A stretch of DNA of 40,371 nucleotides from a virus, in the IMG/VR virus record IMGVR_UViG_3300050133_000052, positions 1 through 40,371 of that record; one strand, 5' to 3'. This document shows, in pieces, positions 1 to 40,371 of this stretch. Both the position numbers and the translations under genes were made by a program. The notes below the pieces were generated by a model that was given only the letters and a program-made list of their open reading frames with translations, was not told where the DNA came from and made no database searches. How positions within the stretch are numbered: the first letter of the stretch is position 1; every line of letters begins with the position of its first letter.

Positions 1-19
1 TCGCAAGACGTTTCACGTT
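1..19. other. candidate left attachment half-site
   Basis: The window begins TCGC and carries CACGTT at 14-19. The other end of the window finishes with TCGC (40368-40371) after AACGTG (40351-40356). Overlapping the two TCGC copies yields AACGTG, 24 bases, CACGTT, a symmetric arrangement like the attP of large serine integrases, directly next to the integrase gene. The pairing is seen in the sequence; the role as attachment site is inference, because no flanking host DNA is available. Confidence 0.45.
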
Positions 20-40
20 ATAAGATTTTAAAAATATCTC

Positions 41-68
41 TTTACAAATAAAAACATAGGTATATAAT
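41..68 (+). promoter_or_regulatory. sigma-A type promoter for the exported-protein gene
   Basis: TTTACA at 41-46 and a consensus TATAAT at 63-68 are separated by 16 bases. Transcription would start near 75, just before the ribosome site AGAGGG of the gene at 92. The promoter lies in the outermost 70 bases of the element and points inward, so the gene would be expressed independently of the late operon, for example in the lysogen. Confidence 0.6.
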
Positions 69-91
69 GACATCAGAAAGAGGGAAATTTT

Positions 92-787
92 ATGAACAAG
101 AAAATATTAATAGCTGCTGGAGCTATAGTAATTTCGTCCGCTATTGGTTTAACAATCGCAATGAGAGCTTCTGGCGCGACCGCAACGGTAAGCAAACCGA
201 CATACGCGACAAATCAAGTGTTAGATACATCGAGTGTTTTGAGCGAAGTGTCGAGCGAAGTGTCATCAGCCGTTTCGTCGGCGGTGTCAAGTGAGGTATC
301 AAGTGAGACATCATCTTCTTCCTCATATGTAGGTGCGGTTGATAACACAGATGCGCGTAACTTGGCGCTTGACGCAGAGAATACACGCCACACAAACGCA
401 CTGACCGATATAAACACGCAGTATGACCCGCAGATAAAAGCCTCACAGGACTTAATACAAGGGTATTTAGATGCCGGAGCAAAAGACGTTTCACAAGCGG
501 ATATCGACGCGCAGCAGAAAATATGTGATGACTCCTTTACTCAATGGCAATACGACAATACGCATTATACTGGTGATACTCAGTATATAACCGACAATGA
601 AAACAATTTTTATAATGTTAGTATGGCTAAACTAAGCGTTATGAAAACTCAAAAATTCCTATACGACAAAATAACAACCGAGCAAACCAATATAAACAAT
701 TTGCAGACCCTCAAAAATAAGTATACTGATTATGAGACTTCGTATAATCAACAGCAGCAATTAAGCATCTATCAGCAATACCCTTAA
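92..787 (+). CDS. exported or membrane-anchored coiled-coil protein, candidate lysogenic-conversion gene
   Basis: A 231-residue protein not recognised as a named family. Residues 1-31 are a Lys-Lys start followed by a hydrophobic stretch ending in ASGATA, a signal peptide or N-terminal anchor without a lipobox cysteine. Residues about 48-80 are a Ser/Val/Glu-rich low-complexity linker with repeated VSS units. The rest is polar, mostly helical and Gln/Asn/Tyr-rich. The start follows AGAGGG at a suitable distance. It is the only gene on the plus strand at this end, has its own promoter at 41-68 and a terminator at 801-824, and converges on the lysis genes. That position beyond the late operon is typical of morons. 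The protein probably sits outside the membrane of the lysogen; the function is unknown. Confidence 0.75.
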   Translation: MNKKILIAAGAIVISSAIGLTIAMRASGATATVSKPTYATNQVLDTSSVLSEVSSEVSSAVSSAVSSEVSSETSSSSSYVGAVDNTDARNLALDAENTRHTNALTDINTQYDPQIKASQDLIQGYLDAGAKDVSQADIDAQQKICDDSFTQWQYDNTHYTGDTQYITDNENNFYNVSMAKLSVMKTQKFLYDKITTEQTNINNLQTLKNKYTDYETSYNQQQQLSIYQQYP

Positions 788-800
788 AAACAAGTAGCAC

Positions 801-824
801 AAAGCCCCCAATTGAGGGGGCTTT
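801..824. terminator. bidirectional terminator between convergent transcripts
   Basis: A perfect 9-base-pair stem, AAAGCCCCC with GGGGGCTTT, encloses a six-base loop and is followed on the plus strand by CTTTATT. It sits 13 bases after the stop of the exported-protein gene and 3 bases before the stop of the holin gene, so it can end both transcripts, most efficiently the plus-strand one. Confidence 0.85.
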
Positions 825-826
825 CT

Positions 827-1264
827 TTATTCCTGCGCTACTGCGGGAGTTACATTACTCGGAGGCAGAAACAATCCAACTGTCAGGTCAATAACCGAAC
901 TTATAACTTTCGCCTCGGCATCTGTCGGGGCAATATTTAACTTTGCCAATCCCCATGATACGGCTGTAGTTGCAAATGCTTTCCGGCTGTCAGTAGTGAG
1001 CTGCCCATTCTTCCATGCCGTTTCTGCCATCGTGACAGCATCTCCTAAAAGGCTTGTGACTGATACCGCCTTAGACTTATACGGTTCGGGCAGTTTGTTT
1101 TCTATGTACCCGACAACCGGCTGTAAAAGCGGCGAGAGCGTATCAATCTCCTTGACCACGTTGTCAATATTACCCGCTTTTTTAGAACCTTTGAAATAAC
1201 CGGTTGCGTAAACTAACCCGATTACAATAACTGTGACTGCGCCGATGATTAAATAAGCATACAT
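827..1264 (-). CDS. phage holin, LL-H type
   Basis: A 145-residue protein with one N-terminal membrane segment (about residues 2-22) and a long soluble C-terminal part, including the NGQLTTDSRKAFA segment resembling LL-H family holins of Firmicutes phages. Such holins form membrane lesions that release the endolysin to the cell wall. It is the last gene of the late operon, next to the coiled-coil membrane protein and the GH25 lysozyme, which completes a lysis cassette. A GGAGGAA ribosome site precedes the ATG. Membrane topology and context are seen; the family call is by resemblance. Confidence 0.75.
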   Translation of the reverse strand: MYAYLIIGAVTVIVIGLVYATGYFKGSKKAGNIDNVVKEIDTLSPLLQPVVGYIENKLPEPYKSKAVSVTSLLGDAVTMAETAWKNGQLTTDSRKAFATTAVSWGLAKLNIAPTDAEAKVISSVIDLTVGLFLPPSNVTPAVAQE

Positions 1265-1289
1265 TTATTTCTTCCTCCTTTAAATTTTA

Positions 1290-1736
1290 TTATTTCATAA
1301 AGACATTGGCTAAAATTACTAAGATTGCCAAGACTGCACCGGTAACACTTATTGCCGCAATAATTCCGCTTTTTGTTATTTGGCTGCCTTTTACTGAACC
1401 CTGCTGTCCAGAAACATAATCCACCAGTGGTTTTAATGCCTTTTCCATACCTTTGACAACTTCCGCAAGATCGTCACGAGTAGCATAAATCCCATTATCT
1501 TTGAGGCTCTGCTCACGCATGGCATCGTTGCGTTCGTCCTTATAAACTTGACTTTCACGGGCTAATTCAAGAGCGGTCAAATCGGCGGTTTCTTTGATTT
1601 TAAGAGCTTTCTCTTTTTCGACGTTTACCTCAGCGTAACGCCTATCACGTTCCGTCATAAAGTTGTTTTCGACTACTCGCATAGCCTCATTGTGATATGC
1701 GTATGATGTGATAGTCCATTTTACTTCGTTTTCCAT
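1290..1736 (-). CDS. coiled-coil protein with C-terminal membrane anchor, lysis cassette
   Basis: A 148-residue protein. About 85 charged, helix-forming residues (rich in Glu, Lys, Arg) are followed by a short linker and one C-terminal membrane span at about residues 122-146, ending in Lys. This tail-anchored shape resembles small proteins found between lysin and holin genes in other Firmicutes phages, but I cannot name the family. It lies between the lysozyme (12 bases away) and the holin (25 bases). A second holin, a holin regulator or a lysis-timing factor are all possible. Confidence 0.7.
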   Translation of the reverse strand: MENEVKWTITSYAYHNEAMRVVENNFMTERDRRYAEVNVEKEKALKIKETADLTALELARESQVYKDERNDAMREQSLKDNGIYATRDDLAEVVKGMEKALKPLVDYVSGQQGSVKGSQITKSGIIAAISVTGAVLAILVILANVFMK

Positions 1737-1748
1737 CCGTCCTATCCC

Positions 1749-2774
1749 CTATCCTATCAATTTTGTCCATGATAGATTTCCAAATAGACCATCAACTGCA
1801 AGACCGTTTGAAGATTGAAATGTTTTTACTGCGGAGAGCGTTAGAACTCCGAATATACCATCAATCGCAAGCCCAAATCTAAACTGCAAATATCGCACCG
1901 CTACGCCTGTAGAACCTTGTTTAATCAAAGGTTTACTAACAATGGCCTGATACGCTGCTTCACACTGCGGCCCCCAAGCACCATCCTGCTGTATCCCGGC
2001 GATCTGTTCAAACTTTGTGACTGCTGCGCGGGTGACAGGGCCGAATATGCCGTCTGCGGTAAGAAAGGTTATTTTAAGCCGGTTTATCTTCTGCTGTACG
2101 GTTAATGTGTAAGGGTCGCCTGCGGGTTTATGGGCAAGAGGGGTAGCTATCACATGTGCTGGATTCGGGGCTTGTACGGGTGTCGCAGGAGCCTGTACAG
2201 CCATGACGGACGATGTGAAAACATTAAGGTCAGGGTTCTCCTGATGCTGCCAACCTATCCAGTTAGAAAAGTGCTTCACGTCTGCTGGTTCCGCAACACC
2301 GTAATGTGCTATCCATAAAGGATAATCAGAAACTGTGTCGTCGTAATAGCCGTCAATGAATGAGGGGTTTGCATATTGTATTGCCCCGCCTTTTGCGGCA
2401 TTGACTGCATCAAGAAACTGTTTGGCCTTTGCCATGATATCGGGGGGAACCGTGGCGTTGTTGGTTTTGTCAATTTCAACGTCAAGAGTGGGCAGATAGT
2501 CAAAACTATACGGTGCAATAGCCGCTAAAAAGTCTTTAATCTGCTCGTTAATATCGGTTATAAAACTGAGATAGTGATAAAAACCGATGTGTAACCCTGC
2601 CTCCTTTGCGCCCTTGACATTCGCATCGAGAGCAGGGTCAATATAATCTACACCTTGCGTTGCTTTGATGATAACGCCGTCGTAACCCTGAGATTTGAGA
2701 GCCGCGAAGTCTAAGTTTTCATCATGATGTGAAATATCCCTGATTTTAAGATTTGCCGTGTTGTTGCTTTTCAA
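1749..2774 (-). CDS. GH25 lysozyme (endolysin) with two peptidoglycan-binding domains
   Basis: A 341-residue endolysin that should cleave the muramic acid-glucosamine bond of the wall. The N-terminal domain (about 10-185) has GH25 landmarks: RDISHH near residue 12, VIIKATQG near 35, IGFYHY near 63, and the catalytic DVE with D98 and E100. Two peptidoglycan-binding-1 type repeats follow (about 215-275 and 280-341), both with the D-GIFG-LT/VT pattern typical of that fold. The start is TTG, 6 bases after AAGGAGGAA. No signal peptide is visible, so export should depend on the holin two genes downstream. Confidence 0.93.
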   Translation of the reverse strand: MKSNNTANLKIRDISHHDENLDFAALKSQGYDGVIIKATQGVDYIDPALDANVKGAKEAGLHIGFYHYLSFITDINEQIKDFLAAIAPYSFDYLPTLDVEIDKTNNATVPPDIMAKAKQFLDAVNAAKGGAIQYANPSFIDGYYDDTVSDYPLWIAHYGVAEPADVKHFSNWIGWQHQENPDLNVFTSSVMAVQAPATPVQAPNPAHVIATPLAHKPAGDPYTLTVQQKINRLKITFLTADGIFGPVTRAAVTKFEQIAGIQQDGAWGPQCEAAYQAIVSKPLIKQGSTGVAVRYLQFRFGLAIDGIFGVLTLSAVKTFQSSNGLAVDGLFGNLSWTKLIG

Positions 2775-2786
2775 TAAAATTCCTCC

Positions 2787-5700
2787 TTATTTCGTCCAAA
2801 GTCCTATTTGCTTATTTAACGTAGCACCTTGTCTTGACTGCATTTTTTGTTGTGGTGTGAGTTTATTTGCAATTTTTGTTTGTGACGCTGTGAGAATGTG
2901 AATGTTTCTATTGGATAAAATCGTATTGACAGCTTTTGCCCTTGCATCGGTGTAAACCTTGCTAACAAATGAAAGTTTATCGTTTGTCGCTCCGTTTTGC
3001 TGGTCGGGCAACGATCTATACATTGGATTATTAATAAGTTGTGAAAGCGCACTAAAAGCGGTCTGCCCCATTATTTGCTGATAAAGCGCCTTTTCCTGTG
3101 CTGTCATGTAAATCGTTTTTTTGGTGTTGGGGTCTGTAATTGTGCTCGGTGCCGCTGCCGGTAAAGCCGCCGTATTATTTGTTGCGGTTTTAAGCCTCTG
3201 CACCTCTGTATCAACAGGCGAATTTTGCTTTGTGCCTAAATATCCAGGACTGGCTAAGTTAGAAAACAATCTTAAAGGCAATGAACCGTTGCTTATGGGT
3301 TTCCCCCACAAGTCTGTTTTGTCAGGTAATGAATTTGCCAATCCAGGTATTTTTGCAACAACTTTGTTTATTCCGAGCAGTTTGTTCATCGGGTCGCTTG
3401 TGGACGTATCTTTTCTGTTCGGCTGTGATATTCTTGCGACTTGGCCTAAAGCAGTCGGCACAAATTGACCCGCAAAACTCGGTATTGTTTTTTCAATCTG
3501 CTGCATTGCCGAGTTGCCGAAACTTTGGCTAAACAGATTATTAACTCCCTGCAACATAGTCAGGTCAAATACAGGGTCGGTTATGGATGATGTAGCACTC
3601 AGCAAATGATTAAAAGTCGCTACACTTGCACCCATAACATCTTTAGGGTTGTCCTTGACAAAACTTTGATAAATTTCCGATCCCATCATAACGGGCATGA
3701 TTTCAGGAGCCATCCAGTTAATCGTATAGGAGTGATTGCCGATATTAAGGGAATACTGCTGTACTCCGTTTTGAGCATCATAATCCCCCTGCTTGCCTGT
3801 GGTGTCTACCTTGCCGGTAATCAAACCCTGCGCCGATAAGAACATGCCAAGCCCCATCAGTCCCGTACCTGTCAGCCCCTCCGCAAAATGGCGTATGGCA
3901 TCGGTGGCCTCCATTTTCCCCGCATTGACCTTTATGAGGTCGGTTGACACTGATTTAATTAAATTCAAAGGAGAGTATTCAAGACCACGCTTTACGATAT
4001 TAAAAGGTGTTTTCTTAAAAGGCGTTAATCCCTCAATCGCCATATACCCGACTTTGCCAGGTGTACCATATTGAAGCGATTTCTTTTCTGATTTATTTAT
4101 CCAAGTAGCAAATGAGTTAGCCTCATTGAATGTTGCTCTTTTTGCTTGTTGAATTGCATATTTTCTGCCTTTTTCAAGTGCCGCCTCTGCTTCATTCGTT
4201 CCGTTGCCCAAAAACTCAGGGGTAAGTTTATTCGATTTCATGTACTGCGACATATAATCGGTATAGGCGGGTTTACTAAAGAAAATATCCTCATGGCCTA
4301 ATCCCCACATACTCCCTTTTCTTGTGGCCTCAAGGGGCTTTTGGAGAGTATTTAGGACTTTGTTTTTGCTCACAAATATCGGCTTATTGTCATTTATGAT
4401 GTTACTGTTTTCGTTAAACTTCCCGCCGTGAAGAATGTCCCCTATTTCCTTATAGTCATTTTTTGCAAAGTCAACCATTGCCCTGTCTTTTTTCAGGAAC
4501 GGTATTAAAACTGATGATGTGCGTTCTCCTGTTGGCACTCTCATTACCTTTTCGGCTCCTGCGGTAATAAGGCTCGCAAATTTTCTGACCGGCACAAAAA
4601 ATGTATTGCCGTATACGTTTCTTAAATGGGTTAAGGGGTTAGCGAGCATAGACATATACCGCCATGCGTTTAATCTGTCGCCCCACGTGGCAGGAGTTTG
4701 TTTTGCCACTTCAATTATGATCTGCTTTTCAGCCTCTCCAATATCTCTGGTCGTTGTCGCGCCGAGTAACTGTTTTGCCAATTCGGGAGATATTTCAATT
4801 TTTGTTGCCCTGTCACCTATTTTCAAAGATAAATCAGAGTTTGCCTTGTCAACATATTTCTGCAAATAATAGAGTTTGCCCTGTGGGGTCATCTTCTTTA
4901 ACAGACGCATAGACTGAACAACTTGGCCGCTCCGTGTTCCCTCAACAGTGATTTGAGATACAAGCCTTTCGGCTCCCGCTATATCACCGCGGGTGTATGC
5001 CTCAGTTAAGAGTTGCTGTGCAAGTGCCATATCCTCTTTTGTGGCTGGTTTGGTGCCAGATGATATTCTTTCCCACTGCCTTGTTGACCCTGATATTCCC
5101 TCATCAGAAATAACCTTGTCGGCGTTTGCGACGGCTACCTTGTCCGTTTTTATGATATGAGAAAAGTCACCCTTTGCGGCTTTGTTTTCAAGGCTTATAG
5201 CCTGTCCGTCAGTCACGTTTTTGCTCTCTCCAACAGTGCGGACATATTTAGACACCGCCATATTGTCAGCAGTTTTGTTCGGGACTTGCATAATCCTTGT
5301 GGGGTTTTCACCTGTGTCAATTTGACCGTATTTATCAATTAGGTCTTTGGTTGGAGTTGAAACGAGATTTCGAGCGCCTATTCCGTCGTTTACTGGCTTT
5401 AACACACTATCTGCGCCCGTCTGCGCCTTTGTGAGAGCCGTATCTACCTTAACCGTATCATTCACCAGTGGGGCTACTTTATTAGCATCAAAAATAGCGG
5501 TTTGCCTTGACGCTCCAATTTTAGGTGTGCCTGTATGGATGAATGTAATTCCATCTATGCCCTGCTTTGATAACAATTTTGTAATATTGTCTGAATTATT
5601 AAATCTCATTGGGTCGAGCCATTGCGATTGTAGAGTCTCCTCCGGAGAATAAAGACGACTATTCGCATTGTTCAGTACATTCCTTATGTATCTTTTTTCT

Positions 5701-7187
5701 ATGGGTGTTAATGTGCTGTTGTCTTTAATTTTGGATAACTCATTAATTAGTTCTATGGCTCCATCGTGTGTAGTGGAATCAATCACTCTACCATTTACTC
5801 TAAATTCGTTTATAGTTCCCTGTTCTGCTAATTTATTTCTTATAGCATTTTGCTTATCAATGATAGAACCATATTCATCTTCAAGTTTGGTCGGAACGGA
5901 TATTCCGCCATTTTCATATGAAGAAATTTCATTTAACACTTTTCGTTCTTGCCCGATCAGTTTAGCCATTTCGGGTGAGGTATCAACACCGCGGCCTATT
6001 TTGTATTTTGCGGCAACATCTTTGTCTGTCGTTAAGAATATAGCCGATTTAGCCTCTCCTTTACCTGTACTTGAACCGGGTATAATCTCCGTTATTTTTG
6101 ATGGAGAACCATGATAATAAACAGTATCATTAACCACTGGTGAAAGTTTAACGGCTGTGGACGTTTCTACAGGTTTTAAAGTGTTATCTATAGGTTTAAT
6201 CTCCGTTACAGGCGTTTTGCCCCTTATTCTTCCGAGTGCCTCCGCTCCTGCGCCTAACCCTGCCATTCCTAAACTAAAAGGAGCCATCTGCAATTCACTC
6301 TTAGCGACATCTCCGGCTATTTGTTTTAAATTCTCACCGTTCTTAGCCCCTGCCGCTATAGTGATAGGCAACTGGTATGCCGAACCTATAACCTGATTTT
6401 TCAGTGCGTTCGTAGCCAATTTACCGAGGATTGGTTTTGCAACCTGAGGAACCAATTCTTTACTTCCCCCTAATACCGCTTGCCCTGCATGGCCGAACCC
6501 CTCTTTTAGTGCGAGTTCCCCCGCAACTTTCGGCAAAGTCCTACCGGCCAGTTGAGCCGCAGCATCTTCACTGCCTAAGAATAGTTTAGGAGCGGCTGCC
6601 TCTCCCCCACCACCAACCATCATTGGCAGCATAGTTGCACCGTAACCTATGGCATTGCCAATATAGTATGGCAATGGATTATCAGTCGGGTTATCTGCCC
6701 GCATCTTCTGATAGACTGCTGTTTGCACTCCCAGCGAGCCGTTAGGGTTAAGTGCGCTTGCGCCTGTTGCGTTAGCCACACTGTTCCCTATTCCAGCCAA
6801 CACTTTCCCAACCGTGCCTTGTTTCTCGGTGTTTGCCGCACGGGCGTTAATATCAGACTGTTTTAAAGAATTCAAAGTGACAGGGGCAGGAACGGAAAGC
6901 GGTTTGCCTTTAAACAAATCTGAAAGGTTGAGTTGCCCCTGTTGATTCTGCTGTTTCTGATGTTCCACTTTCTGCTTTAAAGAATTCCAATCTGACAGAT
7001 TTGAATTTATGGACTGAGGCAATAAAGTATTCAACTTTTGGGAGTTTGCTGTTTGTCCTGTTGTCTGAGCGGAAAGCGTCAGATTACGACCTTGGGGATA
7101 TGGATTCCGAATTACCGGACTTTTAGGCACTCCATTTTTAAGTCCTCCGCTTTTCGCAAGACTGACGTATGTATCAAAAAAAGACAT
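2787..7187 (-). CDS. large polyvalent virion protein with ADP-ribosyltransferase-like domain
   Basis: A 1466-residue protein, the longest in the window. Residues 1-350 are low-complexity and contain Gly/Ala-rich, membrane-active-looking segments near 175-200. Around 355 begins a region with YYHGSP and, about 35 residues on, AIFLTT...VAAKY, as in ADP-ribosyltransferase domains of phage polyvalent proteins; it ends near 570 (FDANKVAPL). A helical part follows with LANPLTHLRNVYGN near 870, a signature shared by large polyvalent proteins of temperate podoviruses, and a hydrophobic segment near 1160. Being at the end of the tail genes just before lysis, it is most likely packaged and ejected with the DNA, like podovirus internal proteins. 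The ART domain may modify a host protein at entry. Catalysis is inferred. Confidence 0.8.
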   Translation of the reverse strand: MSFFDTYVSLAKSGGLKNGVPKSPVIRNPYPQGRNLTLSAQTTGQTANSQKLNTLLPQSINSNLSDWNSLKQKVEHQKQQNQQGQLNLSDLFKGKPLSVPAPVTLNSLKQSDINARAANTEKQGTVGKVLAGIGNSVANATGASALNPNGSLGVQTAVYQKMRADNPTDNPLPYYIGNAIGYGATMLPMMVGGGGEAAAPKLFLGSEDAAAQLAGRTLPKVAGELALKEGFGHAGQAVLGGSKELVPQVAKPILGKLATNALKNQVIGSAYQLPITIAAGAKNGENLKQIAGDVAKSELQMAPFSLGMAGLGAGAEALGRIRGKTPVTEIKPIDNTLKPVETSTAVKLSPVVNDTVYYHGSPSKITEIIPGSSTGKGEAKSAIFLTTDKDVAAKYKIGRGVDTSPEMAKLIGQERKVLNEISSYENGGISVPTKLEDEYGSIIDKQNAIRNKLAEQGTINEFRVNGRVIDSTTHDGAIELINELSKIKDNSTLTPIEKRYIRNVLNNANSRLYSPEETLQSQWLDPMRFNNSDNITKLLSKQGIDGITFIHTGTPKIGASRQTAIFDANKVAPLVNDTVKVDTALTKAQTGADSVLKPVNDGIGARNLVSTPTKDLIDKYGQIDTGENPTRIMQVPNKTADNMAVSKYVRTVGESKNVTDGQAISLENKAAKGDFSHIIKTDKVAVANADKVISDEGISGSTRQWERISSGTKPATKEDMALAQQLLTEAYTRGDIAGAERLVSQITVEGTRSGQVVQSMRLLKKMTPQGKLYYLQKYVDKANSDLSLKIGDRATKIEISPELAKQLLGATTTRDIGEAEKQIIIEVAKQTPATWGDRLNAWRYMSMLANPLTHLRNVYGNTFFVPVRKFASLITAGAEKVMRVPTGERTSSVLIPFLKKDRAMVDFAKNDYKEIGDILHGGKFNENSNIINDNKPIFVSKNKVLNTLQKPLEATRKGSMWGLGHEDIFFSKPAYTDYMSQYMKSNKLTPEFLGNGTNEAEAALEKGRKYAIQQAKRATFNEANSFATWINKSEKKSLQYGTPGKVGYMAIEGLTPFKKTPFNIVKRGLEYSPLNLIKSVSTDLIKVNAGKMEATDAIRHFAEGLTGTGLMGLGMFLSAQGLITGKVDTTGKQGDYDAQNGVQQYSLNIGNHSYTINWMAPEIMPVMMGSEIYQSFVKDNPKDVMGASVATFNHLLSATSSITDPVFDLTMLQGVNNLFSQSFGNSAMQQIEKTIPSFAGQFVPTALGQVARISQPNRKDTSTSDPMNKLLGINKVVAKIPGLANSLPDKTDLWGKPISNGSLPLRLFSNLASPGYLGTKQNSPVDTEVQRLKTATNNTAALPAAAPSTITDPNTKKTIYMTAQEKALYQQIMGQTAFSALSQLINNPMYRSLPDQQNGATNDKLSFVSKVYTDARAKAVNTILSNRNIHILTASQTKIANKLTPQQKMQSRQGATLNKQIGLWTK

Positions 7188-7204
7188 TCAACCACCTCAT
7201 TCCT

Positions 7205-8110
7205 TTACTGGGTTCTTCCTCTGCCTACCGCGATCTGCTGCGCCTGTGTTCCGTTAAGTGGATTCTGTAAAGAACTCCAATAATCCGCAAGGGAACTTCC
7301 GCCGTTGACGTAGGCAGGATATTGGCTAATTACATATGCCTGCTGCTCCGGTGCCAATCCCGAATTAGCTATGTAAGAAAGTAATGCTGTCGGGTTATTT
7401 ACCACCTTGGTAATAATACCTGTATTGGGATCTGTCGACGACACCGTATAAAGCCCATTGGCATTAGTAAGCACCTTGCTTGGGTCTACAGCCGCAGGCT
7501 GATTATTTGCATTGGCAGCATACCTCGAAGCATTGTTATTCCCCTGAGCAATCAGTAAGGCGTTCTGCAAAGCCATCTGCTTGTCATACTCGGCCTGTGC
7601 CGCTGCCGCTTCATCGCTCTGCTGCTTTTGAACCGCTCCCTGCCGTGCGTTTGCACTCTGCGAGAGCATGGAGAGTAAATCGCTCCCTCCGGTGCTTTGA
7701 AGCGCGTTGAGCGAATTATTTATATTCCCCACATCCGTTGTGCGTTGGTTATAAATTTTCGCGTCATTATTCTGTCGTCCTGCATCAGCCTGAATCTGAA
7801 GAACCGGATATTGCCCACTTCCGAGTGAGCCGTAATTTGCCATCTGTTCCTGAATGTTTTTCATCAGGGTGTTTGTATCAACGGCGTTTTGGTTGAGCGT
7901 GTCCTGCCCCTCAACTTTTGCCGTGCCGAGTTGCTGCTGTAAAGTATTCTGCTGTCCTGAATACTTATTTTGGAGTTGGGCAAGAGAATCCAACAGACTA
8001 TTCGTGTACTGGCTGTCAATTCCGTTTACCGCAGAGTCGGCATTTTGCGTTGAATACGGGGTTGACTTGTATTTTGCTATTTGAGCTTGAATATCGTCTT
8101 GTAACGCCAT
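7205..8110 (-). CDS. putative internal virion / DNA-ejection protein
   Basis: A 301-residue Gln/Ala/Asn-rich protein with long predicted helices (about 1-110 and 140-200) and a C-terminal part rich in Tyr, Asn and Pro. No signal peptide or enzyme motif is visible. It lies 17 bases upstream of the large polyvalent protein gene and just after the presumed tail gene, the position of ejection proteins in P22-like podoviruses. The composition (Gln-rich, helical, few Cys) fits a protein that unfolds through a narrow tail. Assignment rests on position and composition, not on recognised homology. Confidence 0.6.
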   Translation of the reverse strand: MALQDDIQAQIAKYKSTPYSTQNADSAVNGIDSQYTNSLLDSLAQLQNKYSGQQNTLQQQLGTAKVEGQDTLNQNAVDTNTLMKNIQEQMANYGSLGSGQYPVLQIQADAGRQNNDAKIYNQRTTDVGNINNSLNALQSTGGSDLLSMLSQSANARQGAVQKQQSDEAAAAQAEYDKQMALQNALLIAQGNNNASRYAANANNQPAAVDPSKVLTNANGLYTVSSTDPNTGIITKVVNNPTALLSYIANSGLAPEQQAYVISQYPAYVNGGSSLADYWSSLQNPLNGTQAQQIAVGRGRTQ

Positions 8111-8123
8111 AATTTAAACCTCC

Positions 8124-9017
8124 TTATAAATAAGCGCACACTGCTCTAATGACCGTCTTTTTATTGCTTGAACCAGCACCAACACTTGAAGCTCCCGTAT
8201 AAACAGCCATATAGTTTAGATAATAAATAGTTTTAACTGCCAGCAATATCGGTTTGGGCGGCACAAGAAAAGTCATAGCAAAAGAAGTTAATGCACCACC
8301 GTAATATGTTGCCGTAAGGTCTGTATCGCTTTCAGCCGTTGCACTTGTTGATAGAGTGGACTTTACCCCTATATTTGTAGCGGATGAATAAGCGGCAAAT
8401 GCCGGAGTAGTATACGATACATCAAATTCTCCGATTGGCAATGGTATTGATATGCCTCCGGGGTTATACCAAGCCCCTCCTGTTGGGCTTGTCTGAGTTC
8501 TATCGGTTGTGTCCGTAACAATTACCGACCATTTATTTTTATCTACCGGGAAGCCAAAAGGTGACTTTTGAGTGCTGTAATAAACATTGCTGATTGCCGA
8601 ATTTGTAAGGGAGAAATCAGTTCCGCCGTATAGGGTTATGGCACTTGGCGTTATAGCGGTCACGATAAAATACTTGACTGTTGTATTGGTGAGCATTATC
8701 TTCATACCGACTGATATAAACGGTGTCAAGTCTGCTGAGGTAGTTGCAGTAAATGTCGGCGCATCGGCGGAAGACAAAAAGGTTAGGACTTGAGGGGTTA
8801 AAGTCCACCCATCCGCAAGGTTTGACCCAACTGTTGCGTTGTCTGCCGTGATCGTTCCATTCCCGTTCATCAAAATGCTGTTTATCCAGTCCCTAATCTG
8901 ATTAAAAAGCACCGAGAACTGTCCTCTTGCATTGGATTGAGTAGCAGGTTTTTGCGGGAATGATGTCGTGTTGTCTAAACCGTTTACAGGGTTAAATGCA
9001 AATGGTGTAATAGCCAT
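8124..9017 (-). CDS. putative tail or receptor-binding structural protein
   Basis: A 297-residue, Thr/Ser/Ala/Gly-rich, probably beta-rich protein with an N-terminal segment that looks like a virion attachment region (about 1-50, including QIRDWINSILMNG). It has no enzymatic motif. Its start overlaps the stop of the tail hub gene by one base (9017) and follows AAGGAGG, so it is translationally coupled. A tail appendage, tip or short fibre is the likeliest role; a capsid decoration is possible. Confidence 0.55.
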   Translation of the reverse strand: MAITPFAFNPVNGLDNTTSFPQKPATQSNARGQFSVLFNQIRDWINSILMNGNGTITADNATVGSNLADGWTLTPQVLTFLSSADAPTFTATTSADLTPFISVGMKIMLTNTTVKYFIVTAITPSAITLYGGTDFSLTNSAISNVYYSTQKSPFGFPVDKNKWSVIVTDTTDRTQTSPTGGAWYNPGGISIPLPIGEFDVSYTTPAFAAYSSATNIGVKSTLSTSATAESDTDLTATYYGGALTSFAMTFLVPPKPILLAVKTIYYLNYMAVYTGASSVGAGSSNKKTVIRAVCAYL

Positions 9018-10897
9018 TAAATAGACCTCCTTACTTCTTTGACTGGAATAAATTGAACGATAATATCTGAAACATTCAAATCTTCATTTGCGTTGTCGTT
9101 TGAAAACATGATTGAAAAGGCTTGTACACCTTTCATCGGCGGAACTTTTCGCCACTCGCCGAACCAGTTATTAACGCCCCAAGTAAAATTACCCCAGTCA
9201 AATTGCGCCCAGTCGAACGATTCAATCAGTATCGGTTGCGCATCAATTATTCCGCCCGGCGCATTATCAGTGAAATATGTAATTCCAAGCGTTGTTGCCG
9301 TATCTGTACGGCATGATAGCCATATTTTTGTGATGTTTTTCAAAATGTTAGGCAGGCCGAGGTGGTTAATTTTCATCTTCCAATAGGCGTTTATTGCGAC
9401 ACCGTTATCGTTGTAATATTGAACAAAATGCTGGATATTGCCGTTTGTGTCACCGCAATACAACTCTGTTTTGTCCTGCGTGAAGCACGTAATAGGCAAG
9501 TCCTCAAAATACCACCAAGACAATTTCAAGGCCGCCTCGTCTATATTTGCACTGTCAACGTAAGGCGTTAATCCGTAATCCCACACATAAACATGACCGT
9601 TGACCGCAAGCCAATACTTCTGGCCACAAATTACAGAAACCGCGTTTTGAAGATTTGGCTCTGCAAGCAATCCGCTTCGCGCTGAATTTCCGTTTATATT
9701 TCTGCCGATAGGGATTGAATTTCTATAGACCTGCGTACTGCCGCTTGTATTAAGTTGATTGACAAGTGTGTGAACGCCTAAATAAGACGTATTCCAAACC
9801 AATTTGTCGTTGATTAACTGAATTGTATTCGGGCAGTCACAACCGACATTTGAATTGATAGGCACAACGGGAAACATTTCTGCGGGATTTGCACCATCGG
9901 GATTATATTTAATGCCGTAATTTGACTTCTCTTTATACAATATCAGCGTGTCGTTCTGTATGCCGAAACCTTGCATAGTTCCGTCTGTGGAGAACAGAGC
10001 ATTGTACTGATTTAAAGGAATGTAATCAACACCTGTACCCTTAATGTCCGAGAAATAGTAAATGTTTGTGCCATTGCCTAAGAAAAACATTCGATAACCA
10101 AACTGTATCATTTGGTTACATCCTAAAATCGGGTTCATGTACGCGGGTTGCGTTTTGTAGACTGTTATGAAAACATTGTTCTGACCTGTTGCAGGAGCGA
10201 CTGTGAACGTCACCACACCTGTCACCCTATTAACGGTGAAGTCTGTGCCCTCAACCTTTGTAACGCCTGTAATCGTGCATGTGACGGTCGTAGCGTCAAG
10301 GTTCATGTCAGTCAATGAATATGCTTTGGTTGCACCGTCACCGTTGAAATGGTTTATAAGTCCCGATTGCATACGGTTATAGTCATCTGTGGACGGATAC
10401 ATATTCCCAACTCCGGCAGGCGTTCTGTTTATGCAAACAATCGGAATATACGCCAAACTCGCAACCGTGGCGCAGGTTGTCCCATCGTAATAGACAAATT
10501 GAGCACCGTTTATGTAAAACAATTTGCCGTTGAAATACTTGAAGCAACCCTTATTTGCCGTTAAACCGCTATAAATCTGCGTTTCCGCGCCTGTTAATGG
10601 GTTCAGTTTGTATAGTTTTGTAGACCTTGCGAAGATAATAAGTCCATTAAAGAAACGGTCATACATTGCCAATACTGCACCCTCAGACGGGGTTGAAGTG
10701 TTTACTTGTACCGTGCCGGGTCTTTTCCCTAAAATCCGGTTATTAAACCACACATTTTTACAGTCGGGCGACTGGTTATCGAGTAGTTTATACTCTAAAT
10801 CTTCGTAGTTTACGCCGCCGGAGATTTCGGATAGAGACCATACGTCGGTCTTTGGTACTTTTGTCTGTTGTGGGGCAACGGGTGTAAAACGCATCAT
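9017..10897 (-). CDS. tail hub / DNA-stabilisation protein, P22 gp10-like
   Basis: A 626-residue beta-rich protein with many Tyr/Asn/Trp residues and repeated strand-turn units (RPGTVQVNTS, DGTCATVA-like, YYFSDIKG) as in the beta-propeller tail hub (stabilisation protein) of short-tailed phages such as P22 gp10. In those phages the protein closes the portal-adaptor channel and attaches the tail tip. It lies directly after the presumed adaptor (4 bases), which supports the role. Two successive ATG codons follow GTGGTGATAA; the first is used here. There is no tail tube or tape-measure gene anywhere in the window. Confidence 0.65.
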   Translation of the reverse strand: MMRFTPVAPQQTKVPKTDVWSLSEISGGVNYEDLEYKLLDNQSPDCKNVWFNNRILGKRPGTVQVNTSTPSEGAVLAMYDRFFNGLIIFARSTKLYKLNPLTGAETQIYSGLTANKGCFKYFNGKLFYINGAQFVYYDGTTCATVASLAYIPIVCINRTPAGVGNMYPSTDDYNRMQSGLINHFNGDGATKAYSLTDMNLDATTVTCTITGVTKVEGTDFTVNRVTGVVTFTVAPATGQNNVFITVYKTQPAYMNPILGCNQMIQFGYRMFFLGNGTNIYYFSDIKGTGVDYIPLNQYNALFSTDGTMQGFGIQNDTLILYKEKSNYGIKYNPDGANPAEMFPVVPINSNVGCDCPNTIQLINDKLVWNTSYLGVHTLVNQLNTSGSTQVYRNSIPIGRNINGNSARSGLLAEPNLQNAVSVICGQKYWLAVNGHVYVWDYGLTPYVDSANIDEAALKLSWWYFEDLPITCFTQDKTELYCGDTNGNIQHFVQYYNDNGVAINAYWKMKINHLGLPNILKNITKIWLSCRTDTATTLGITYFTDNAPGGIIDAQPILIESFDWAQFDWGNFTWGVNNWFGEWRKVPPMKGVQAFSIMFSNDNANEDLNVSDIIVQFIPVKEVRRSI

Positions 10898-10900
10898 TTA

Positions 10901-11488
10901 TCACCACTCTAACGGTATAATTGTGTTTATTGTGTTTGAGTATTTTGGAGATACATTGAGCAACGCGGCTGCTTGATTGAATTGGTTTTCCAGATTGCCC
11001 GAAAGGGTGGGATCAGCGTTTTTCGCCGCCAATACGGCACACCATAAAGCGATAAGCCCATGCACCCCACTATCGAGTTCAAATACATAACTGTCTAAGG
11101 CATCAGAGGGCACATCATCAGGTTTTTTGTCATAGTAAATTGTGATTGGAAATGTGTAATTTGACGTGACGATTAAGACGTTTTCACCGCGTATTCTCCA
11201 TAGGACTTTACCGTTGTCATTCTCGATGGTATTGATTTGCACGATAGCATCAGATAGGGTAATGCGGTAAATTCCATTTACGGAGGAGTCAACATTTATA
11301 TCCGTTAAATTTATGTCGATACTTGCCTTTACCGGTCTGTAAATGGCGAGGTGTTTAACGGCATCATCAAGAAAGTAATTGTATTTATCCTCATAATCGG
11401 CATACTGCGTTGTATCGACGGGCTGACCGTTTGAGGTCGCCTCGTCAACATAACGCAAAAAAAGTTGAAATACTTCACCTTTAGTCAT
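10901..11488 (-). CDS. head-tail adaptor protein (connector-type)
   Basis: A 195-residue protein. The N-terminal half is helical (GEVFQLFLRYVDEATS..., YNYFLDDAVKHLAIY), the middle is beta-rich, and a C-terminal helical part contains GVHGLIALWCAVLAAK. This helix-strand-helix arrangement and its place between the capsid region and the tail hub resemble gp4-like adaptors that dock beneath the portal ring. The ribosome site AGGTGAA/AGG precedes the ATG. The family is not certain. Confidence 0.6.
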   Translation of the reverse strand: MTKGEVFQLFLRYVDEATSNGQPVDTTQYADYEDKYNYFLDDAVKHLAIYRPVKASIDINLTDINVDSSVNGIYRITLSDAIVQINTIENDNGKVLWRIRGENVLIVTSNYTFPITIYYDKKPDDVPSDALDSYVFELDSGVHGLIALWCAVLAAKNADPTLSGNLENQFNQAAALLNVSPKYSNTINTIIPLEW

Positions 11489-11506
11489 AGTAAAACACCG
11501 CCTTTA

Positions 11507-11785
11507 TTAACCGAGATAGCCGCCATCTTCAAGTATTCGTGCCACTTCTGCCGGAACCTCAACCGTTTCGCCACGCTTTATGTACCAATGATAATCATTG
11601 ATAGTGACAGGAACGGGTTCAAGGTCTAACTGGTTGGGATGGTTCGGGTCTTTGCCGATACGCGGTATTCTTATTTTCACTTTTTCGCCTGCGTTCTGAA
11701 TTTCCCCGGTTGTTTCGGCAATTTTAGCCATTTGTTCCTCTGTAATTGCGGTGGTCTTTTTGGTTTTTACTGATGTAGTAGGCAT
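11507..11785 (-). CDS. small virion-region protein, unknown
   Basis: A 92-residue protein with a basic Lys/Thr-rich N-terminus and a C-terminal part (HWYIKRGETVEVP...ILEDGGY) of a kind often seen in small proteins encoded right after phage capsid genes. It lies between capsid and adaptor genes in the same direction. A head-completion or capsid-associated role is likely from position; no catalytic motif is visible. Confidence 0.65.
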   Translation of the reverse strand: MPTTSVKTKKTTAITEEQMAKIAETTGEIQNAGEKVKIRIPRIGKDPNHPNQLDLEPVPVTINDYHWYIKRGETVEVPAEVARILEDGGYLG

Positions 11786-11807
11786 AAATTATTCTCCTTT
11801 AAATTGG

Positions 11808-11829
11808 AGGGCGGTTATTAAGCCGCCCT
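11808..11829 (-). promoter_or_regulatory. hairpin after the capsid gene
   Basis: AGGGCGG (11808-11814) pairs with CCGCCCT (11823-11829) around an eight-base AT-rich loop, just downstream of the capsid stop at 11838. No T-run follows on the minus strand, so it is unlikely to be a full terminator. It may protect the 3' end of the abundant capsid message or partly reduce downstream transcription. Confidence 0.5.
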
Positions 11830-11837
11830 GTTGTTGT

Positions 11838-12767
11838 TTACAGCGAAGCCGCGTGCTCGATACGCACCATTGCGAGTTCCTGCAAGCGAATGGCGGTGAA
11901 CATGGCTTTCCAGCCGATGGACTGCATCTGATTGAGAGGGTCAGCCGAGCCGGACGAACCGAGGGGCTTGACGATAATCTGGGGTTTGCTTGAGCCAGCG
12001 ACATCCACAACACCGTAAGCATTCGCGCCGATTATCATGGTGCCGAATACATCTATACCCGCTGCACCTAATCCGGTGAATTTCTTTGCGTTGGAGGTCA
12101 GGATAAACTTCACTCCATAAAGAGAGCCGATTTCGCCGTTGAAAATCTGCGAAGCTGCGGAGTATTCGGAAACAGCAAGCCATGCGGTATCGAGCATGAG
12201 GTCATACTGCGCATCAGGGCCTATGATGCCTATGTACATACCTCCGGAAACAGGGGCGGCATTGGCTCTGCGAAGTGTGCGCACTGCCTTTTTAATCTCC
12301 GTGCTGGTCAGGTTCATGCCTGTGGCCACAGTGATCCGAGAGATAGCCGTAGAGGCGTACTGTATGGTTGTGCCAGCAGTAACAATGTCCCTGACAACCT
12401 GATCTATGGTATTGCTGGCCTGCTCACCGAAAAGCTGTGAAGTTTCGGTAACAACCGGATCCATTCCGATCATGTCGAGTTTGTCAGATGTCGTGATGAA
12501 GTCGCCATACTGCGCTACGGTGGCGGGGACGGCGGTTATACTTAGGGTATTACCCGCAGGAACGGTTCCCTCGGTCAAGGGGGTCACGGCAGCAGCGAGG
12601 GTGTTAAATCTGCGGAAACTGATTGTATCGCCGTCATTCTTAGGGATGGGCTTTTTCTGCCCGTAATTTGCATAGCAGAGGTTGGGGAGAAGCCTGTCAA
12701 GTAAAGTCCTGTCATAAAAGGTCTGCTGTTCTGGGGCTAACCCCGAATAAGTTTGTAAAGTTGCCAT
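11838..12767 (-). CDS. major capsid protein, N4-gp56 family
   Basis: A 309-residue protein matching the N4-gp56 type of HK97-fold capsid proteins: start with LAPEQQTFYDRTLLDRLLPNL-type helix (about 10-30), then GDTISFRRFNTLAA near 47-60, a PLTEGTVP loop, QYGDFITTSDKLD near 108, and a C-terminal KPLGSSGSADPLNQ...GWKA segment. It should form the icosahedral shell. The scaffold gene is 16 bases upstream and a hairpin follows the stop. AAAGGAG precedes the ATG. Length is normal for the family, and no insertion is apparent. Confidence 0.92.
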   Translation of the reverse strand: MATLQTYSGLAPEQQTFYDRTLLDRLLPNLCYANYGQKKPIPKNDGDTISFRRFNTLAAAVTPLTEGTVPAGNTLSITAVPATVAQYGDFITTSDKLDMIGMDPVVTETSQLFGEQASNTIDQVVRDIVTAGTTIQYASTAISRITVATGMNLTSTEIKKAVRTLRRANAAPVSGGMYIGIIGPDAQYDLMLDTAWLAVSEYSAASQIFNGEIGSLYGVKFILTSNAKKFTGLGAAGIDVFGTMIIGANAYGVVDVAGSSKPQIIVKPLGSSGSADPLNQMQSIGWKAMFTAIRLQELAMVRIEHAASL

Positions 12768-12783
12768 AATTTTTTATCTCCTT

Positions 12784-13566
12784 TTAACTTTTCATTAATT
12801 CGCCGTTTAGAGCTTTCTGTTGCAATTTCTTGAAGTCAGAATCGGCCATGTCCCACACGCTTGTTGAGGGGCTTTGGCCGGGTGCCGCAAGCGAGCCGGG
12901 CGTACTCGCTCCGTTGTTGAGAATTTGGCTTATTGCGCTTTGCTGCGCCGACGCTGTTGTTGCCTGCTTAATGGTGTCAAAATTGGCAAGTTTGTAAGCG
13001 TCGAGCAGCGACAACCCCTCATTAACGCGCTTAGATATTTCATCCGAATTAGGCAAGCCAAGATCACCCTTTGAACGGTCTATTTTGAGTTCGGGGAAAA
13101 CTTTGGCAAGGTCTAATATCTGATTTTCTGTTCCGGTCTTTACGCGTTCCTGCTTTAATGATTGAAAGTCGGGGTCGGTCTCTTTCCACTGTTCAAAAAG
13201 AGGCTTTAAGGTGCTGGGGTCTACTCCGGTCTGTTCTTTCAGTTGAGCGTCGCGTTCTGCTTGCTGCGCGGTCTGAACGGCCTGCTGATATGCGCTATAG
13301 GTGGTTATGGGGTTTCCTTGACCGTCAACGTAACCCAACTCTGCAATCGTCGCATCTTTGGCTTTCGTGGTTTCCTGCGTGAGTCTGCGGGCGAATGCCT
13401 GCGTCGTTGTCACATCAGGCTGTGCCGCAGGCTCTTGAGTTGCCGATGTAACTTGCGGGGTTTGCGGTGTTTGCGCCTGTAGGGGCTCTGTGCTTGACGT
13501 GGCGGGTGTCGTCGATGCTGCAACGTCTACAGCACCGGCATTGGCAGCCGAAAAATCTTCAGGCAT
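12784..13566 (-). CDS. capsid scaffold-like protein
   Basis: A 260-residue acidic, Gln/Ala/Thr-rich protein with long helical stretches (about 75-215) and disordered ends. Immediately upstream of the major capsid gene and with this composition it is very probably the scaffold that directs procapsid assembly and is later removed. Sequence conservation in this class is low, so the call rests on composition and gene order. It starts with ATG after AAAGGAGAA. Confidence 0.75.
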   Translation of the reverse strand: MPEDFSAANAGAVDVAASTTPATSSTEPLQAQTPQTPQVTSATQEPAAQPDVTTTQAFARRLTQETTKAKDATIAELGYVDGQGNPITTYSAYQQAVQTAQQAERDAQLKEQTGVDPSTLKPLFEQWKETDPDFQSLKQERVKTGTENQILDLAKVFPELKIDRSKGDLGLPNSDEISKRVNEGLSLLDAYKLANFDTIKQATTASAQQSAISQILNNGASTPGSLAAPGQSPSTSVWDMADSDFKKLQQKALNGELMKS

Positions 13567-13630
13567 AAAATTTGTTCTCCTTTACCGTTTTTGGGCGAGG
13601 TTGCGACGGTGCGCATTTGCAGCCCATACA

Positions 13631-13677
13631 AAATAAAAAGAGTCACTAAAACCGAATTAATCGGTAATAATGGCTCT
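13631..13677 (-). terminator. hairpin with T-run between Com-like gene and scaffold gene
   Basis: On the minus strand AGAGCCA pairs with TGACTCT (one mismatch) around a smaller ACCGA/TCGGT hairpin, followed by TTTTTATTT. It lies just after the stop of the Com-like gene and before the scaffold ribosome site. The shape suits a partial terminator or attenuator separating the packaging genes from the capsid genes inside the late operon. Confidence 0.5.
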
Positions 13678-13697
13678 CAAAGGGGCTCTATTGCGTA

Positions 13698-13832
13698 TTA
13701 GATTTTAATTATGTTCAGTTCCGAGCATCGAGGGCATTTGATTTCACAATCTGCGTGATTTGCTTTAAAGAGTAATTTATTGCACTTTTTACAACGAATC
13801 TCTTTTTGGCTTCGCTGATTCTCGTTTATCAC
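13698..13832 (-). CDS. Com-like zinc-ribbon regulator (Mu Com family)
   Basis: A 44-residue protein starting at GTG after AAAGGAGTG. It carries the Com signature: IRCKKCNKLLFKA followed after about 10 residues by EIKCPRCSELN, that is two C-x2-C knuckles holding one zinc ion. In phage Mu, Com binds the mom messenger and opens its ribosome site to allow DNA-modification protein synthesis. No mom gene was seen here; the only DNA-modifying enzyme is the methyltransferase at 30105-30803 in the early operon. Neighbours are a zinc-ribbon-like gene 4 bases upstream and a terminator-like hairpin downstream. The family call is strong; the target is unknown. Confidence 0.8.
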   Translation of the reverse strand: MINENQRSQKEIRCKKCNKLLFKANHADCEIKCPRCSELNIIKI

Positions 13833-13836
13833 TTTC

Positions 13837-14091
13837 TCACTCCTTTAAAATCGGAATGACCGAATCGCTTGTCTGCTGAACAGTCCCGCTCTGTGCGCAC
13901 GGTAGGCCTGTCCCATTATAATTTGAGTTGGTGCAGATTAAATTGCTGCGCCATGTAATACCATCCGCCGTGACTTCGCCTGTAGGGCCCGAGTTGAACA
14001 CATGTAATGGGTAACCGCAAGTCGAACATACGGGGTCTGCGGGGACTGTGGTGGGGTCTGAGGACTGACTTAAAGTTTCATCGTCGGTCAT
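13837..14091 (-). CDS. small Cys-containing protein, late operon
   Basis: An 84-residue protein with a Thr/Ser/Asp-rich N-terminus, then CSTCGYPLHVF and, further on, two single cysteines (LICTNSN, LPCAQ). The four cysteines could bind one metal. Its ATG overlaps the stop of the preceding 60-residue gene by four bases (ATGA), and GGAGGT is upstream. The function is unknown; a small head-associated or regulatory protein is possible. Confidence 0.65.
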   Translation of the reverse strand: MTDDETLSQSSDPTTVPADPVCSTCGYPLHVFNSGPTGEVTADGITWRSNLICTNSNYNGTGLPCAQSGTVQQTSDSVIPILKE

Positions 14092-14270
14092 TTCTTCTTA
14101 CCTCCGTGATTTACCTTAACGGGCTGTCCCTTAATCTTTAAAGGTGTGTTGCCCGGTGAGGCGGCGGCTACTGATTTACCCGGCTGTGTTTTGCTTGGAA
14201 TGCTGTGAATTGCCTTTATATATGCCTGTTCTTTTGCTTTTGAGCTGAAATTAATTGCTTTCTTTACCAT
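14088..14270 (-). CDS. small basic protein after portal gene
   Basis: A 60-residue, very basic protein (Lys in runs at both ends; C-terminus HGGKKK) with a Ser/Pro/Gly-rich middle. It starts one base before the portal stop (shared base 14270) with AAGGAGG upstream, and overlaps the next gene by ATGA. The charge suggests nucleic-acid or phospholipid contact. No family is recognised. Confidence 0.65.
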   Translation of the reverse strand: MVKKAINFSSKAKEQAYIKAIHSIPSKTQPGKSVAAASPGNTPLKIKGQPVKVNHGGKKK

Positions 14271-16039
14271 TATTGTTGACCTCCTTGTTTTTGCTGTATC
14301 ATCATTAGTAATTGCTGTAACATTTGGGGTGTAATCTGCTGCGCCTGAGGTTGCCCCTGCGCCTGTGGTTGAACCGCCTGCATAGGTTGTGGGTTAAGGC
14401 CTGTTTGCGCCTGTGCGGGTATCTGTGGGGGCTGTGTGGCCTGTTGTGTTGCCGCCTGTTGCATGTCCTGAACAAGTCCTTGGGGGAATATATTCTTAGG
14501 TGCGTATTTTACAAACTGGTAAGGGCTGATAGCACCTTTGTTGAATAGGGTTTCCATCATCGACATCTGAACGCTTTCCGAATACTCTGACCCCGGGCCG
14601 ACGTCAATTTCCATTGCAAATGAAACATCGGCGTACTGAGAGCCAAGAAATGTTTGAGGTATTTTTGCGCCTGTCGCTGGGTCTGATTTTGTGTAACTGC
14701 GCGGTTGATTGAAATATGCCTTATAAAACTGTTCCCATATGCGGCCGATACGTTCAATCGAGCGGTAAAATCTGTCCTGAACGTTATGAGTAGGCTGTCG
14801 AGCTTGATTTTGCAGGGCAATAATAGCACTTGCCGCCATATTCGCTCCCAATGTTTCGCCTGTCATAATTTCGGTAGTTCCCGTCATGGTGCGTTCCATT
14901 CCAAGCATATTATCAAGAATACTTGCGGGAGTGGTGGAAAACGCGGGCGGCTGCATGTACTTTATACCGTCCCCGTTACCGCTGTAATCGGTTAGGACTT
15001 CGCCCGGGGTGTTGGTGGGCTGCTCCTGCAAGGCTCCTTGTTTAACAAGCATCTTAGGCCAAGCGGTTTGCTGAACGGCCAAAAGCATCATGCCATATCC
15101 AGTATTTAACGCCTTTTGGAATGAAATTAAGCCCTCAATCTCGCCTATGCCATAAATACACTTTTTCCGGCGTTCCCAGTTGAAAACCTCAACCGGATAA
15201 AGAGTGATTTTTGAAGTCGCATCTTTCGGAGTAAGCGGGGTGGGAGGAACAATTACGGCACTTTCGGTAACTTTAGTCCAGTATACTTCACTGCCTGTAT
15301 ATGGATTTTTCGGGTCTATCGGTTGGCGATAATATTTAGTGACGCAAGTGGTCTTATTGCTGCCGTCGAGTTCGATTTGAGCCGCATCATATCCCTCTTC
15401 AGACGTATTTTTGTCGGACTGTATTAAATCTGTTGGCTGTTTGTTGGATTTTGCCATCTGAACAAGTTTGTCAGTGTCCTCGCGGCTTGAAATCTCTATG
15501 TAAGGCTGCTTTTGTACATCGTCCTGTTGAGGATTTGCAACAAAAAAGTTGATTGCGTCTATAACCTCACCTTTGAGTTTGCCAATGTACTTAGTGACCG
15601 TTCCACCGTGGTCATAATTGTCCCAGTAATAGTGAAATATGCCTGGCCCGTTTGTAACCGCATCATCAACCGCCCTGTCGTTCAGGTCTTTTTGTCTAAC
15701 ATCATTCCAAACGATCTGCGAATAGTCCGTAAAATCTGACGCGCCTTTGACAATAGTATTTGCAGTTTCAGGGTCACCCTCTGGCACTTCTTCTGCGGTA
15801 AAAAGCATCTTGATTGACTGTGATAGAACAGCAGCTTTCTTATTTCGGGTGACATAACTGATAAAATCAATTACAGGGCGGGGGAAGTTCTTTGTTGCGG
15901 GTGTTGAACAAGGCCATTGCTGACGCGTTTTAAAACGTTCAAATTCAGGCCAATTCGTAGAAAATCCCATGCTCTGCTGATACGTAAGCCCGTTTTTGCG
16001 TTCAGTCCATATTGTGCCGCTATCAGTGGCTATTGACAT
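14270..16039 (-). CDS. portal protein
   Basis: A 589-residue portal, the dodecameric ring through which DNA enters and leaves the head. It has the long central region expected (WERRKKCIYGIGEIEGLISFQKALN near 290-315, then the helical MLGMERTMTGTTEIMTGET near 385) and a Pro/Gln-rich C-terminal tail of about 60 residues. It sits 225 bases after the large terminase gene, with one small membrane-protein gene between. Length fits podovirus portals. AGCGGGTGAG precedes the ATG. The C-terminal Gln/Pro repeats look recently expanded but are in frame. Confidence 0.88.
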   Translation of the reverse strand: MSIATDSGTIWTERKNGLTYQQSMGFSTNWPEFERFKTRQQWPCSTPATKNFPRPVIDFISYVTRNKKAAVLSQSIKMLFTAEEVPEGDPETANTIVKGASDFTDYSQIVWNDVRQKDLNDRAVDDAVTNGPGIFHYYWDNYDHGGTVTKYIGKLKGEVIDAINFFVANPQQDDVQKQPYIEISSREDTDKLVQMAKSNKQPTDLIQSDKNTSEEGYDAAQIELDGSNKTTCVTKYYRQPIDPKNPYTGSEVYWTKVTESAVIVPPTPLTPKDATSKITLYPVEVFNWERRKKCIYGIGEIEGLISFQKALNTGYGMMLLAVQQTAWPKMLVKQGALQEQPTNTPGEVLTDYSGNGDGIKYMQPPAFSTTPASILDNMLGMERTMTGTTEIMTGETLGANMAASAIIALQNQARQPTHNVQDRFYRSIERIGRIWEQFYKAYFNQPRSYTKSDPATGAKIPQTFLGSQYADVSFAMEIDVGPGSEYSESVQMSMMETLFNKGAISPYQFVKYAPKNIFPQGLVQDMQQAATQQATQPPQIPAQAQTGLNPQPMQAVQPQAQGQPQAQQITPQMLQQLLMMIQQKQGGQQ

Positions 16040-16270
16040 TTACTCACCCGCTTTCCCGTTTATCCATTCGCCGAACAAATTATTAACATTATTAACGGCG
16101 GCAGCAGCTTTTTTCTCTTGAATGATTTCTTTAATGGGGTTTGCTACTGTCGGCACCTGATTGTTTGAAATCTGCATTTGCCATCTTAGGCCTAACTGAA
16201 CGCCCTTAAAAGCTATAAATCCGCCAAGACATAAGCATATCGGCAGACATATTATTAATGCGATCACCAT
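16040..16270 (-). CDS. small membrane protein between terminase and portal
   Basis: A 76-residue protein whose first 25 residues form one membrane span (VIALIICLPICLCLGGF), followed by a soluble polar tail. Its start overlaps the end of the large terminase gene by 7 bases and it ends one base before the portal gene. No family is recognised. Possible roles are a membrane-associated assembly factor or an inhibitor of superinfection. Confidence 0.6.
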   Translation of the reverse strand: MVIALIICLPICLCLGGFIAFKGVQLGLRWQMQISNNQVPTVANPIKEIIQEKKAAAAVNNVNNLFGEWINGKAGE

Positions 16271-17715
16271 TCTACTAATCCGCTCCCTTTCGGTTTATCT
16301 TCCTGTAACTGCCACGGGATTGTACTTTGTTTTGTTATAGTCGGCACATTCGCGCACCTGTAAATAAATCTGTTCAGTGCCTGGCTCATAGCATCCACCT
16401 GATCGTCATGCACTCCGTTCGGGAACGACGTACACTCTTCGACAAACCCTCCGACCCAAGGGGCATCTTGCGGCAACCATACGTTTCCGCTTTCAATCGA
16501 CGGAGAAACCGCGTTTACCCTGCCCACCTTGCCACCTTCGGGATTTATAGGGATTATGCCGGGAATCTCGTGCTGCAACATTGAGATTATCGCTGAACCG
16601 TTTGCCTTGTCCTCAATCAGTATCATCCACACATCGGGGTGCCGCGCTTTCATGTTGCGGATAGCGGCTAATGTTGCCGGAAAATCAAGGTGGCGAGTAT
16701 CATTATCAATAAGGTACATGTCTGCATTTCGTTTACCCCAACACTGGATTGAAACAAAATCATTATTGTCATTGCCTTTGAATGTTGCATCCACACTTAT
16801 TAACATCTGCATCATATCGGGCAGTTTCTCATAATAGTGCCACCAGTTACGCTTTATCATATTGCCCGACTCTGTGGTGGGTCTGCCTTGAAACAATGCG
16901 TACCATGCGCGGGAACCTTCCGAAGTCTGATAACCGGATTTAAATTCCTTAAGCCAGTCATTGCCCTTACCGTTCTCTGGAAATAACGCATCACCTATCG
17001 GTCTGCCTAACGGGTCATTCTCTTCAGCTTCGCAGGGTAAGTTGATAACCTCAACGTGGTTTTCATTTTTGATTATCCGCCCTGCTAAATCATCCTCATG
17101 CCAACGGGTCATTATAATAACGACTTTTGCATGAGCGGAAAGACGGGTCTTTATTGTGTTCTGCCATTCTTCCCAAAGCCTGTCCCTGAATACGTCACTG
17201 TCTGCCTCTGCTCGGTTTTTAATCGGGTCATCTATAAGTATTAGGTCAGCAGGGTTTGAAGTGATACCGCCCATTATTCCGCGTGATATGAGCCGCCCGC
17301 CAGTCTTTAATTCGTATTCGTCAACCCTGTCAACTTCGCCTATCTCAATATTAAAAAGCATCTTGCCGATGGTCTTGATTTTTTCTTTATTACGCCGAGT
17401 GAAACGCTGCGCCGTGTCGTCGTTATACGAAACCATAATGATATTTCTTTTTGGAAATTTTCCGTGATAAAACGACGGCGCGGTTTCTGTAATTGTCATT
17501 GATTTTCCGTGTTGAGGAGGCATCTGAACTATCAGAATATCGTAGGCATTTTTTGACTCATTTTCAAGGAATGTTTGAACCTTTGAACACACATATACCA
17601 AATGCTTTGATGGAATCCACTGCCCGCCATATGAGAGTTGACAATATGCGGCATAGTTTTTGCGAGCACCGTCAATCCAATATTCGACTGCTTGTTTGCG
17701 GTTTGCGTCGGGCAT
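16264..17715 (-). CDS. terminase large subunit (packaging ATPase-nuclease)
   Basis: A 483-residue terminase. Walker A is MPPQHGKS at 65-72, Walker B with catalytic acid is LILIDDP near 155-161, and a coupling-type segment (MTRWHEDDLAG) follows near 205. The RNase H-like nuclease domain has its acidic residues in VDATFKG (about 305), LIEDKANG (about 375) and HDDQVDA (about 450). It pumps and cuts DNA at the portal. Start ATG follows GAGGATG. Unusually, 394 noncoding bases plus two small genes separate it from the small subunit. Confidence 0.95.
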   Translation of the reverse strand: MPDANRKQAVEYWIDGARKNYAAYCQLSYGGQWIPSKHLVYVCSKVQTFLENESKNAYDILIVQMPPQHGKSMTITETAPSFYHGKFPKRNIIMVSYNDDTAQRFTRRNKEKIKTIGKMLFNIEIGEVDRVDEYELKTGGRLISRGIMGGITSNPADLILIDDPIKNRAEADSDVFRDRLWEEWQNTIKTRLSAHAKVVIIMTRWHEDDLAGRIIKNENHVEVINLPCEAEENDPLGRPIGDALFPENGKGNDWLKEFKSGYQTSEGSRAWYALFQGRPTTESGNMIKRNWWHYYEKLPDMMQMLISVDATFKGNDNNDFVSIQCWGKRNADMYLIDNDTRHLDFPATLAAIRNMKARHPDVWMILIEDKANGSAIISMLQHEIPGIIPINPEGGKVGRVNAVSPSIESGNVWLPQDAPWVGGFVEECTSFPNGVHDDQVDAMSQALNRFIYRCANVPTITKQSTIPWQLQEDKPKGSGLVEW

Positions 17716-17813
17716 CGTTTCACATCCTCTACCCCTAAGGGTTGACAGTTTGCTCTAAGGCGAAAGATCTCTGCCAAACTTGCCTAAATTAGCGTGGTAT
17801 GCCTCACGCGGAT

Positions 17814-17981
17814 TTACTTATACCACTTGCATTTTATAGGAACCATTGCCATGAGATAACATCGGTTTTTCAGGTTATTAAAACATTCCGTGTTTCCGCA
17901 ATGCCTTGATTTTACAGGACATAGGTCTTGACATATACATAAGGGTTTATCGGGTTCGCATATTTGGCAGGGTGAAAACAT
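17814..17981 (-). CDS. Cys-rich miniprotein between terminase subunits
   Basis: A 55-residue protein with nine cysteines, spaced C-x2-C, C-x-C-x3-C, then singles, and a basic C-terminus (KCKWYK). Its ATG has GGTGGTGGG upstream, and it lies 16 bases after the preceding gene and about 98 bases before the terminase gene, all in the same direction. The cysteines suggest a zinc knuckle or an iron-sulfur or disulfide mini-domain. I do not recognise it. It is an intact ORF too short for usual detection. Confidence 0.6.
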   Translation of the reverse strand: MFSPCQICEPDKPLCICQDLCPVKSRHCGNTECFNNLKNRCYLMAMVPIKCKWYK

Positions 17982-17996
17982 TTAGCCCACCACCTA

Positions 17997-18296
17997 TTAT
18001 TTGAATATGTCGGGGTTGTCCTTGATTATTTGATATAGGTTTTCTGCTATCGTGTCTATAAGTTCTTCGTTTTCTCGCCATTTTTCATGGCCTGAGATAT
18101 AGAATATTCCACGAATTATTTCGTGCAACATTGTTACCTTTTTATTGTCATCGCTTTGTTTGTCGTAAAGATATATTGTTTGTTTCAAATATTCGATTTC
18201 TCCATACAAGTCTCCACCTTTGTCACCGGAACGATGCTCTCCTTGTTCTATCGCATATTCGCGCCAACCTATTTTTACTTTATCGGGTATGTTCAT
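17997..18296 (-). CDS. protease-like protein with degenerate HExxH motif
   Basis: A 99-residue protein starting MNIPDKVKIG after GGGAGT; an upstream in-frame ATG at 18308 lacks a ribosome site. It resembles small phage zinc-peptidase-like proteins with GEIEYLKQTIYLY then MLHEIIRGI: the second metal-binding His of HExxH is an Arg here, so the site is probably inactive or rewired. It is grouped with the Cys-rich gene and the large terminase. Role unknown. Confidence 0.65.
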   Translation of the reverse strand: MNIPDKVKIGWREYAIEQGEHRSGDKGGDLYGEIEYLKQTIYLYDKQSDDNKKVTMLHEIIRGIFYISGHEKWRENEELIDTIAENLYQIIKDNPDIFK

Positions 18297-18702
18297 ATTT
18301 ACTCCCATATATTGTAATCACTTCTGAAAATTATATAGTAGCGCGAGAGGGCATTTATATATACCCCCACCCCCCACCTCGCGGGACTGACTATCTGGCC
18401 TGCTCCCTATTGCCGTCTACCTCTGCCCTTGATAGTGGTGTACTGTCATACGTCAGAGGATGACCTTATGATATATTATATTAGTAAGGGTTGCCTATGC
18501 TTGCATATGTCTGTCTTGCAAGTTGCTTGCTATCATGTTGGTCTGTACTATACAAAATCATCATTTAGTCTAAATCAGATAAGGTCAGTAAACAACCAAC
18601 TAATGGCTTAGATAGGCTATTGCTATGCCGTGATATAATGTGCAAGTGTTTTGCAAGTCCATTATAAGGGTCATAATCCGCCGTACATAGACATACCTTG
18701 CA
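18297..18702. other. noncoding gap between terminase genes, candidate packaging region
   Basis: About 400 bases without a convincing gene on either strand. It holds a C-rich tract (18363-18378) flanked by CGCGAG (18342-18347) and CTCGCG (18378-18383), and several copies of an 8-base word TTGCAAGT listed separately. Phage pac or cos sites often lie next to the small terminase gene, so this is the best candidate for the packaging initiation site. That role is inference. Confidence 0.45.
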
Positions 18703-18725
18703 TTAATCGGCCTTGCCACTTGCAA
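18516..18725. repeat. TTGCAAGT repeats near the small terminase gene
   Basis: TTGCAAGT occurs at 18516-18523 and 18651-18658, a near copy GTGCAAGT at 18640-18647, and the reverse complement ACTTGCAA at 18718-18725 inside the 3' end of the small terminase gene. Several related CTTGCA words lie nearby. The clustering could mark binding sites for the small terminase subunit. Confidence 0.35.
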
Positions 18726-19137
18726 TATTATCGCCCAGTAATGCCGCTGCTTTGGTGAGTTGCTCCGCTAACTGTGCATCAGTTAAGGTTGATATTTGTA
18801 AGGGTTCGCCGTTAGTATTACCTATATCAAGCAACTTGCGCTCTGACATGCCGTAGTTGGCACTAAGGTCAAACTGTGCGCCTCTGGACTTGTCCCTGTC
18901 GTAGAGACATTCGTGAGCATATTGGCGGCATCTCTCACGTGCGCGATATATGGTCGGGAAATAATCACCACTCTTGCTATAATTATATAATGTCTTGCTG
19001 TCTATATTAAGCCAAAAAGCCAGTCCTGATAATGTATATGGTGCATGCCTTTGCTCACAATCTGCAAAGTAATCATTAATCCCCTTATCAAGCTCATCTA
19101 CGTTATCATACTTAAGTGTGCCAAATGGTCTTGCCAT
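18703..19137 (-). CDS. terminase small subunit (DNA-packaging protein)
   Basis: A 144-residue protein. Residues about 5-70 form an HTH domain (LSGLAFWLNIDSKTLYNYSKSGDYFP), then a helical segment with DRDKSRGAQFDLSANYGMSER near 85-105, both as in P22 gp3-like and related small subunits. It recognises the packaging site and loads the large subunit. It starts ATG after GAGGAGCTGAG. Three TTGCAAGT words and an inverted repeat lie just downstream and may be its targets. Confidence 0.85.
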   Translation of the reverse strand: MARPFGTLKYDNVDELDKGINDYFADCEQRHAPYTLSGLAFWLNIDSKTLYNYSKSGDYFPTIYRARERCRQYAHECLYDRDKSRGAQFDLSANYGMSERKLLDIGNTNGEPLQISTLTDAQLAEQLTKAAALLGDNIASGKAD

Positions 19138-19156
19138 ACTCTCTCAGCTCCTCAAT

Positions 19157-19279
19157 CTATCCGTTTAATCTTTTAATACGCTCCATCTCATAGGTTGCCT
19201 TTAACGCTCTGTCTTCCTTAGATATTCCGTGTTTCTTTTTCCGTTTAGGTTTAATAATCTTGTTGTATTCCGGCTTCAT
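19157..19279 (-). CDS. small basic protein upstream of terminase small subunit
   Basis: A 40-residue Lys/Arg-rich protein (KPKRKKKHGI...) with a strong GAGGTGATT ribosome site before its ATG. It ends 19 bases before the small terminase start, in the same direction. It was too short for normal gene calling. Tight spacing and the good ribosome site argue that it is expressed. Function unknown; DNA contact is plausible from the charge. Confidence 0.6.
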   Translation of the reverse strand: MKPEYNKIIKPKRKKKHGISKEDRALKATYEMERIKRLNG

Positions 19280-19331
19280 AATCACCTCAAAAAATAATGA
19301 CCTATGTTACTTACTAAATCTTATATATTAA

Positions 19332-19442
19332 TAGTACAAGTCTTATATAGTAGTACGCTCTTATATATACGTCTCTGGTAGAGCCGTTGCCTCAGTCTCC
19401 TGTAGATACGTAGGGCTTAGTCTCTGGTAGAGTCGATGCTTA
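19332..19442. repeat. tandem repeats upstream of the packaging genes
   Basis: Two sets. TAGTACAAGTCTTATATAG starts at 19332 and a diverged copy TAGTACGCTCTTATATATA at 19351 (19-base period). Then three copies of a 24-25 base unit start GTCTCTGGTAGAG (19371), GTCTCCTGTAGATA (19395) and GTCTCTGGTAGAG (19420). The last overlaps the end of the winged-helix gene. They could be iterons for that protein, a late promoter control region or terminase sites. Confidence 0.55.
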
Positions 19443-19781
19443 TGTTAATATGCGATAATGTGTGATTGGGTTCTCTGATTTCTTACCACTGTTTGTATAT
19501 GTAATGTGACCTTTCCACGTCTGTAATAAATCTGTTTGTAATAATTCGGCTTTTGCTTTTTTTAATGTTCCGAGACACAGTCCCGAATCCTCTACAAGTT
19601 CTTTATCCGACCTTGTAAAAAAGTCTTGGGGGTTCTTGGATTTTTGACTGCCTGTAAATTTATGTTCGTTTTCCTTTAAGACTACATATAACCACTTGGC
19701 ATAAACAGACATACTTTTATATGGGTCTGAATTAAATAGATGTCTTGTCAGTTCTATATAGTACGTGTTGCCGTTTTTCAT
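19440..19781 (-). CDS. winged-helix DNA-binding protein, replication-initiator-like
   Basis: A 113-residue protein. YYIELTRHLFN...SVYAKWLYVVLKENEHKF at 8-43 and DKELVEDSGLCLGTLKKAKAELLQTDLL near 72-97 look like the winged-helix start of phage or plasmid replication initiators and replisome organisers. It lacks any C-terminal domain, so it may be a regulator rather than an initiator. A good AAAGGAGAA ribosome site precedes the ATG, a long inverted repeat lies upstream and tandem repeats overlap its end. Role not certain. Confidence 0.6.
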   Translation of the reverse strand: MKNGNTYYIELTRHLFNSDPYKSMSVYAKWLYVVLKENEHKFTGSQKSKNPQDFFTRSDKELVEDSGLCLGTLKKAKAELLQTDLLQTWKGHITYTNSGKKSENPITHYRILT

Positions 19782-19824
19782 GCGCCATTCTCCTTTAACG
19801 CTTCTCCTGGTTGCCCTTTCGGGC

Positions 19825-19879
19825 GGGCGTGAAGTGATTGGAGAAAATCACTTGTCGAGCTGCATACCCTATCACGCCC
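19825..19879 (-). promoter_or_regulatory. long nested inverted repeat upstream of the winged-helix gene
   Basis: GGGCGTGA (19825-19832) pairs with TCACGCCC (19872-19879), 39 bases apart; inside, AAGTGATT (19832-19839) pairs with AATCACTT (19846-19853) around a six-base loop. No T-run follows on the minus strand. As DNA it could be a replication or protein-binding site; as RNA it is a structured leader of the downstream gene. Confidence 0.5.
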
Positions 19880-19984
19880 AAATTACTCTCTGTTGATTGT
19901 AAAATATCTTTATATACTAATTGTATCGTACGTAAGCGTTACACGCAACAAAAATATATGCATGTTGTAACTATGTTTTGGGCA

Positions 19985-20014
19985 TAAAAAGAGACCGTCC
20001 ATCACTGGGCGGCC
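19985..20014 (-). terminator. rho-independent terminator
   Basis: GGCCGCCCA pairs with TGGACGGTC (one mismatch, one G-T pair) around a GTGA loop, followed on the minus strand by TCTCTTTTTA. It ends the short transcript of the ribbon-helix-helix regulator and its partner gene, 13 bases after the latter's stop. Confidence 0.75.
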
Positions 20015-20027
20015 TTGATTATGCGGT

Positions 20028-20255
20028 CTATATAATTCCCCTTAATTTTAAGTCTGCCTGCTCGGCCTCCGATACTCGCTCAACCGTGTCCGGCATGACC
20101 TCCGCATATAGATAATCAACTATTTTATCCCCGTCAAATGCAATCGCACTAATGATATAAGTTTTGCCGTTGCTCTCAATGACATTGCCGTATACCCATG
20201 CACTGGGCAATATATCGGTAATGGGATAGTATTTGCCTTTATAAAGATATTTCAT
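20028..20255 (-). CDS. small protein co-transcribed with RHH regulator
   Basis: A 75-residue protein of mixed strands and helices (MKYLYKGKYYPITDI..., acidic towards the C-terminus) with no recognised family. Its ATG overlaps the stop of the ribbon-helix-helix gene by four bases (ATGA), so the two form a bicistronic unit ended by the terminator at 19985-20014. A co-regulator, effector or toxin/antitoxin partner cannot be excluded. Confidence 0.65.
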   Translation of the reverse strand: MKYLYKGKYYPITDILPSAWVYGNVIESNGKTYIISAIAFDGDKIVDYLYAEVMPDTVERVSEAEQADLKLRGII

Positions 20256-20458
20256 CCCTTTTCATCCCCTTTCAGCCTCAACCCCTTGAGCCCCGTGTAC
20301 TGCTCTAGCGCCGCTAATATCATATCGTTGATACTATCATGGCCTTTATCCTTTGTAGCCTGCTTGATGCGTTCACGGTCGCCCTTGTGTACAAATAGAT
20401 TCATCCGGTCATATGCCCGCTTTGTATAGTCATTACTCCATTGAGTTTGTTTCCCCAC
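20252..20458 (-). CDS. ribbon-helix-helix (Arc/CopG-like) regulator
   Basis: A 68-residue protein starting at GTG after AGAGGTGATT; an upstream in-frame start at 20518 lacks a ribosome site and would overlap the promoter. Residues about 17-55 (YDRMNLFVHKGDRERIKQATKDKGHDSINDMI LAAL without the gap) show the beta-strand then two-helix pattern of Arc-type DNA-binding dimers. Its promoter overlaps two direct TGCACAATTAG words, likely operators. It is divergent from the plus-strand cassette starting at 20614 and probably represses both directions, much like the small regulators of anti-CRISPR operons. Confidence 0.7.
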   Translation of the reverse strand: MGKQTQWSNDYTKRAYDRMNLFVHKGDRERIKQATKDKGHDSINDMILAALEQYTGLKGLRLKGDEKG

Positions 20459-20475
20459 AAAATCACCTCTACAAT

Positions 20476-20504
20476 ATATTACGCCTTTATATCTCATTGC
20501 ACAA
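20476..20504 (-). promoter_or_regulatory. promoter of the RHH regulator
   Basis: On the minus strand TTGTGC (20504-20499) and TAATAT (20481-20476) are 17 bases apart. Transcription would begin near 20469, about ten bases before the GTG start and right ahead of its ribosome site. Confidence 0.5.
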
Positions 20505-20524
20505 TTAGCATATTGCACAATTAG
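20498..20524. promoter_or_regulatory. direct-repeat operator candidates
   Basis: TGCACAATTAG occurs at 20498-20508 and again at 20514-20524, 16 bases apart, one copy overlapping the -35 box of the regulator promoter. A related inverted motif CAATT/AATTG lies near 20568-20583 on the cassette side. Ribbon-helix-helix dimers commonly bind such tandem sites, so this is the likely operator of the divergent switch. Confidence 0.45.
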
Positions 20525-20613
20525 ATTGATTAAAGTTTGTGCACTTTATGACTATACTCATTACTCAATTAGTGCGACAATTGATATAGAGCAAATCGAG
20601 GGAGGAAAACAAA

Positions 20614-20841
20614 ATGAAAAAGCTTACCGCATTGGTCACTTACAAATATGAGGACAACGCACATAAAGAAATTATTGAGCGTGACACATACGAAACGAAG
20701 AAAGCGTTTAGGGAAGATTTAGTTGGCAACGGATACACAGTGCATAGTATATCAACCGAAGAAGACATGAAAGCTCGTAATGTTGGGTACCAAACAGCAA
20801 CATCTTTAAAAAGACAACTTGAAAAATATGGCGTTCTTTAA
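20614..20841 (+). CDS. small cassette protein, unknown
   Basis: A 75-residue protein, first of the plus-strand cassette, with a strong GGGAGGAAAA ribosome site. Sequence starts MKKLTALVTYKYED and is mixed charge with no recognised motif. It faces the RHH regulator across about 155 bases holding the operators. By position it is the likely first effector of a regulated accessory operon; a host-takeover or anti-defence role is a hypothesis only. Confidence 0.6.
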   Translation: MKKLTALVTYKYEDNAHKEIIERDTYETKKAFREDLVGNGYTVHSISTEEDMKARNVGYQTATSLKRQLEKYGVL

Positions 20842-20872
20842 AAATTTAGTGAGCCTCCACAATAGTGGATGC

Positions 20873-20913
20873 CAAGCAAATACCGGCTAATAGCCCGAAC
20901 AGCCGATTCGGGC
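20873..20913 (+). promoter_or_regulatory. structured intergenic RNA with two exclusive pairings
   Basis: CCAC-AATA-GTGG forms a small hairpin at 20876-20887. Downstream, GCCCGAA (20893-20899) pairs perfectly with TTCGGGC (20907-20913); alternatively CGGCT (20884-20888) pairs with AGCCG (20901-20905), which occupies the first hairpin's loop. Only one pairing can form well because the connecting loops are too short for a full pseudoknot. It precedes the ribosome site of the 56-residue gene. Confidence 0.4.
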
Positions 20914-20948
20914 CCACGCAAAACAAAACGATGAAAGAGGGATTTGAA

Positions 20949-21119
20949 ATGGAATTTACAAAAAAGCAGCAACAACGAATAGACCGCTGCACAGGCAAAC
21001 TTAAAGAAGAATGGATTAAAGAATTTACTTATATCCAGAATTTAAAAAAATCTCCTGAATACAAGCAATTTATGAAATCCGACAGAGAACACGAAAAACA
21101 ATTATCAAGGCAGTTTTAG
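20949..21119 (+). CDS. small charged protein of the plus cassette
   Basis: A 56-residue Lys/Gln/Glu-rich protein (KKQQQRIDRC... with SDREHEKQL near the end), apparently helical. The start at 20949 follows AGAGGGATTT; longer in-frame versions from 20865 or 20931 have weaker starts. Second gene of the cassette, preceded by the structured leader at 20873-20913. Unknown function. Confidence 0.55.
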   Translation: MEFTKKQQQRIDRCTGKLKEEWIKEFTYIQNLKKSPEYKQFMKSDREHEKQLSRQF

Positions 21120-21129
21120 CCGCTCCTAA

Positions 21130-21148
21130 AGGGTCGAGCATCGGCCCT
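21130..21148 (+). promoter_or_regulatory. intergenic hairpin before the 85-residue gene
   Basis: AGGGTCGA pairs with TCGGCCCT (one G-T pair) around a GCA loop. A competing pairing joins GCCG at 21119-21122 with CGGC at 21142-21145. This repeats the alternative-pairing style of the preceding intergenic gap. No T-run follows, so termination is unlikely. Confidence 0.4.
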
Positions 21149-21181
21149 ATCCCATAAGAATTTTTGAAAGAAGGAATTAAA

Positions 21182-21439
21182 ATGAAAACAATATTAAAGA
21201 ACAGCAAATGCATCGTTGAATACAACCCCGAAGCTAAACATGCGCTTGATTTTTTCGACGGCAGAGATTTGACAGACAGTAACAACGAGCCGGCCTTTTA
21301 CAGCAAAACAATGAGAAGCCACAAAAAGGCATGGGCGGCACTTCAAGCGGATTTTAATGACTTTACGACAATGTACGGTGCCATCGGAATTTTAAATCAA
21401 AACGGTATCAAGTGCCACAGTTATTGTGCAATGGATTAA
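21182..21439 (+). CDS. small cassette protein, unknown
   Basis: An 85-residue protein starting MKTILKNSK after AAGAAGGAATT; an in-frame upstream start at 21164 lacks spacing to a ribosome site. Sequence has a compact mixed fold look with aromatic residues but no recognised motif. Third gene of the cassette. Its end overlaps the start region of the next gene. Confidence 0.55.
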   Translation: MKTILKNSKCIVEYNPEAKHALDFFDGRDLTDSNNEPAFYSKTMRSHKKAWAALQADFNDFTTMYGAIGILNQNGIKCHSYCAMD

Positions 21440-21443
21440 GTAT

Positions 21444-21626
21444 ATGAGTTATAGAATGCCTAAGAAATACAGCCGCAGCCGCACCTATCACGGAAAATGT
21501 GAGAAGTGCGGTACGGTAACCCCAATATCAGAAACATGCTGTTATGTCGATGAAAGCAATGTTGCAATTAGTTACCACAGCCCTTATTTATGTAAAACTT
21601 GTTATCAGATAAAATATCAAAATTAG
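21444..21626 (+). CDS. small zinc-ribbon-like protein
   Basis: A 60-residue basic protein with a C-x2-C pair (KCEKCG, about 16-19) and a later C-x2-C pair (CKTC), with a further Cys-Cys between, so a zinc ribbon is likely. The start is uncertain: GTG at 21426 overlapping the previous gene, ATG at 21444 or ATG at 21456; none has a strong ribosome site, so translation is probably coupled to the gene before it. Confidence 0.5.
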   Translation: MSYRMPKKYSRSRTYHGKCEKCGTVTPISETCCYVDESNVAISYHSPYLCKTCYQIKYQN

Positions 21627-21642
21627 AAAGAGGGTATTAATA

Positions 21643-22353
21643 ATGGCAGGTAGAATTGATTATGAAGAACGCAAGGAAACACGGATTGAACATTTACAGT
21701 CAGCGGCAGATAAGGCCGCAGAACGCAGCCACCACCTCAATGAGGAATCCAGCCGCATGATGTCGGCTATCCCAATGGGGCAGCCGATCATAACCGGACG
21801 TGGCTCACGCACTACAGCAGATATTAATTACCGCAATCGTGCCTGGAACAAGATGGAGAAGTCAGTCGAGGAGAGCGAAAAGTCAAGTTATTACGCAGAC
21901 AGGGCAGCATCAGCCGAAAGCAATAAATCCATATCAAGCGACGATCCCGACGCGATCTCGAAACTAAAAGAAAAGCTTGCTGGTCTTGAAACTGAACGAG
22001 AAGAAATAAAGGCCGAAAATATCAATCGGCGTAAAGCTGGGCAGGAACCGTATGCGCCGTATATCCTGCAAAATCTCGGCGGAAATATCAAGACGGTAAA
22101 AGATCGCATCGCACGTCTTGAAAAGATTGACGCACGACCGGCGGCAGATGATATAGATTTTAACGGCGGCAAGATTGTTGAAAATACCGAGGCGAACCGC
22201 ATTCAGATTATTTTTGACGACATTCCAGCGCCGGAAATACGAGAGCAGTTGAAGCGGAGCGGCTTTAAGTGGGCCAGATCAGAGGGTGCATGGCAAAGAT
22301 TACGCGGAAATTATGCGCTGTATATTGCAAAGGACATTACAAGCAAGCTATAA
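21643..22353 (+). CDS. DUF3560-domain protein
   Basis: A 236-residue protein, last gene of the plus cassette. Residues 1-95 match the DUF3560 layout: ERKETRIEHLQSAADKAAERS, then SAIPMGQPI and the NYRNRAW part, with a helical AADRA-like segment. Residues about 165-236 contain IQIIFDDIPAPEIREQL-type text and SGFKWARSEGAWQR, a module seen at the C-termini of plasmid and phage proteins with helicase or polyvalent neighbours. DUF3560 proteins occur mainly on plasmids and phages and have no known function. It starts ATG after AGAGGG and ends before a strong terminator. Confidence 0.75.
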   Translation: MAGRIDYEERKETRIEHLQSAADKAAERSHHLNEESSRMMSAIPMGQPIITGRGSRTTADINYRNRAWNKMEKSVEESEKSSYYADRAASAESNKSISSDDPDAISKLKEKLAGLETEREEIKAENINRRKAGQEPYAPYILQNLGGNIKTVKDRIARLEKIDARPAADDIDFNGGKIVENTEANRIQIIFDDIPAPEIREQLKRSGFKWARSEGAWQRLRGNYALYIAKDITSKL

Positions 22354-22391
22354 TAATAAAGCGGGCCGGCGCTTAATCCGGCGAAAAGATT

Positions 22392-22413
22392 AGCCCCTCA
22401 ATTACGAGGGGCT
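22392..22413. terminator. bidirectional terminator, plus cassette versus early operon
   Basis: A perfect 8-base-pair stem AGCCCCTC/GAGGGGCT with a six-base loop, followed on the plus strand by TTCTTCA and on the minus strand by AATCTTTT. The stop codon of the minus-strand HTH gene (22398-22400) lies in this hairpin, so the two convergent transcripts share it. Confidence 0.85.
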
Positions 22414-22805
22414 TTCTTCAACTCTTTTTTGATATTTTCGTAGACGGTCGGGCGGCGTATCTTGAGTATTTTGCCGATCTCTGTATATGTTTTGCCGTTG
22501 CTGCAAAGCTCCATCATTAGGGTGATCTGCTCGCGGGTTATCGGCTGCCGCCTTGCTTGTTTTATGTCGCAGTGTAAATATTTTTTCGTGAACATTTTGC
22601 TGGGATAAAACACTATTTTTAAAACCTTTTCAATGTCCTCCACCATGATGTTTAAATCATAGGCAATCACAAGGGGATAATCTCCGCATCTGTAACGCCT
22701 CTTTATCTCAGCCACATCCTTATCGGTCGCATGGCGCATTGGCTCGTAGGTGGGCACGTGTGAGGGTGTGGGCGTATGATGTACAAATATTATTTGCTCC
22801 GTCAT
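22398..22805 (-). CDS. HTH protein at late-regulator position
   Basis: A 135-residue protein. The C-terminal part (ITREQITLMMELCSNGKTYTEIGKIL then KIRRPTVYENIK) is a classic resolvase/sigma-type HTH. The N-terminal half is of unknown fold. It is the last gene of the long early operon, the place where many Firmicutes phages keep the activator of late genes, so that role is proposed. GGTGG precedes the ATG, which overlaps the stop of the membrane-protein gene by four bases. Confidence 0.65.
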   Translation of the reverse strand: MTEQIIFVHHTPTPSHVPTYEPMRHATDKDVAEIKRRYRCGDYPLVIAYDLNIMVEDIEKVLKIVFYPSKMFTKKYLHCDIKQARRQPITREQITLMMELCSNGKTYTEIGKILKIRRPTVYENIKKELKKAPRN

Positions 22806-22951
22806 TCGCGCACCACCGTTTCTCTGCTAAAATTCAGAAAAAGTATTCCGTAAAATACGAGTTCATAAATGTCTTTTGTATAGTAGCCGAATAGCATGCC
22901 GGTAAGCGCGAGCAATAGGCCAATAAAGTTAATAATTAAAACTGTTTTCAT
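22802..22951 (-). CDS. small membrane protein
   Basis: A 49-residue protein starting at ATG after GGAGGTGAAG; an in-frame start at 22990 would make a longer form lacking a ribosome site. It has one or two membrane spans (TVLIINFIGLLLALTGML and LVFYGILFL). ATGA overlap with the DUF551-like gene shows coupling. Unknown function. Confidence 0.6.
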   Translation of the reverse strand: MKTVLIINFIGLLLALTGMLFGYYTKDIYELVFYGILFLNFSRETVVRE

Positions 22952-23277
22952 TTCTTCACCTCCGGCGCTTGTGGAAGCGGAAGCCAACACTGCGTTGACG
23001 AATTAGTTCCCATGATGTGAGAAAAAAATTTGATCTGAACGTTTCCGCCTTTTCCGTCATTTGAATACGTCGCGATATGATATTTTCCTCTCCAAAGCAC
23101 AATAACTTGCTGCCCATCTACTGGCGGTTCCTTTTCCACGTCCCTCCACCTCAGTTGATCGAGGGCGGTGAGGGCAATCTCAAGTGCCTCATTATGTTCA
23201 ACCGTTGTCTTTTCTTGACCATGCCATTTATTGGTTGCCAATATGTTTTTTGCTTTTTCCGCTGTCATTTCACTCAT
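22948..23277 (-). CDS. DUF551-like protein
   Basis: A 109-residue protein. RWRDVEKEPPVDGQQVIVLW near 43-62 and the C-terminal CWLPLPQAP match the DUF551 pattern common in small phage early proteins. The N-terminal helices are lineage-specific. Function unknown. It is coupled to the membrane-protein gene by a 4-base overlap. Confidence 0.7.
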   Translation of the reverse strand: MSEMTAEKAKNILATNKWHGQEKTTVEHNEALEIALTALDQLRWRDVEKEPPVDGQQVIVLWRGKYHIATYSNDGKGGNVQIKFFSHIMGTNSSTQCWLPLPQAPEVKK

Positions 23278-23299
23278 TTGTCTGCCTCACTTTCCATTC

Positions 23300-23710
23300 T
23301 TATTCAAAATACATGTTTGCGCGGTGGGTATAACAATGCTTAAACATATTTAGCCAATGCTCGTGCATATTATAAGGTTTCATAATTCCGTAATTGTGAC
23401 CTTCCATATCAACCTTTAGGTCTTTCATTGCATTGTATATTTTTCTACATTCTTGCGGTGTAAATTTTCCGTCACAATCTGAGTGATTTAGAAAAATGTC
23501 AAGGTCATCATTACAAATTTCGTCCCACCGCTTTATGTCGGCATCGGTATACTGTTTGAAAAATAAATCTTTATACTGTTTCTCATAAATCAGGCCAAAT
23601 TCCTCATTATAAGCCCTTGCTACAGCCCTCCGATAGAGCCCGAACGTTATATATCCACACGAAAATCCGTCTTCATCTGACAGTCCCTTTGCTCTAACAT
23701 CAATTCCCAT
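23300..23710 (-). CDS. hypothetical phage protein
   Basis: A 136-residue protein starting ATGGGAATTG after AAGGGAA; an upstream in-frame start at 23740 overlaps the previous gene. It is rich in Tyr, Asp and Cys, including KFTPQECRKIYNAMKDL near 90-107. No recognised family. It overlaps the 85-residue gene by 11 bases and lies in the middle of the early operon. Confidence 0.6.
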   Translation of the reverse strand: MGIDVRAKGLSDEDGFSCGYITFGLYRRAVARAYNEEFGLIYEKQYKDLFFKQYTDADIKRWDEICNDDLDIFLNHSDCDGKFTPQECRKIYNAMKDLKVDMEGHNYGIMKPYNMHEHWLNMFKHCYTHRANMYFE

Positions 23711-23957
23711 TTCCCTTGCTCCTTTCCAGCGATTTATCAACTTGCATCGTCATCCAAGAATTATCTCCATATTTTATTTGAAATAGACCATCTTTACTTT
23801 CATTGGCTTTCTGTAAAAACATTTCATATACCGATCTTATTGCTTCATCCGTATAATCTTGTTTTTGCCCCGTGCTTTGAAATAGTCCGTTTCCCAACGG
23901 CTTCACTGATGTAAGGTATATTTTACCTGTTAATGGAGAAACCATAAGTCTTTTCAT
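23700..23957 (-). CDS. hypothetical phage protein
   Basis: An 85-residue mixed protein (MKRLMVSPLTGKIYLTSVK) of unknown family, ATG after GAAAGGAT. Overlaps both neighbouring genes (11 and 4 bases), as expected in a compact early operon. Confidence 0.6.
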   Translation of the reverse strand: MKRLMVSPLTGKIYLTSVKPLGNGLFQSTGQKQDYTDEAIRSVYEMFLQKANESKDGLFQIKYGDNSWMTMQVDKSLERSKGNGN

Positions 23958-24262
23958 GATCTTATCCTTTCCAGCGCATCGGTGGCGGCTTGTTTGGCTT
24001 CGACACGGCTAAACCACCAGTCCTCGCCTAAAACTCCTTGTTCATACTCCGTAACCCCATGCTCATAAATTGTCTTTGAAATTTTGCTGTCTCCTTCGCC
24101 CCATTCATCGTAGAGATAATAGACTGGGGTTCCGTCATCTGCTGGAAATTCGCGTATCGTCTTCCCCACCGCATCCATCAGCTCAAACTCAACAAGATTG
24201 ATTATTGCCGCGCCATTGTTTTCTGCTACCGCCATTTCAAGGCGGGATAAGATGTCAGACAT
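23954..24262 (-). CDS. hypothetical phage protein
   Basis: A 102-residue protein starting at ATG (MSDILSRLEM) after AAGGACGGTGAC; the upstream GTG at 24271 is too close to that ribosome site. It is rich in acidic and aromatic residues (VYYLYDEWGEG, EDWWFSRVEA). No family is recognised. It overlaps the following gene by 4 bases. Confidence 0.6.
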   Translation of the reverse strand: MSDILSRLEMAVAENNGAAIINLVEFELMDAVGKTIREFPADDGTPVYYLYDEWGEGDSKISKTIYEHGVTEYEQGVLGEDWWFSRVEAKQAATDALERIRS

Positions 24263-24431
24263 GAGCGTCACCGTCCTTTACTATTTCCCAATCCCAATCA
24301 ATACAATTGAAAGCCTCTTCCTTTGCTGCCTCTCCAATTTCTTCCTCAGTGGCATCGTCTTCAACCTCAAATTCTCCTTCTTGGGTTGCTCCGGCATATC
24401 CGATACTTAAATTCCATTTAACAGTTCTCAC
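24255..24431 (-). CDS. small acidic protein, coupled start
   Basis: A 58-residue acidic protein (EDDATEEEIGEAAKEEAF...) with a GTG start overlapping the stop of the 102-residue zinc-finger-like gene by 4 bases (GTGA). A longer reading that starts at 24572 would overlap that gene extensively and is not supported. The acidic mini-protein class is frequent in Firmicutes phages (DNA-mimic-like charge), but no function is known. Confidence 0.6.
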   Translation of the reverse strand: MRTVKWNLSIGYAGATQEGEFEVEDDATEEEIGEAAKEEAFNCIDWDWEIVKDGDAHV

Positions 24432-24736
24432 TTTTCTGCACCGTCCTTTCGTTCGCCACCGCTCATAATAGCTCCACAAGTAGAGCAAAATTTTGTTGCG
24501 CTTTGACTTGAGTGACCGCACGGGCAAATAAATCCTTCCAGTTCTCCGTATGGATTTATCATTCGTTCCCATCCCTTGTGGACAATATCCACCAGTTCGC
24601 CCCGCTCAACCTTTCTGACTATCTCGGCGGCTTGCTTAAGAGCTTCGTGCTGATACAATGTAATATCATTTTCACAATCTTTATCTAATTCGTTAAGAAT
24701 TTCTACTATCTCTGCCGGTTGCATTTTATTTTTCAT
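24428..24736 (-). CDS. zinc-ribbon-like small protein
   Basis: A 102-residue protein starting MKNKMQPAEI after GGGGGAGGCC; the ATG overlaps the previous gene's stop. N-terminal helices (about 10-50) are followed by CPCGHSS and FCSTCGAIM, four Cys that fit a zinc ribbon. Similar shape proteins occur in phage early operons without a known role. Confidence 0.65.
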   Translation of the reverse strand: MKNKMQPAEIVEILNELDKDCENDITLYQHEALKQAAEIVRKVERGELVDIVHKGWERMINPYGELEGFICPCGHSSQSATKFCSTCGAIMSGGERKDGAEK

Positions 24737-24944
24737 CGGTGGCCTCCCCCTCATCTATTGGATGGCAAGAATATTCAACCGAAATGCATACATACATTTC
24801 TTTTTCACATTTAGGGCAAATTACTACTCTTGCATCCATATTGTTGTTGGTTGCCTCTCTCCCGTCAAAGCGATTTCCGCAATAAACACATTCGCAATCG
24901 TCAACACAAACAGTTTCATCTGTGGGAAATTTTTTATTTTTCAT
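24726..24944 (-). CDS. small zinc-finger-like protein
   Basis: A 72-residue protein with C-x2-C (CVYCG near 20-23) and C-x2-C (CPKCEKEM near 43-46), plus two other Cys. ATG follows AAGGAGGGGGAGG. It overlaps both neighbours. Probably zinc-binding; target unknown. Confidence 0.65.
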   Translation of the reverse strand: MKNKKFPTDETVCVDDCECVYCGNRFDGREATNNNMDARVVICPKCEKEMYVCISVEYSCHPIDEGEATDEK

Positions 24945-25501
24945 TCCTCCCCCTCCTTGCTGTTGATGGCGGAGCGGGCCTGCTGGATGAAATAATCCTC
25001 CATTTGCAATGTAGCAAGTGCTTTTTCTATTTTTGTAATAGAAGTTGCTCCCAGTCTATTGTCATGGTTGTCCTCACAAGCTAAACGATATGCCCTATTC
25101 TTAATCTTCAGCGCCTTTGTGAGGGCGGCGTTGTGCTGCTCCAACTTTTTGTAATTCTCGTAGGTTGTGTCATTGGCAACTTTAAGGGCGTGGCTGTAAT
25201 CTTTGAGTGTGGTAATCTCTCTTCTCATAACCTCATATCCTGTTTTTGAGCCATCCAATAAATCGGACTTAAGGGCGGCGTTTTCTTCCTGCATAGCAGT
25301 AATTTGCTCCAACAGGTATTTGATATCATCCGAGGCGCAACATATAAAAACCGCATCGTCATATGAATGCGCTTCTCCAATTTTTAATCTTGTGTCTGGG
25401 TTGCTAAATATTGAGCGGCCCTTTTTAATATTCGGTATATGACACCAATTACCCTGTGTTGCCTTATTCAGCCTCTCGCGGATTTCATCTTCTCTGTTCA
25501 T
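24941..25501 (-). CDS. Ead/Ea22-like coiled-coil protein
   Basis: A 186-residue protein starting MNREDEIRERLNKATQGNW after AGAGAGGGCG; the upstream ATG at 25624 would overlap the previous gene. The N-terminal 70 residues (KATQGNW...DDAVFICCASDDIKYLL) match Ead/Ea22-like phage proteins, and the rest is a long coiled coil. The function in phages is unknown. It overlaps the previous gene by 17 bases and the next by 4. Confidence 0.7.
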   Translation of the reverse strand: MNREDEIRERLNKATQGNWCHIPNIKKGRSIFSNPDTRLKIGEAHSYDDAVFICCASDDIKYLLEQITAMQEENAALKSDLLDGSKTGYEVMRREITTLKDYSHALKVANDTTYENYKKLEQHNAALTKALKIKNRAYRLACEDNHDNRLGATSITKIEKALATLQMEDYFIQQARSAINSKEGEE

Positions 25502-25970
25502 GCTTCGCCCTCTCTTTCTCAATCTCAGCATCCCATTCAAGTGCAGCGGCTTCGCCAAACTCGCGGGTGTAATATGCCTCGTCCTCATAGAGTGCACAAT
25601 AATCTTTTGTGTCGGCATGTCCACATCGGTATAATATTTTCAACTTGCCGTCAATAAGGTGGAGCTCCGCGCATGTGATTTGCCATTCCATTCCGAAGCT
25701 GTCCCAAATAATATCACCGGGTTTGTGCGGCAAAATACGATGTTCCTTTTTTGCCTGTGCGAGGTCGGTGACTTCGGCAGGGGTTAGGTTGGTGTCCTCG
25801 TAGGCGGCAAGGCGTTGGATTGCCATTATTGCAGGGCAGCACTCTAACTGTTCCTTAAAGTTTTTAGCAGGGCAATCTTTACAAAAAATTGTGGCTTTCG
25901 GGTGATGCGGGCAAACGCAATTTAAAAATGATTTGCCGCTTGGTGTAACTTTAGTCAATCTTTCCATCAT
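25485..25970 (-). CDS. hypothetical early phage protein with Cys cluster
   Basis: A 161-residue protein with a Cys-rich N-terminal half (CVCPHHPKATIFCKDCP...CCPA) and the motif AYEDTNLTPAEV typical of small early proteins in Clostridia phages. It starts ATG ATG after GAAGGAG and overlaps the RecU gene end by 4 bases. The N-terminal Cys/His pattern suggests metal binding; function is not known. Confidence 0.65.
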   Translation of the reverse strand: MMERLTKVTPSGKSFLNCVCPHHPKATIFCKDCPAKNFKEQLECCPAIMAIQRLAAYEDTNLTPAEVTDLAQAKKEHRILPHKPGDIIWDSFGMEWQITCAELHLIDGKLKILYRCGHADTKDYCALYEDEAYYTREFGEAAALEWDAEIEKERAKHEQRR

Positions 25971-26449
25971 TCTCCTTCGCCCTCCTTTAAAAATTCTTCA
26001 ATATTCCATCTAAAATGCACTTTCAGTTTTCGTCCTTTGATTTCGCATCCCTCTGTTTCAAACCACGCTATCGGTATAGACTGACGATCCGCGTGTGCAA
26101 GAAAATATTCAACCTTAACTGCCGACACAAAATATGTGCGTTCAACATCACGAAAGTTTACGATAAAGCCGCAAATCATGTTTTTATATGTACTCGCTTT
26201 TGATAATTCCGTGACTTGGTTCTGGCGGATTGCTGAGAACGGTATTGACTTCCCTTTATGGCTTTTCAACTCCAAAAGATAAAGAGTGCCGTTGAAAATC
26301 ATGCAGTCACAAATATTTGTTTGCTGAAATCGGGTGTTTTCTTTATCACCGCCCCAGCTCGCCGTGCCATCTCTAAACCGATAATAAAATATACATTCTG
26401 TATTAATGCTTTCTTTAAAATCCTGCTCAAACTTTTTACCCTCGTTCGT
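25967..26449 (-). CDS. recU-like: RecU-like Holliday-junction resolvase, ACG start
   Basis: A 160-residue RecU-type nuclease that would cut four-way junctions during recombination-dependent replication. It begins ACG-AAC-GAG-GGT (NEGKKFE), then FYYRFRDGTAS, CDC (D48), LELKS (E60, K62) and the Gln of RQNQ (Q78), the acidic-Lys-Gln set of RecU. The frame is open upstream to a stop at 26453 and holds no ATG, GTG or TTG before codon 50. A perfect AAGGAGGG lies 7 bases before the ACG. Starting at ATG 26302 would delete the active-site D48 region, so ACG is the best start. It is translated right after the Lar-like gene. Confidence 0.75.
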   Translation of the reverse strand, partial: TNEGKKFEQDFKESINTECIFYYRFRDGTASWGGDKENTRFQQTNICDCMIFNGTLYLLELKSHKGKSIPFSAIRQNQVTELSKASTYKNMICGFIVNFRDVERTYFVSAVKVEYFLAHADRQSIPIAWFETEGCEIKGRKLKVHFRWNIEEFLKEGEGE

Positions 26450-26452
26450 TTT

Positions 26453-26749
26453 TTAGCCCTCCTTCGTTCTGCGGTTCCATGCGGAAATTGCTTTGGCCTC
26501 TGCCGCAAAAAGTAATACTTTATCCTGTTCTGACACAGAGCTTTCTTTTTGCTTGTAGCAATCATAAGTCGTGTTCACCCATCCTGTAGCAAATACAGGG
26601 CCGCGACCTTTGCATTTATTACAAATTGCCTTAATCAAATATTCTCGTCGCGATTGTCCAACTCCGTTGTATCCTCCAAATAGGTGGTCTTTTGCGCTTA
26701 GTTTGGCTTCCCCTCCACAAAATGGACACGATTTTAATTCATTCAGCAT
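26453..26749 (-). CDS. Lar-type restriction-alleviation-like protein
   Basis: A 98-residue protein with LKSCPFCGGEAKLS near 5-18, ICNKCKGRGP near 45, and AISAWNRR near the end, the layout of Lar-family zinc-ribbon proteins, some of which soften type I restriction. The start at 26749 follows GGGAGG with a spacing of about 9 bases; the upstream start at 26785 lacks it. Its stop is 3 bases before the RecU ACG. Whether it alleviates restriction is inference. Confidence 0.65.
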   Translation of the reverse strand: MLNELKSCPFCGGEAKLSAKDHLFGGYNGVGQSRREYLIKAICNKCKGRGPVFATGWVNTTYDCYKQKESSVSEQDKVLLFAAEAKAISAWNRRTKEG

Positions 26750-27101
26750 TATGTGAAGCCTCCCAAAGATAATCATAAATTTCATGGTGGTAGGGGCTAT
26801 TGTCGGCCTTTGCTACCTGATGACCGCATCTTGCACAATATCCAACTTCCCATAGTTCTGGGTACTCGACTCTATTGCCGCCCCATCGGATAAGTCTGCA
26901 TCCGCACTCCATACAAAATGGTTCATTATCAAGTCCAAATCCGTCATAGATAGTTTTTAAATTTCCTAACAAGTGGATATCTTTAAGCATCCGTTTAATT
27001 TGTGCCTTAGAAATTTTCTCGCCCAAAGCAGCTTTTTTAGCTTTGCGGGGTACTTTGTTACCGTTTATAATTTTATTGTAATATTTTATGCACTGTTTCA
27101 T
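26739..27101 (-). CDS. zinc-ribbon-containing hypothetical protein
   Basis: A 120-residue basic protein starting MKQCIKYYNK after GGGAAGAGG; a longer reading to 27167 lacks a ribosome site. The first 60 residues are Lys-rich (VPRKAKKAALGEKISKAQIKRML), followed by C-x2-C (CMECGC) and C-x2-C (YCARCG) knuckles. Zinc-binding, possibly nucleic-acid-binding; function unknown. Confidence 0.6.
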   Translation of the reverse strand: MKQCIKYYNKIINGNKVPRKAKKAALGEKISKAQIKRMLKDIHLLGNLKTIYDGFGLDNEPFCMECGCRLIRWGGNRVEYPELWEVGYCARCGHQVAKADNSPYHHEIYDYLWEASHNAE

Positions 27102-27207
27102 CCTCTTCCCTCTCTGCGCTCTTGTGGGGCGCTGTGTGCTGATATAAATTTTGTGGTATAATTCCATGCTTTCAAGGTTTAATCTCGTCCACGGTCACGG
27201 TAGGGGG

Positions 27208-27543
27208 CTAGAAAGGCGTTTCTTCTTCAATGTTCGCTGATAGTGTTACTAATTCGGCAGGCACTTGAACTGTTGAACGCATATTCATAGCAACTAAATA
27301 CGTTTTTATCGGGTTAGAACGTTCAATATCAGTTATACAAAATTCACCGTTTGGACTTGAAACTTTTCCCCATTTTGTGCGAGCGCCGCAAATCATTCCG
27401 CAAACCATTCCGTACAAATTACTGTGATCGGGGAATTTTATGTATTTTCTTGCAGTAAACTGCGCACCATTTTCATATTCGTAAGTTGTATCAAAATATC
27501 CGTTTGGAAATTCAACCATGTCGCCGAGTTTAATTTTAATCAT
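27208..27543 (-). CDS. hypothetical phage protein
   Basis: A 111-residue mixed protein (MIKIKLGDMVEFPNGYF, several Cys) of unknown family with AAGGAAG before its ATG. It stands alone in a small operon gap, and no catalytic motif is visible. Confidence 0.55.
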   Translation of the reverse strand: MIKIKLGDMVEFPNGYFDTTYEYENGAQFTARKYIKFPDHSNLYGMVCGMICGARTKWGKVSSPNGEFCITDIERSNPIKTYLVAMNMRSTVQVPAELVTLSANIEEETPF

Positions 27544-27689
27544 TGTGTGACTTCCTTCTGCCCATGTTGTGGGCGATATAATTTTAAGGGTGTAGTTTTT
27601 CCATGCTTTTATCTTGCTGGGCTTGTGGTGGGGCTTGTGGGAGGGCTGACGGGGTTATTCCTGCTCTCTCGCCTTGCTCTCCGCAATCC

Positions 27690-27857
27690 TCATATCCCCA
27701 GCACCTCACAAAGCTTTTTAACATTTTGCTCATATTCTTTGGCTGACACGTTTAAAAGGCATAGCCTAAACCGATATTGAGTGTAGCTTTTATAGTCGCC
27801 TTTTTCCCCGTTCAGCCGAGCATCTTCGAGGATGTAAGCGGCGTTTTCAACCGTCAT
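27690..27857 (-). CDS. small helical protein after helicase gene
   Basis: A 55-residue helical protein (MTVENAAYILEDARLNG) whose ATG overlaps the stop of the DnaB-like gene by 11 bases, so translation is coupled. Unknown; co-expression with the helicase suggests a replication-related accessory. Confidence 0.55.
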   Translation of the reverse strand: MTVENAAYILEDARLNGEKGDYKSYTQYRFRLCLLNVSAKEYEQNVKKLCEVLGI

Positions 27858-29109
27858 ATCGCGTTTCAACCTCCTCAAAGCGTTGTACTGACCCCCTAAA
27901 AAACATTTCAATCATTCCTGTTTCACCGTCTTTGTTTTTGTCAATCAGTAATTGGGTTTGTTCCGGCGTATAGTCTTTTGACTTCTCGTAAACGTAGGGG
28001 CGAAAAATCATAAAAATGTAATCGGAATCCTCTTCAATATTTCCGCTCTCTTTCAAGTCCGACATTCTCGGCGGTTTTGGTTTGCCGCTTTTATCGGCCT
28101 GCCTTGAAACTTGTGATAAAAGCATGATGTGACAATTGTTTTTCTTCGCTAGCCACTTAAACTCAGCCGTTAAAAAGTTTATCCGTTCTCTTGTGTCTTT
28201 CATTTTCTCAACAGTTCTGACGCGCTGAATAAAATCAACAACCACCAAATCGGGCTTTAACTCATAAATCCTGCGCGAGATTTCCTCGATTGTATAAATG
28301 TCACCAAACAGGTAAAGTTGCTTTTTGCCATAGAGATCAGAGACGCTTTGAGATATTTTTTGCTGCTGCTCCTTGTCGAGATATTTGTTTTTTATGCCGT
28401 CGTATGGAATACTGAGCAAAGAAGAAAACATCCTGTTGTAAATCTGTTCTTTCGACATTTCAAGGCTGAAAAAGGCAATGCGGTTTTTTGTCTTGGTCTG
28501 ATTTTCAACGACATTTATTGCTATTGCGGTTTTTCCAGTGGACGGCGGTGCTCCCCAACAGGAGATGCCGCCTTTTAATAGGCCGCCCGTTTTATCGTCT
28601 ATGTGTTTGTACCCCGTCCATATCCTTGTGTCGCGGTCAAGTGGCTTATAAATCGTGTCTATGTAGCTGATCAGGGTTTGTTTCCTGTCCTCTTCAACAT
28701 CCTTTGCCGAGGAGCCGGCCCGCTCGCCCTCAATAATTTTTTCAACTGCCGGAATTAGCGCGTCGGCCTCCATGTCACAAAAAAGGACGTCTTGAAGTTT
28801 GCCGGTAATTCTCCGTTGCTGACTTTTAGCTCTAACAATCTCGGCGTATGCTTTTGTGTTTGCCAGCGTGGGAACCATCTGGGCAAGCTGTAAAAGATAG
28901 TCCTTATCAGTTTTTAATCTTTCGAGCAGCGTCACAAAATCAATCGGTTTGCCCTGCTTGTGCATGTCAACCATCGCCGCAAAGGTGGCCTGATGCTTTG
29001 GCAGATAAAAGTCACTTTCGCTTAAAAAGTTGACGAGTGGGATACTCTCTGACGGCTCTATAAGCATGGCACCTAAAACAGACTGTTCGGCCTCAATCGA
29101 ATATGTCAT
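27847..29109 (-). CDS. dnaB-like: replicative DNA helicase, DnaB-like
   Basis: A 420-residue hexameric helicase. The N-terminal helical domain (SIEAEQSVLGAMLIEP at 4-19) is followed by the RecA-like core with Walker A near 183-191 (APPSTGKT), a LVVVDFIQRV Walker B-type strand, and the SQVSRQADK region. It unwinds the phage replication fork. It starts ATG overlapping the stop of the initiator gene by 4 bases, a lambda O/P-like pairing with DnaB substituting for the P loader. Length fits phage DnaB. Confidence 0.93.
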   Translation of the reverse strand: MTYSIEAEQSVLGAMLIEPSESIPLVNFLSESDFYLPKHQATFAAMVDMHKQGKPIDFVTLLERLKTDKDYLLQLAQMVPTLANTKAYAEIVRAKSQQRRITGKLQDVLFCDMEADALIPAVEKIIEGERAGSSAKDVEEDRKQTLISYIDTIYKPLDRDTRIWTGYKHIDDKTGGLLKGGISCWGAPPSTGKTAIAINVVENQTKTKNRIAFFSLEMSKEQIYNRMFSSLLSIPYDGIKNKYLDKEQQQKISQSVSDLYGKKQLYLFGDIYTIEEISRRIYELKPDLVVVDFIQRVRTVEKMKDTRERINFLTAEFKWLAKKNNCHIMLLSQVSRQADKSGKPKPPRMSDLKESGNIEEDSDYIFMIFRPYVYEKSKDYTPEQTQLLIDKNKDGETGMIEMFFRGSVQRFEEVETRYDG

Positions 29110-29864
29110 AATTTATCCATCCCCTCATATCCCCAACCTGCGGATTTTTTAGCAATCTCTTTGCCTTTAAGTTTGTCCCAGATAATCCCCTGCCACATAT
29201 TCGACATGCACTCAGTAATCAGCTCAATAACGTCAGCCTCATAATAAATTTTGAGTTTGTTCTCAATCTGCGTTAAAAAAGATTTTAGCCCCATTGGTTT
29301 ATACGGCTTCTTTTGTTCTTTTTTATATTCCAGCCATTCTAAGATTTTTGATTGAAGATCGCCTGAAAAAGATTTACCCTCAAAAATATTAAGTTCAGTC
29401 TCGGGGGATATAGGGGGTTGTTTTAATGGTTGCTTTAATGGTTGCTTTCTATGGGTGTCTAATCCGTCACCAGGCGTGGTGTCTAATTCGTCATCTGGCG
29501 GTGCGTCTAATTGGGGGACTGGTGTCGTATTAGTCATCACGTGTCTAATTAGCCGCCACCCATCATAATTTTTATTAAAAGAAATAACTCTTGAATTGTT
29601 AAAAGTTGCCTCTTTGATTATCAGCAAAATTTTACATTCAAAAAGAAATGCCATTTCTCGCTGAACCTGTCGGCGTGGAATACCCAGCCGTGCAGATATG
29701 TAAGATGCAGACAAGGAACATTCTTTACGACTGAACCCATATGTTTCACGCCAGAGCAACATGATAATTCGGAATTGTGTCCCGTTGAGCGGAAATTTTA
29801 TAATATTTTCAAGGATTTCATTTGCAATTGGGGCATACCCATTTTCCTTTTGCACGTCTGCCGT
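29106..29864 (-). CDS. lambda O-like replication initiator, ACG start
   Basis: A 252-residue initiator. Residues 1-100 match phage replication protein O: TADVQKENGYAPIANEILENI (ACG-GCA-GAC-GTG), then LNGTQFRIIMLLWRETYGFSRKE and the winged-helix ISARLGIPRRQVQREM. The middle (about 120-150) is a repeat of an 8-residue LDxxPxDx unit encoded by iterons, and the C-terminus is Lys-rich. GGGGGTGA lies about seven bases before the ACG; a GTG at 29855 is too far from it. DnaB follows with a 4-base overlap. The protein should melt the origin and recruit DnaB. Confidence 0.75.
   Translation of the reverse strand, partial: TADVQKENGYAPIANEILENIIKFPLNGTQFRIIMLLWRETYGFSRKECSLSASYISARLGIPRRQVQREMAFLFECKILLIIKEATFNNSRVISFNKNYDGWRLIRHVMTNTTPVPQLDAPPDDELDTTPGDGLDTHRKQPLKQPLKQPPISPETELNIFEGKSFSGDLQSKILEWLEYKKEQKKPYKPMGLKSFLTQIENKLKIYYEADVIELITECMSNMWQGIIWDKLKGKEIAKKSAGWGYEGMDKL
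29455..29564. repeat. iteron origin within the initiator gene
   Basis: GTGTCTAAT or GCGTCTAAT occurs at 29455, 29479, 29503 and 29541; the first three have a 24-base period that equals the 8-residue protein repeat. An inverted ATTAG copy sits at 29529. A 12-base tandem TTTAATGGTTGC x2 (29421-29444) adjoins, and the next 150 bases are AT-rich. This lambda-like layout, initiator sites inside the O gene next to an AT-rich melting region, marks a probable replication origin. Confidence 0.65.
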
Positions 29865-29898
29865 AGTTGTTCACCCCCATTCAGTTTGAAATAAGTTG

Positions 29899-30108
29899 TT
29901 AGCCCTTGCGCCACTTAACAAGTCCCCACACCGCAAGAACGAAGTAAACCGCAAATAGTATCGCCTGTGAATAAAGCCCCTTGTATGCGTCTACAGCGCA
30001 CCACAAGGCATTTGTAAAAAGCCATAAGATAAAGCACCATTTCTTTTTATAGATATTTGCGACTGTGCCAATAATAGAGGCTATGGTTATTAAATAAGTC
30101 CAATTCAA
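29899..30108 (-). CDS. PnuC-like short membrane protein
   Basis: A 69-residue protein with two to three membrane spans (LITIASIIGTVANIY, CFILWLFTNALWC, AILFAVYFVLAVWGLVKW). The W/N pattern resembles a half-length PnuC (nicotinamide-riboside-type transporter) domain seen in some phages. It overlaps the methyltransferase gene by ATGA (30105-30108). Transport is not shown; it could be a membrane effector. Confidence 0.55.
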   Translation of the reverse strand: MNWTYLITIASIIGTVANIYKKKWCFILWLFTNALWCAVDAYKGLYSQAILFAVYFVLAVWGLVKWRKG

Positions 30109-30803
30109 AACAATCTCACCTGTGCTTTCACCGCCTGTAAACGTTCCTGCGCTTTGTCAAAATAGTCTTTGTCAATCTCAAACGCTATGTACTCAAATCC
30201 CATTTCGTAGCAAGCAATTAACGACGATGCGGAGCCGACGTGAGTGTCGAGGATTTTATCGCCTTTATGTGCGTAATTGGTTAGTAGCCATTTATAAAGG
30301 GGAATAGGTTTTTGTGTGGGGTGAAAACGTAAAGGGTCTTGCGGTACGCACTCAAATATTTTCGCGTTTAAATTAAAACTGCACCAAGCGTATTCACACA
30401 TCGCCATTGAGAATTTTTCGGATATAGTGAGTTTTTTCCATATTACAAAACATCTTGTAGGTGGTAGTTCAAAATAATTCCCACCCCAAATAATTTGGTT
30501 TTTAGATATTCTGAATAGTTCGTCGAAATACTCTTGTGTTGGTGCAATATCCCAATGTTTAATATTATTAGTTTCCTGATATTTTTTCGACCATGTGCCG
30601 CCTGTTCGCTCAATTTTATATTTGTTAAACCACCCTCCAAACCTGTCTCTTCTTTTATCATCCCATTCGTCGTTATTTGCCGAACCATACGGTGGGTCAA
30701 CAATAGCAAGTTCAAAGTATTTATCTGGGAACTGTTTCATCCCCTCCATGCAATCCATGTTGTAAAGCTGATTTAAAGCAAGCGTTTTTATTCCCCCATT
30801 CAT
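30105..30803 (-). CDS. beta-class DNA methyltransferase
   Basis: A 232-residue enzyme transferring methyl to adenine (or N4-cytosine) in DNA. Motif IV is DPPYG near 40; motif I-like is LDTHVGSASS towards the end, followed by FEIDKDYFDKAQERL, a circular (beta) order. Start chosen is ATG (MNGGIKTLALNQ); an ACG at 30785 preceded by GGGGG and seven bases fits the family consensus better (LALNQLYNMDC), see findings. The gene may shield phage DNA from restriction or act as an orphan epigenetic mark; no restriction partner is nearby. Confidence 0.85.
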   Translation of the reverse strand: MNGGIKTLALNQLYNMDCMEGMKQFPDKYFELAIVDPPYGSANNDEWDDKRRDRFGGWFNKYKIERTGGTWSKKYQETNNIKHWDIAPTQEYFDELFRISKNQIIWGGNYFELPPTRCFVIWKKLTISEKFSMAMCEYAWCSFNLNAKIFECVPQDPLRFHPTQKPIPLYKWLLTNYAHKGDKILDTHVGSASSLIACYEMGFEYIAFEIDKDYFDKAQERLQAVKAQVRLF

Positions 30804-30825
30804 CCACCAAAATATACGGATAGTA

Positions 30826-31140
30826 TTATTTATTGGGCTTGTTTCGGTAGGCAGTCCACGTTTTTCCGTAACTATCTTTGTTTCTTTCATCGATGTAATC
30901 ATGACCATCTTCTGATAATTCCCAATATCTATCATCCGGTTCATCCCCGTCGATAATAAACACTGGCTCTCCATCCATCCCCCTTAATTCTTCGAGCCTC
31001 AACGGCTCGTTCTGCTCACGGGTGAGTTGGGAGCGGAGATATTTAATAGCGGTTGCCATTCCTCTTGCCCTTAAGGACATTGGCTTACAGTTTGATGATG
31101 CAATTTCACATTGTTTTAGTGCCTTTTCAATCTCGTTCAT
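30826..31140 (-). CDS. hypothetical early protein
   Basis: A 104-residue protein starting MNEIEKALKQ after AAAGGAG. Its PLRLEELRGMDGEPVFI segment is typical of small early proteins in Firmicutes phages. No known activity. It lies between the DUF5131 and methyltransferase genes. Confidence 0.65.
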   Translation of the reverse strand: MNEIEKALKQCEIASSNCKPMSLRARGMATAIKYLRSQLTREQNEPLRLEELRGMDGEPVFIIDGDEPDDRYWELSEDGHDYIDERNKDSYGKTWTAYRNKPNK

Positions 31141-31151
31141 GTTTGCTCCTT

Positions 31152-31805
31152 TCACCACGGAAATTCTTGAATTAATTTTGGCTGATGTAATATCGGTTTA
31201 AGGCTACTTTTAAGAAAAATAGGAATATTTGCAGCTTTGCACTGGTCAACAATGTCTAAAATCCACTCACGTTTCGGGACAACTTTTTCTTTGCGGTTTC
31301 CGGTTTCTGCGCCGATGATAACCCAACCCGTTCCAAACAAATTGAAATCTGAATCTGGATTTCTTAACAATGGTTCTACGCTTAGAAAATGATGAGGAAC
31401 TGCCCATGCATATTCATTTCTCATCCCTGTTGGAAGACTTTGACCAAACCACCAATTGTGCATATCTTCTCGCAAATAATCCTGAAACACTCCAACATAC
31501 ATTTCGGGCCGCTTAGTCAAAAATAAATATCTATGTTGCGGGTTCTCACTCATTACGTCAAAGGTTTGCTTAATCCATTCGTCTTTCCAATCCGCTATGT
31601 CGCTCATACTATCCATAAAAATCACTTGTGGCTTTTTGCTGTAAAGGGATTTCAAACGGTCAGGAAAGAATTGCGGCTTTGAAAAATCCTCAATCCATTG
31701 AAAGCGATCGTTCATCTTTTTTGCATAGCAGAACGGACAACCATAAGTGCAGCCGACAACCGGATTTAAGGACGCTGAACACCAATCTATCTTTGTTTTA
31801 TTCAC
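31152..31805 (-). CDS. DUF5131 / Gp37-Gp68 family protein, radical-SAM-like
   Basis: A 217-residue protein with TKIDWCSASLNPVVGCTYGCPFCYA near 4-28, in which C-x3-C-x2-C matches the three-Cys cluster of radical SAM enzymes, plus SDIADWKDE and SLPTGMRNE-type segments of the DUF5131 (phage Gp37/Gp68) family. Activity is unknown; tRNA or other nucleic-acid modification is a guess from the fold. Start is GTG after AAAGGAG. It lies beside the DNA methyltransferase cluster. Confidence 0.75.
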   Translation of the reverse strand: MNKTKIDWCSASLNPVVGCTYGCPFCYAKKMNDRFQWIEDFSKPQFFPDRLKSLYSKKPQVIFMDSMSDIADWKDEWIKQTFDVMSENPQHRYLFLTKRPEMYVGVFQDYLREDMHNWWFGQSLPTGMRNEYAWAVPHHFLSVEPLLRNPDSDFNLFGTGWVIIGAETGNRKEKVVPKREWILDIVDQCKAANIPIFLKSSLKPILHQPKLIQEFPW

Positions 31806-31819
31806 TGTTTGCTCCTTTC

Positions 31820-31837
31820 GGGCGGGATTAGCCGCCC
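31820..31837 (-). promoter_or_regulatory. leader hairpin of the DUF5131 gene
   Basis: GGGCGG (31820-31825) pairs with CCGCCC (31832-31837) around GATTAG, between the SSB stop and the ribosome site of the DUF5131 gene, without a T-run. Probably a transcript-processing or translation-control hairpin. Confidence 0.4.
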
Positions 31838-31848
31838 ATAACGTTTAA

Positions 31849-32274
31849 TTAAGGGAGATCGTCCCCTGCAATCTCAACAAAATCATCACAATTTGCCTCG
31901 GTCATCGGTACGCCCATATTCTCCGCGTTCTTTGCAATCTCGCTCATTCCGTCCTGCTTGCGCTCTGCGAAGTCAACCTGTGACGCCACTATCTCTGTGG
32001 CCTTGCGCTTATTGCCCTGCTTGTCCTCGTAGGAGCGCGTCTGAATGGCACCCGTGACAGCTACAAGTTGGCCTTTGTGAAAATACTTTGAAACAAATTC
32101 GGCTGTCTGCCGCCAGCAGACGACATCAATAAAATCTGCCTGACGCTCTGCCCCTGCTTTGACATATCCTCTATCAACTGCGAGTGTGAAAGAGCAAACC
32201 GATATATCCGATTGAGTGTGTTTTAACTCCGGCTCTGCTGTTAATCTTCCGTTCAAGGCGCATACATTAAGCAA
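31849..32274 (-). CDS. ssb-like: single-stranded DNA-binding protein
   Basis: A 141-residue SSB. The OB fold holds LNGRLTAEPELKHT, CSFTLAVDRG and VVCWRQTAEFVSKYFHKGQ in the usual order (about 5-105), then a short tail ending in an acidic IAGDDLP like the protein-interaction tip of SSBs. Start is TTG after AAAGGAGG; an upstream in-frame start at 32307 lacks it. It coats single strands in replication and recombination, next to HNH, NinB-like and annealing genes. Confidence 0.9.
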   Translation of the reverse strand: MLNVCALNGRLTAEPELKHTQSDISVCSFTLAVDRGYVKAGAERQADFIDVVCWRQTAEFVSKYFHKGQLVAVTGAIQTRSYEDKQGNKRKATEIVASQVDFAERKQDGMSEIAKNAENMGVPMTEANCDDFVEIAGDDLP

Positions 32275-32287
32275 AATAATTCCTCCT

Positions 32288-32536
32288 TTATAAATATGAT
32301 TTTCCAAAAACCGTTAAAAAGCTAAGTTCAGGATGCTCTCCCTCAAATTTGCGTTGCCCGTGCCGATGTATTTGTATTACCAATTCCTTGTCTTTTTCAT
32401 CTGTCACGATTTGATGATGATACCGGCATAGCCATATTTTCAGATTATATTCTTCTGATGTTTTCCTCCGGCAACCTCCAAAGCAATGATGGGATTCTAA
32501 GTTTTGAGTTGTGCCGCATACCCAGCATCTATTCAT
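32288..32536 (-). CDS. HNH-nuclease-like small protein
   Basis: An 82-residue protein with CWVCG near 4-8, ESHHCFGG near 14, WLCRYHHQIV near 34-43 and an FGKSYL ending, the layout of small HNH-type proteins in Firmicutes phages. The His pair and Cys pairs are consistent with a ββα-metal site. Activity not shown; recombination or packaging help is possible. ATG after GGTGGGG. Confidence 0.7.
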   Translation of the reverse strand: MNRCWVCGTTQNLESHHCFGGCRRKTSEEYNLKIWLCRYHHQIVTDEKDKELVIQIHRHGQRKFEGEHPELSFLTVFGKSYL

Positions 32537-33065
32537 TGCCCCACCTACTTTTCAACAGAGCCAATTCCTGCGGTGTCATGGTTTCAATGCCTAACTCTTT
32601 TGCCTCGTTGACTATGTAGTCGATCAGTACGCTCATTTCTCGAGTGTCGTAAACTGACGAGCCATAATAGGCTATAATCTTTTTAAATCCTGCGAGTTTG
32701 CTATCTTCAAATTCCTCCGCAAACCAGCCCATACCTCGGCAGTTCCACCTATGCAAAAATGTCTCGACCGCATCGTTACGAAGTGGGAAAAAATCAAACT
32801 GTCCCACGTTTTTTATAGCGTCTTGATAAACAAATTCTTTGGTGTTTCGGATGACCTCGGAAATCTTTTGACACAAAACCCATAAATAAGCGTTGGCGTC
32901 TAAACTGCGTTTCTTCCGATATTCTTTGAGTGTCGCAACGTAAAACTTTTCTTTCATACCTGCAGCAAATTCTTTCGCAATGGCAGGGGCTCTGACCTTT
33001 AAAGAGAGCCAAAACCCCTCACCGTCCTGTGACCATTTCGCACGGTCGAAGAGCAAATCAGGCAT
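32529..33065 (-). CDS. NinB-like recombination protein
   Basis: A 178-residue protein with KKRSLDANAYLWVLCQKISEV near 50-70, and YYGSSVYDTREMSVLIDYIV near 133-152, the pattern of NinB-type phage recombination mediators that help loading on SSB-coated DNA. It starts ATG after AAGGTGA and overlaps the annealing-protein and HNH genes by 8 bases. The assignment is by pattern and context. Confidence 0.6.
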   Translation of the reverse strand: MPDLLFDRAKWSQDGEGFWLSLKVRAPAIAKEFAAGMKEKFYVATLKEYRKKRSLDANAYLWVLCQKISEVIRNTKEFVYQDAIKNVGQFDFFPLRNDAVETFLHRWNCRGMGWFAEEFEDSKLAGFKKIIAYYGSSVYDTREMSVLIDYIVNEAKELGIETMTPQELALLKSRWGNE

Positions 33066-33723
33066 TCTTGTTCACCTTACCATTGAGCCATATCAAAATT
33101 TTATCGCCCTGAGTTTCGGAAAGTTCTTCGATGGTATCGACCCTGTAGTTACCTTTTAAATTAGCCTTTATGTAGTCATCCGTGAGGCTAAGTTTTTTGA
33201 TAATGTCGTGAATTACTTTTGACTTTATGGCATTTATGCGCGCCTCTAAGATTGGTGGAATGTTTTCAGGTGGTATTATTTCCGGCTTAGACTTGCTATA
33301 CTTTGTATCATCCTTATCCCAATAAATATCTGCGGCTACGCCTAAAGCCTTGCATGACACGCTTATGGCATCTGTGAGTGCCATTTTGTAGCACTCGTCA
33401 CTTACAAATAGGCCGCTTTTCTCTTTTGCCACAAAAGCGCTGCCGCCTGTGCCAGGTATTGCGTCGCTCCACTTGTCGCCGTCTTTGATAAACATTGAGA
33501 TATTAACGAAAGCTGATATTTCGCCGTTTGCGCCTGTCTCAAGCCACATCTTTTCAATTTGATATTTCCAACCAATTCCGCAAGTGCCAAACTGCTCCGT
33601 CATCGCTTTAATACGCCACATCGGGTTAATATCTGTTTTGCCGCTCATTCTGCCGCCGCTAATTGACTTTAGTGCTTCTTTTGGCGGCTGGCGTAAAGCA
33701 TTATAAATCGTTAAATTATCCAA
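33058..33723 (-). CDS. single-strand annealing protein, Sak3/Rad52-like
   Basis: A 221-residue protein with KTDINPMWRIKAMTEQFG, CGIGWKYQIEKMW, WSDAIPGTGGSAFV and KMALTDAISVSCKALGVAADIYW in the order seen in phage Rad52-superfamily annealing proteins (Sak3 / DUF1071 type). Such proteins pair complementary single strands in phage recombination. Start is TTG after GAGGAT. Its neighbours (coiled-coil protein, NinB-like, HNH, SSB, RecU) form a recombination operon. Confidence 0.7.
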   Translation of the reverse strand: MDNLTIYNALRQPPKEALKSISGGRMSGKTDINPMWRIKAMTEQFGTCGIGWKYQIEKMWLETGANGEISAFVNISMFIKDGDKWSDAIPGTGGSAFVAKEKSGLFVSDECYKMALTDAISVSCKALGVAADIYWDKDDTKYSKSKPEIIPPENIPPILEARINAIKSKVIHDIIKKLSLTDDYIKANLKGNYRVDTIEELSETQGDKILIWLNGKVNKNA

Positions 33724-33725
33724 CG

Positions 33726-34382
33726 TTATATCCTCACTCTCGTCTGCTTGGTTTCAGTTATTTTAATGCCAGGTATTTCAACCTTGCCCTTAGCCGCCTT
33801 TACAAGCCTCTTGACAGCCCCTAAATCTACAGGGCGTAATTCTATGCCAGAAATTGAAACAGGGACAAGAGCGTTGTCTATGACGGTCACATCGTAGTCT
33901 ATGGAATAAGAAACGCCCTTGACTGCCGATTGAGTAATCTCTATAAAAGGTGCGGTATCAACAATCTGCGTTGCGGTCTGATATTCAGTTTGCGCCTCTT
34001 CAACTTTGCCGTCAGCTTCAAGCTCTTCGGCCTTTTTAAGTTGAGCCTCATATTCTGCCTCTTGAATTTTGCGGGCAGCTTCTTCTTTTACTCTGCGGAT
34101 GCGTTCCTGCTCCATCGTATAAGCGCCCATAAGCTTTTTGACTGCCGTTTCAGCCTCTTTCAAAGGCTCTAAAAATTGAGTTTCTTTCGCCGTTATGGCT
34201 TTCCATGAAGCATAAGCGTTGGCCTTGATATCTTTGAAAAAATCAACGACCGTGTCGCTATTGAATTTTATCTGCTTTAGAAACTCCGCTGCCGTGGTAT
34301 AATCTTCGTCGCAAGAAATAGTCATCATGCCCGACATGGATTTTAAAGATAATGCGGTTTCTTTTATTTGCTGTTCGTCCAT
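33726..34382 (-). CDS. coiled-coil protein of the recombination operon
   Basis: A 218-residue protein with an N-terminal domain (about 1-60), a long coiled coil (about 75-135, ending KAEELEADGKVEEAQ) and a globular C-terminus (VKGVSYSIDYDVTV...KITETKQTRVRI). Comparable proteins precede phage annealing-protein genes, in partnership with them. No nuclease motif. ATG after GGGAGAAA. Confidence 0.65.
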   Translation of the reverse strand: MDEQQIKETALSLKSMSGMMTISCDEDYTTAAEFLKQIKFNSDTVVDFFKDIKANAYASWKAITAKETQFLEPLKEAETAVKKLMGAYTMEQERIRRVKEEAARKIQEAEYEAQLKKAEELEADGKVEEAQTEYQTATQIVDTAPFIEITQSAVKGVSYSIDYDVTVIDNALVPVSISGIELRPVDLGAVKRLVKAAKGKVEIPGIKITETKQTRVRI

Positions 34383-34395
34383 TATTTTTTCTCCC

Positions 34396-34650
34396 TTAAT
34401 TTAATTTTTTTATGTCCTCGTGCCGGAATTTGTCTACTCGGCTCCCATGCCGGACTTCAATATATTCCCTATCAAATCCAATAACTTCCCCAAATCTTTC
34501 TACATGGTCAGCATACGGCCACATGCTCATAAACGGATTAATGATTTCCACCCTATCGCCTATGTAAAAACCATATAAACAACGTGCAGGGGGCGGCATC
34601 TTGTTCTCGTAGGTGGATTGCGCACGGTCAAGACCATCAACGTCAGACAT
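34396..34650 (-). CDS. small hypothetical protein, coupled
   Basis: An 84-residue protein (MSDVDGLDRAQS, then PPPARCLYGFYIGDRVEII) whose ATG overlaps the stop of the 216-residue gene by 8 bases; a longer reading from 34716 overlaps it by 74. It has a beta-rich C-terminal part of SH3-like look. Unknown. Confidence 0.55.
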   Translation of the reverse strand: MSDVDGLDRAQSTYENKMPPPARCLYGFYIGDRVEIINPFMSMWPYADHVERFGEVIGFDREYIEVRHGSRVDKFRHEDIKKLN

Positions 34651-35293
34651 TTTCAGCAGCATCCACAAGTTCGGATTTAAAGCCGTCGAAGTCGTCAAAG
34701 TCTTTGATGTTATCATGTGCGTCGGTTAAAAAGTTAAAAGCAATTGTCCTGTCGCCCTCGGATAATTTGAGATACCGCTCAAACTCAGATTTATAACGCT
34801 CTTTCGCGTATTCCTCTGCTCCCGCATCCTCAATCTTGCCGATAAATTCGTTTACTATTTCGGCTCTTGCCTTTGCAGTATCGTCATAGTCCTTTTTGGC
34901 TTCTTTGTATTGAGACAGTGCTGCGTCAGCAATTTGTTTGTCTTTCAGCACGGAATTGTAATACTCAGTTGAAAAATATTTTTCAGTTCCGATTGACGGT
35001 TTGTTATAATCCTCGATCGGTTTTATCACTCTGGTCGAATAGTCGTAACTAACCAATTCAGACGATTGCAATATTTCTAATACCTTTGCCGCGTCCTCTA
35101 AATTTAAAAACTTAAGACCCCCAAGAACATAAACCGTTACATCTGGATTAATAACCTTTACGGTCGGCTCAACCGGAACTTCTGGAAGAAGTGGTATACC
35201 CGCCAAAGCGCACTCATAATCAAGCATCATGCTTATCTGTTCCTCTGTTAAATTTGCAAGTTCCTTTTTGTTCATTTCTTCAAAACGTTTCAT
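34643..35293 (-). CDS. hypothetical early protein
   Basis: A 216-residue protein, mostly helical, with an acidic/Lys-rich middle. It starts ATG after AAGGGAAA. The first 60 residues are rich in leucine, and the part around 120-175 looks like coiled coil. No known family; conserved early-operon position suggests replication or recombination support. Confidence 0.6.
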   Translation of the reverse strand: MKRFEEMNKKELANLTEEQISMMLDYECALAGIPLLPEVPVEPTVKVINPDVTVYVLGGLKFLNLEDAAKVLEILQSSELVSYDYSTRVIKPIEDYNKPSIGTEKYFSTEYYNSVLKDKQIADAALSQYKEAKKDYDDTAKARAEIVNEFIGKIEDAGAEEYAKERYKSEFERYLKLSEGDRTIAFNFLTDAHDNIKDFDDFDGFKSELVDAAENV

Positions 35294-35482
35294 TTAATTT
35301 CCCTTGCTTTCTGCCTTATAAAGGCTTAAAATATAAACAGTTATTTTTCTTATGCGCCGTACGAGCCTTTGTAGGGCTTGTACGGCTTTGCTTTTGGGGT
35401 TTTGGATTATGTAGCCCCCGAATGATAGCGCTGTAAATGGTATGCCGAACATTAGCAGGATGCGGATTACTGCGGCGGTCAT
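35294..35482 (-). CDS. small membrane protein
   Basis: A 62-residue protein with one N-terminal membrane span (VIRILLMFGIPFTALSFGGYII) and a basic tail (RLVRRIRK). It overlaps the previous gene by ATGA and ends one base before the 216-residue gene. Unknown. Confidence 0.55.
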   Translation of the reverse strand: MTAAVIRILLMFGIPFTALSFGGYIIQNPKSKAVQALQRLVRRIRKITVYILSLYKAESKGN

Positions 35483-35700
35483 GACGGCAAGCCCAACAAT
35501 TCAAGCGCCGCAAACATTCCGATAGCATAGATAACATTTTTGCTTATTTTCGCTTCACGCACGACTGCCTCAATCTGCACATCGCTCACCGTGTAAAGGT
35601 GAGGCAGCTTTTGAACATCCATTGGCTCAAACTTTATTTCTTTAATGCCGAGCTCATCTGCGTGCTCTGATAAAGTTTCTGCAAGTGATTTTTTAATCAT
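35479..35700 (-). CDS. hypothetical early protein
   Basis: A 73-residue protein with amphipathic helices and a hydrophobic C-terminal stretch (VIYAIGMFAALELLG). Follows the 114-residue gene by two bases and overlaps the membrane protein by four. Unknown; the tail could touch the membrane. Confidence 0.55.
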   Translation of the reverse strand: MIKKSLAETLSEHADELGIKEIKFEPMDVQKLPHLYTVSDVQIEAVVREAKISKNVIYAIGMFAALELLGLPS

Positions 35701-35702
35701 GA

Positions 35703-36047
35703 CTATTCCTCCCCGTAAAAACGGTCTGACTTTTTCGGTTCTGTTGTTCTGCCTGTGATAAAATCCGTATCAATAACAGCCCCAGACTCCAACTCGTCAA
35801 AATGCTCGTTGATGTATTGATGTGCAACCCGCAATTCATCAATTTTTTGTTTAGAGGGGTCGCAAACCGAAACACTGTCAAATTCAATCGGGAAAACAAA
35901 GTAATATCTGTTCCATTCTATTTGGTCTCTACCAAATCCCGATTTCCCTAATAGCCACGCCTCAGCCTCATTCACTGCGCCAAGTTTTATTGCCATTACC
36001 GGGATGCAAGTCGCCGGGGCTCTTACCTCAAATAGTTTAGTTTCCAT
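35703..36047 (-). CDS. hypothetical early protein
   Basis: A 114-residue protein (METKLFEVRAPATCIPVMAIKLG...) with no recognised family, ATG after AAAGGAGG. First of the run of small genes after the MazF-antirepressor gene. Possibly a small structural or regulatory protein. Confidence 0.55.
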   Translation of the reverse strand: METKLFEVRAPATCIPVMAIKLGAVNEAEAWLLGKSGFGRDQIEWNRYYFVFPIEFDSVSVCDPSKQKIDELRVAHQYINEHFDELESGAVIDTDFITGRTTEPKKSDRFYGEE

Positions 36048-36096
36048 TTTTTATTCCTCCTTTCAAATTCTCGCCGCTGACATTGTGCGGCTTGTC

Positions 36097-37233
36097 CTAT
36101 ACCATCCTGACCGGCAACATATCCGTTGCTGACATGTAGGCCACTTCTTTCATGTACCCTTTTTTAATAAGAAAACGCCGGATGAAGTCAATACCCTTTT
36201 GGTAAACAACTGTCTTGTAATTTTCGTGTACCTCGCCAGTCTTGGGGCTGGTATAGGTGCTTTCAATAACTCTAAAGTAGTGGCGGTCGCAAAACTCTTG
36301 ATAGGGTATGTTGTTTGCCATGAGGATTGAGCTGTCTCTTAAAATGCGGAACAGGGTTGTCCGACCTTTGCTAAAATTAATAACCTTTGCGACGGTGCCG
36401 ATGTCGATGCAATCCTTTGAGCCGGTGACTGTGTCATAAAAATCTGCCTTAGGCTGCAACTCTGCGGCTTTATGTTCCGCTACGAGCCGCCCCTCACGTT
36501 CTGTCTTGATTGCAATCGCAAGCTTTATAATGTAGTCGGGGTTTAAAAGGGTTTGCTCGATCACCTCGGGGGTCATGTACGCGCCGTGCTTGCGGATGGA
36601 GGGGATTACCTCGGCTGCAAGCCAATCAGTAAACTTTTCGGCTTCGGGTTTGCGTGACGAGAAAACGAGCTTATAAATTCCTGCCTCGTTAATAATGTTC
36701 ATTTCTTGATTGCCGCCAAGGGTGCTGATACTGTGCGTACCCTTTGTTTGATCTGATAGTCTTGAAATTGCGTTCCATGTATCAACTATCTCCAAAATGT
36801 CGCATACATCTTTTGCGACAAACCAAACCTCGCCATCCTTTTCAACCGTTCTGACTTGTCTATCTGAATAATTAAAAACCTGCAATTGATTGTCCGTTTT
36901 GTCCACATCCTTTTCTTTAAATTTAAAGTGATTTTTCAGGGCAGTAAGAAGTTCCTCAATTTTTGATACCGGTAACGTGCCTATGTAACTTTTAAATCTG
37001 AATTTGTCAATTGACCTGATTTGCTCGCACATAATATCAGACAGTGCATCGGCATGAACCTTAACGTGTGTAGGGCTTTCCATGATCGTCTTTGTCATAG
37101 GGCAAATGGTTACAAGTGCATGGTATGTTTCATCCTCGCAGATAACCACAACTGGCCTCATGCCCCGTTGCTCATGATGTCCCGACGTTCCAAGATCGGC
37201 ATAATACATCTGACCTATTTGGTAGTCCAACAT
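36097..37233 (-). CDS. fusion of MazF/PemK-like toxin and BRO-N phage antirepressor
   Basis: A 378-residue two-function protein. Residues 5-105 are a MazF/PemK-type fold: GQMYYADLGTSGHHEQRGMRPVVVI with R26 and then CPMT with T47, the residues that correspond to the RNase site of MazF. Residues about 115-215 are a BRO-N domain (RTVEKDGEVWFVAKDVCDILEI, FTDWLAAEVIPSIRKHG), and about 240-365 an antirepressor C-terminal (ANT/KilAC) domain. No stop or good internal start separates the parts. The normal job of BRO-N/ANT proteins is to inactivate repressors; an RNase head would be new. It begins ATG after AAGGAGATA. Confidence 0.85.
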   Translation of the reverse strand: MLDYQIGQMYYADLGTSGHHEQRGMRPVVVICEDETYHALVTICPMTKTIMESPTHVKVHADALSDIMCEQIRSIDKFRFKSYIGTLPVSKIEELLTALKNHFKFKEKDVDKTDNQLQVFNYSDRQVRTVEKDGEVWFVAKDVCDILEIVDTWNAISRLSDQTKGTHSISTLGGNQEMNIINEAGIYKLVFSSRKPEAEKFTDWLAAEVIPSIRKHGAYMTPEVIEQTLLNPDYIIKLAIAIKTEREGRLVAEHKAAELQPKADFYDTVTGSKDCIDIGTVAKVINFSKGRTTLFRILRDSSILMANNIPYQEFCDRHYFRVIESTYTSPKTGEVHENYKTVVYQKGIDFIRRFLIKKGYMKEVAYMSATDMLPVRMV

Positions 37234-37248
37234 TTTATCTCCTTCCTT

Positions 37249-37458
37249 TTAAATCATCAATTCCCTCATATAAACCTGCTGATTGATTTCGACCATGTGG
37301 GCAATTTCGGCCTTTGTGATTTTTCTATCCGAATAACGAATTAAAACTGTCGCGCCTGACGGGTCTTTACAAACTTCGGCGTATTGCTCGGTTGGTAAAA
37401 AGGGATGCTTCATTTTTGCGTTATCTTCTTCACTGATCTCGACCGGATATTTGCCCAT
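37249..37458 (-). CDS. hypothetical protein upstream of fusion gene
   Basis: A 69-residue protein starting MGKYPVEISEED after GAGGTGG; an in-frame start at 37512 lacks it. Its stop is 15 bases before the MazF-antirepressor gene, so it could be an antitoxin-like partner, but no antitoxin motif is seen. Strongly acidic middle, helical C-terminus. Confidence 0.55.
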   Translation of the reverse strand: MGKYPVEISEEDNAKMKHPFLPTEQYAEVCKDPSGATVLIRYSDRKITKAEIAHMVEINQQVYMRELMI

Positions 37459-37502
37459 AATAACCACCTCGTTAAATCGTATGTAACGCTGATTGTCCGT
37501 GT

Positions 37503-37688
37503 TTACTCCCATCCAAAGTATTTTTTGATCTTGGTTTCAAGTGGTGCGCTTACATCCTGACCATGCAAGGTTGACCATGTAAAATTGTAATTAGAGTTGA
37601 TTGCTGTCGTGAGTTCCCTAAGAGATATGCCCCGTTTGCTAAGTTCGGAATATACTCTCAGCCCAAATTCGGATAATTTGTATTTCAT
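37503..37688 (-). CDS. Cro-like small HTH regulator
   Basis: A 61-residue protein starting MKYKLSEFGLRVYSELSKRGISLREL after AAAAGGAGG; the upstream in-frame start at 37805 is not supported. The HTH-like helices (residues about 5-45) and the first position on the leftward transcript opposite the CI-like gene suit a Cro-type repressor or activator of the lytic transcript. DNA-binding residues are not individually certain. Confidence 0.6.
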   Translation of the reverse strand: MKYKLSEFGLRVYSELSKRGISLRELTTAINSNYNFTWSTLHGQDVSAPLETKIKKYFGWE

Positions 37689-37760
37689 TAAAATCCTCCT
37701 TTTCGACAAGTTGCACAAATTTAGCAGTAAAAATTCATAGCTATTTTTGTGTATTTTATA

Positions 37761-37789
37761 TTGACATTTAAAATTCCGAAGTTTAACAT
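37761..37789 (+). promoter_or_regulatory. possible promoter toward the repressor gene
   Basis: TTGACA (37761-37766) and TAACAT (37784-37789) are 17 bases apart on the plus strand, upstream of the operators. It would give a leader of about 130 bases for the CI-like gene. Candidate only; a promoter nearer to the gene could be overlooked. Confidence 0.35.
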
Positions 37790-37840
37790 TATGTTGTTCG
37801 GACAATAATAATAAACGCAGGAATTTTTATGTCTGTGTAT

Positions 37841-37869
37841 AGTATATCTTAGAGTTCTAAGAATATCAA
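37841..37869 (-). promoter_or_regulatory. lytic (PR-like) promoter
   Basis: On the minus strand TTGATA (37869-37864) and TATACT (37846-37841) are exactly 17 bases apart, and that spacer is filled by the first operator (37847-37862). Transcription would start near 37834 and read the Cro-like gene, the fusion gene and the early operon. A repressor bound in the spacer would block polymerase directly. Confidence 0.75.
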
Positions 37870-37893
37870 TAGATATCTCTTAGTTTTCTAAGA
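37847..37893. promoter_or_regulatory. operators of the lysis-lysogeny switch
   Basis: Two palindromes: TCTTAGAGTTCTAAGA (37847-37862) and TCTTAGTTTTCTAAGA (37878-37893), sharing TCTTAG...CTAAGA half-sites, with centres 31 bases apart. A weaker ATATC-AATA-GATAT palindrome lies between (37863-37876). They overlap the leftward promoter and are 36 bases from the CI-like start, so they are the likely CI and Cro binding sites. Confidence 0.75.
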
Positions 37894-37928
37894 TTTGTCA
37901 CTATGCATATATAGGAGTATGATAAATT

Positions 37929-38351
37929 GTGAATTATGACGATAAGAAAGCTATAGATAGAATTTTTGAATTGCTTGATCAAAAAGGAATAAAGCCCTCA
38001 AAAATGGCAGAAGATTTAAGATTCTCAACCGGCCTTGCTTCGCAATGGAAAGCTTATTTGCAGAAACCCTCAATAAACAAGATTAAATTGATCGCTCCTT
38101 ATTTAAATGTTACAATTCCTTATCTGCTTAATGGCTCAGAAGAACCAAATGTAACGCAAATTATAGCAAGTCGAATAAAAGAAATAAGACAGCAAGAAAG
38201 CCCCGTCTATGACGACGAGGCACTTGAATACTTGGATGAATTACGCAATAGACCTGAAATGAGGATGCTTTTTAAAACTGCAAAAAAATCAACCAAAGAG
38301 GATATCGAACGAACAGTAAAAATTATTGAAGCGTTAAAAGGAAGCGAGTAG
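37929..38351 (+). CDS. CI-like phage repressor (XRE-type HTH)
   Basis: A 140-residue protein with an HTH domain in residues about 5-60 (ISELL-like DQKGIKPSKMAEDLRFSTGLASQWKAYL) and a short C-terminal part; no LexA-type Ser-Lys peptidase signature, so it is inactivated not by self-cleavage but by the antirepressor or the ImmA-like protease next to it. Starts GTG after AGGAG 11 bases upstream. It is first in the plus lysogeny operon. Confidence 0.8.
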   Translation: MNYDDKKAIDRIFELLDQKGIKPSKMAEDLRFSTGLASQWKAYLQKPSINKIKLIAPYLNVTIPYLLNGSEEPNVTQIIASRIKEIRQQESPVYDDEALEYLDELRNRPEMRMLFKTAKKSTKEDIERTVKIIEALKGSE

Positions 38352-38352
38352 T

Positions 38353-38565
38353 TTGGACGAAGTGATTGTCAGATATTATGACCTGCCCTGCTCGGCAAAA
38401 GGCGTTACTGTTTTAGATGGAAACGGCGATTATAACATATATATTAATTCAAGACTTAACCATGAGCAGCAGCAGAAAGCAAAGCAGCATGAATTAAGGC
38501 ATATTAAATACGGAGATTTTTATTCGAAAAAGGACACAAAATTTATTGAACATAGGGCGGAATGA
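38353..38565 (+). CDS. mini ImmA/IrrE-like metallopeptidase
   Basis: A 70-residue protein with KQHELRHIKYGDF near 43-55, holding an HExxH zinc motif (HELRH). ImmA-type proteases usually have 120 or more residues and cut the phage repressor after DNA damage; this is about half size. Start is TTG at 38353, one base after the repressor stop, with AAAAGGAAG upstream in the repressor gene. Whether the short form is active is unclear. Confidence 0.65.
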   Translation: MDEVIVRYYDLPCSAKGVTVLDGNGDYNIYINSRLNHEQQQKAKQHELRHIKYGDFYSKKDTKFIEHRAE

Positions 38566-38837
38566 AAATGAAAGCGTTACGGATTTTAGGCTACATATTG
38601 TTCGGGGTTTCAATGTTGTTCGGGGCTTATCTTTACATTGTTTCTTTTTACTTATGGTTTAGTTTAATTGGTTATTGGGGTTATTTAGTTTCGATGTTTT
38701 TCGTACCCGATATAGTTCTTATTGTTATTCGCATAGTTCAGCATGGGTTTTTAGATTGGTATGTATTGTATTTTGTAGGTGACACTATTTTATTTTGGAT
38801 TGGTTTAATGCTTATGTCTGCCGGAAAGAAAGATTAA
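38562..38837 (+). CDS. small membrane protein in the lysogeny operon
   Basis: A 91-residue protein with three hydrophobic segments (residues about 7-28, 30-50 and 65-85). ATG overlaps the ImmA-like stop (ATGA), and it ends 4 bases before the integrase. Expressed in the lysogen; superinfection exclusion is a possible function, not shown. Confidence 0.6.
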   Translation: MKMKALRILGYILFGVSMLFGAYLYIVSFYLWFSLIGYWGYLVSMFFVPDIVLIVIRIVQHGFLDWYVLYFVGDTILFWIGLMLMSAGKKD

Positions 38838-38840
38838 ATT

Positions 38841-40349
38841 ATGGATGAATTTAATAAAAGCGTTGCCATGTATTTGAGGAAGTCAAGAGCCGAAGAAAAT
38901 GAGAACACCGAGGCGGTTCTTGCCCGACACAAAGCTACTTTAATGAAGTATGCTGCTATCAACAGAATAGATATAAAAAAGATATATGAAGAGATTGCCA
39001 GTGGCGATAGCCTATTTGCCCGCCCAAAGATGTTAGAACTGCTGCAAGACATTGAGGACAAACAATATACAGGCGTGTTGTGCGTCGATATAGACCGTCT
39101 GGGGCGCGGTAACATGCAGGAGCAGGGACTTATACTAAACACACTCAAAGACGCGTCTACAGCCATTATAACACCCGACAAGACGTATAATCTGAATGAT
39201 GAACTTGATGAAACACAAACGGAGTTTAAAACATTCTTTGCCCGGCAGGAATTAAAGATGATAAAAAAGAGATTGAGCCGCGGAATAAGGCAAACGGTAG
39301 AAAAGGGCGGATATGTTTCTAACCCTCCCTTTGGATATAAAAGAGCACATAAAGATAAAATCCCGACATTGGAACCGGATCCCGAAGAGGCCGATATTGT
39401 AAAACTGATTTTTGAGTTGTATCTTGGAGATTATGGTTGCCAGTATATAAGTGAACGGTTGAACAAAATGGGTGTTAAACCTCACCGAGGTGAAGAATTT
39501 AACCGTCGCAGCGTCAGATATATTTTAACAAATGAAATTTATACAGGGAAAATCGTATGGGGCAAAACAAAGTTTCACCGGCCTAAAAAGGTTGGAGATA
39601 CATTTTACAAAACAAATAATTCACCTGAAAACTGGATAACAATAGACGGATTGCAACCCGCAATAATAAGCCAGGACACTTTTGATAAAGTAGGCGAAAT
39701 GGTAAGGCACAATTTAAAGCCCTCAACTCACGTTTCCGGAGTAATTGAAAACCCGCTTGCAGGAATACTATTATGTCGGAATTGCGGCTATTCTATGTCA
39801 CGCCGTCCGTTTAATGGCAGAAAGTATCAACATGATTTATTAATATGTCCTATTAAGGGATGCATGAAAGCGTCACGGCTTGATCACGTCGAGCAAATCT
39901 TTTTAAAAAATCTTAGTGAAAAAGTTCCTCAACTTGAAATCGAACTCCAGCAGGAGCAAAGGGATAGCAGTGAGAAACAAAAGGAAATTCAAACAAGTAA
40001 AATGAAATTCGAACACGATAAACTGATAGCGCAACGTAATAAACTTTATGATCTGCTTGAACAGGGCATTTACACGGTCAATAAATTTCAAGAGCGTGAA
40101 AGCGGAATTACTGAAAAAATTGATAAGTTAGATTTTGATATTAGAACATTTGAAACAGAAAATAAATTGTTACCTAAACAGAAAAAAATTATAATTCCCA
40201 AAATAAAAAACGTTCTGCAAAAATATTGGGAAAGCACACCAACAGAAAAAAACGCCCTATTAAAGGACGTTGTTGAAAAAGCATATTATTATAAAACAAA
40301 AGACGCGAAACCTGATGATTTTACCTTAGATCTGATTTTAAAACTCTGA
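38841..40349 (+). CDS. large serine integrase
   Basis: A 502-residue large serine recombinase that inserts and excises the prophage. The catalytic domain starts VAMYLRKSR with nucleophile S15, followed by DIDRLGRGNMQEQG near 75-88 and the recombinase domain to about 260. Then comes a zinc ribbon (LLCRNCGYS near 311-319 and CPIKGC near 336-341) and a coiled-coil C-terminal part (about 350-450). Start is ATG 3 bases after the membrane protein stop. Candidate att sequences follow its stop. It shares the operon of the repressor. Confidence 0.93.
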   Translation: MDEFNKSVAMYLRKSRAEENENTEAVLARHKATLMKYAAINRIDIKKIYEEIASGDSLFARPKMLELLQDIEDKQYTGVLCVDIDRLGRGNMQEQGLILNTLKDASTAIITPDKTYNLNDELDETQTEFKTFFARQELKMIKKRLSRGIRQTVEKGGYVSNPPFGYKRAHKDKIPTLEPDPEEADIVKLIFELYLGDYGCQYISERLNKMGVKPHRGEEFNRRSVRYILTNEIYTGKIVWGKTKFHRPKKVGDTFYKTNNSPENWITIDGLQPAIISQDTFDKVGEMVRHNLKPSTHVSGVIENPLAGILLCRNCGYSMSRRPFNGRKYQHDLLICPIKGCMKASRLDHVEQIFLKNLSEKVPQLEIELQQEQRDSSEKQKEIQTSKMKFEHDKLIAQRNKLYDLLEQGIYTVNKFQERESGITEKIDKLDFDIRTFETENKLLPKQKKIIIPKIKNVLQKYWESTPTEKNALLKDVVEKAYYYKTKDAKPDDFTLDLILKL

Positions 40350-40350
40350 C

Positions 40351-40371
40351 AACGTGGGTAGTGCAATTCGC
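40351..40371. other. candidate right attachment half-site
   Basis: AACGTG at 40351-40356, GTGCAA near 40361 and TCGC at 40368-40371 match the left end (CACGTT at 14-19, TCGC at 1-4) as explained for the left site. It begins two bases after the integrase stop. Inference only, as no host junction is visible. Confidence 0.45.

Follow-up and report, generated by a model that had tools for sequence, protein, structure and literature searches.

In Streptomyces, the GUC start codon of sigR acts together with IF3 repression to limit SigR, and its replacement by a canonical start leads to overproduction of the protein (PMC5472188); infC, the gene for IF3, itself starts at AUU or AUC (PMC5472188). Initiation at CUG in E. 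coli has been quoted at 0.86% of that at AUG (PMC11497404), and coupling of termination to reinitiation at a distance of +3 nt is described for galT/galK and rplK/rplA in an excerpt of the review PMC12548453. Near-cognate initiation as such is therefore already known (infC AUU, sigR GUC), and the resolvase ACG considered here would be a variant of it. A natural bacterial or phage gene starting at ACG was not found in the open-access literature searched, in which only AAV, herpesvirus, organelle and synthetic cases were encountered. Here, we analyze a RecU-family resolvase gene apparently of this kind in a viral DNA stretch of 40,371 nucleotides (the window), together with its counterparts in related phages.

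The RecU gene and its missing canonical start

The gene is matched by the Pfam RecU family (PF03838; 39.2 bits, E = 9e-10, cut-off 25) and, over residues 2-156, by the Holliday junction resolvase family phrog_843 (E = 2e-30), and a profile of its relatives matches the solved RecU chains 2fco, 1y1o, 1rzn and 1zp7. In an alignment of 19 relatives, G4, K5, F7, E8, S14, D27, D48, E60, L61, K62, S63 and S124 are invariant; the catalytic acidic and lysine residues D48, E60 and K62 are all present and align with the D...E.K region of the RecU structures. Pfam, PHROGs and the alignment thus agree with the earlier note on this DNA, which had placed all RecU landmarks in the one frame. By these sequence criteria, the window gene encodes an intact RecU-type resolvase of a phage, with junction cleavage as its predicted activity.

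Both inspection of the sequence and the start scan confirm the claim that ATG, GTG and TTG are absent from the RecU frame between the upstream stop and codon 50 (Table 1). Read 5' to 3', the junction consists of the end of the Lar gene (AAG GAG GGC TAA), AAA, and then ACG AAC GAG GGT AAA AAG TTT GAG, in which the ACG is aligned, as had been proposed, with the start of the relatives (M-N-x-G-K-x-F-E). The Shine-Dalgarno (SD) sequence AAGGAGGG lies seven bases before the ACG, again as described previously, and the spacing from AGGAGG is 8 nt. The Lar gene itself probably starts at ATG 26749, which has its own SD, within a longest open reading frame that begins at 26785; a Pfam search with the gene downstream of RecU gave no match. 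Among the ~54 minus-strand window genes examined, RecU is the only one that lacks a canonical start.

Table 1. Positions of the RecU gene, its start region and its neighbors in the window.
Feature	Position	Strand	Remarks
RecU-family Holliday-junction resolvase gene	25967..26449	minus	160 codons, ACG to TGA
ACG, inferred start codon of RecU gene	26447..26449	minus	aligned with initiator Met of relatives
D48 codon	26306..26308	minus	invariant; aligns with TD motif of solved RecU structures
First canonical in-frame start of RecU gene (ATG, codon 50)	26300..26302	minus	
E60-L61-K62 (ELKS motif)	26264..26272	minus	invariant
Stop TGA of RecU gene	25969-25967	minus	
SD sequence before RecU ACG	26457..26464	minus	within Lar gene 3' end
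TAA stop of Lar	26453..26455	minus	3 nt upstream of ACG, in RecU frame
Lar-family (restriction alleviation) gene	26453..26749	minus	Pfam Lar E 1.7e-7; phrog_599; start scan
Downstream gene, ATG overlapping RecU stop (ATGA)	25485..25970	minus	function unassigned

Initiation at the ATG of codon 50, to give a truncated protein, is highly improbable: no canonical start precedes it in frame and a gene caller would be expected to pick it, but it has only a weak SD-like match (GTGA) before it, and its use would remove the invariant G4, K5, E8, D27 and D48, the last being the catalytic aspartate whose loss the earlier note had foreseen. Codons 2-49 are conserved as protein, and the whole protein is 63% identical to that of one relative (L001) with synonymous sites saturated.

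The resolvase slot in sister phages

Three sister contigs (L039/G001, L040/G002 and L041/G003), with sample numbers different from that of the window, were fetched by scans with the window DnaB and Lar proteins. No additional sister contigs came from more viral scans, with DnaB and RusA as queries, and a host search that compared the DnaB and portal proteins with relatives of a Peptococcaceae MAG revealed no close prophage. RecU is absent from all three sisters, a RusA-family gene occupies the resolvase slot in each, and the slot thus swaps unrelated families (RecU, RusA and distant RusA) among otherwise related phages.

The starts of these RusA genes are likewise non-canonical. In L040/G002, AAGGAGGGCTAAAAA is followed by ACG AAA ATC AAA TTT ACA ATA CCA, which corresponds to (M)KIKFTIPG, a normal RusA N-terminus, and a canonical start is missing for 11 further codons. 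The 20-mer AAGGAGGGCTAAAAAACGAA around this ACG is identical to that of the window, and L040/G002 provided its only exact viral-contig match among the matches listed (the window's nearest records may be hidden). L041/G003 has CTG at the same position and spacing as the ACG, and in L039/G001 ATT is the start candidate of a RusA-like gene, so that ACG, CTG and ATT differ from ATG at positions 2, 1 and 3, respectively; the spacing from AAGGAG is equal in all four resolvase junctions. The start assignments for L039 and the RusA genes depend on homology over the initial 10-13 residues, and the RusA of L040 and L041 and the RusA-like gene of L039 could in principle start instead at an in-frame ATG 11-13 codons downstream, which has no SD.

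The Lar genes of the window and G003 are 92% identical at the DNA level, and over the 20 nt that surround the start the window matches G002, beyond which its sequence departs into RecU. As the simplest history, the resolvase gene would have been exchanged at its start codon. The ACG is apparently part of the stop/start junction upstream, which a sister phage with a different resolvase has in common with the window, and not part of RecU; the ACG junctions of the window and L040 are probably common by descent, and so would not represent two independent origins.

The earlier note had also raised the possibility of a modified or edited base, which is not needed to explain these starts. C-to-U editing of the mRNA would convert ACG to AUG (or CUG to UUG) and is compatible with both of these sites, and start codons created by editing are described for plant organelles in an excerpt of PMC12548569. 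The ATT of L039, however, is beyond its reach and could not be repaired in this way. C-to-U editing of mRNA is not known to us from bacteria or phages, and this explanation is considered extremely improbable.

Near-cognate starts inside and outside the group

The four genomes (the window and three sisters) were scanned for strong SD sequences upstream of long frames that lack a canonical start, giving six credible genes with non-canonical starts: the four resolvases and a helix-turn-helix (HTH) protein in each of G001 and G002. The HTH protein starts with ACG in both genomes, with no ATG over 10 further codons, and the two proteins are 77% identical (23% different), with dS 0.50 and dN 0.14; the ACG has thus outlasted considerable synonymous change. 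This protein of ~105 aa is encoded at L231:8881-9192 and L232:13272-13592 (sister phages), with the conserved ACG following AGGAGGGCTGAA, and a search of the annotated phage collection found no homologue of it.

SD-linked canonical starts in the four genomes comprise 77 ATG, 8 TTG and 3 GTG, and a genome-wide relaxation of start selection was rejected on the basis of these counts. Under identical filters, SD-linked near-cognate starts amounted to 7/58 in the group (including one that is antisense noise within a long plus-strand gene) versus 9/450 outside it (1.1 Mb), with p = 9e-4 serving as a guide only as the sisters share ancestry. Outside the group, the GGAGGGCTRA junction mostly has ATG or GTG after it, at +10 to +13, whereas within the group ACG or ATT stands at +12 or +13 in 5/5 gene junctions. 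When conserved N-termini were looked for by a homology scan, antisense ORFs dominated the output.

Outside the group, 112/115 RecU and RusA relatives have a canonical start, with ATG, GTG or TTG at or near the aligned site in 35/37 homologous RecU loci and a canonical start in 77/78 RusA genes. The start in the resolvase slot is non-canonical in 4/4 of the group and rarely so outside (Fisher p = 4e-6, again only a guide, the sisters being non-independent). The two RecU exceptions (L036, L038 near 5956) are in Bacillaceae-type genomes and have AUA after AAAGGAG as the best candidate, and L037, their Lysinibacillus relative, has a RecU that starts with ATG. Non-canonical starts therefore exist elsewhere in the RecU family, but rarely. 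The RusA exception (L190:1495) belongs to an unrelated viral contig; its likely start is ATT after AAGGAG. Possible non-canonical starts were also seen in an SSB gene (ATT, L014 near 815) and in another gene (ATC, L011 near 4290).

These results bear on whether the ACG is genuine. A true ATG hidden by an error in sequencing or assembly, or by a minority variant, might be suspected in a metagenomic virus record such as the window, but this is unlikely: an identical ACG junction precedes a different gene in another contig, and there are four further non-canonical starts in the group, including the ACG kept in two HTH genes across a dS of 0.5. That the RecU gene is decaying or untranslated after simple loss of its start is rated as quite unlikely. 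One T-to-C change would suffice, and RecU could be dispensable as the sisters have other resolvases, but 160 codons remain open, every residue invariant among the relatives is kept, and the resolvase genes of the sisters share this kind of start. Both error and recent decay are improbable because the same position would have to be struck in several independent assemblies and genes. For the suggestion in the earlier note that an ATG had mutated to ACG, the recurrence in the group speaks against a fresh accident, while a mutation as the deep origin of the codon possibly stands. The non-canonical resolvase start looks like a real, inherited feature, and not a lone mutation or a sequencing slip.

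Proposed initiation at ACG and comparison with known systems

Taken as a whole, these comparisons make it likely that RecU is translated from the ACG by SD-driven near-cognate initiation, probably through reinitiation and with low output. Use of the ACG as a start, the first option of the earlier note, is the strongly supported part of this reading, as ACG also precedes RusA in one contig and the HTH gene in two, and near-cognate codons fill the resolvase slot in two more. The perfect SD in the last Lar codons would hold the ribosome, Lar translation would end at the TAA 3 nt ahead of the ACG, and fMet-tRNA would pair imperfectly with the ACG (a second-position mismatch), probably by termination-reinitiation. 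The stop-to-start distance is short and the SD lies in the upstream gene (+3 nt in the window and L040, similar in the other sisters), and almost everywhere in the group only a few bases separate the upstream stop from the start; such proximity makes reinitiation by the ribosome that terminates on the upstream gene likely, if less firmly so than the use of ACG itself. Resolvase output may be low because near-cognate initiation is inefficient, and the enzyme would then be scarce and its synthesis coupled to that of the upstream product. The low published efficiencies of non-AUG codons also count against the ACG, as the enzyme may be too scarce unless context or host helps.

Readthrough of the Lar stop, to give a Lar-RecU fusion, is very unlikely. 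The TAA is in the RecU frame, and the Lar and resolvase frames coincide also in L040 and L041. UAA is, however, normally a tight stop, Lar terminates at its usual WNRR end, and readthrough would have no need of a strong SD placed at the spacing of a start. Moreover, the in-frame stretch upstream of the ATT in L039 is only ten codons long and has no start, and the frame upstream of the G002 HTH gene is offset by its stop (TGA-AT-ACG), which together exclude readthrough as the common mechanism.

A frameshift on the slippery A6C (AAAAAAC across stop and start) was rejected as no ATG, GTG or TTG stands at SD distance in any frame, and a single shift is of no help when the Lar frame is already the RecU frame. 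A special initiator tRNA was rejected as well: the window contains no tRNA, and the sisters contain only tRNA-Asn(GTT), in two of them (L248:8681-8755 and L251:17435-17509).

Returning to near-cognate initiation, the persistence of a non-AUG slot (ACG, ACG, CTG, ATT) despite RecU/RusA swaps is a hint that the weak start is being preserved, perhaps by selection, and low dosage would be sensible for nucleases that cut junctions. That the lineage has evolved ACG and near-cognates as a conserved weak-start class for certain genes (the resolvases and the HTH protein) at a transferable junction, GGAGGGCTRAAAA-ACG, acting as a throttle or reflecting a host more tolerant of ACG initiation than model bacteria, can be suggested only tentatively. 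In practical terms, gene callers restricted to ATG, GTG and TTG would miss or shorten resolvase and HTH genes with such starts. Orthologous and analogous genes that differ in their start (ACG, CTG or ATT) but match in its spacing offer a natural series in which the influence of reinitiation, SD strength and IF3 on the stringency of start choice could be probed, and the series bears also on whether phages dose DNA-cutting enzymes through start-codon strength.

As in infC and sigR, a near-cognate codon stands in place of a canonical start, which in those genes limits translation (PMC5472188); unlike them, the present cases comprise phage resolvases and an HTH protein, ACG is the prevailing codon, and the effect is proposed by analogy. 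No link to IF3 is known for these phage resolvase and HTH starts. The stop 3 nt ahead of the start and the SD in the end of the upstream gene resemble galT/galK and rplK/rplA, but here the start is non-AUG, a case that does not appear in the excerpt of the review PMC12548453. Compared with phage RecU resolvases (PF03838, phrog_843), the window gene belongs to the same family and conserves the GK.FE...D...ELKS landmarks, but it lacks the canonical start present in 35/37 relatives. Phage RusA resolvases (PF05866), although an unrelated protein family, occupy the same genomic slot in the sisters and there also begin at a non-canonical start.

Follow-up and report, generated by a model that had tools for sequence, protein, structure and literature searches.

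A MazF-type toxin domain joined in one reading frame to a phage antirepressor, and further MazF-antirepressor fusions in other viruses and prophages

In a temperate phage we found one gene that joins a MazF/PemK toxin head to a complete Bro-N/ANT antirepressor, and at least three further MazF-antirepressor fusions turned up in other viruses and prophages. The window analysed here is a whole IMG/VR virus record of 40,371 bases. Its fusion gene is an uninterrupted open frame of 378 aa that begins with ATG behind a strong Shine-Dalgarno (SD) sequence (AAGGAAGGAGATAAA-ATG) and contains no stop. Judging from its domains, its place in the genome and its relatives, we propose, with confidence a little short of even, that the product is a bifunctional lysis-lysogeny switch protein that would link control of the repressor to RNA cleavage. 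The features of the gene and its surroundings are collected in Table 1.

Table 1. Features of the fusion gene and the lysogeny region of the window.
Feature	Position	Strand	Basis
MazF-Bro-N-ANT fusion gene, 378 aa	36097..37233	-	Single ORF and three Pfam domains
SD of fusion, AGGAAGGAGA, 4 nt 5' of ATG	37238..37247	-	
MazF/PemK head, residues ~1-108 (Pfam 6-101), R26 and T47 kept	36910..37233	-	Profiles, alignment, AF2
SD-like AAGGATGTGG, 8/10 match to AAGGAGGTGA, 5 nt before codon 113	36903..36912	-	
ACG (T113) where stand-alone relatives have ATG	36895..36897	-	Alignment with relatives' starts
Bro-N domain, residues 125-210	36604..36861	-	Pfam; AF2
ANT/KilAC domain, residues 252-354	36172..36480	-	Pfam; AF2
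69-aa protein upstream of fusion	37249..37458	-	Weak match to phrog_33151/5753 (function unknown)
Small first gene of leftward operon, 61 aa, Cro-like by position only	37503..37688	-	ORF inside longer frame
Divergent promoter-like sites, - at 37869-37841, + at 37895-37923	37841..37923		Consensus scan only
HTH repressor (phrog_8; RstR-like, below cut-off)	37929..38351	+	
Short ImmA-like metalloprotease, HELRH, phrog_87	38353..38565	+	
Large serine recombinase (integrase)	38841..40349	+	

Pfam matched all three domains in the single 378-aa ORF, as a preliminary description of this DNA had read them: PemK_toxin (PF02452; 2.5e-20, 73.1 bits against a cut-off of 23.1), Bro-N (PF02498; 2.8e-24) and ANT (KilAC, PF03374; 5.2e-25), the latter two far over their curated cut-offs. 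PHROGs assigned residues 2-121 to phrog_1936 (MazF-like, growth inhibitor) and residues 105-364 to phrog_130 (anti-repressor Ant). No pattern of a frameshift artefact was seen in the window. Although the gene is known from a single virus record, and no second copy or close relative of it was found, we regard it as extremely improbable that a base lost in assembling or sequencing a metagenomic contig fused two frames. Apart from a decayed start, there is neither a stop nor intergenic sequence between the modules, both domains are full length, and like fusions exist elsewhere, one in two records (G310 and L128) and one in a second, diverged virus (L181).

The window phage is tailed and temperate, encoding a terminase, portal, capsid, DnaB-like helicase, DnaD-like loader and methyltransferase. 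Its repressor, ImmA-like protease and serine integrase all point rightward at the right end of the window, and the fusion is the third gene of a leftward early operon, with promoter-like sites between the operon and the divergent repressor. A leftward early operon opposite the repressor is the usual place for an antirepressor. The ImmA-like protein adjoins the repressor and is only 70 aa long; it is possibly a second route of repressor inactivation. At the head of the operon, the 61-aa gene has no family match in Pfam or PHROGs. The 69-aa protein directly upstream of the fusion had been put forward as an antitoxin, a suggestion that our comparisons do not support: searches that included Pfam and PHROGs gave no match to MazE or any other antitoxin, no phage homologue was found, and the genes upstream of the other fusions are unrelated to it, being cro-like, excisionase-like or unknown. 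No adjacent cognate antitoxin, as in a type II MazEF pair, was found for the window fusion.

The head itself has the hallmarks of a MazF. R26 and T47, which had been picked out from the sequence at the outset, fall at the conserved catalytic arginine and threonine in alignments with solved MazF structures and viral MazF. The best sequence match to the S. aureus and B. subtilis MazF structures was 2e-8. Modelled alone by AlphaFold2 (AF2) and aligned with 31 viral MazF sequences, the head gave a pLDDT of 79 and a pTM of 0.73, and the best Foldseek matches of this model in the PDB were all MazF, with a TM of 0.86 to 1ne8 (B. subtilis YdcE/MazF). In a full-length AF2 model the MazF part was poor because the alignment was shallow. 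Together, AF2 and Foldseek predict that the window head still adopts the SH3-like MazF fold, and it is the most diverged of the four fused heads (26-37% identical to other viral MazF heads). We propose that it cuts RNA.

The tail is a Bro-N/ANT antirepressor whose own start appears to have been lost. In the full-length AF2 model, pLDDT was ~75-84 over most of Bro-N, falling to ~62 at its C-terminal end, and ~83-93 over most of ANT. Its nearest relatives in IMG/VR and GTDB genomes are 31-74% identical, with the high values over short segments; they are mostly stand-alone proteins of ~240-285 aa with no MazF in frame or in the flanks examined. Because the closest relatives of the tail stand alone, the fusion is the derived state. 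In alignments, the ATG of these relatives falls at T113 (or D114) of the fusion, as in L029, where ATG GAA AAT AAG TTA CAG faces ACG GAC AAT CAA TTG CAG. Ahead of this ACG lies an SD-like sequence in the order AAGGATGTGG-ACAAA, a spacing normal for an SD. Scores of 8 or more occur at 0.35% of window positions and 0.8% of codons in the fusion gene, and the sequence is probably what is left of the ribosome-binding site that once served the antirepressor alone. Around the junction, the in-frame ATG, GTG and TTG codons all lack a good SD (5/10 for GTG110 and TTG117), in agreement with the earlier view that there is no strong internal start. With ACG at the start position and a degraded SD, the own start of a stand-alone antirepressor appears to be missing, and its decay is the simplest reading of this one sequence. 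As the internal start looks decayed, only the fusion should be made from the window gene. The tail would be expected to bind and inactivate a cognate repressor.

Searching for other proteins of this architecture yielded three, none of them with Bro-N. G382 was found among 391 genomes from the class of G001 (Oscillospiraceae MAG). It carries, in a prophage-like region (L110), a 383-aa ORF made up of MazF and ORF6N, with a tyrosine integrase, an Xre repressor and a cro-like gene as neighbors. A search of the order of G382 (58 genomes) led to G310, in which locus L124 encodes a 378-aa protein of MazF, P22_AR_N and ANT; the same locus is present in IMG/VR as provirus L128. The third, L181, came from a scan of viral contigs and is a diverged MazF-P22_AR_N-ANT gene in a 74-kb metagenomic virus. 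All four fusions are located in the lysogeny region, and the antirepressor domains that follow the MazF head are of three N-terminal types (Bro-N, ORF6N and P22_AR_N). In two of these elements regulators of quorum-sensing and sporulation type were seen near the switch (L124:4623-5237, L124:10416-10949 and L110:10171-10731): AgrB (4e-31), which was found in L124 only, and a protein with a Spo0A C-terminal domain (2.6e-38).

The three relatives share their heads (75-78% identical), and their tails have been exchanged or have diverged. Between L110 and L124, nucleotide homology of 74.6% extends from the SD of the head to the internal start (L110 7953-8339), is absent in the differing tails and resumes further downstream. 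The homology stops at the internal start, and we read this as an exchange of the tail behind a constant head. L124 and L181 differ with pS 0.73 and pN 0.127 in the head (pN/pS ~0.17) and with pS 0.66 and pN 0.173 in the tail, and both halves are under purifying selection after near-saturating divergence. The linkers of the three relatives (AAAAGGGAGGGACAAGCA-GTG, AAAAGGAGGGACAAGCA-GTG and AAAAAGGAGGGACAAGTA-GTG) have an intact SD and internal start, so two products, MazF-Ant and Ant, are probably made from each gene. Between L124 and L181, this linker shows zero synonymous change in nine codons (pS 0).

These comparisons also bear on whether the joined state matters. Neighboring genes might simply have become connected when mazF lost its stop, leaving a functionless join with the antirepressor as the sole working part. 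The intact SD and GTG in three fusions would yield the antirepressor alone, and the linker is so short (~10 codons) that its freedom from stops is weak evidence by itself, although linker indels of whole codons help. However, the head is under strong purifying selection, the join has outlived saturated synonymous divergence, whole-codon indels and tail exchange, and in the window, where the internal start looks lost, the antirepressor would come only as a fusion. Moreover, no stand-alone mazF-ant pair within 3 kb was found in the viral MazF loci. We therefore judge a functionless join to be improbable.

Nearly as doubtful, in our estimate, is a head that binds instead of cutting, whether it contacts RNA or host MazE (as a decoy that frees host MazF, or as a MazE sensor) or dimerizes the antirepressor. 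The heads of G382 and G310 are each ~73-74% identical to another MazF of the same genome, which could allow antitoxins to be exchanged between them, and phi3T produces binding proteins for MazE and MazF (PMC10769878). Nevertheless, the catalytic arginine and threonine are present in all four fused heads, the heads are strongly constrained, and that of the window is far from the usual host MazF.

Fusions of this kind were rarely met. With tblastn at the sensitivity used, no true fusion was detected in 50,697 phage records (queries P0001, P0003 and P0004) or in 72,556 plasmid records (P0001 and P0003). Among ~1,540 genomes, mostly Clostridia and Bacilli, there were at least two fusions among the matches listed, some of these searches having been run at a strict E-value. 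IMG/VR was also scanned for tandem MazF/Bro-N motifs with a pattern that required an exact WFVAK and GxRP within a set distance and so misses diverged cases; no second MazF-Bro-N fusion was found in this way. Several candidates were rejected: the IMG/VR pattern matches were real Bro-N genes with chance upstream motifs, three long phage matches (H1-H3) proved to be stand-alone antirepressors, and long MazF frames in other genomes had N-terminal read-through or tails that are not antirepressors. Among 31 distinct MazF sequences from viral loci, an antirepressor within ~3 kb was detectable beside the fused ones only. In Psychrobacillus phage Perkons (MT325768.1), MazF-family and antirepressor genes are unfused but lie within 4 kb of each other (15274-15543 and 19210-19959), and the antirepressor shares 39% identity with the G310 tail.

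We also asked how the fused heads are related. In a tree of MazF heads, those of G382 and G310 are sisters (96/99), and that of the window sits apart from them on a long branch. A single clade of all fused heads was recovered in 0 of 200 bootstraps, yet it is not rejected (p-AU 0.21). A separate origin of the window fusion is likely, though not proven, because its head is unlike the others and its tail family and junction are different.

MazF was met in several other architectures during these searches. Two frames, L126:2359-3354 (P0005) and L125:7405-8076 (P0006), combine it with a TOPRIM-like domain (PADLOC RT-Toprim_I-C, 1.5e-10), and the copy in L125 is truncated, with a SIR2/ThsA-like gene (8.9e-26) next to it. 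A 262-aa frame at L170 (G365) has an apparent excisionase-type helix-turn-helix at the C-terminus of MazF, recognized by eye. At L155 and L158 in genomes, and L197 and L205 in viral contigs, MazF is followed by a conserved C-terminal tail, ~60 aa long, whose paired cysteines (CLCxxC...CTYC / CRRC...CDFC) resemble a zinc ribbon. Finally, in the 266-aa frame of L174 (G981) an apparent membrane segment, together with a coiled region, precedes MazF.

How might the bifunctional switch that we favor work? Relief of the repressor (37929-38351) would allow the leftward early operon to make one polypeptide. Its C-terminal Bro-N/ANT antirepressor would act on the lysogeny repressor or operator, and its N-terminal MazF head would be an active endoribonuclease that cuts mRNA at specific sequences. 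Onset of the lytic program would then also release RNA cleavage, reshaping the pool of host and phage RNA at the decision. In the three relatives, the internal ribosome-binding site would add a toxin-free antirepressor and make the dosage tunable; in the window, where this site appears decayed, the fusion would be the sole product. It is plausible that a toxin head alters what an antirepressor switch does, and its recurrence backs this idea. Bro/Ant proteins, including ANT8 of corynephage P1201, bind DNA and slow growth on over-expression (PMC4257102), and the ANT8 antirepressor is ~40% identical to the window tail. The preliminary description had also entertained an RNA-guided inducer, and nothing that we found points to RNA guiding.

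The direction in which cleavage would push the decision is less clear. Against the bifunctional switch speak the strong divergence of the window head and the harm that a fully active MazF at induction, with no partner antitoxin found, might do to the phage itself, the leftward transcript not being depleted in UACAU (54 vs 41 expected). Host shut-off and a brake toward lysogeny are not separated by anything here, and we lean slightly to the former. As a brake, the head would cleave lytic transcripts and bias the outcome to lysogeny, giving the switch a built-in negative feedback. We consider this unlikely but well within reason. MazF activity promotes lysogeny in phi3T via host MazEF (PMC10769878). 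The window fusion mRNA has 6 UACAU in 1.14 kb, compared to ~1.6 expected from the rate in the leftward transcript, and is possibly self-targeting; no site occurs in the repressor mRNA of any of the four loci. However, UACAU may not be the cutting motif of the window head, the other fusion mRNAs hold only 1-2 sites, and a lack of sites in repressor mRNA that totals ~1.6 kb is not significant. Returning to the switch as a whole, we suggest, slightly more tentatively than for the window protein itself, that the building of an mRNA-cutting toxin into the antirepressor happened more than once among temperate phages. A constant MazF head would be followed by exchangeable antirepressor tails, and in some of the fusions an internal start would set how much antirepressor is made with the toxin and how much without it. 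Such an antitoxin-less MazF under control of the switch would make RNA decay part of the lysis-lysogeny decision.

Both protein families are known, and the architecture and its recurrence appear to be new; we found no earlier description of a MazF-antirepressor fusion in open-access PMC papers. The link between MazF and lysis or lysogeny in the literature that we found is indirect (host MazEF, phi3T), whereas in the fusion it would be direct, and one protein makes it testable whether RNA cleavage works toward lysis, lysogeny or host killing. The fusions also illustrate a MazF that has no antitoxin dedicated to it, and tails that are swapped while the head is conserved. Like the Bro-N/ANT antirepressors of phrog_130 (Lactobacillus phage A2 Ant, corynephage P1201 ANT8), the window tail has complete Bro-N and ANT domains. 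Across most of its length it shares ~37-54% identity with stand-alone members, and it sits where expected in the operon, but the stand-alone members examined, mostly 240-290 aa long, have no toxin domain, whereas the window protein has a MazF head in front and its own start looks lost. Compared with MazF/PemK type II toxins such as B. subtilis EndoA/NdoA, the head has the same predicted fold, the catalytic R and T and the EQIRxIDK motif. It differs in having no adjacent MazE, in lying inside a 378-aa regulatory protein and in having ~7 fewer residues in one loop. Pairs of repressor and antirepressor have been described as toxin-antitoxin-like modules (Makarova et al. 2009, PMC2701414), an arrangement that the window shares; that survey stated that antirepressors lack toxin domains, unlike the one described here. 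The arbitrium-host MazEF circuit of phi3T likewise ties MazF activity to the lysis-lysogeny decision (PMC10769878). There, separate phage proteins modulate the host MazF, whereas in the window a MazF domain lies inside the phage's own antirepressor.
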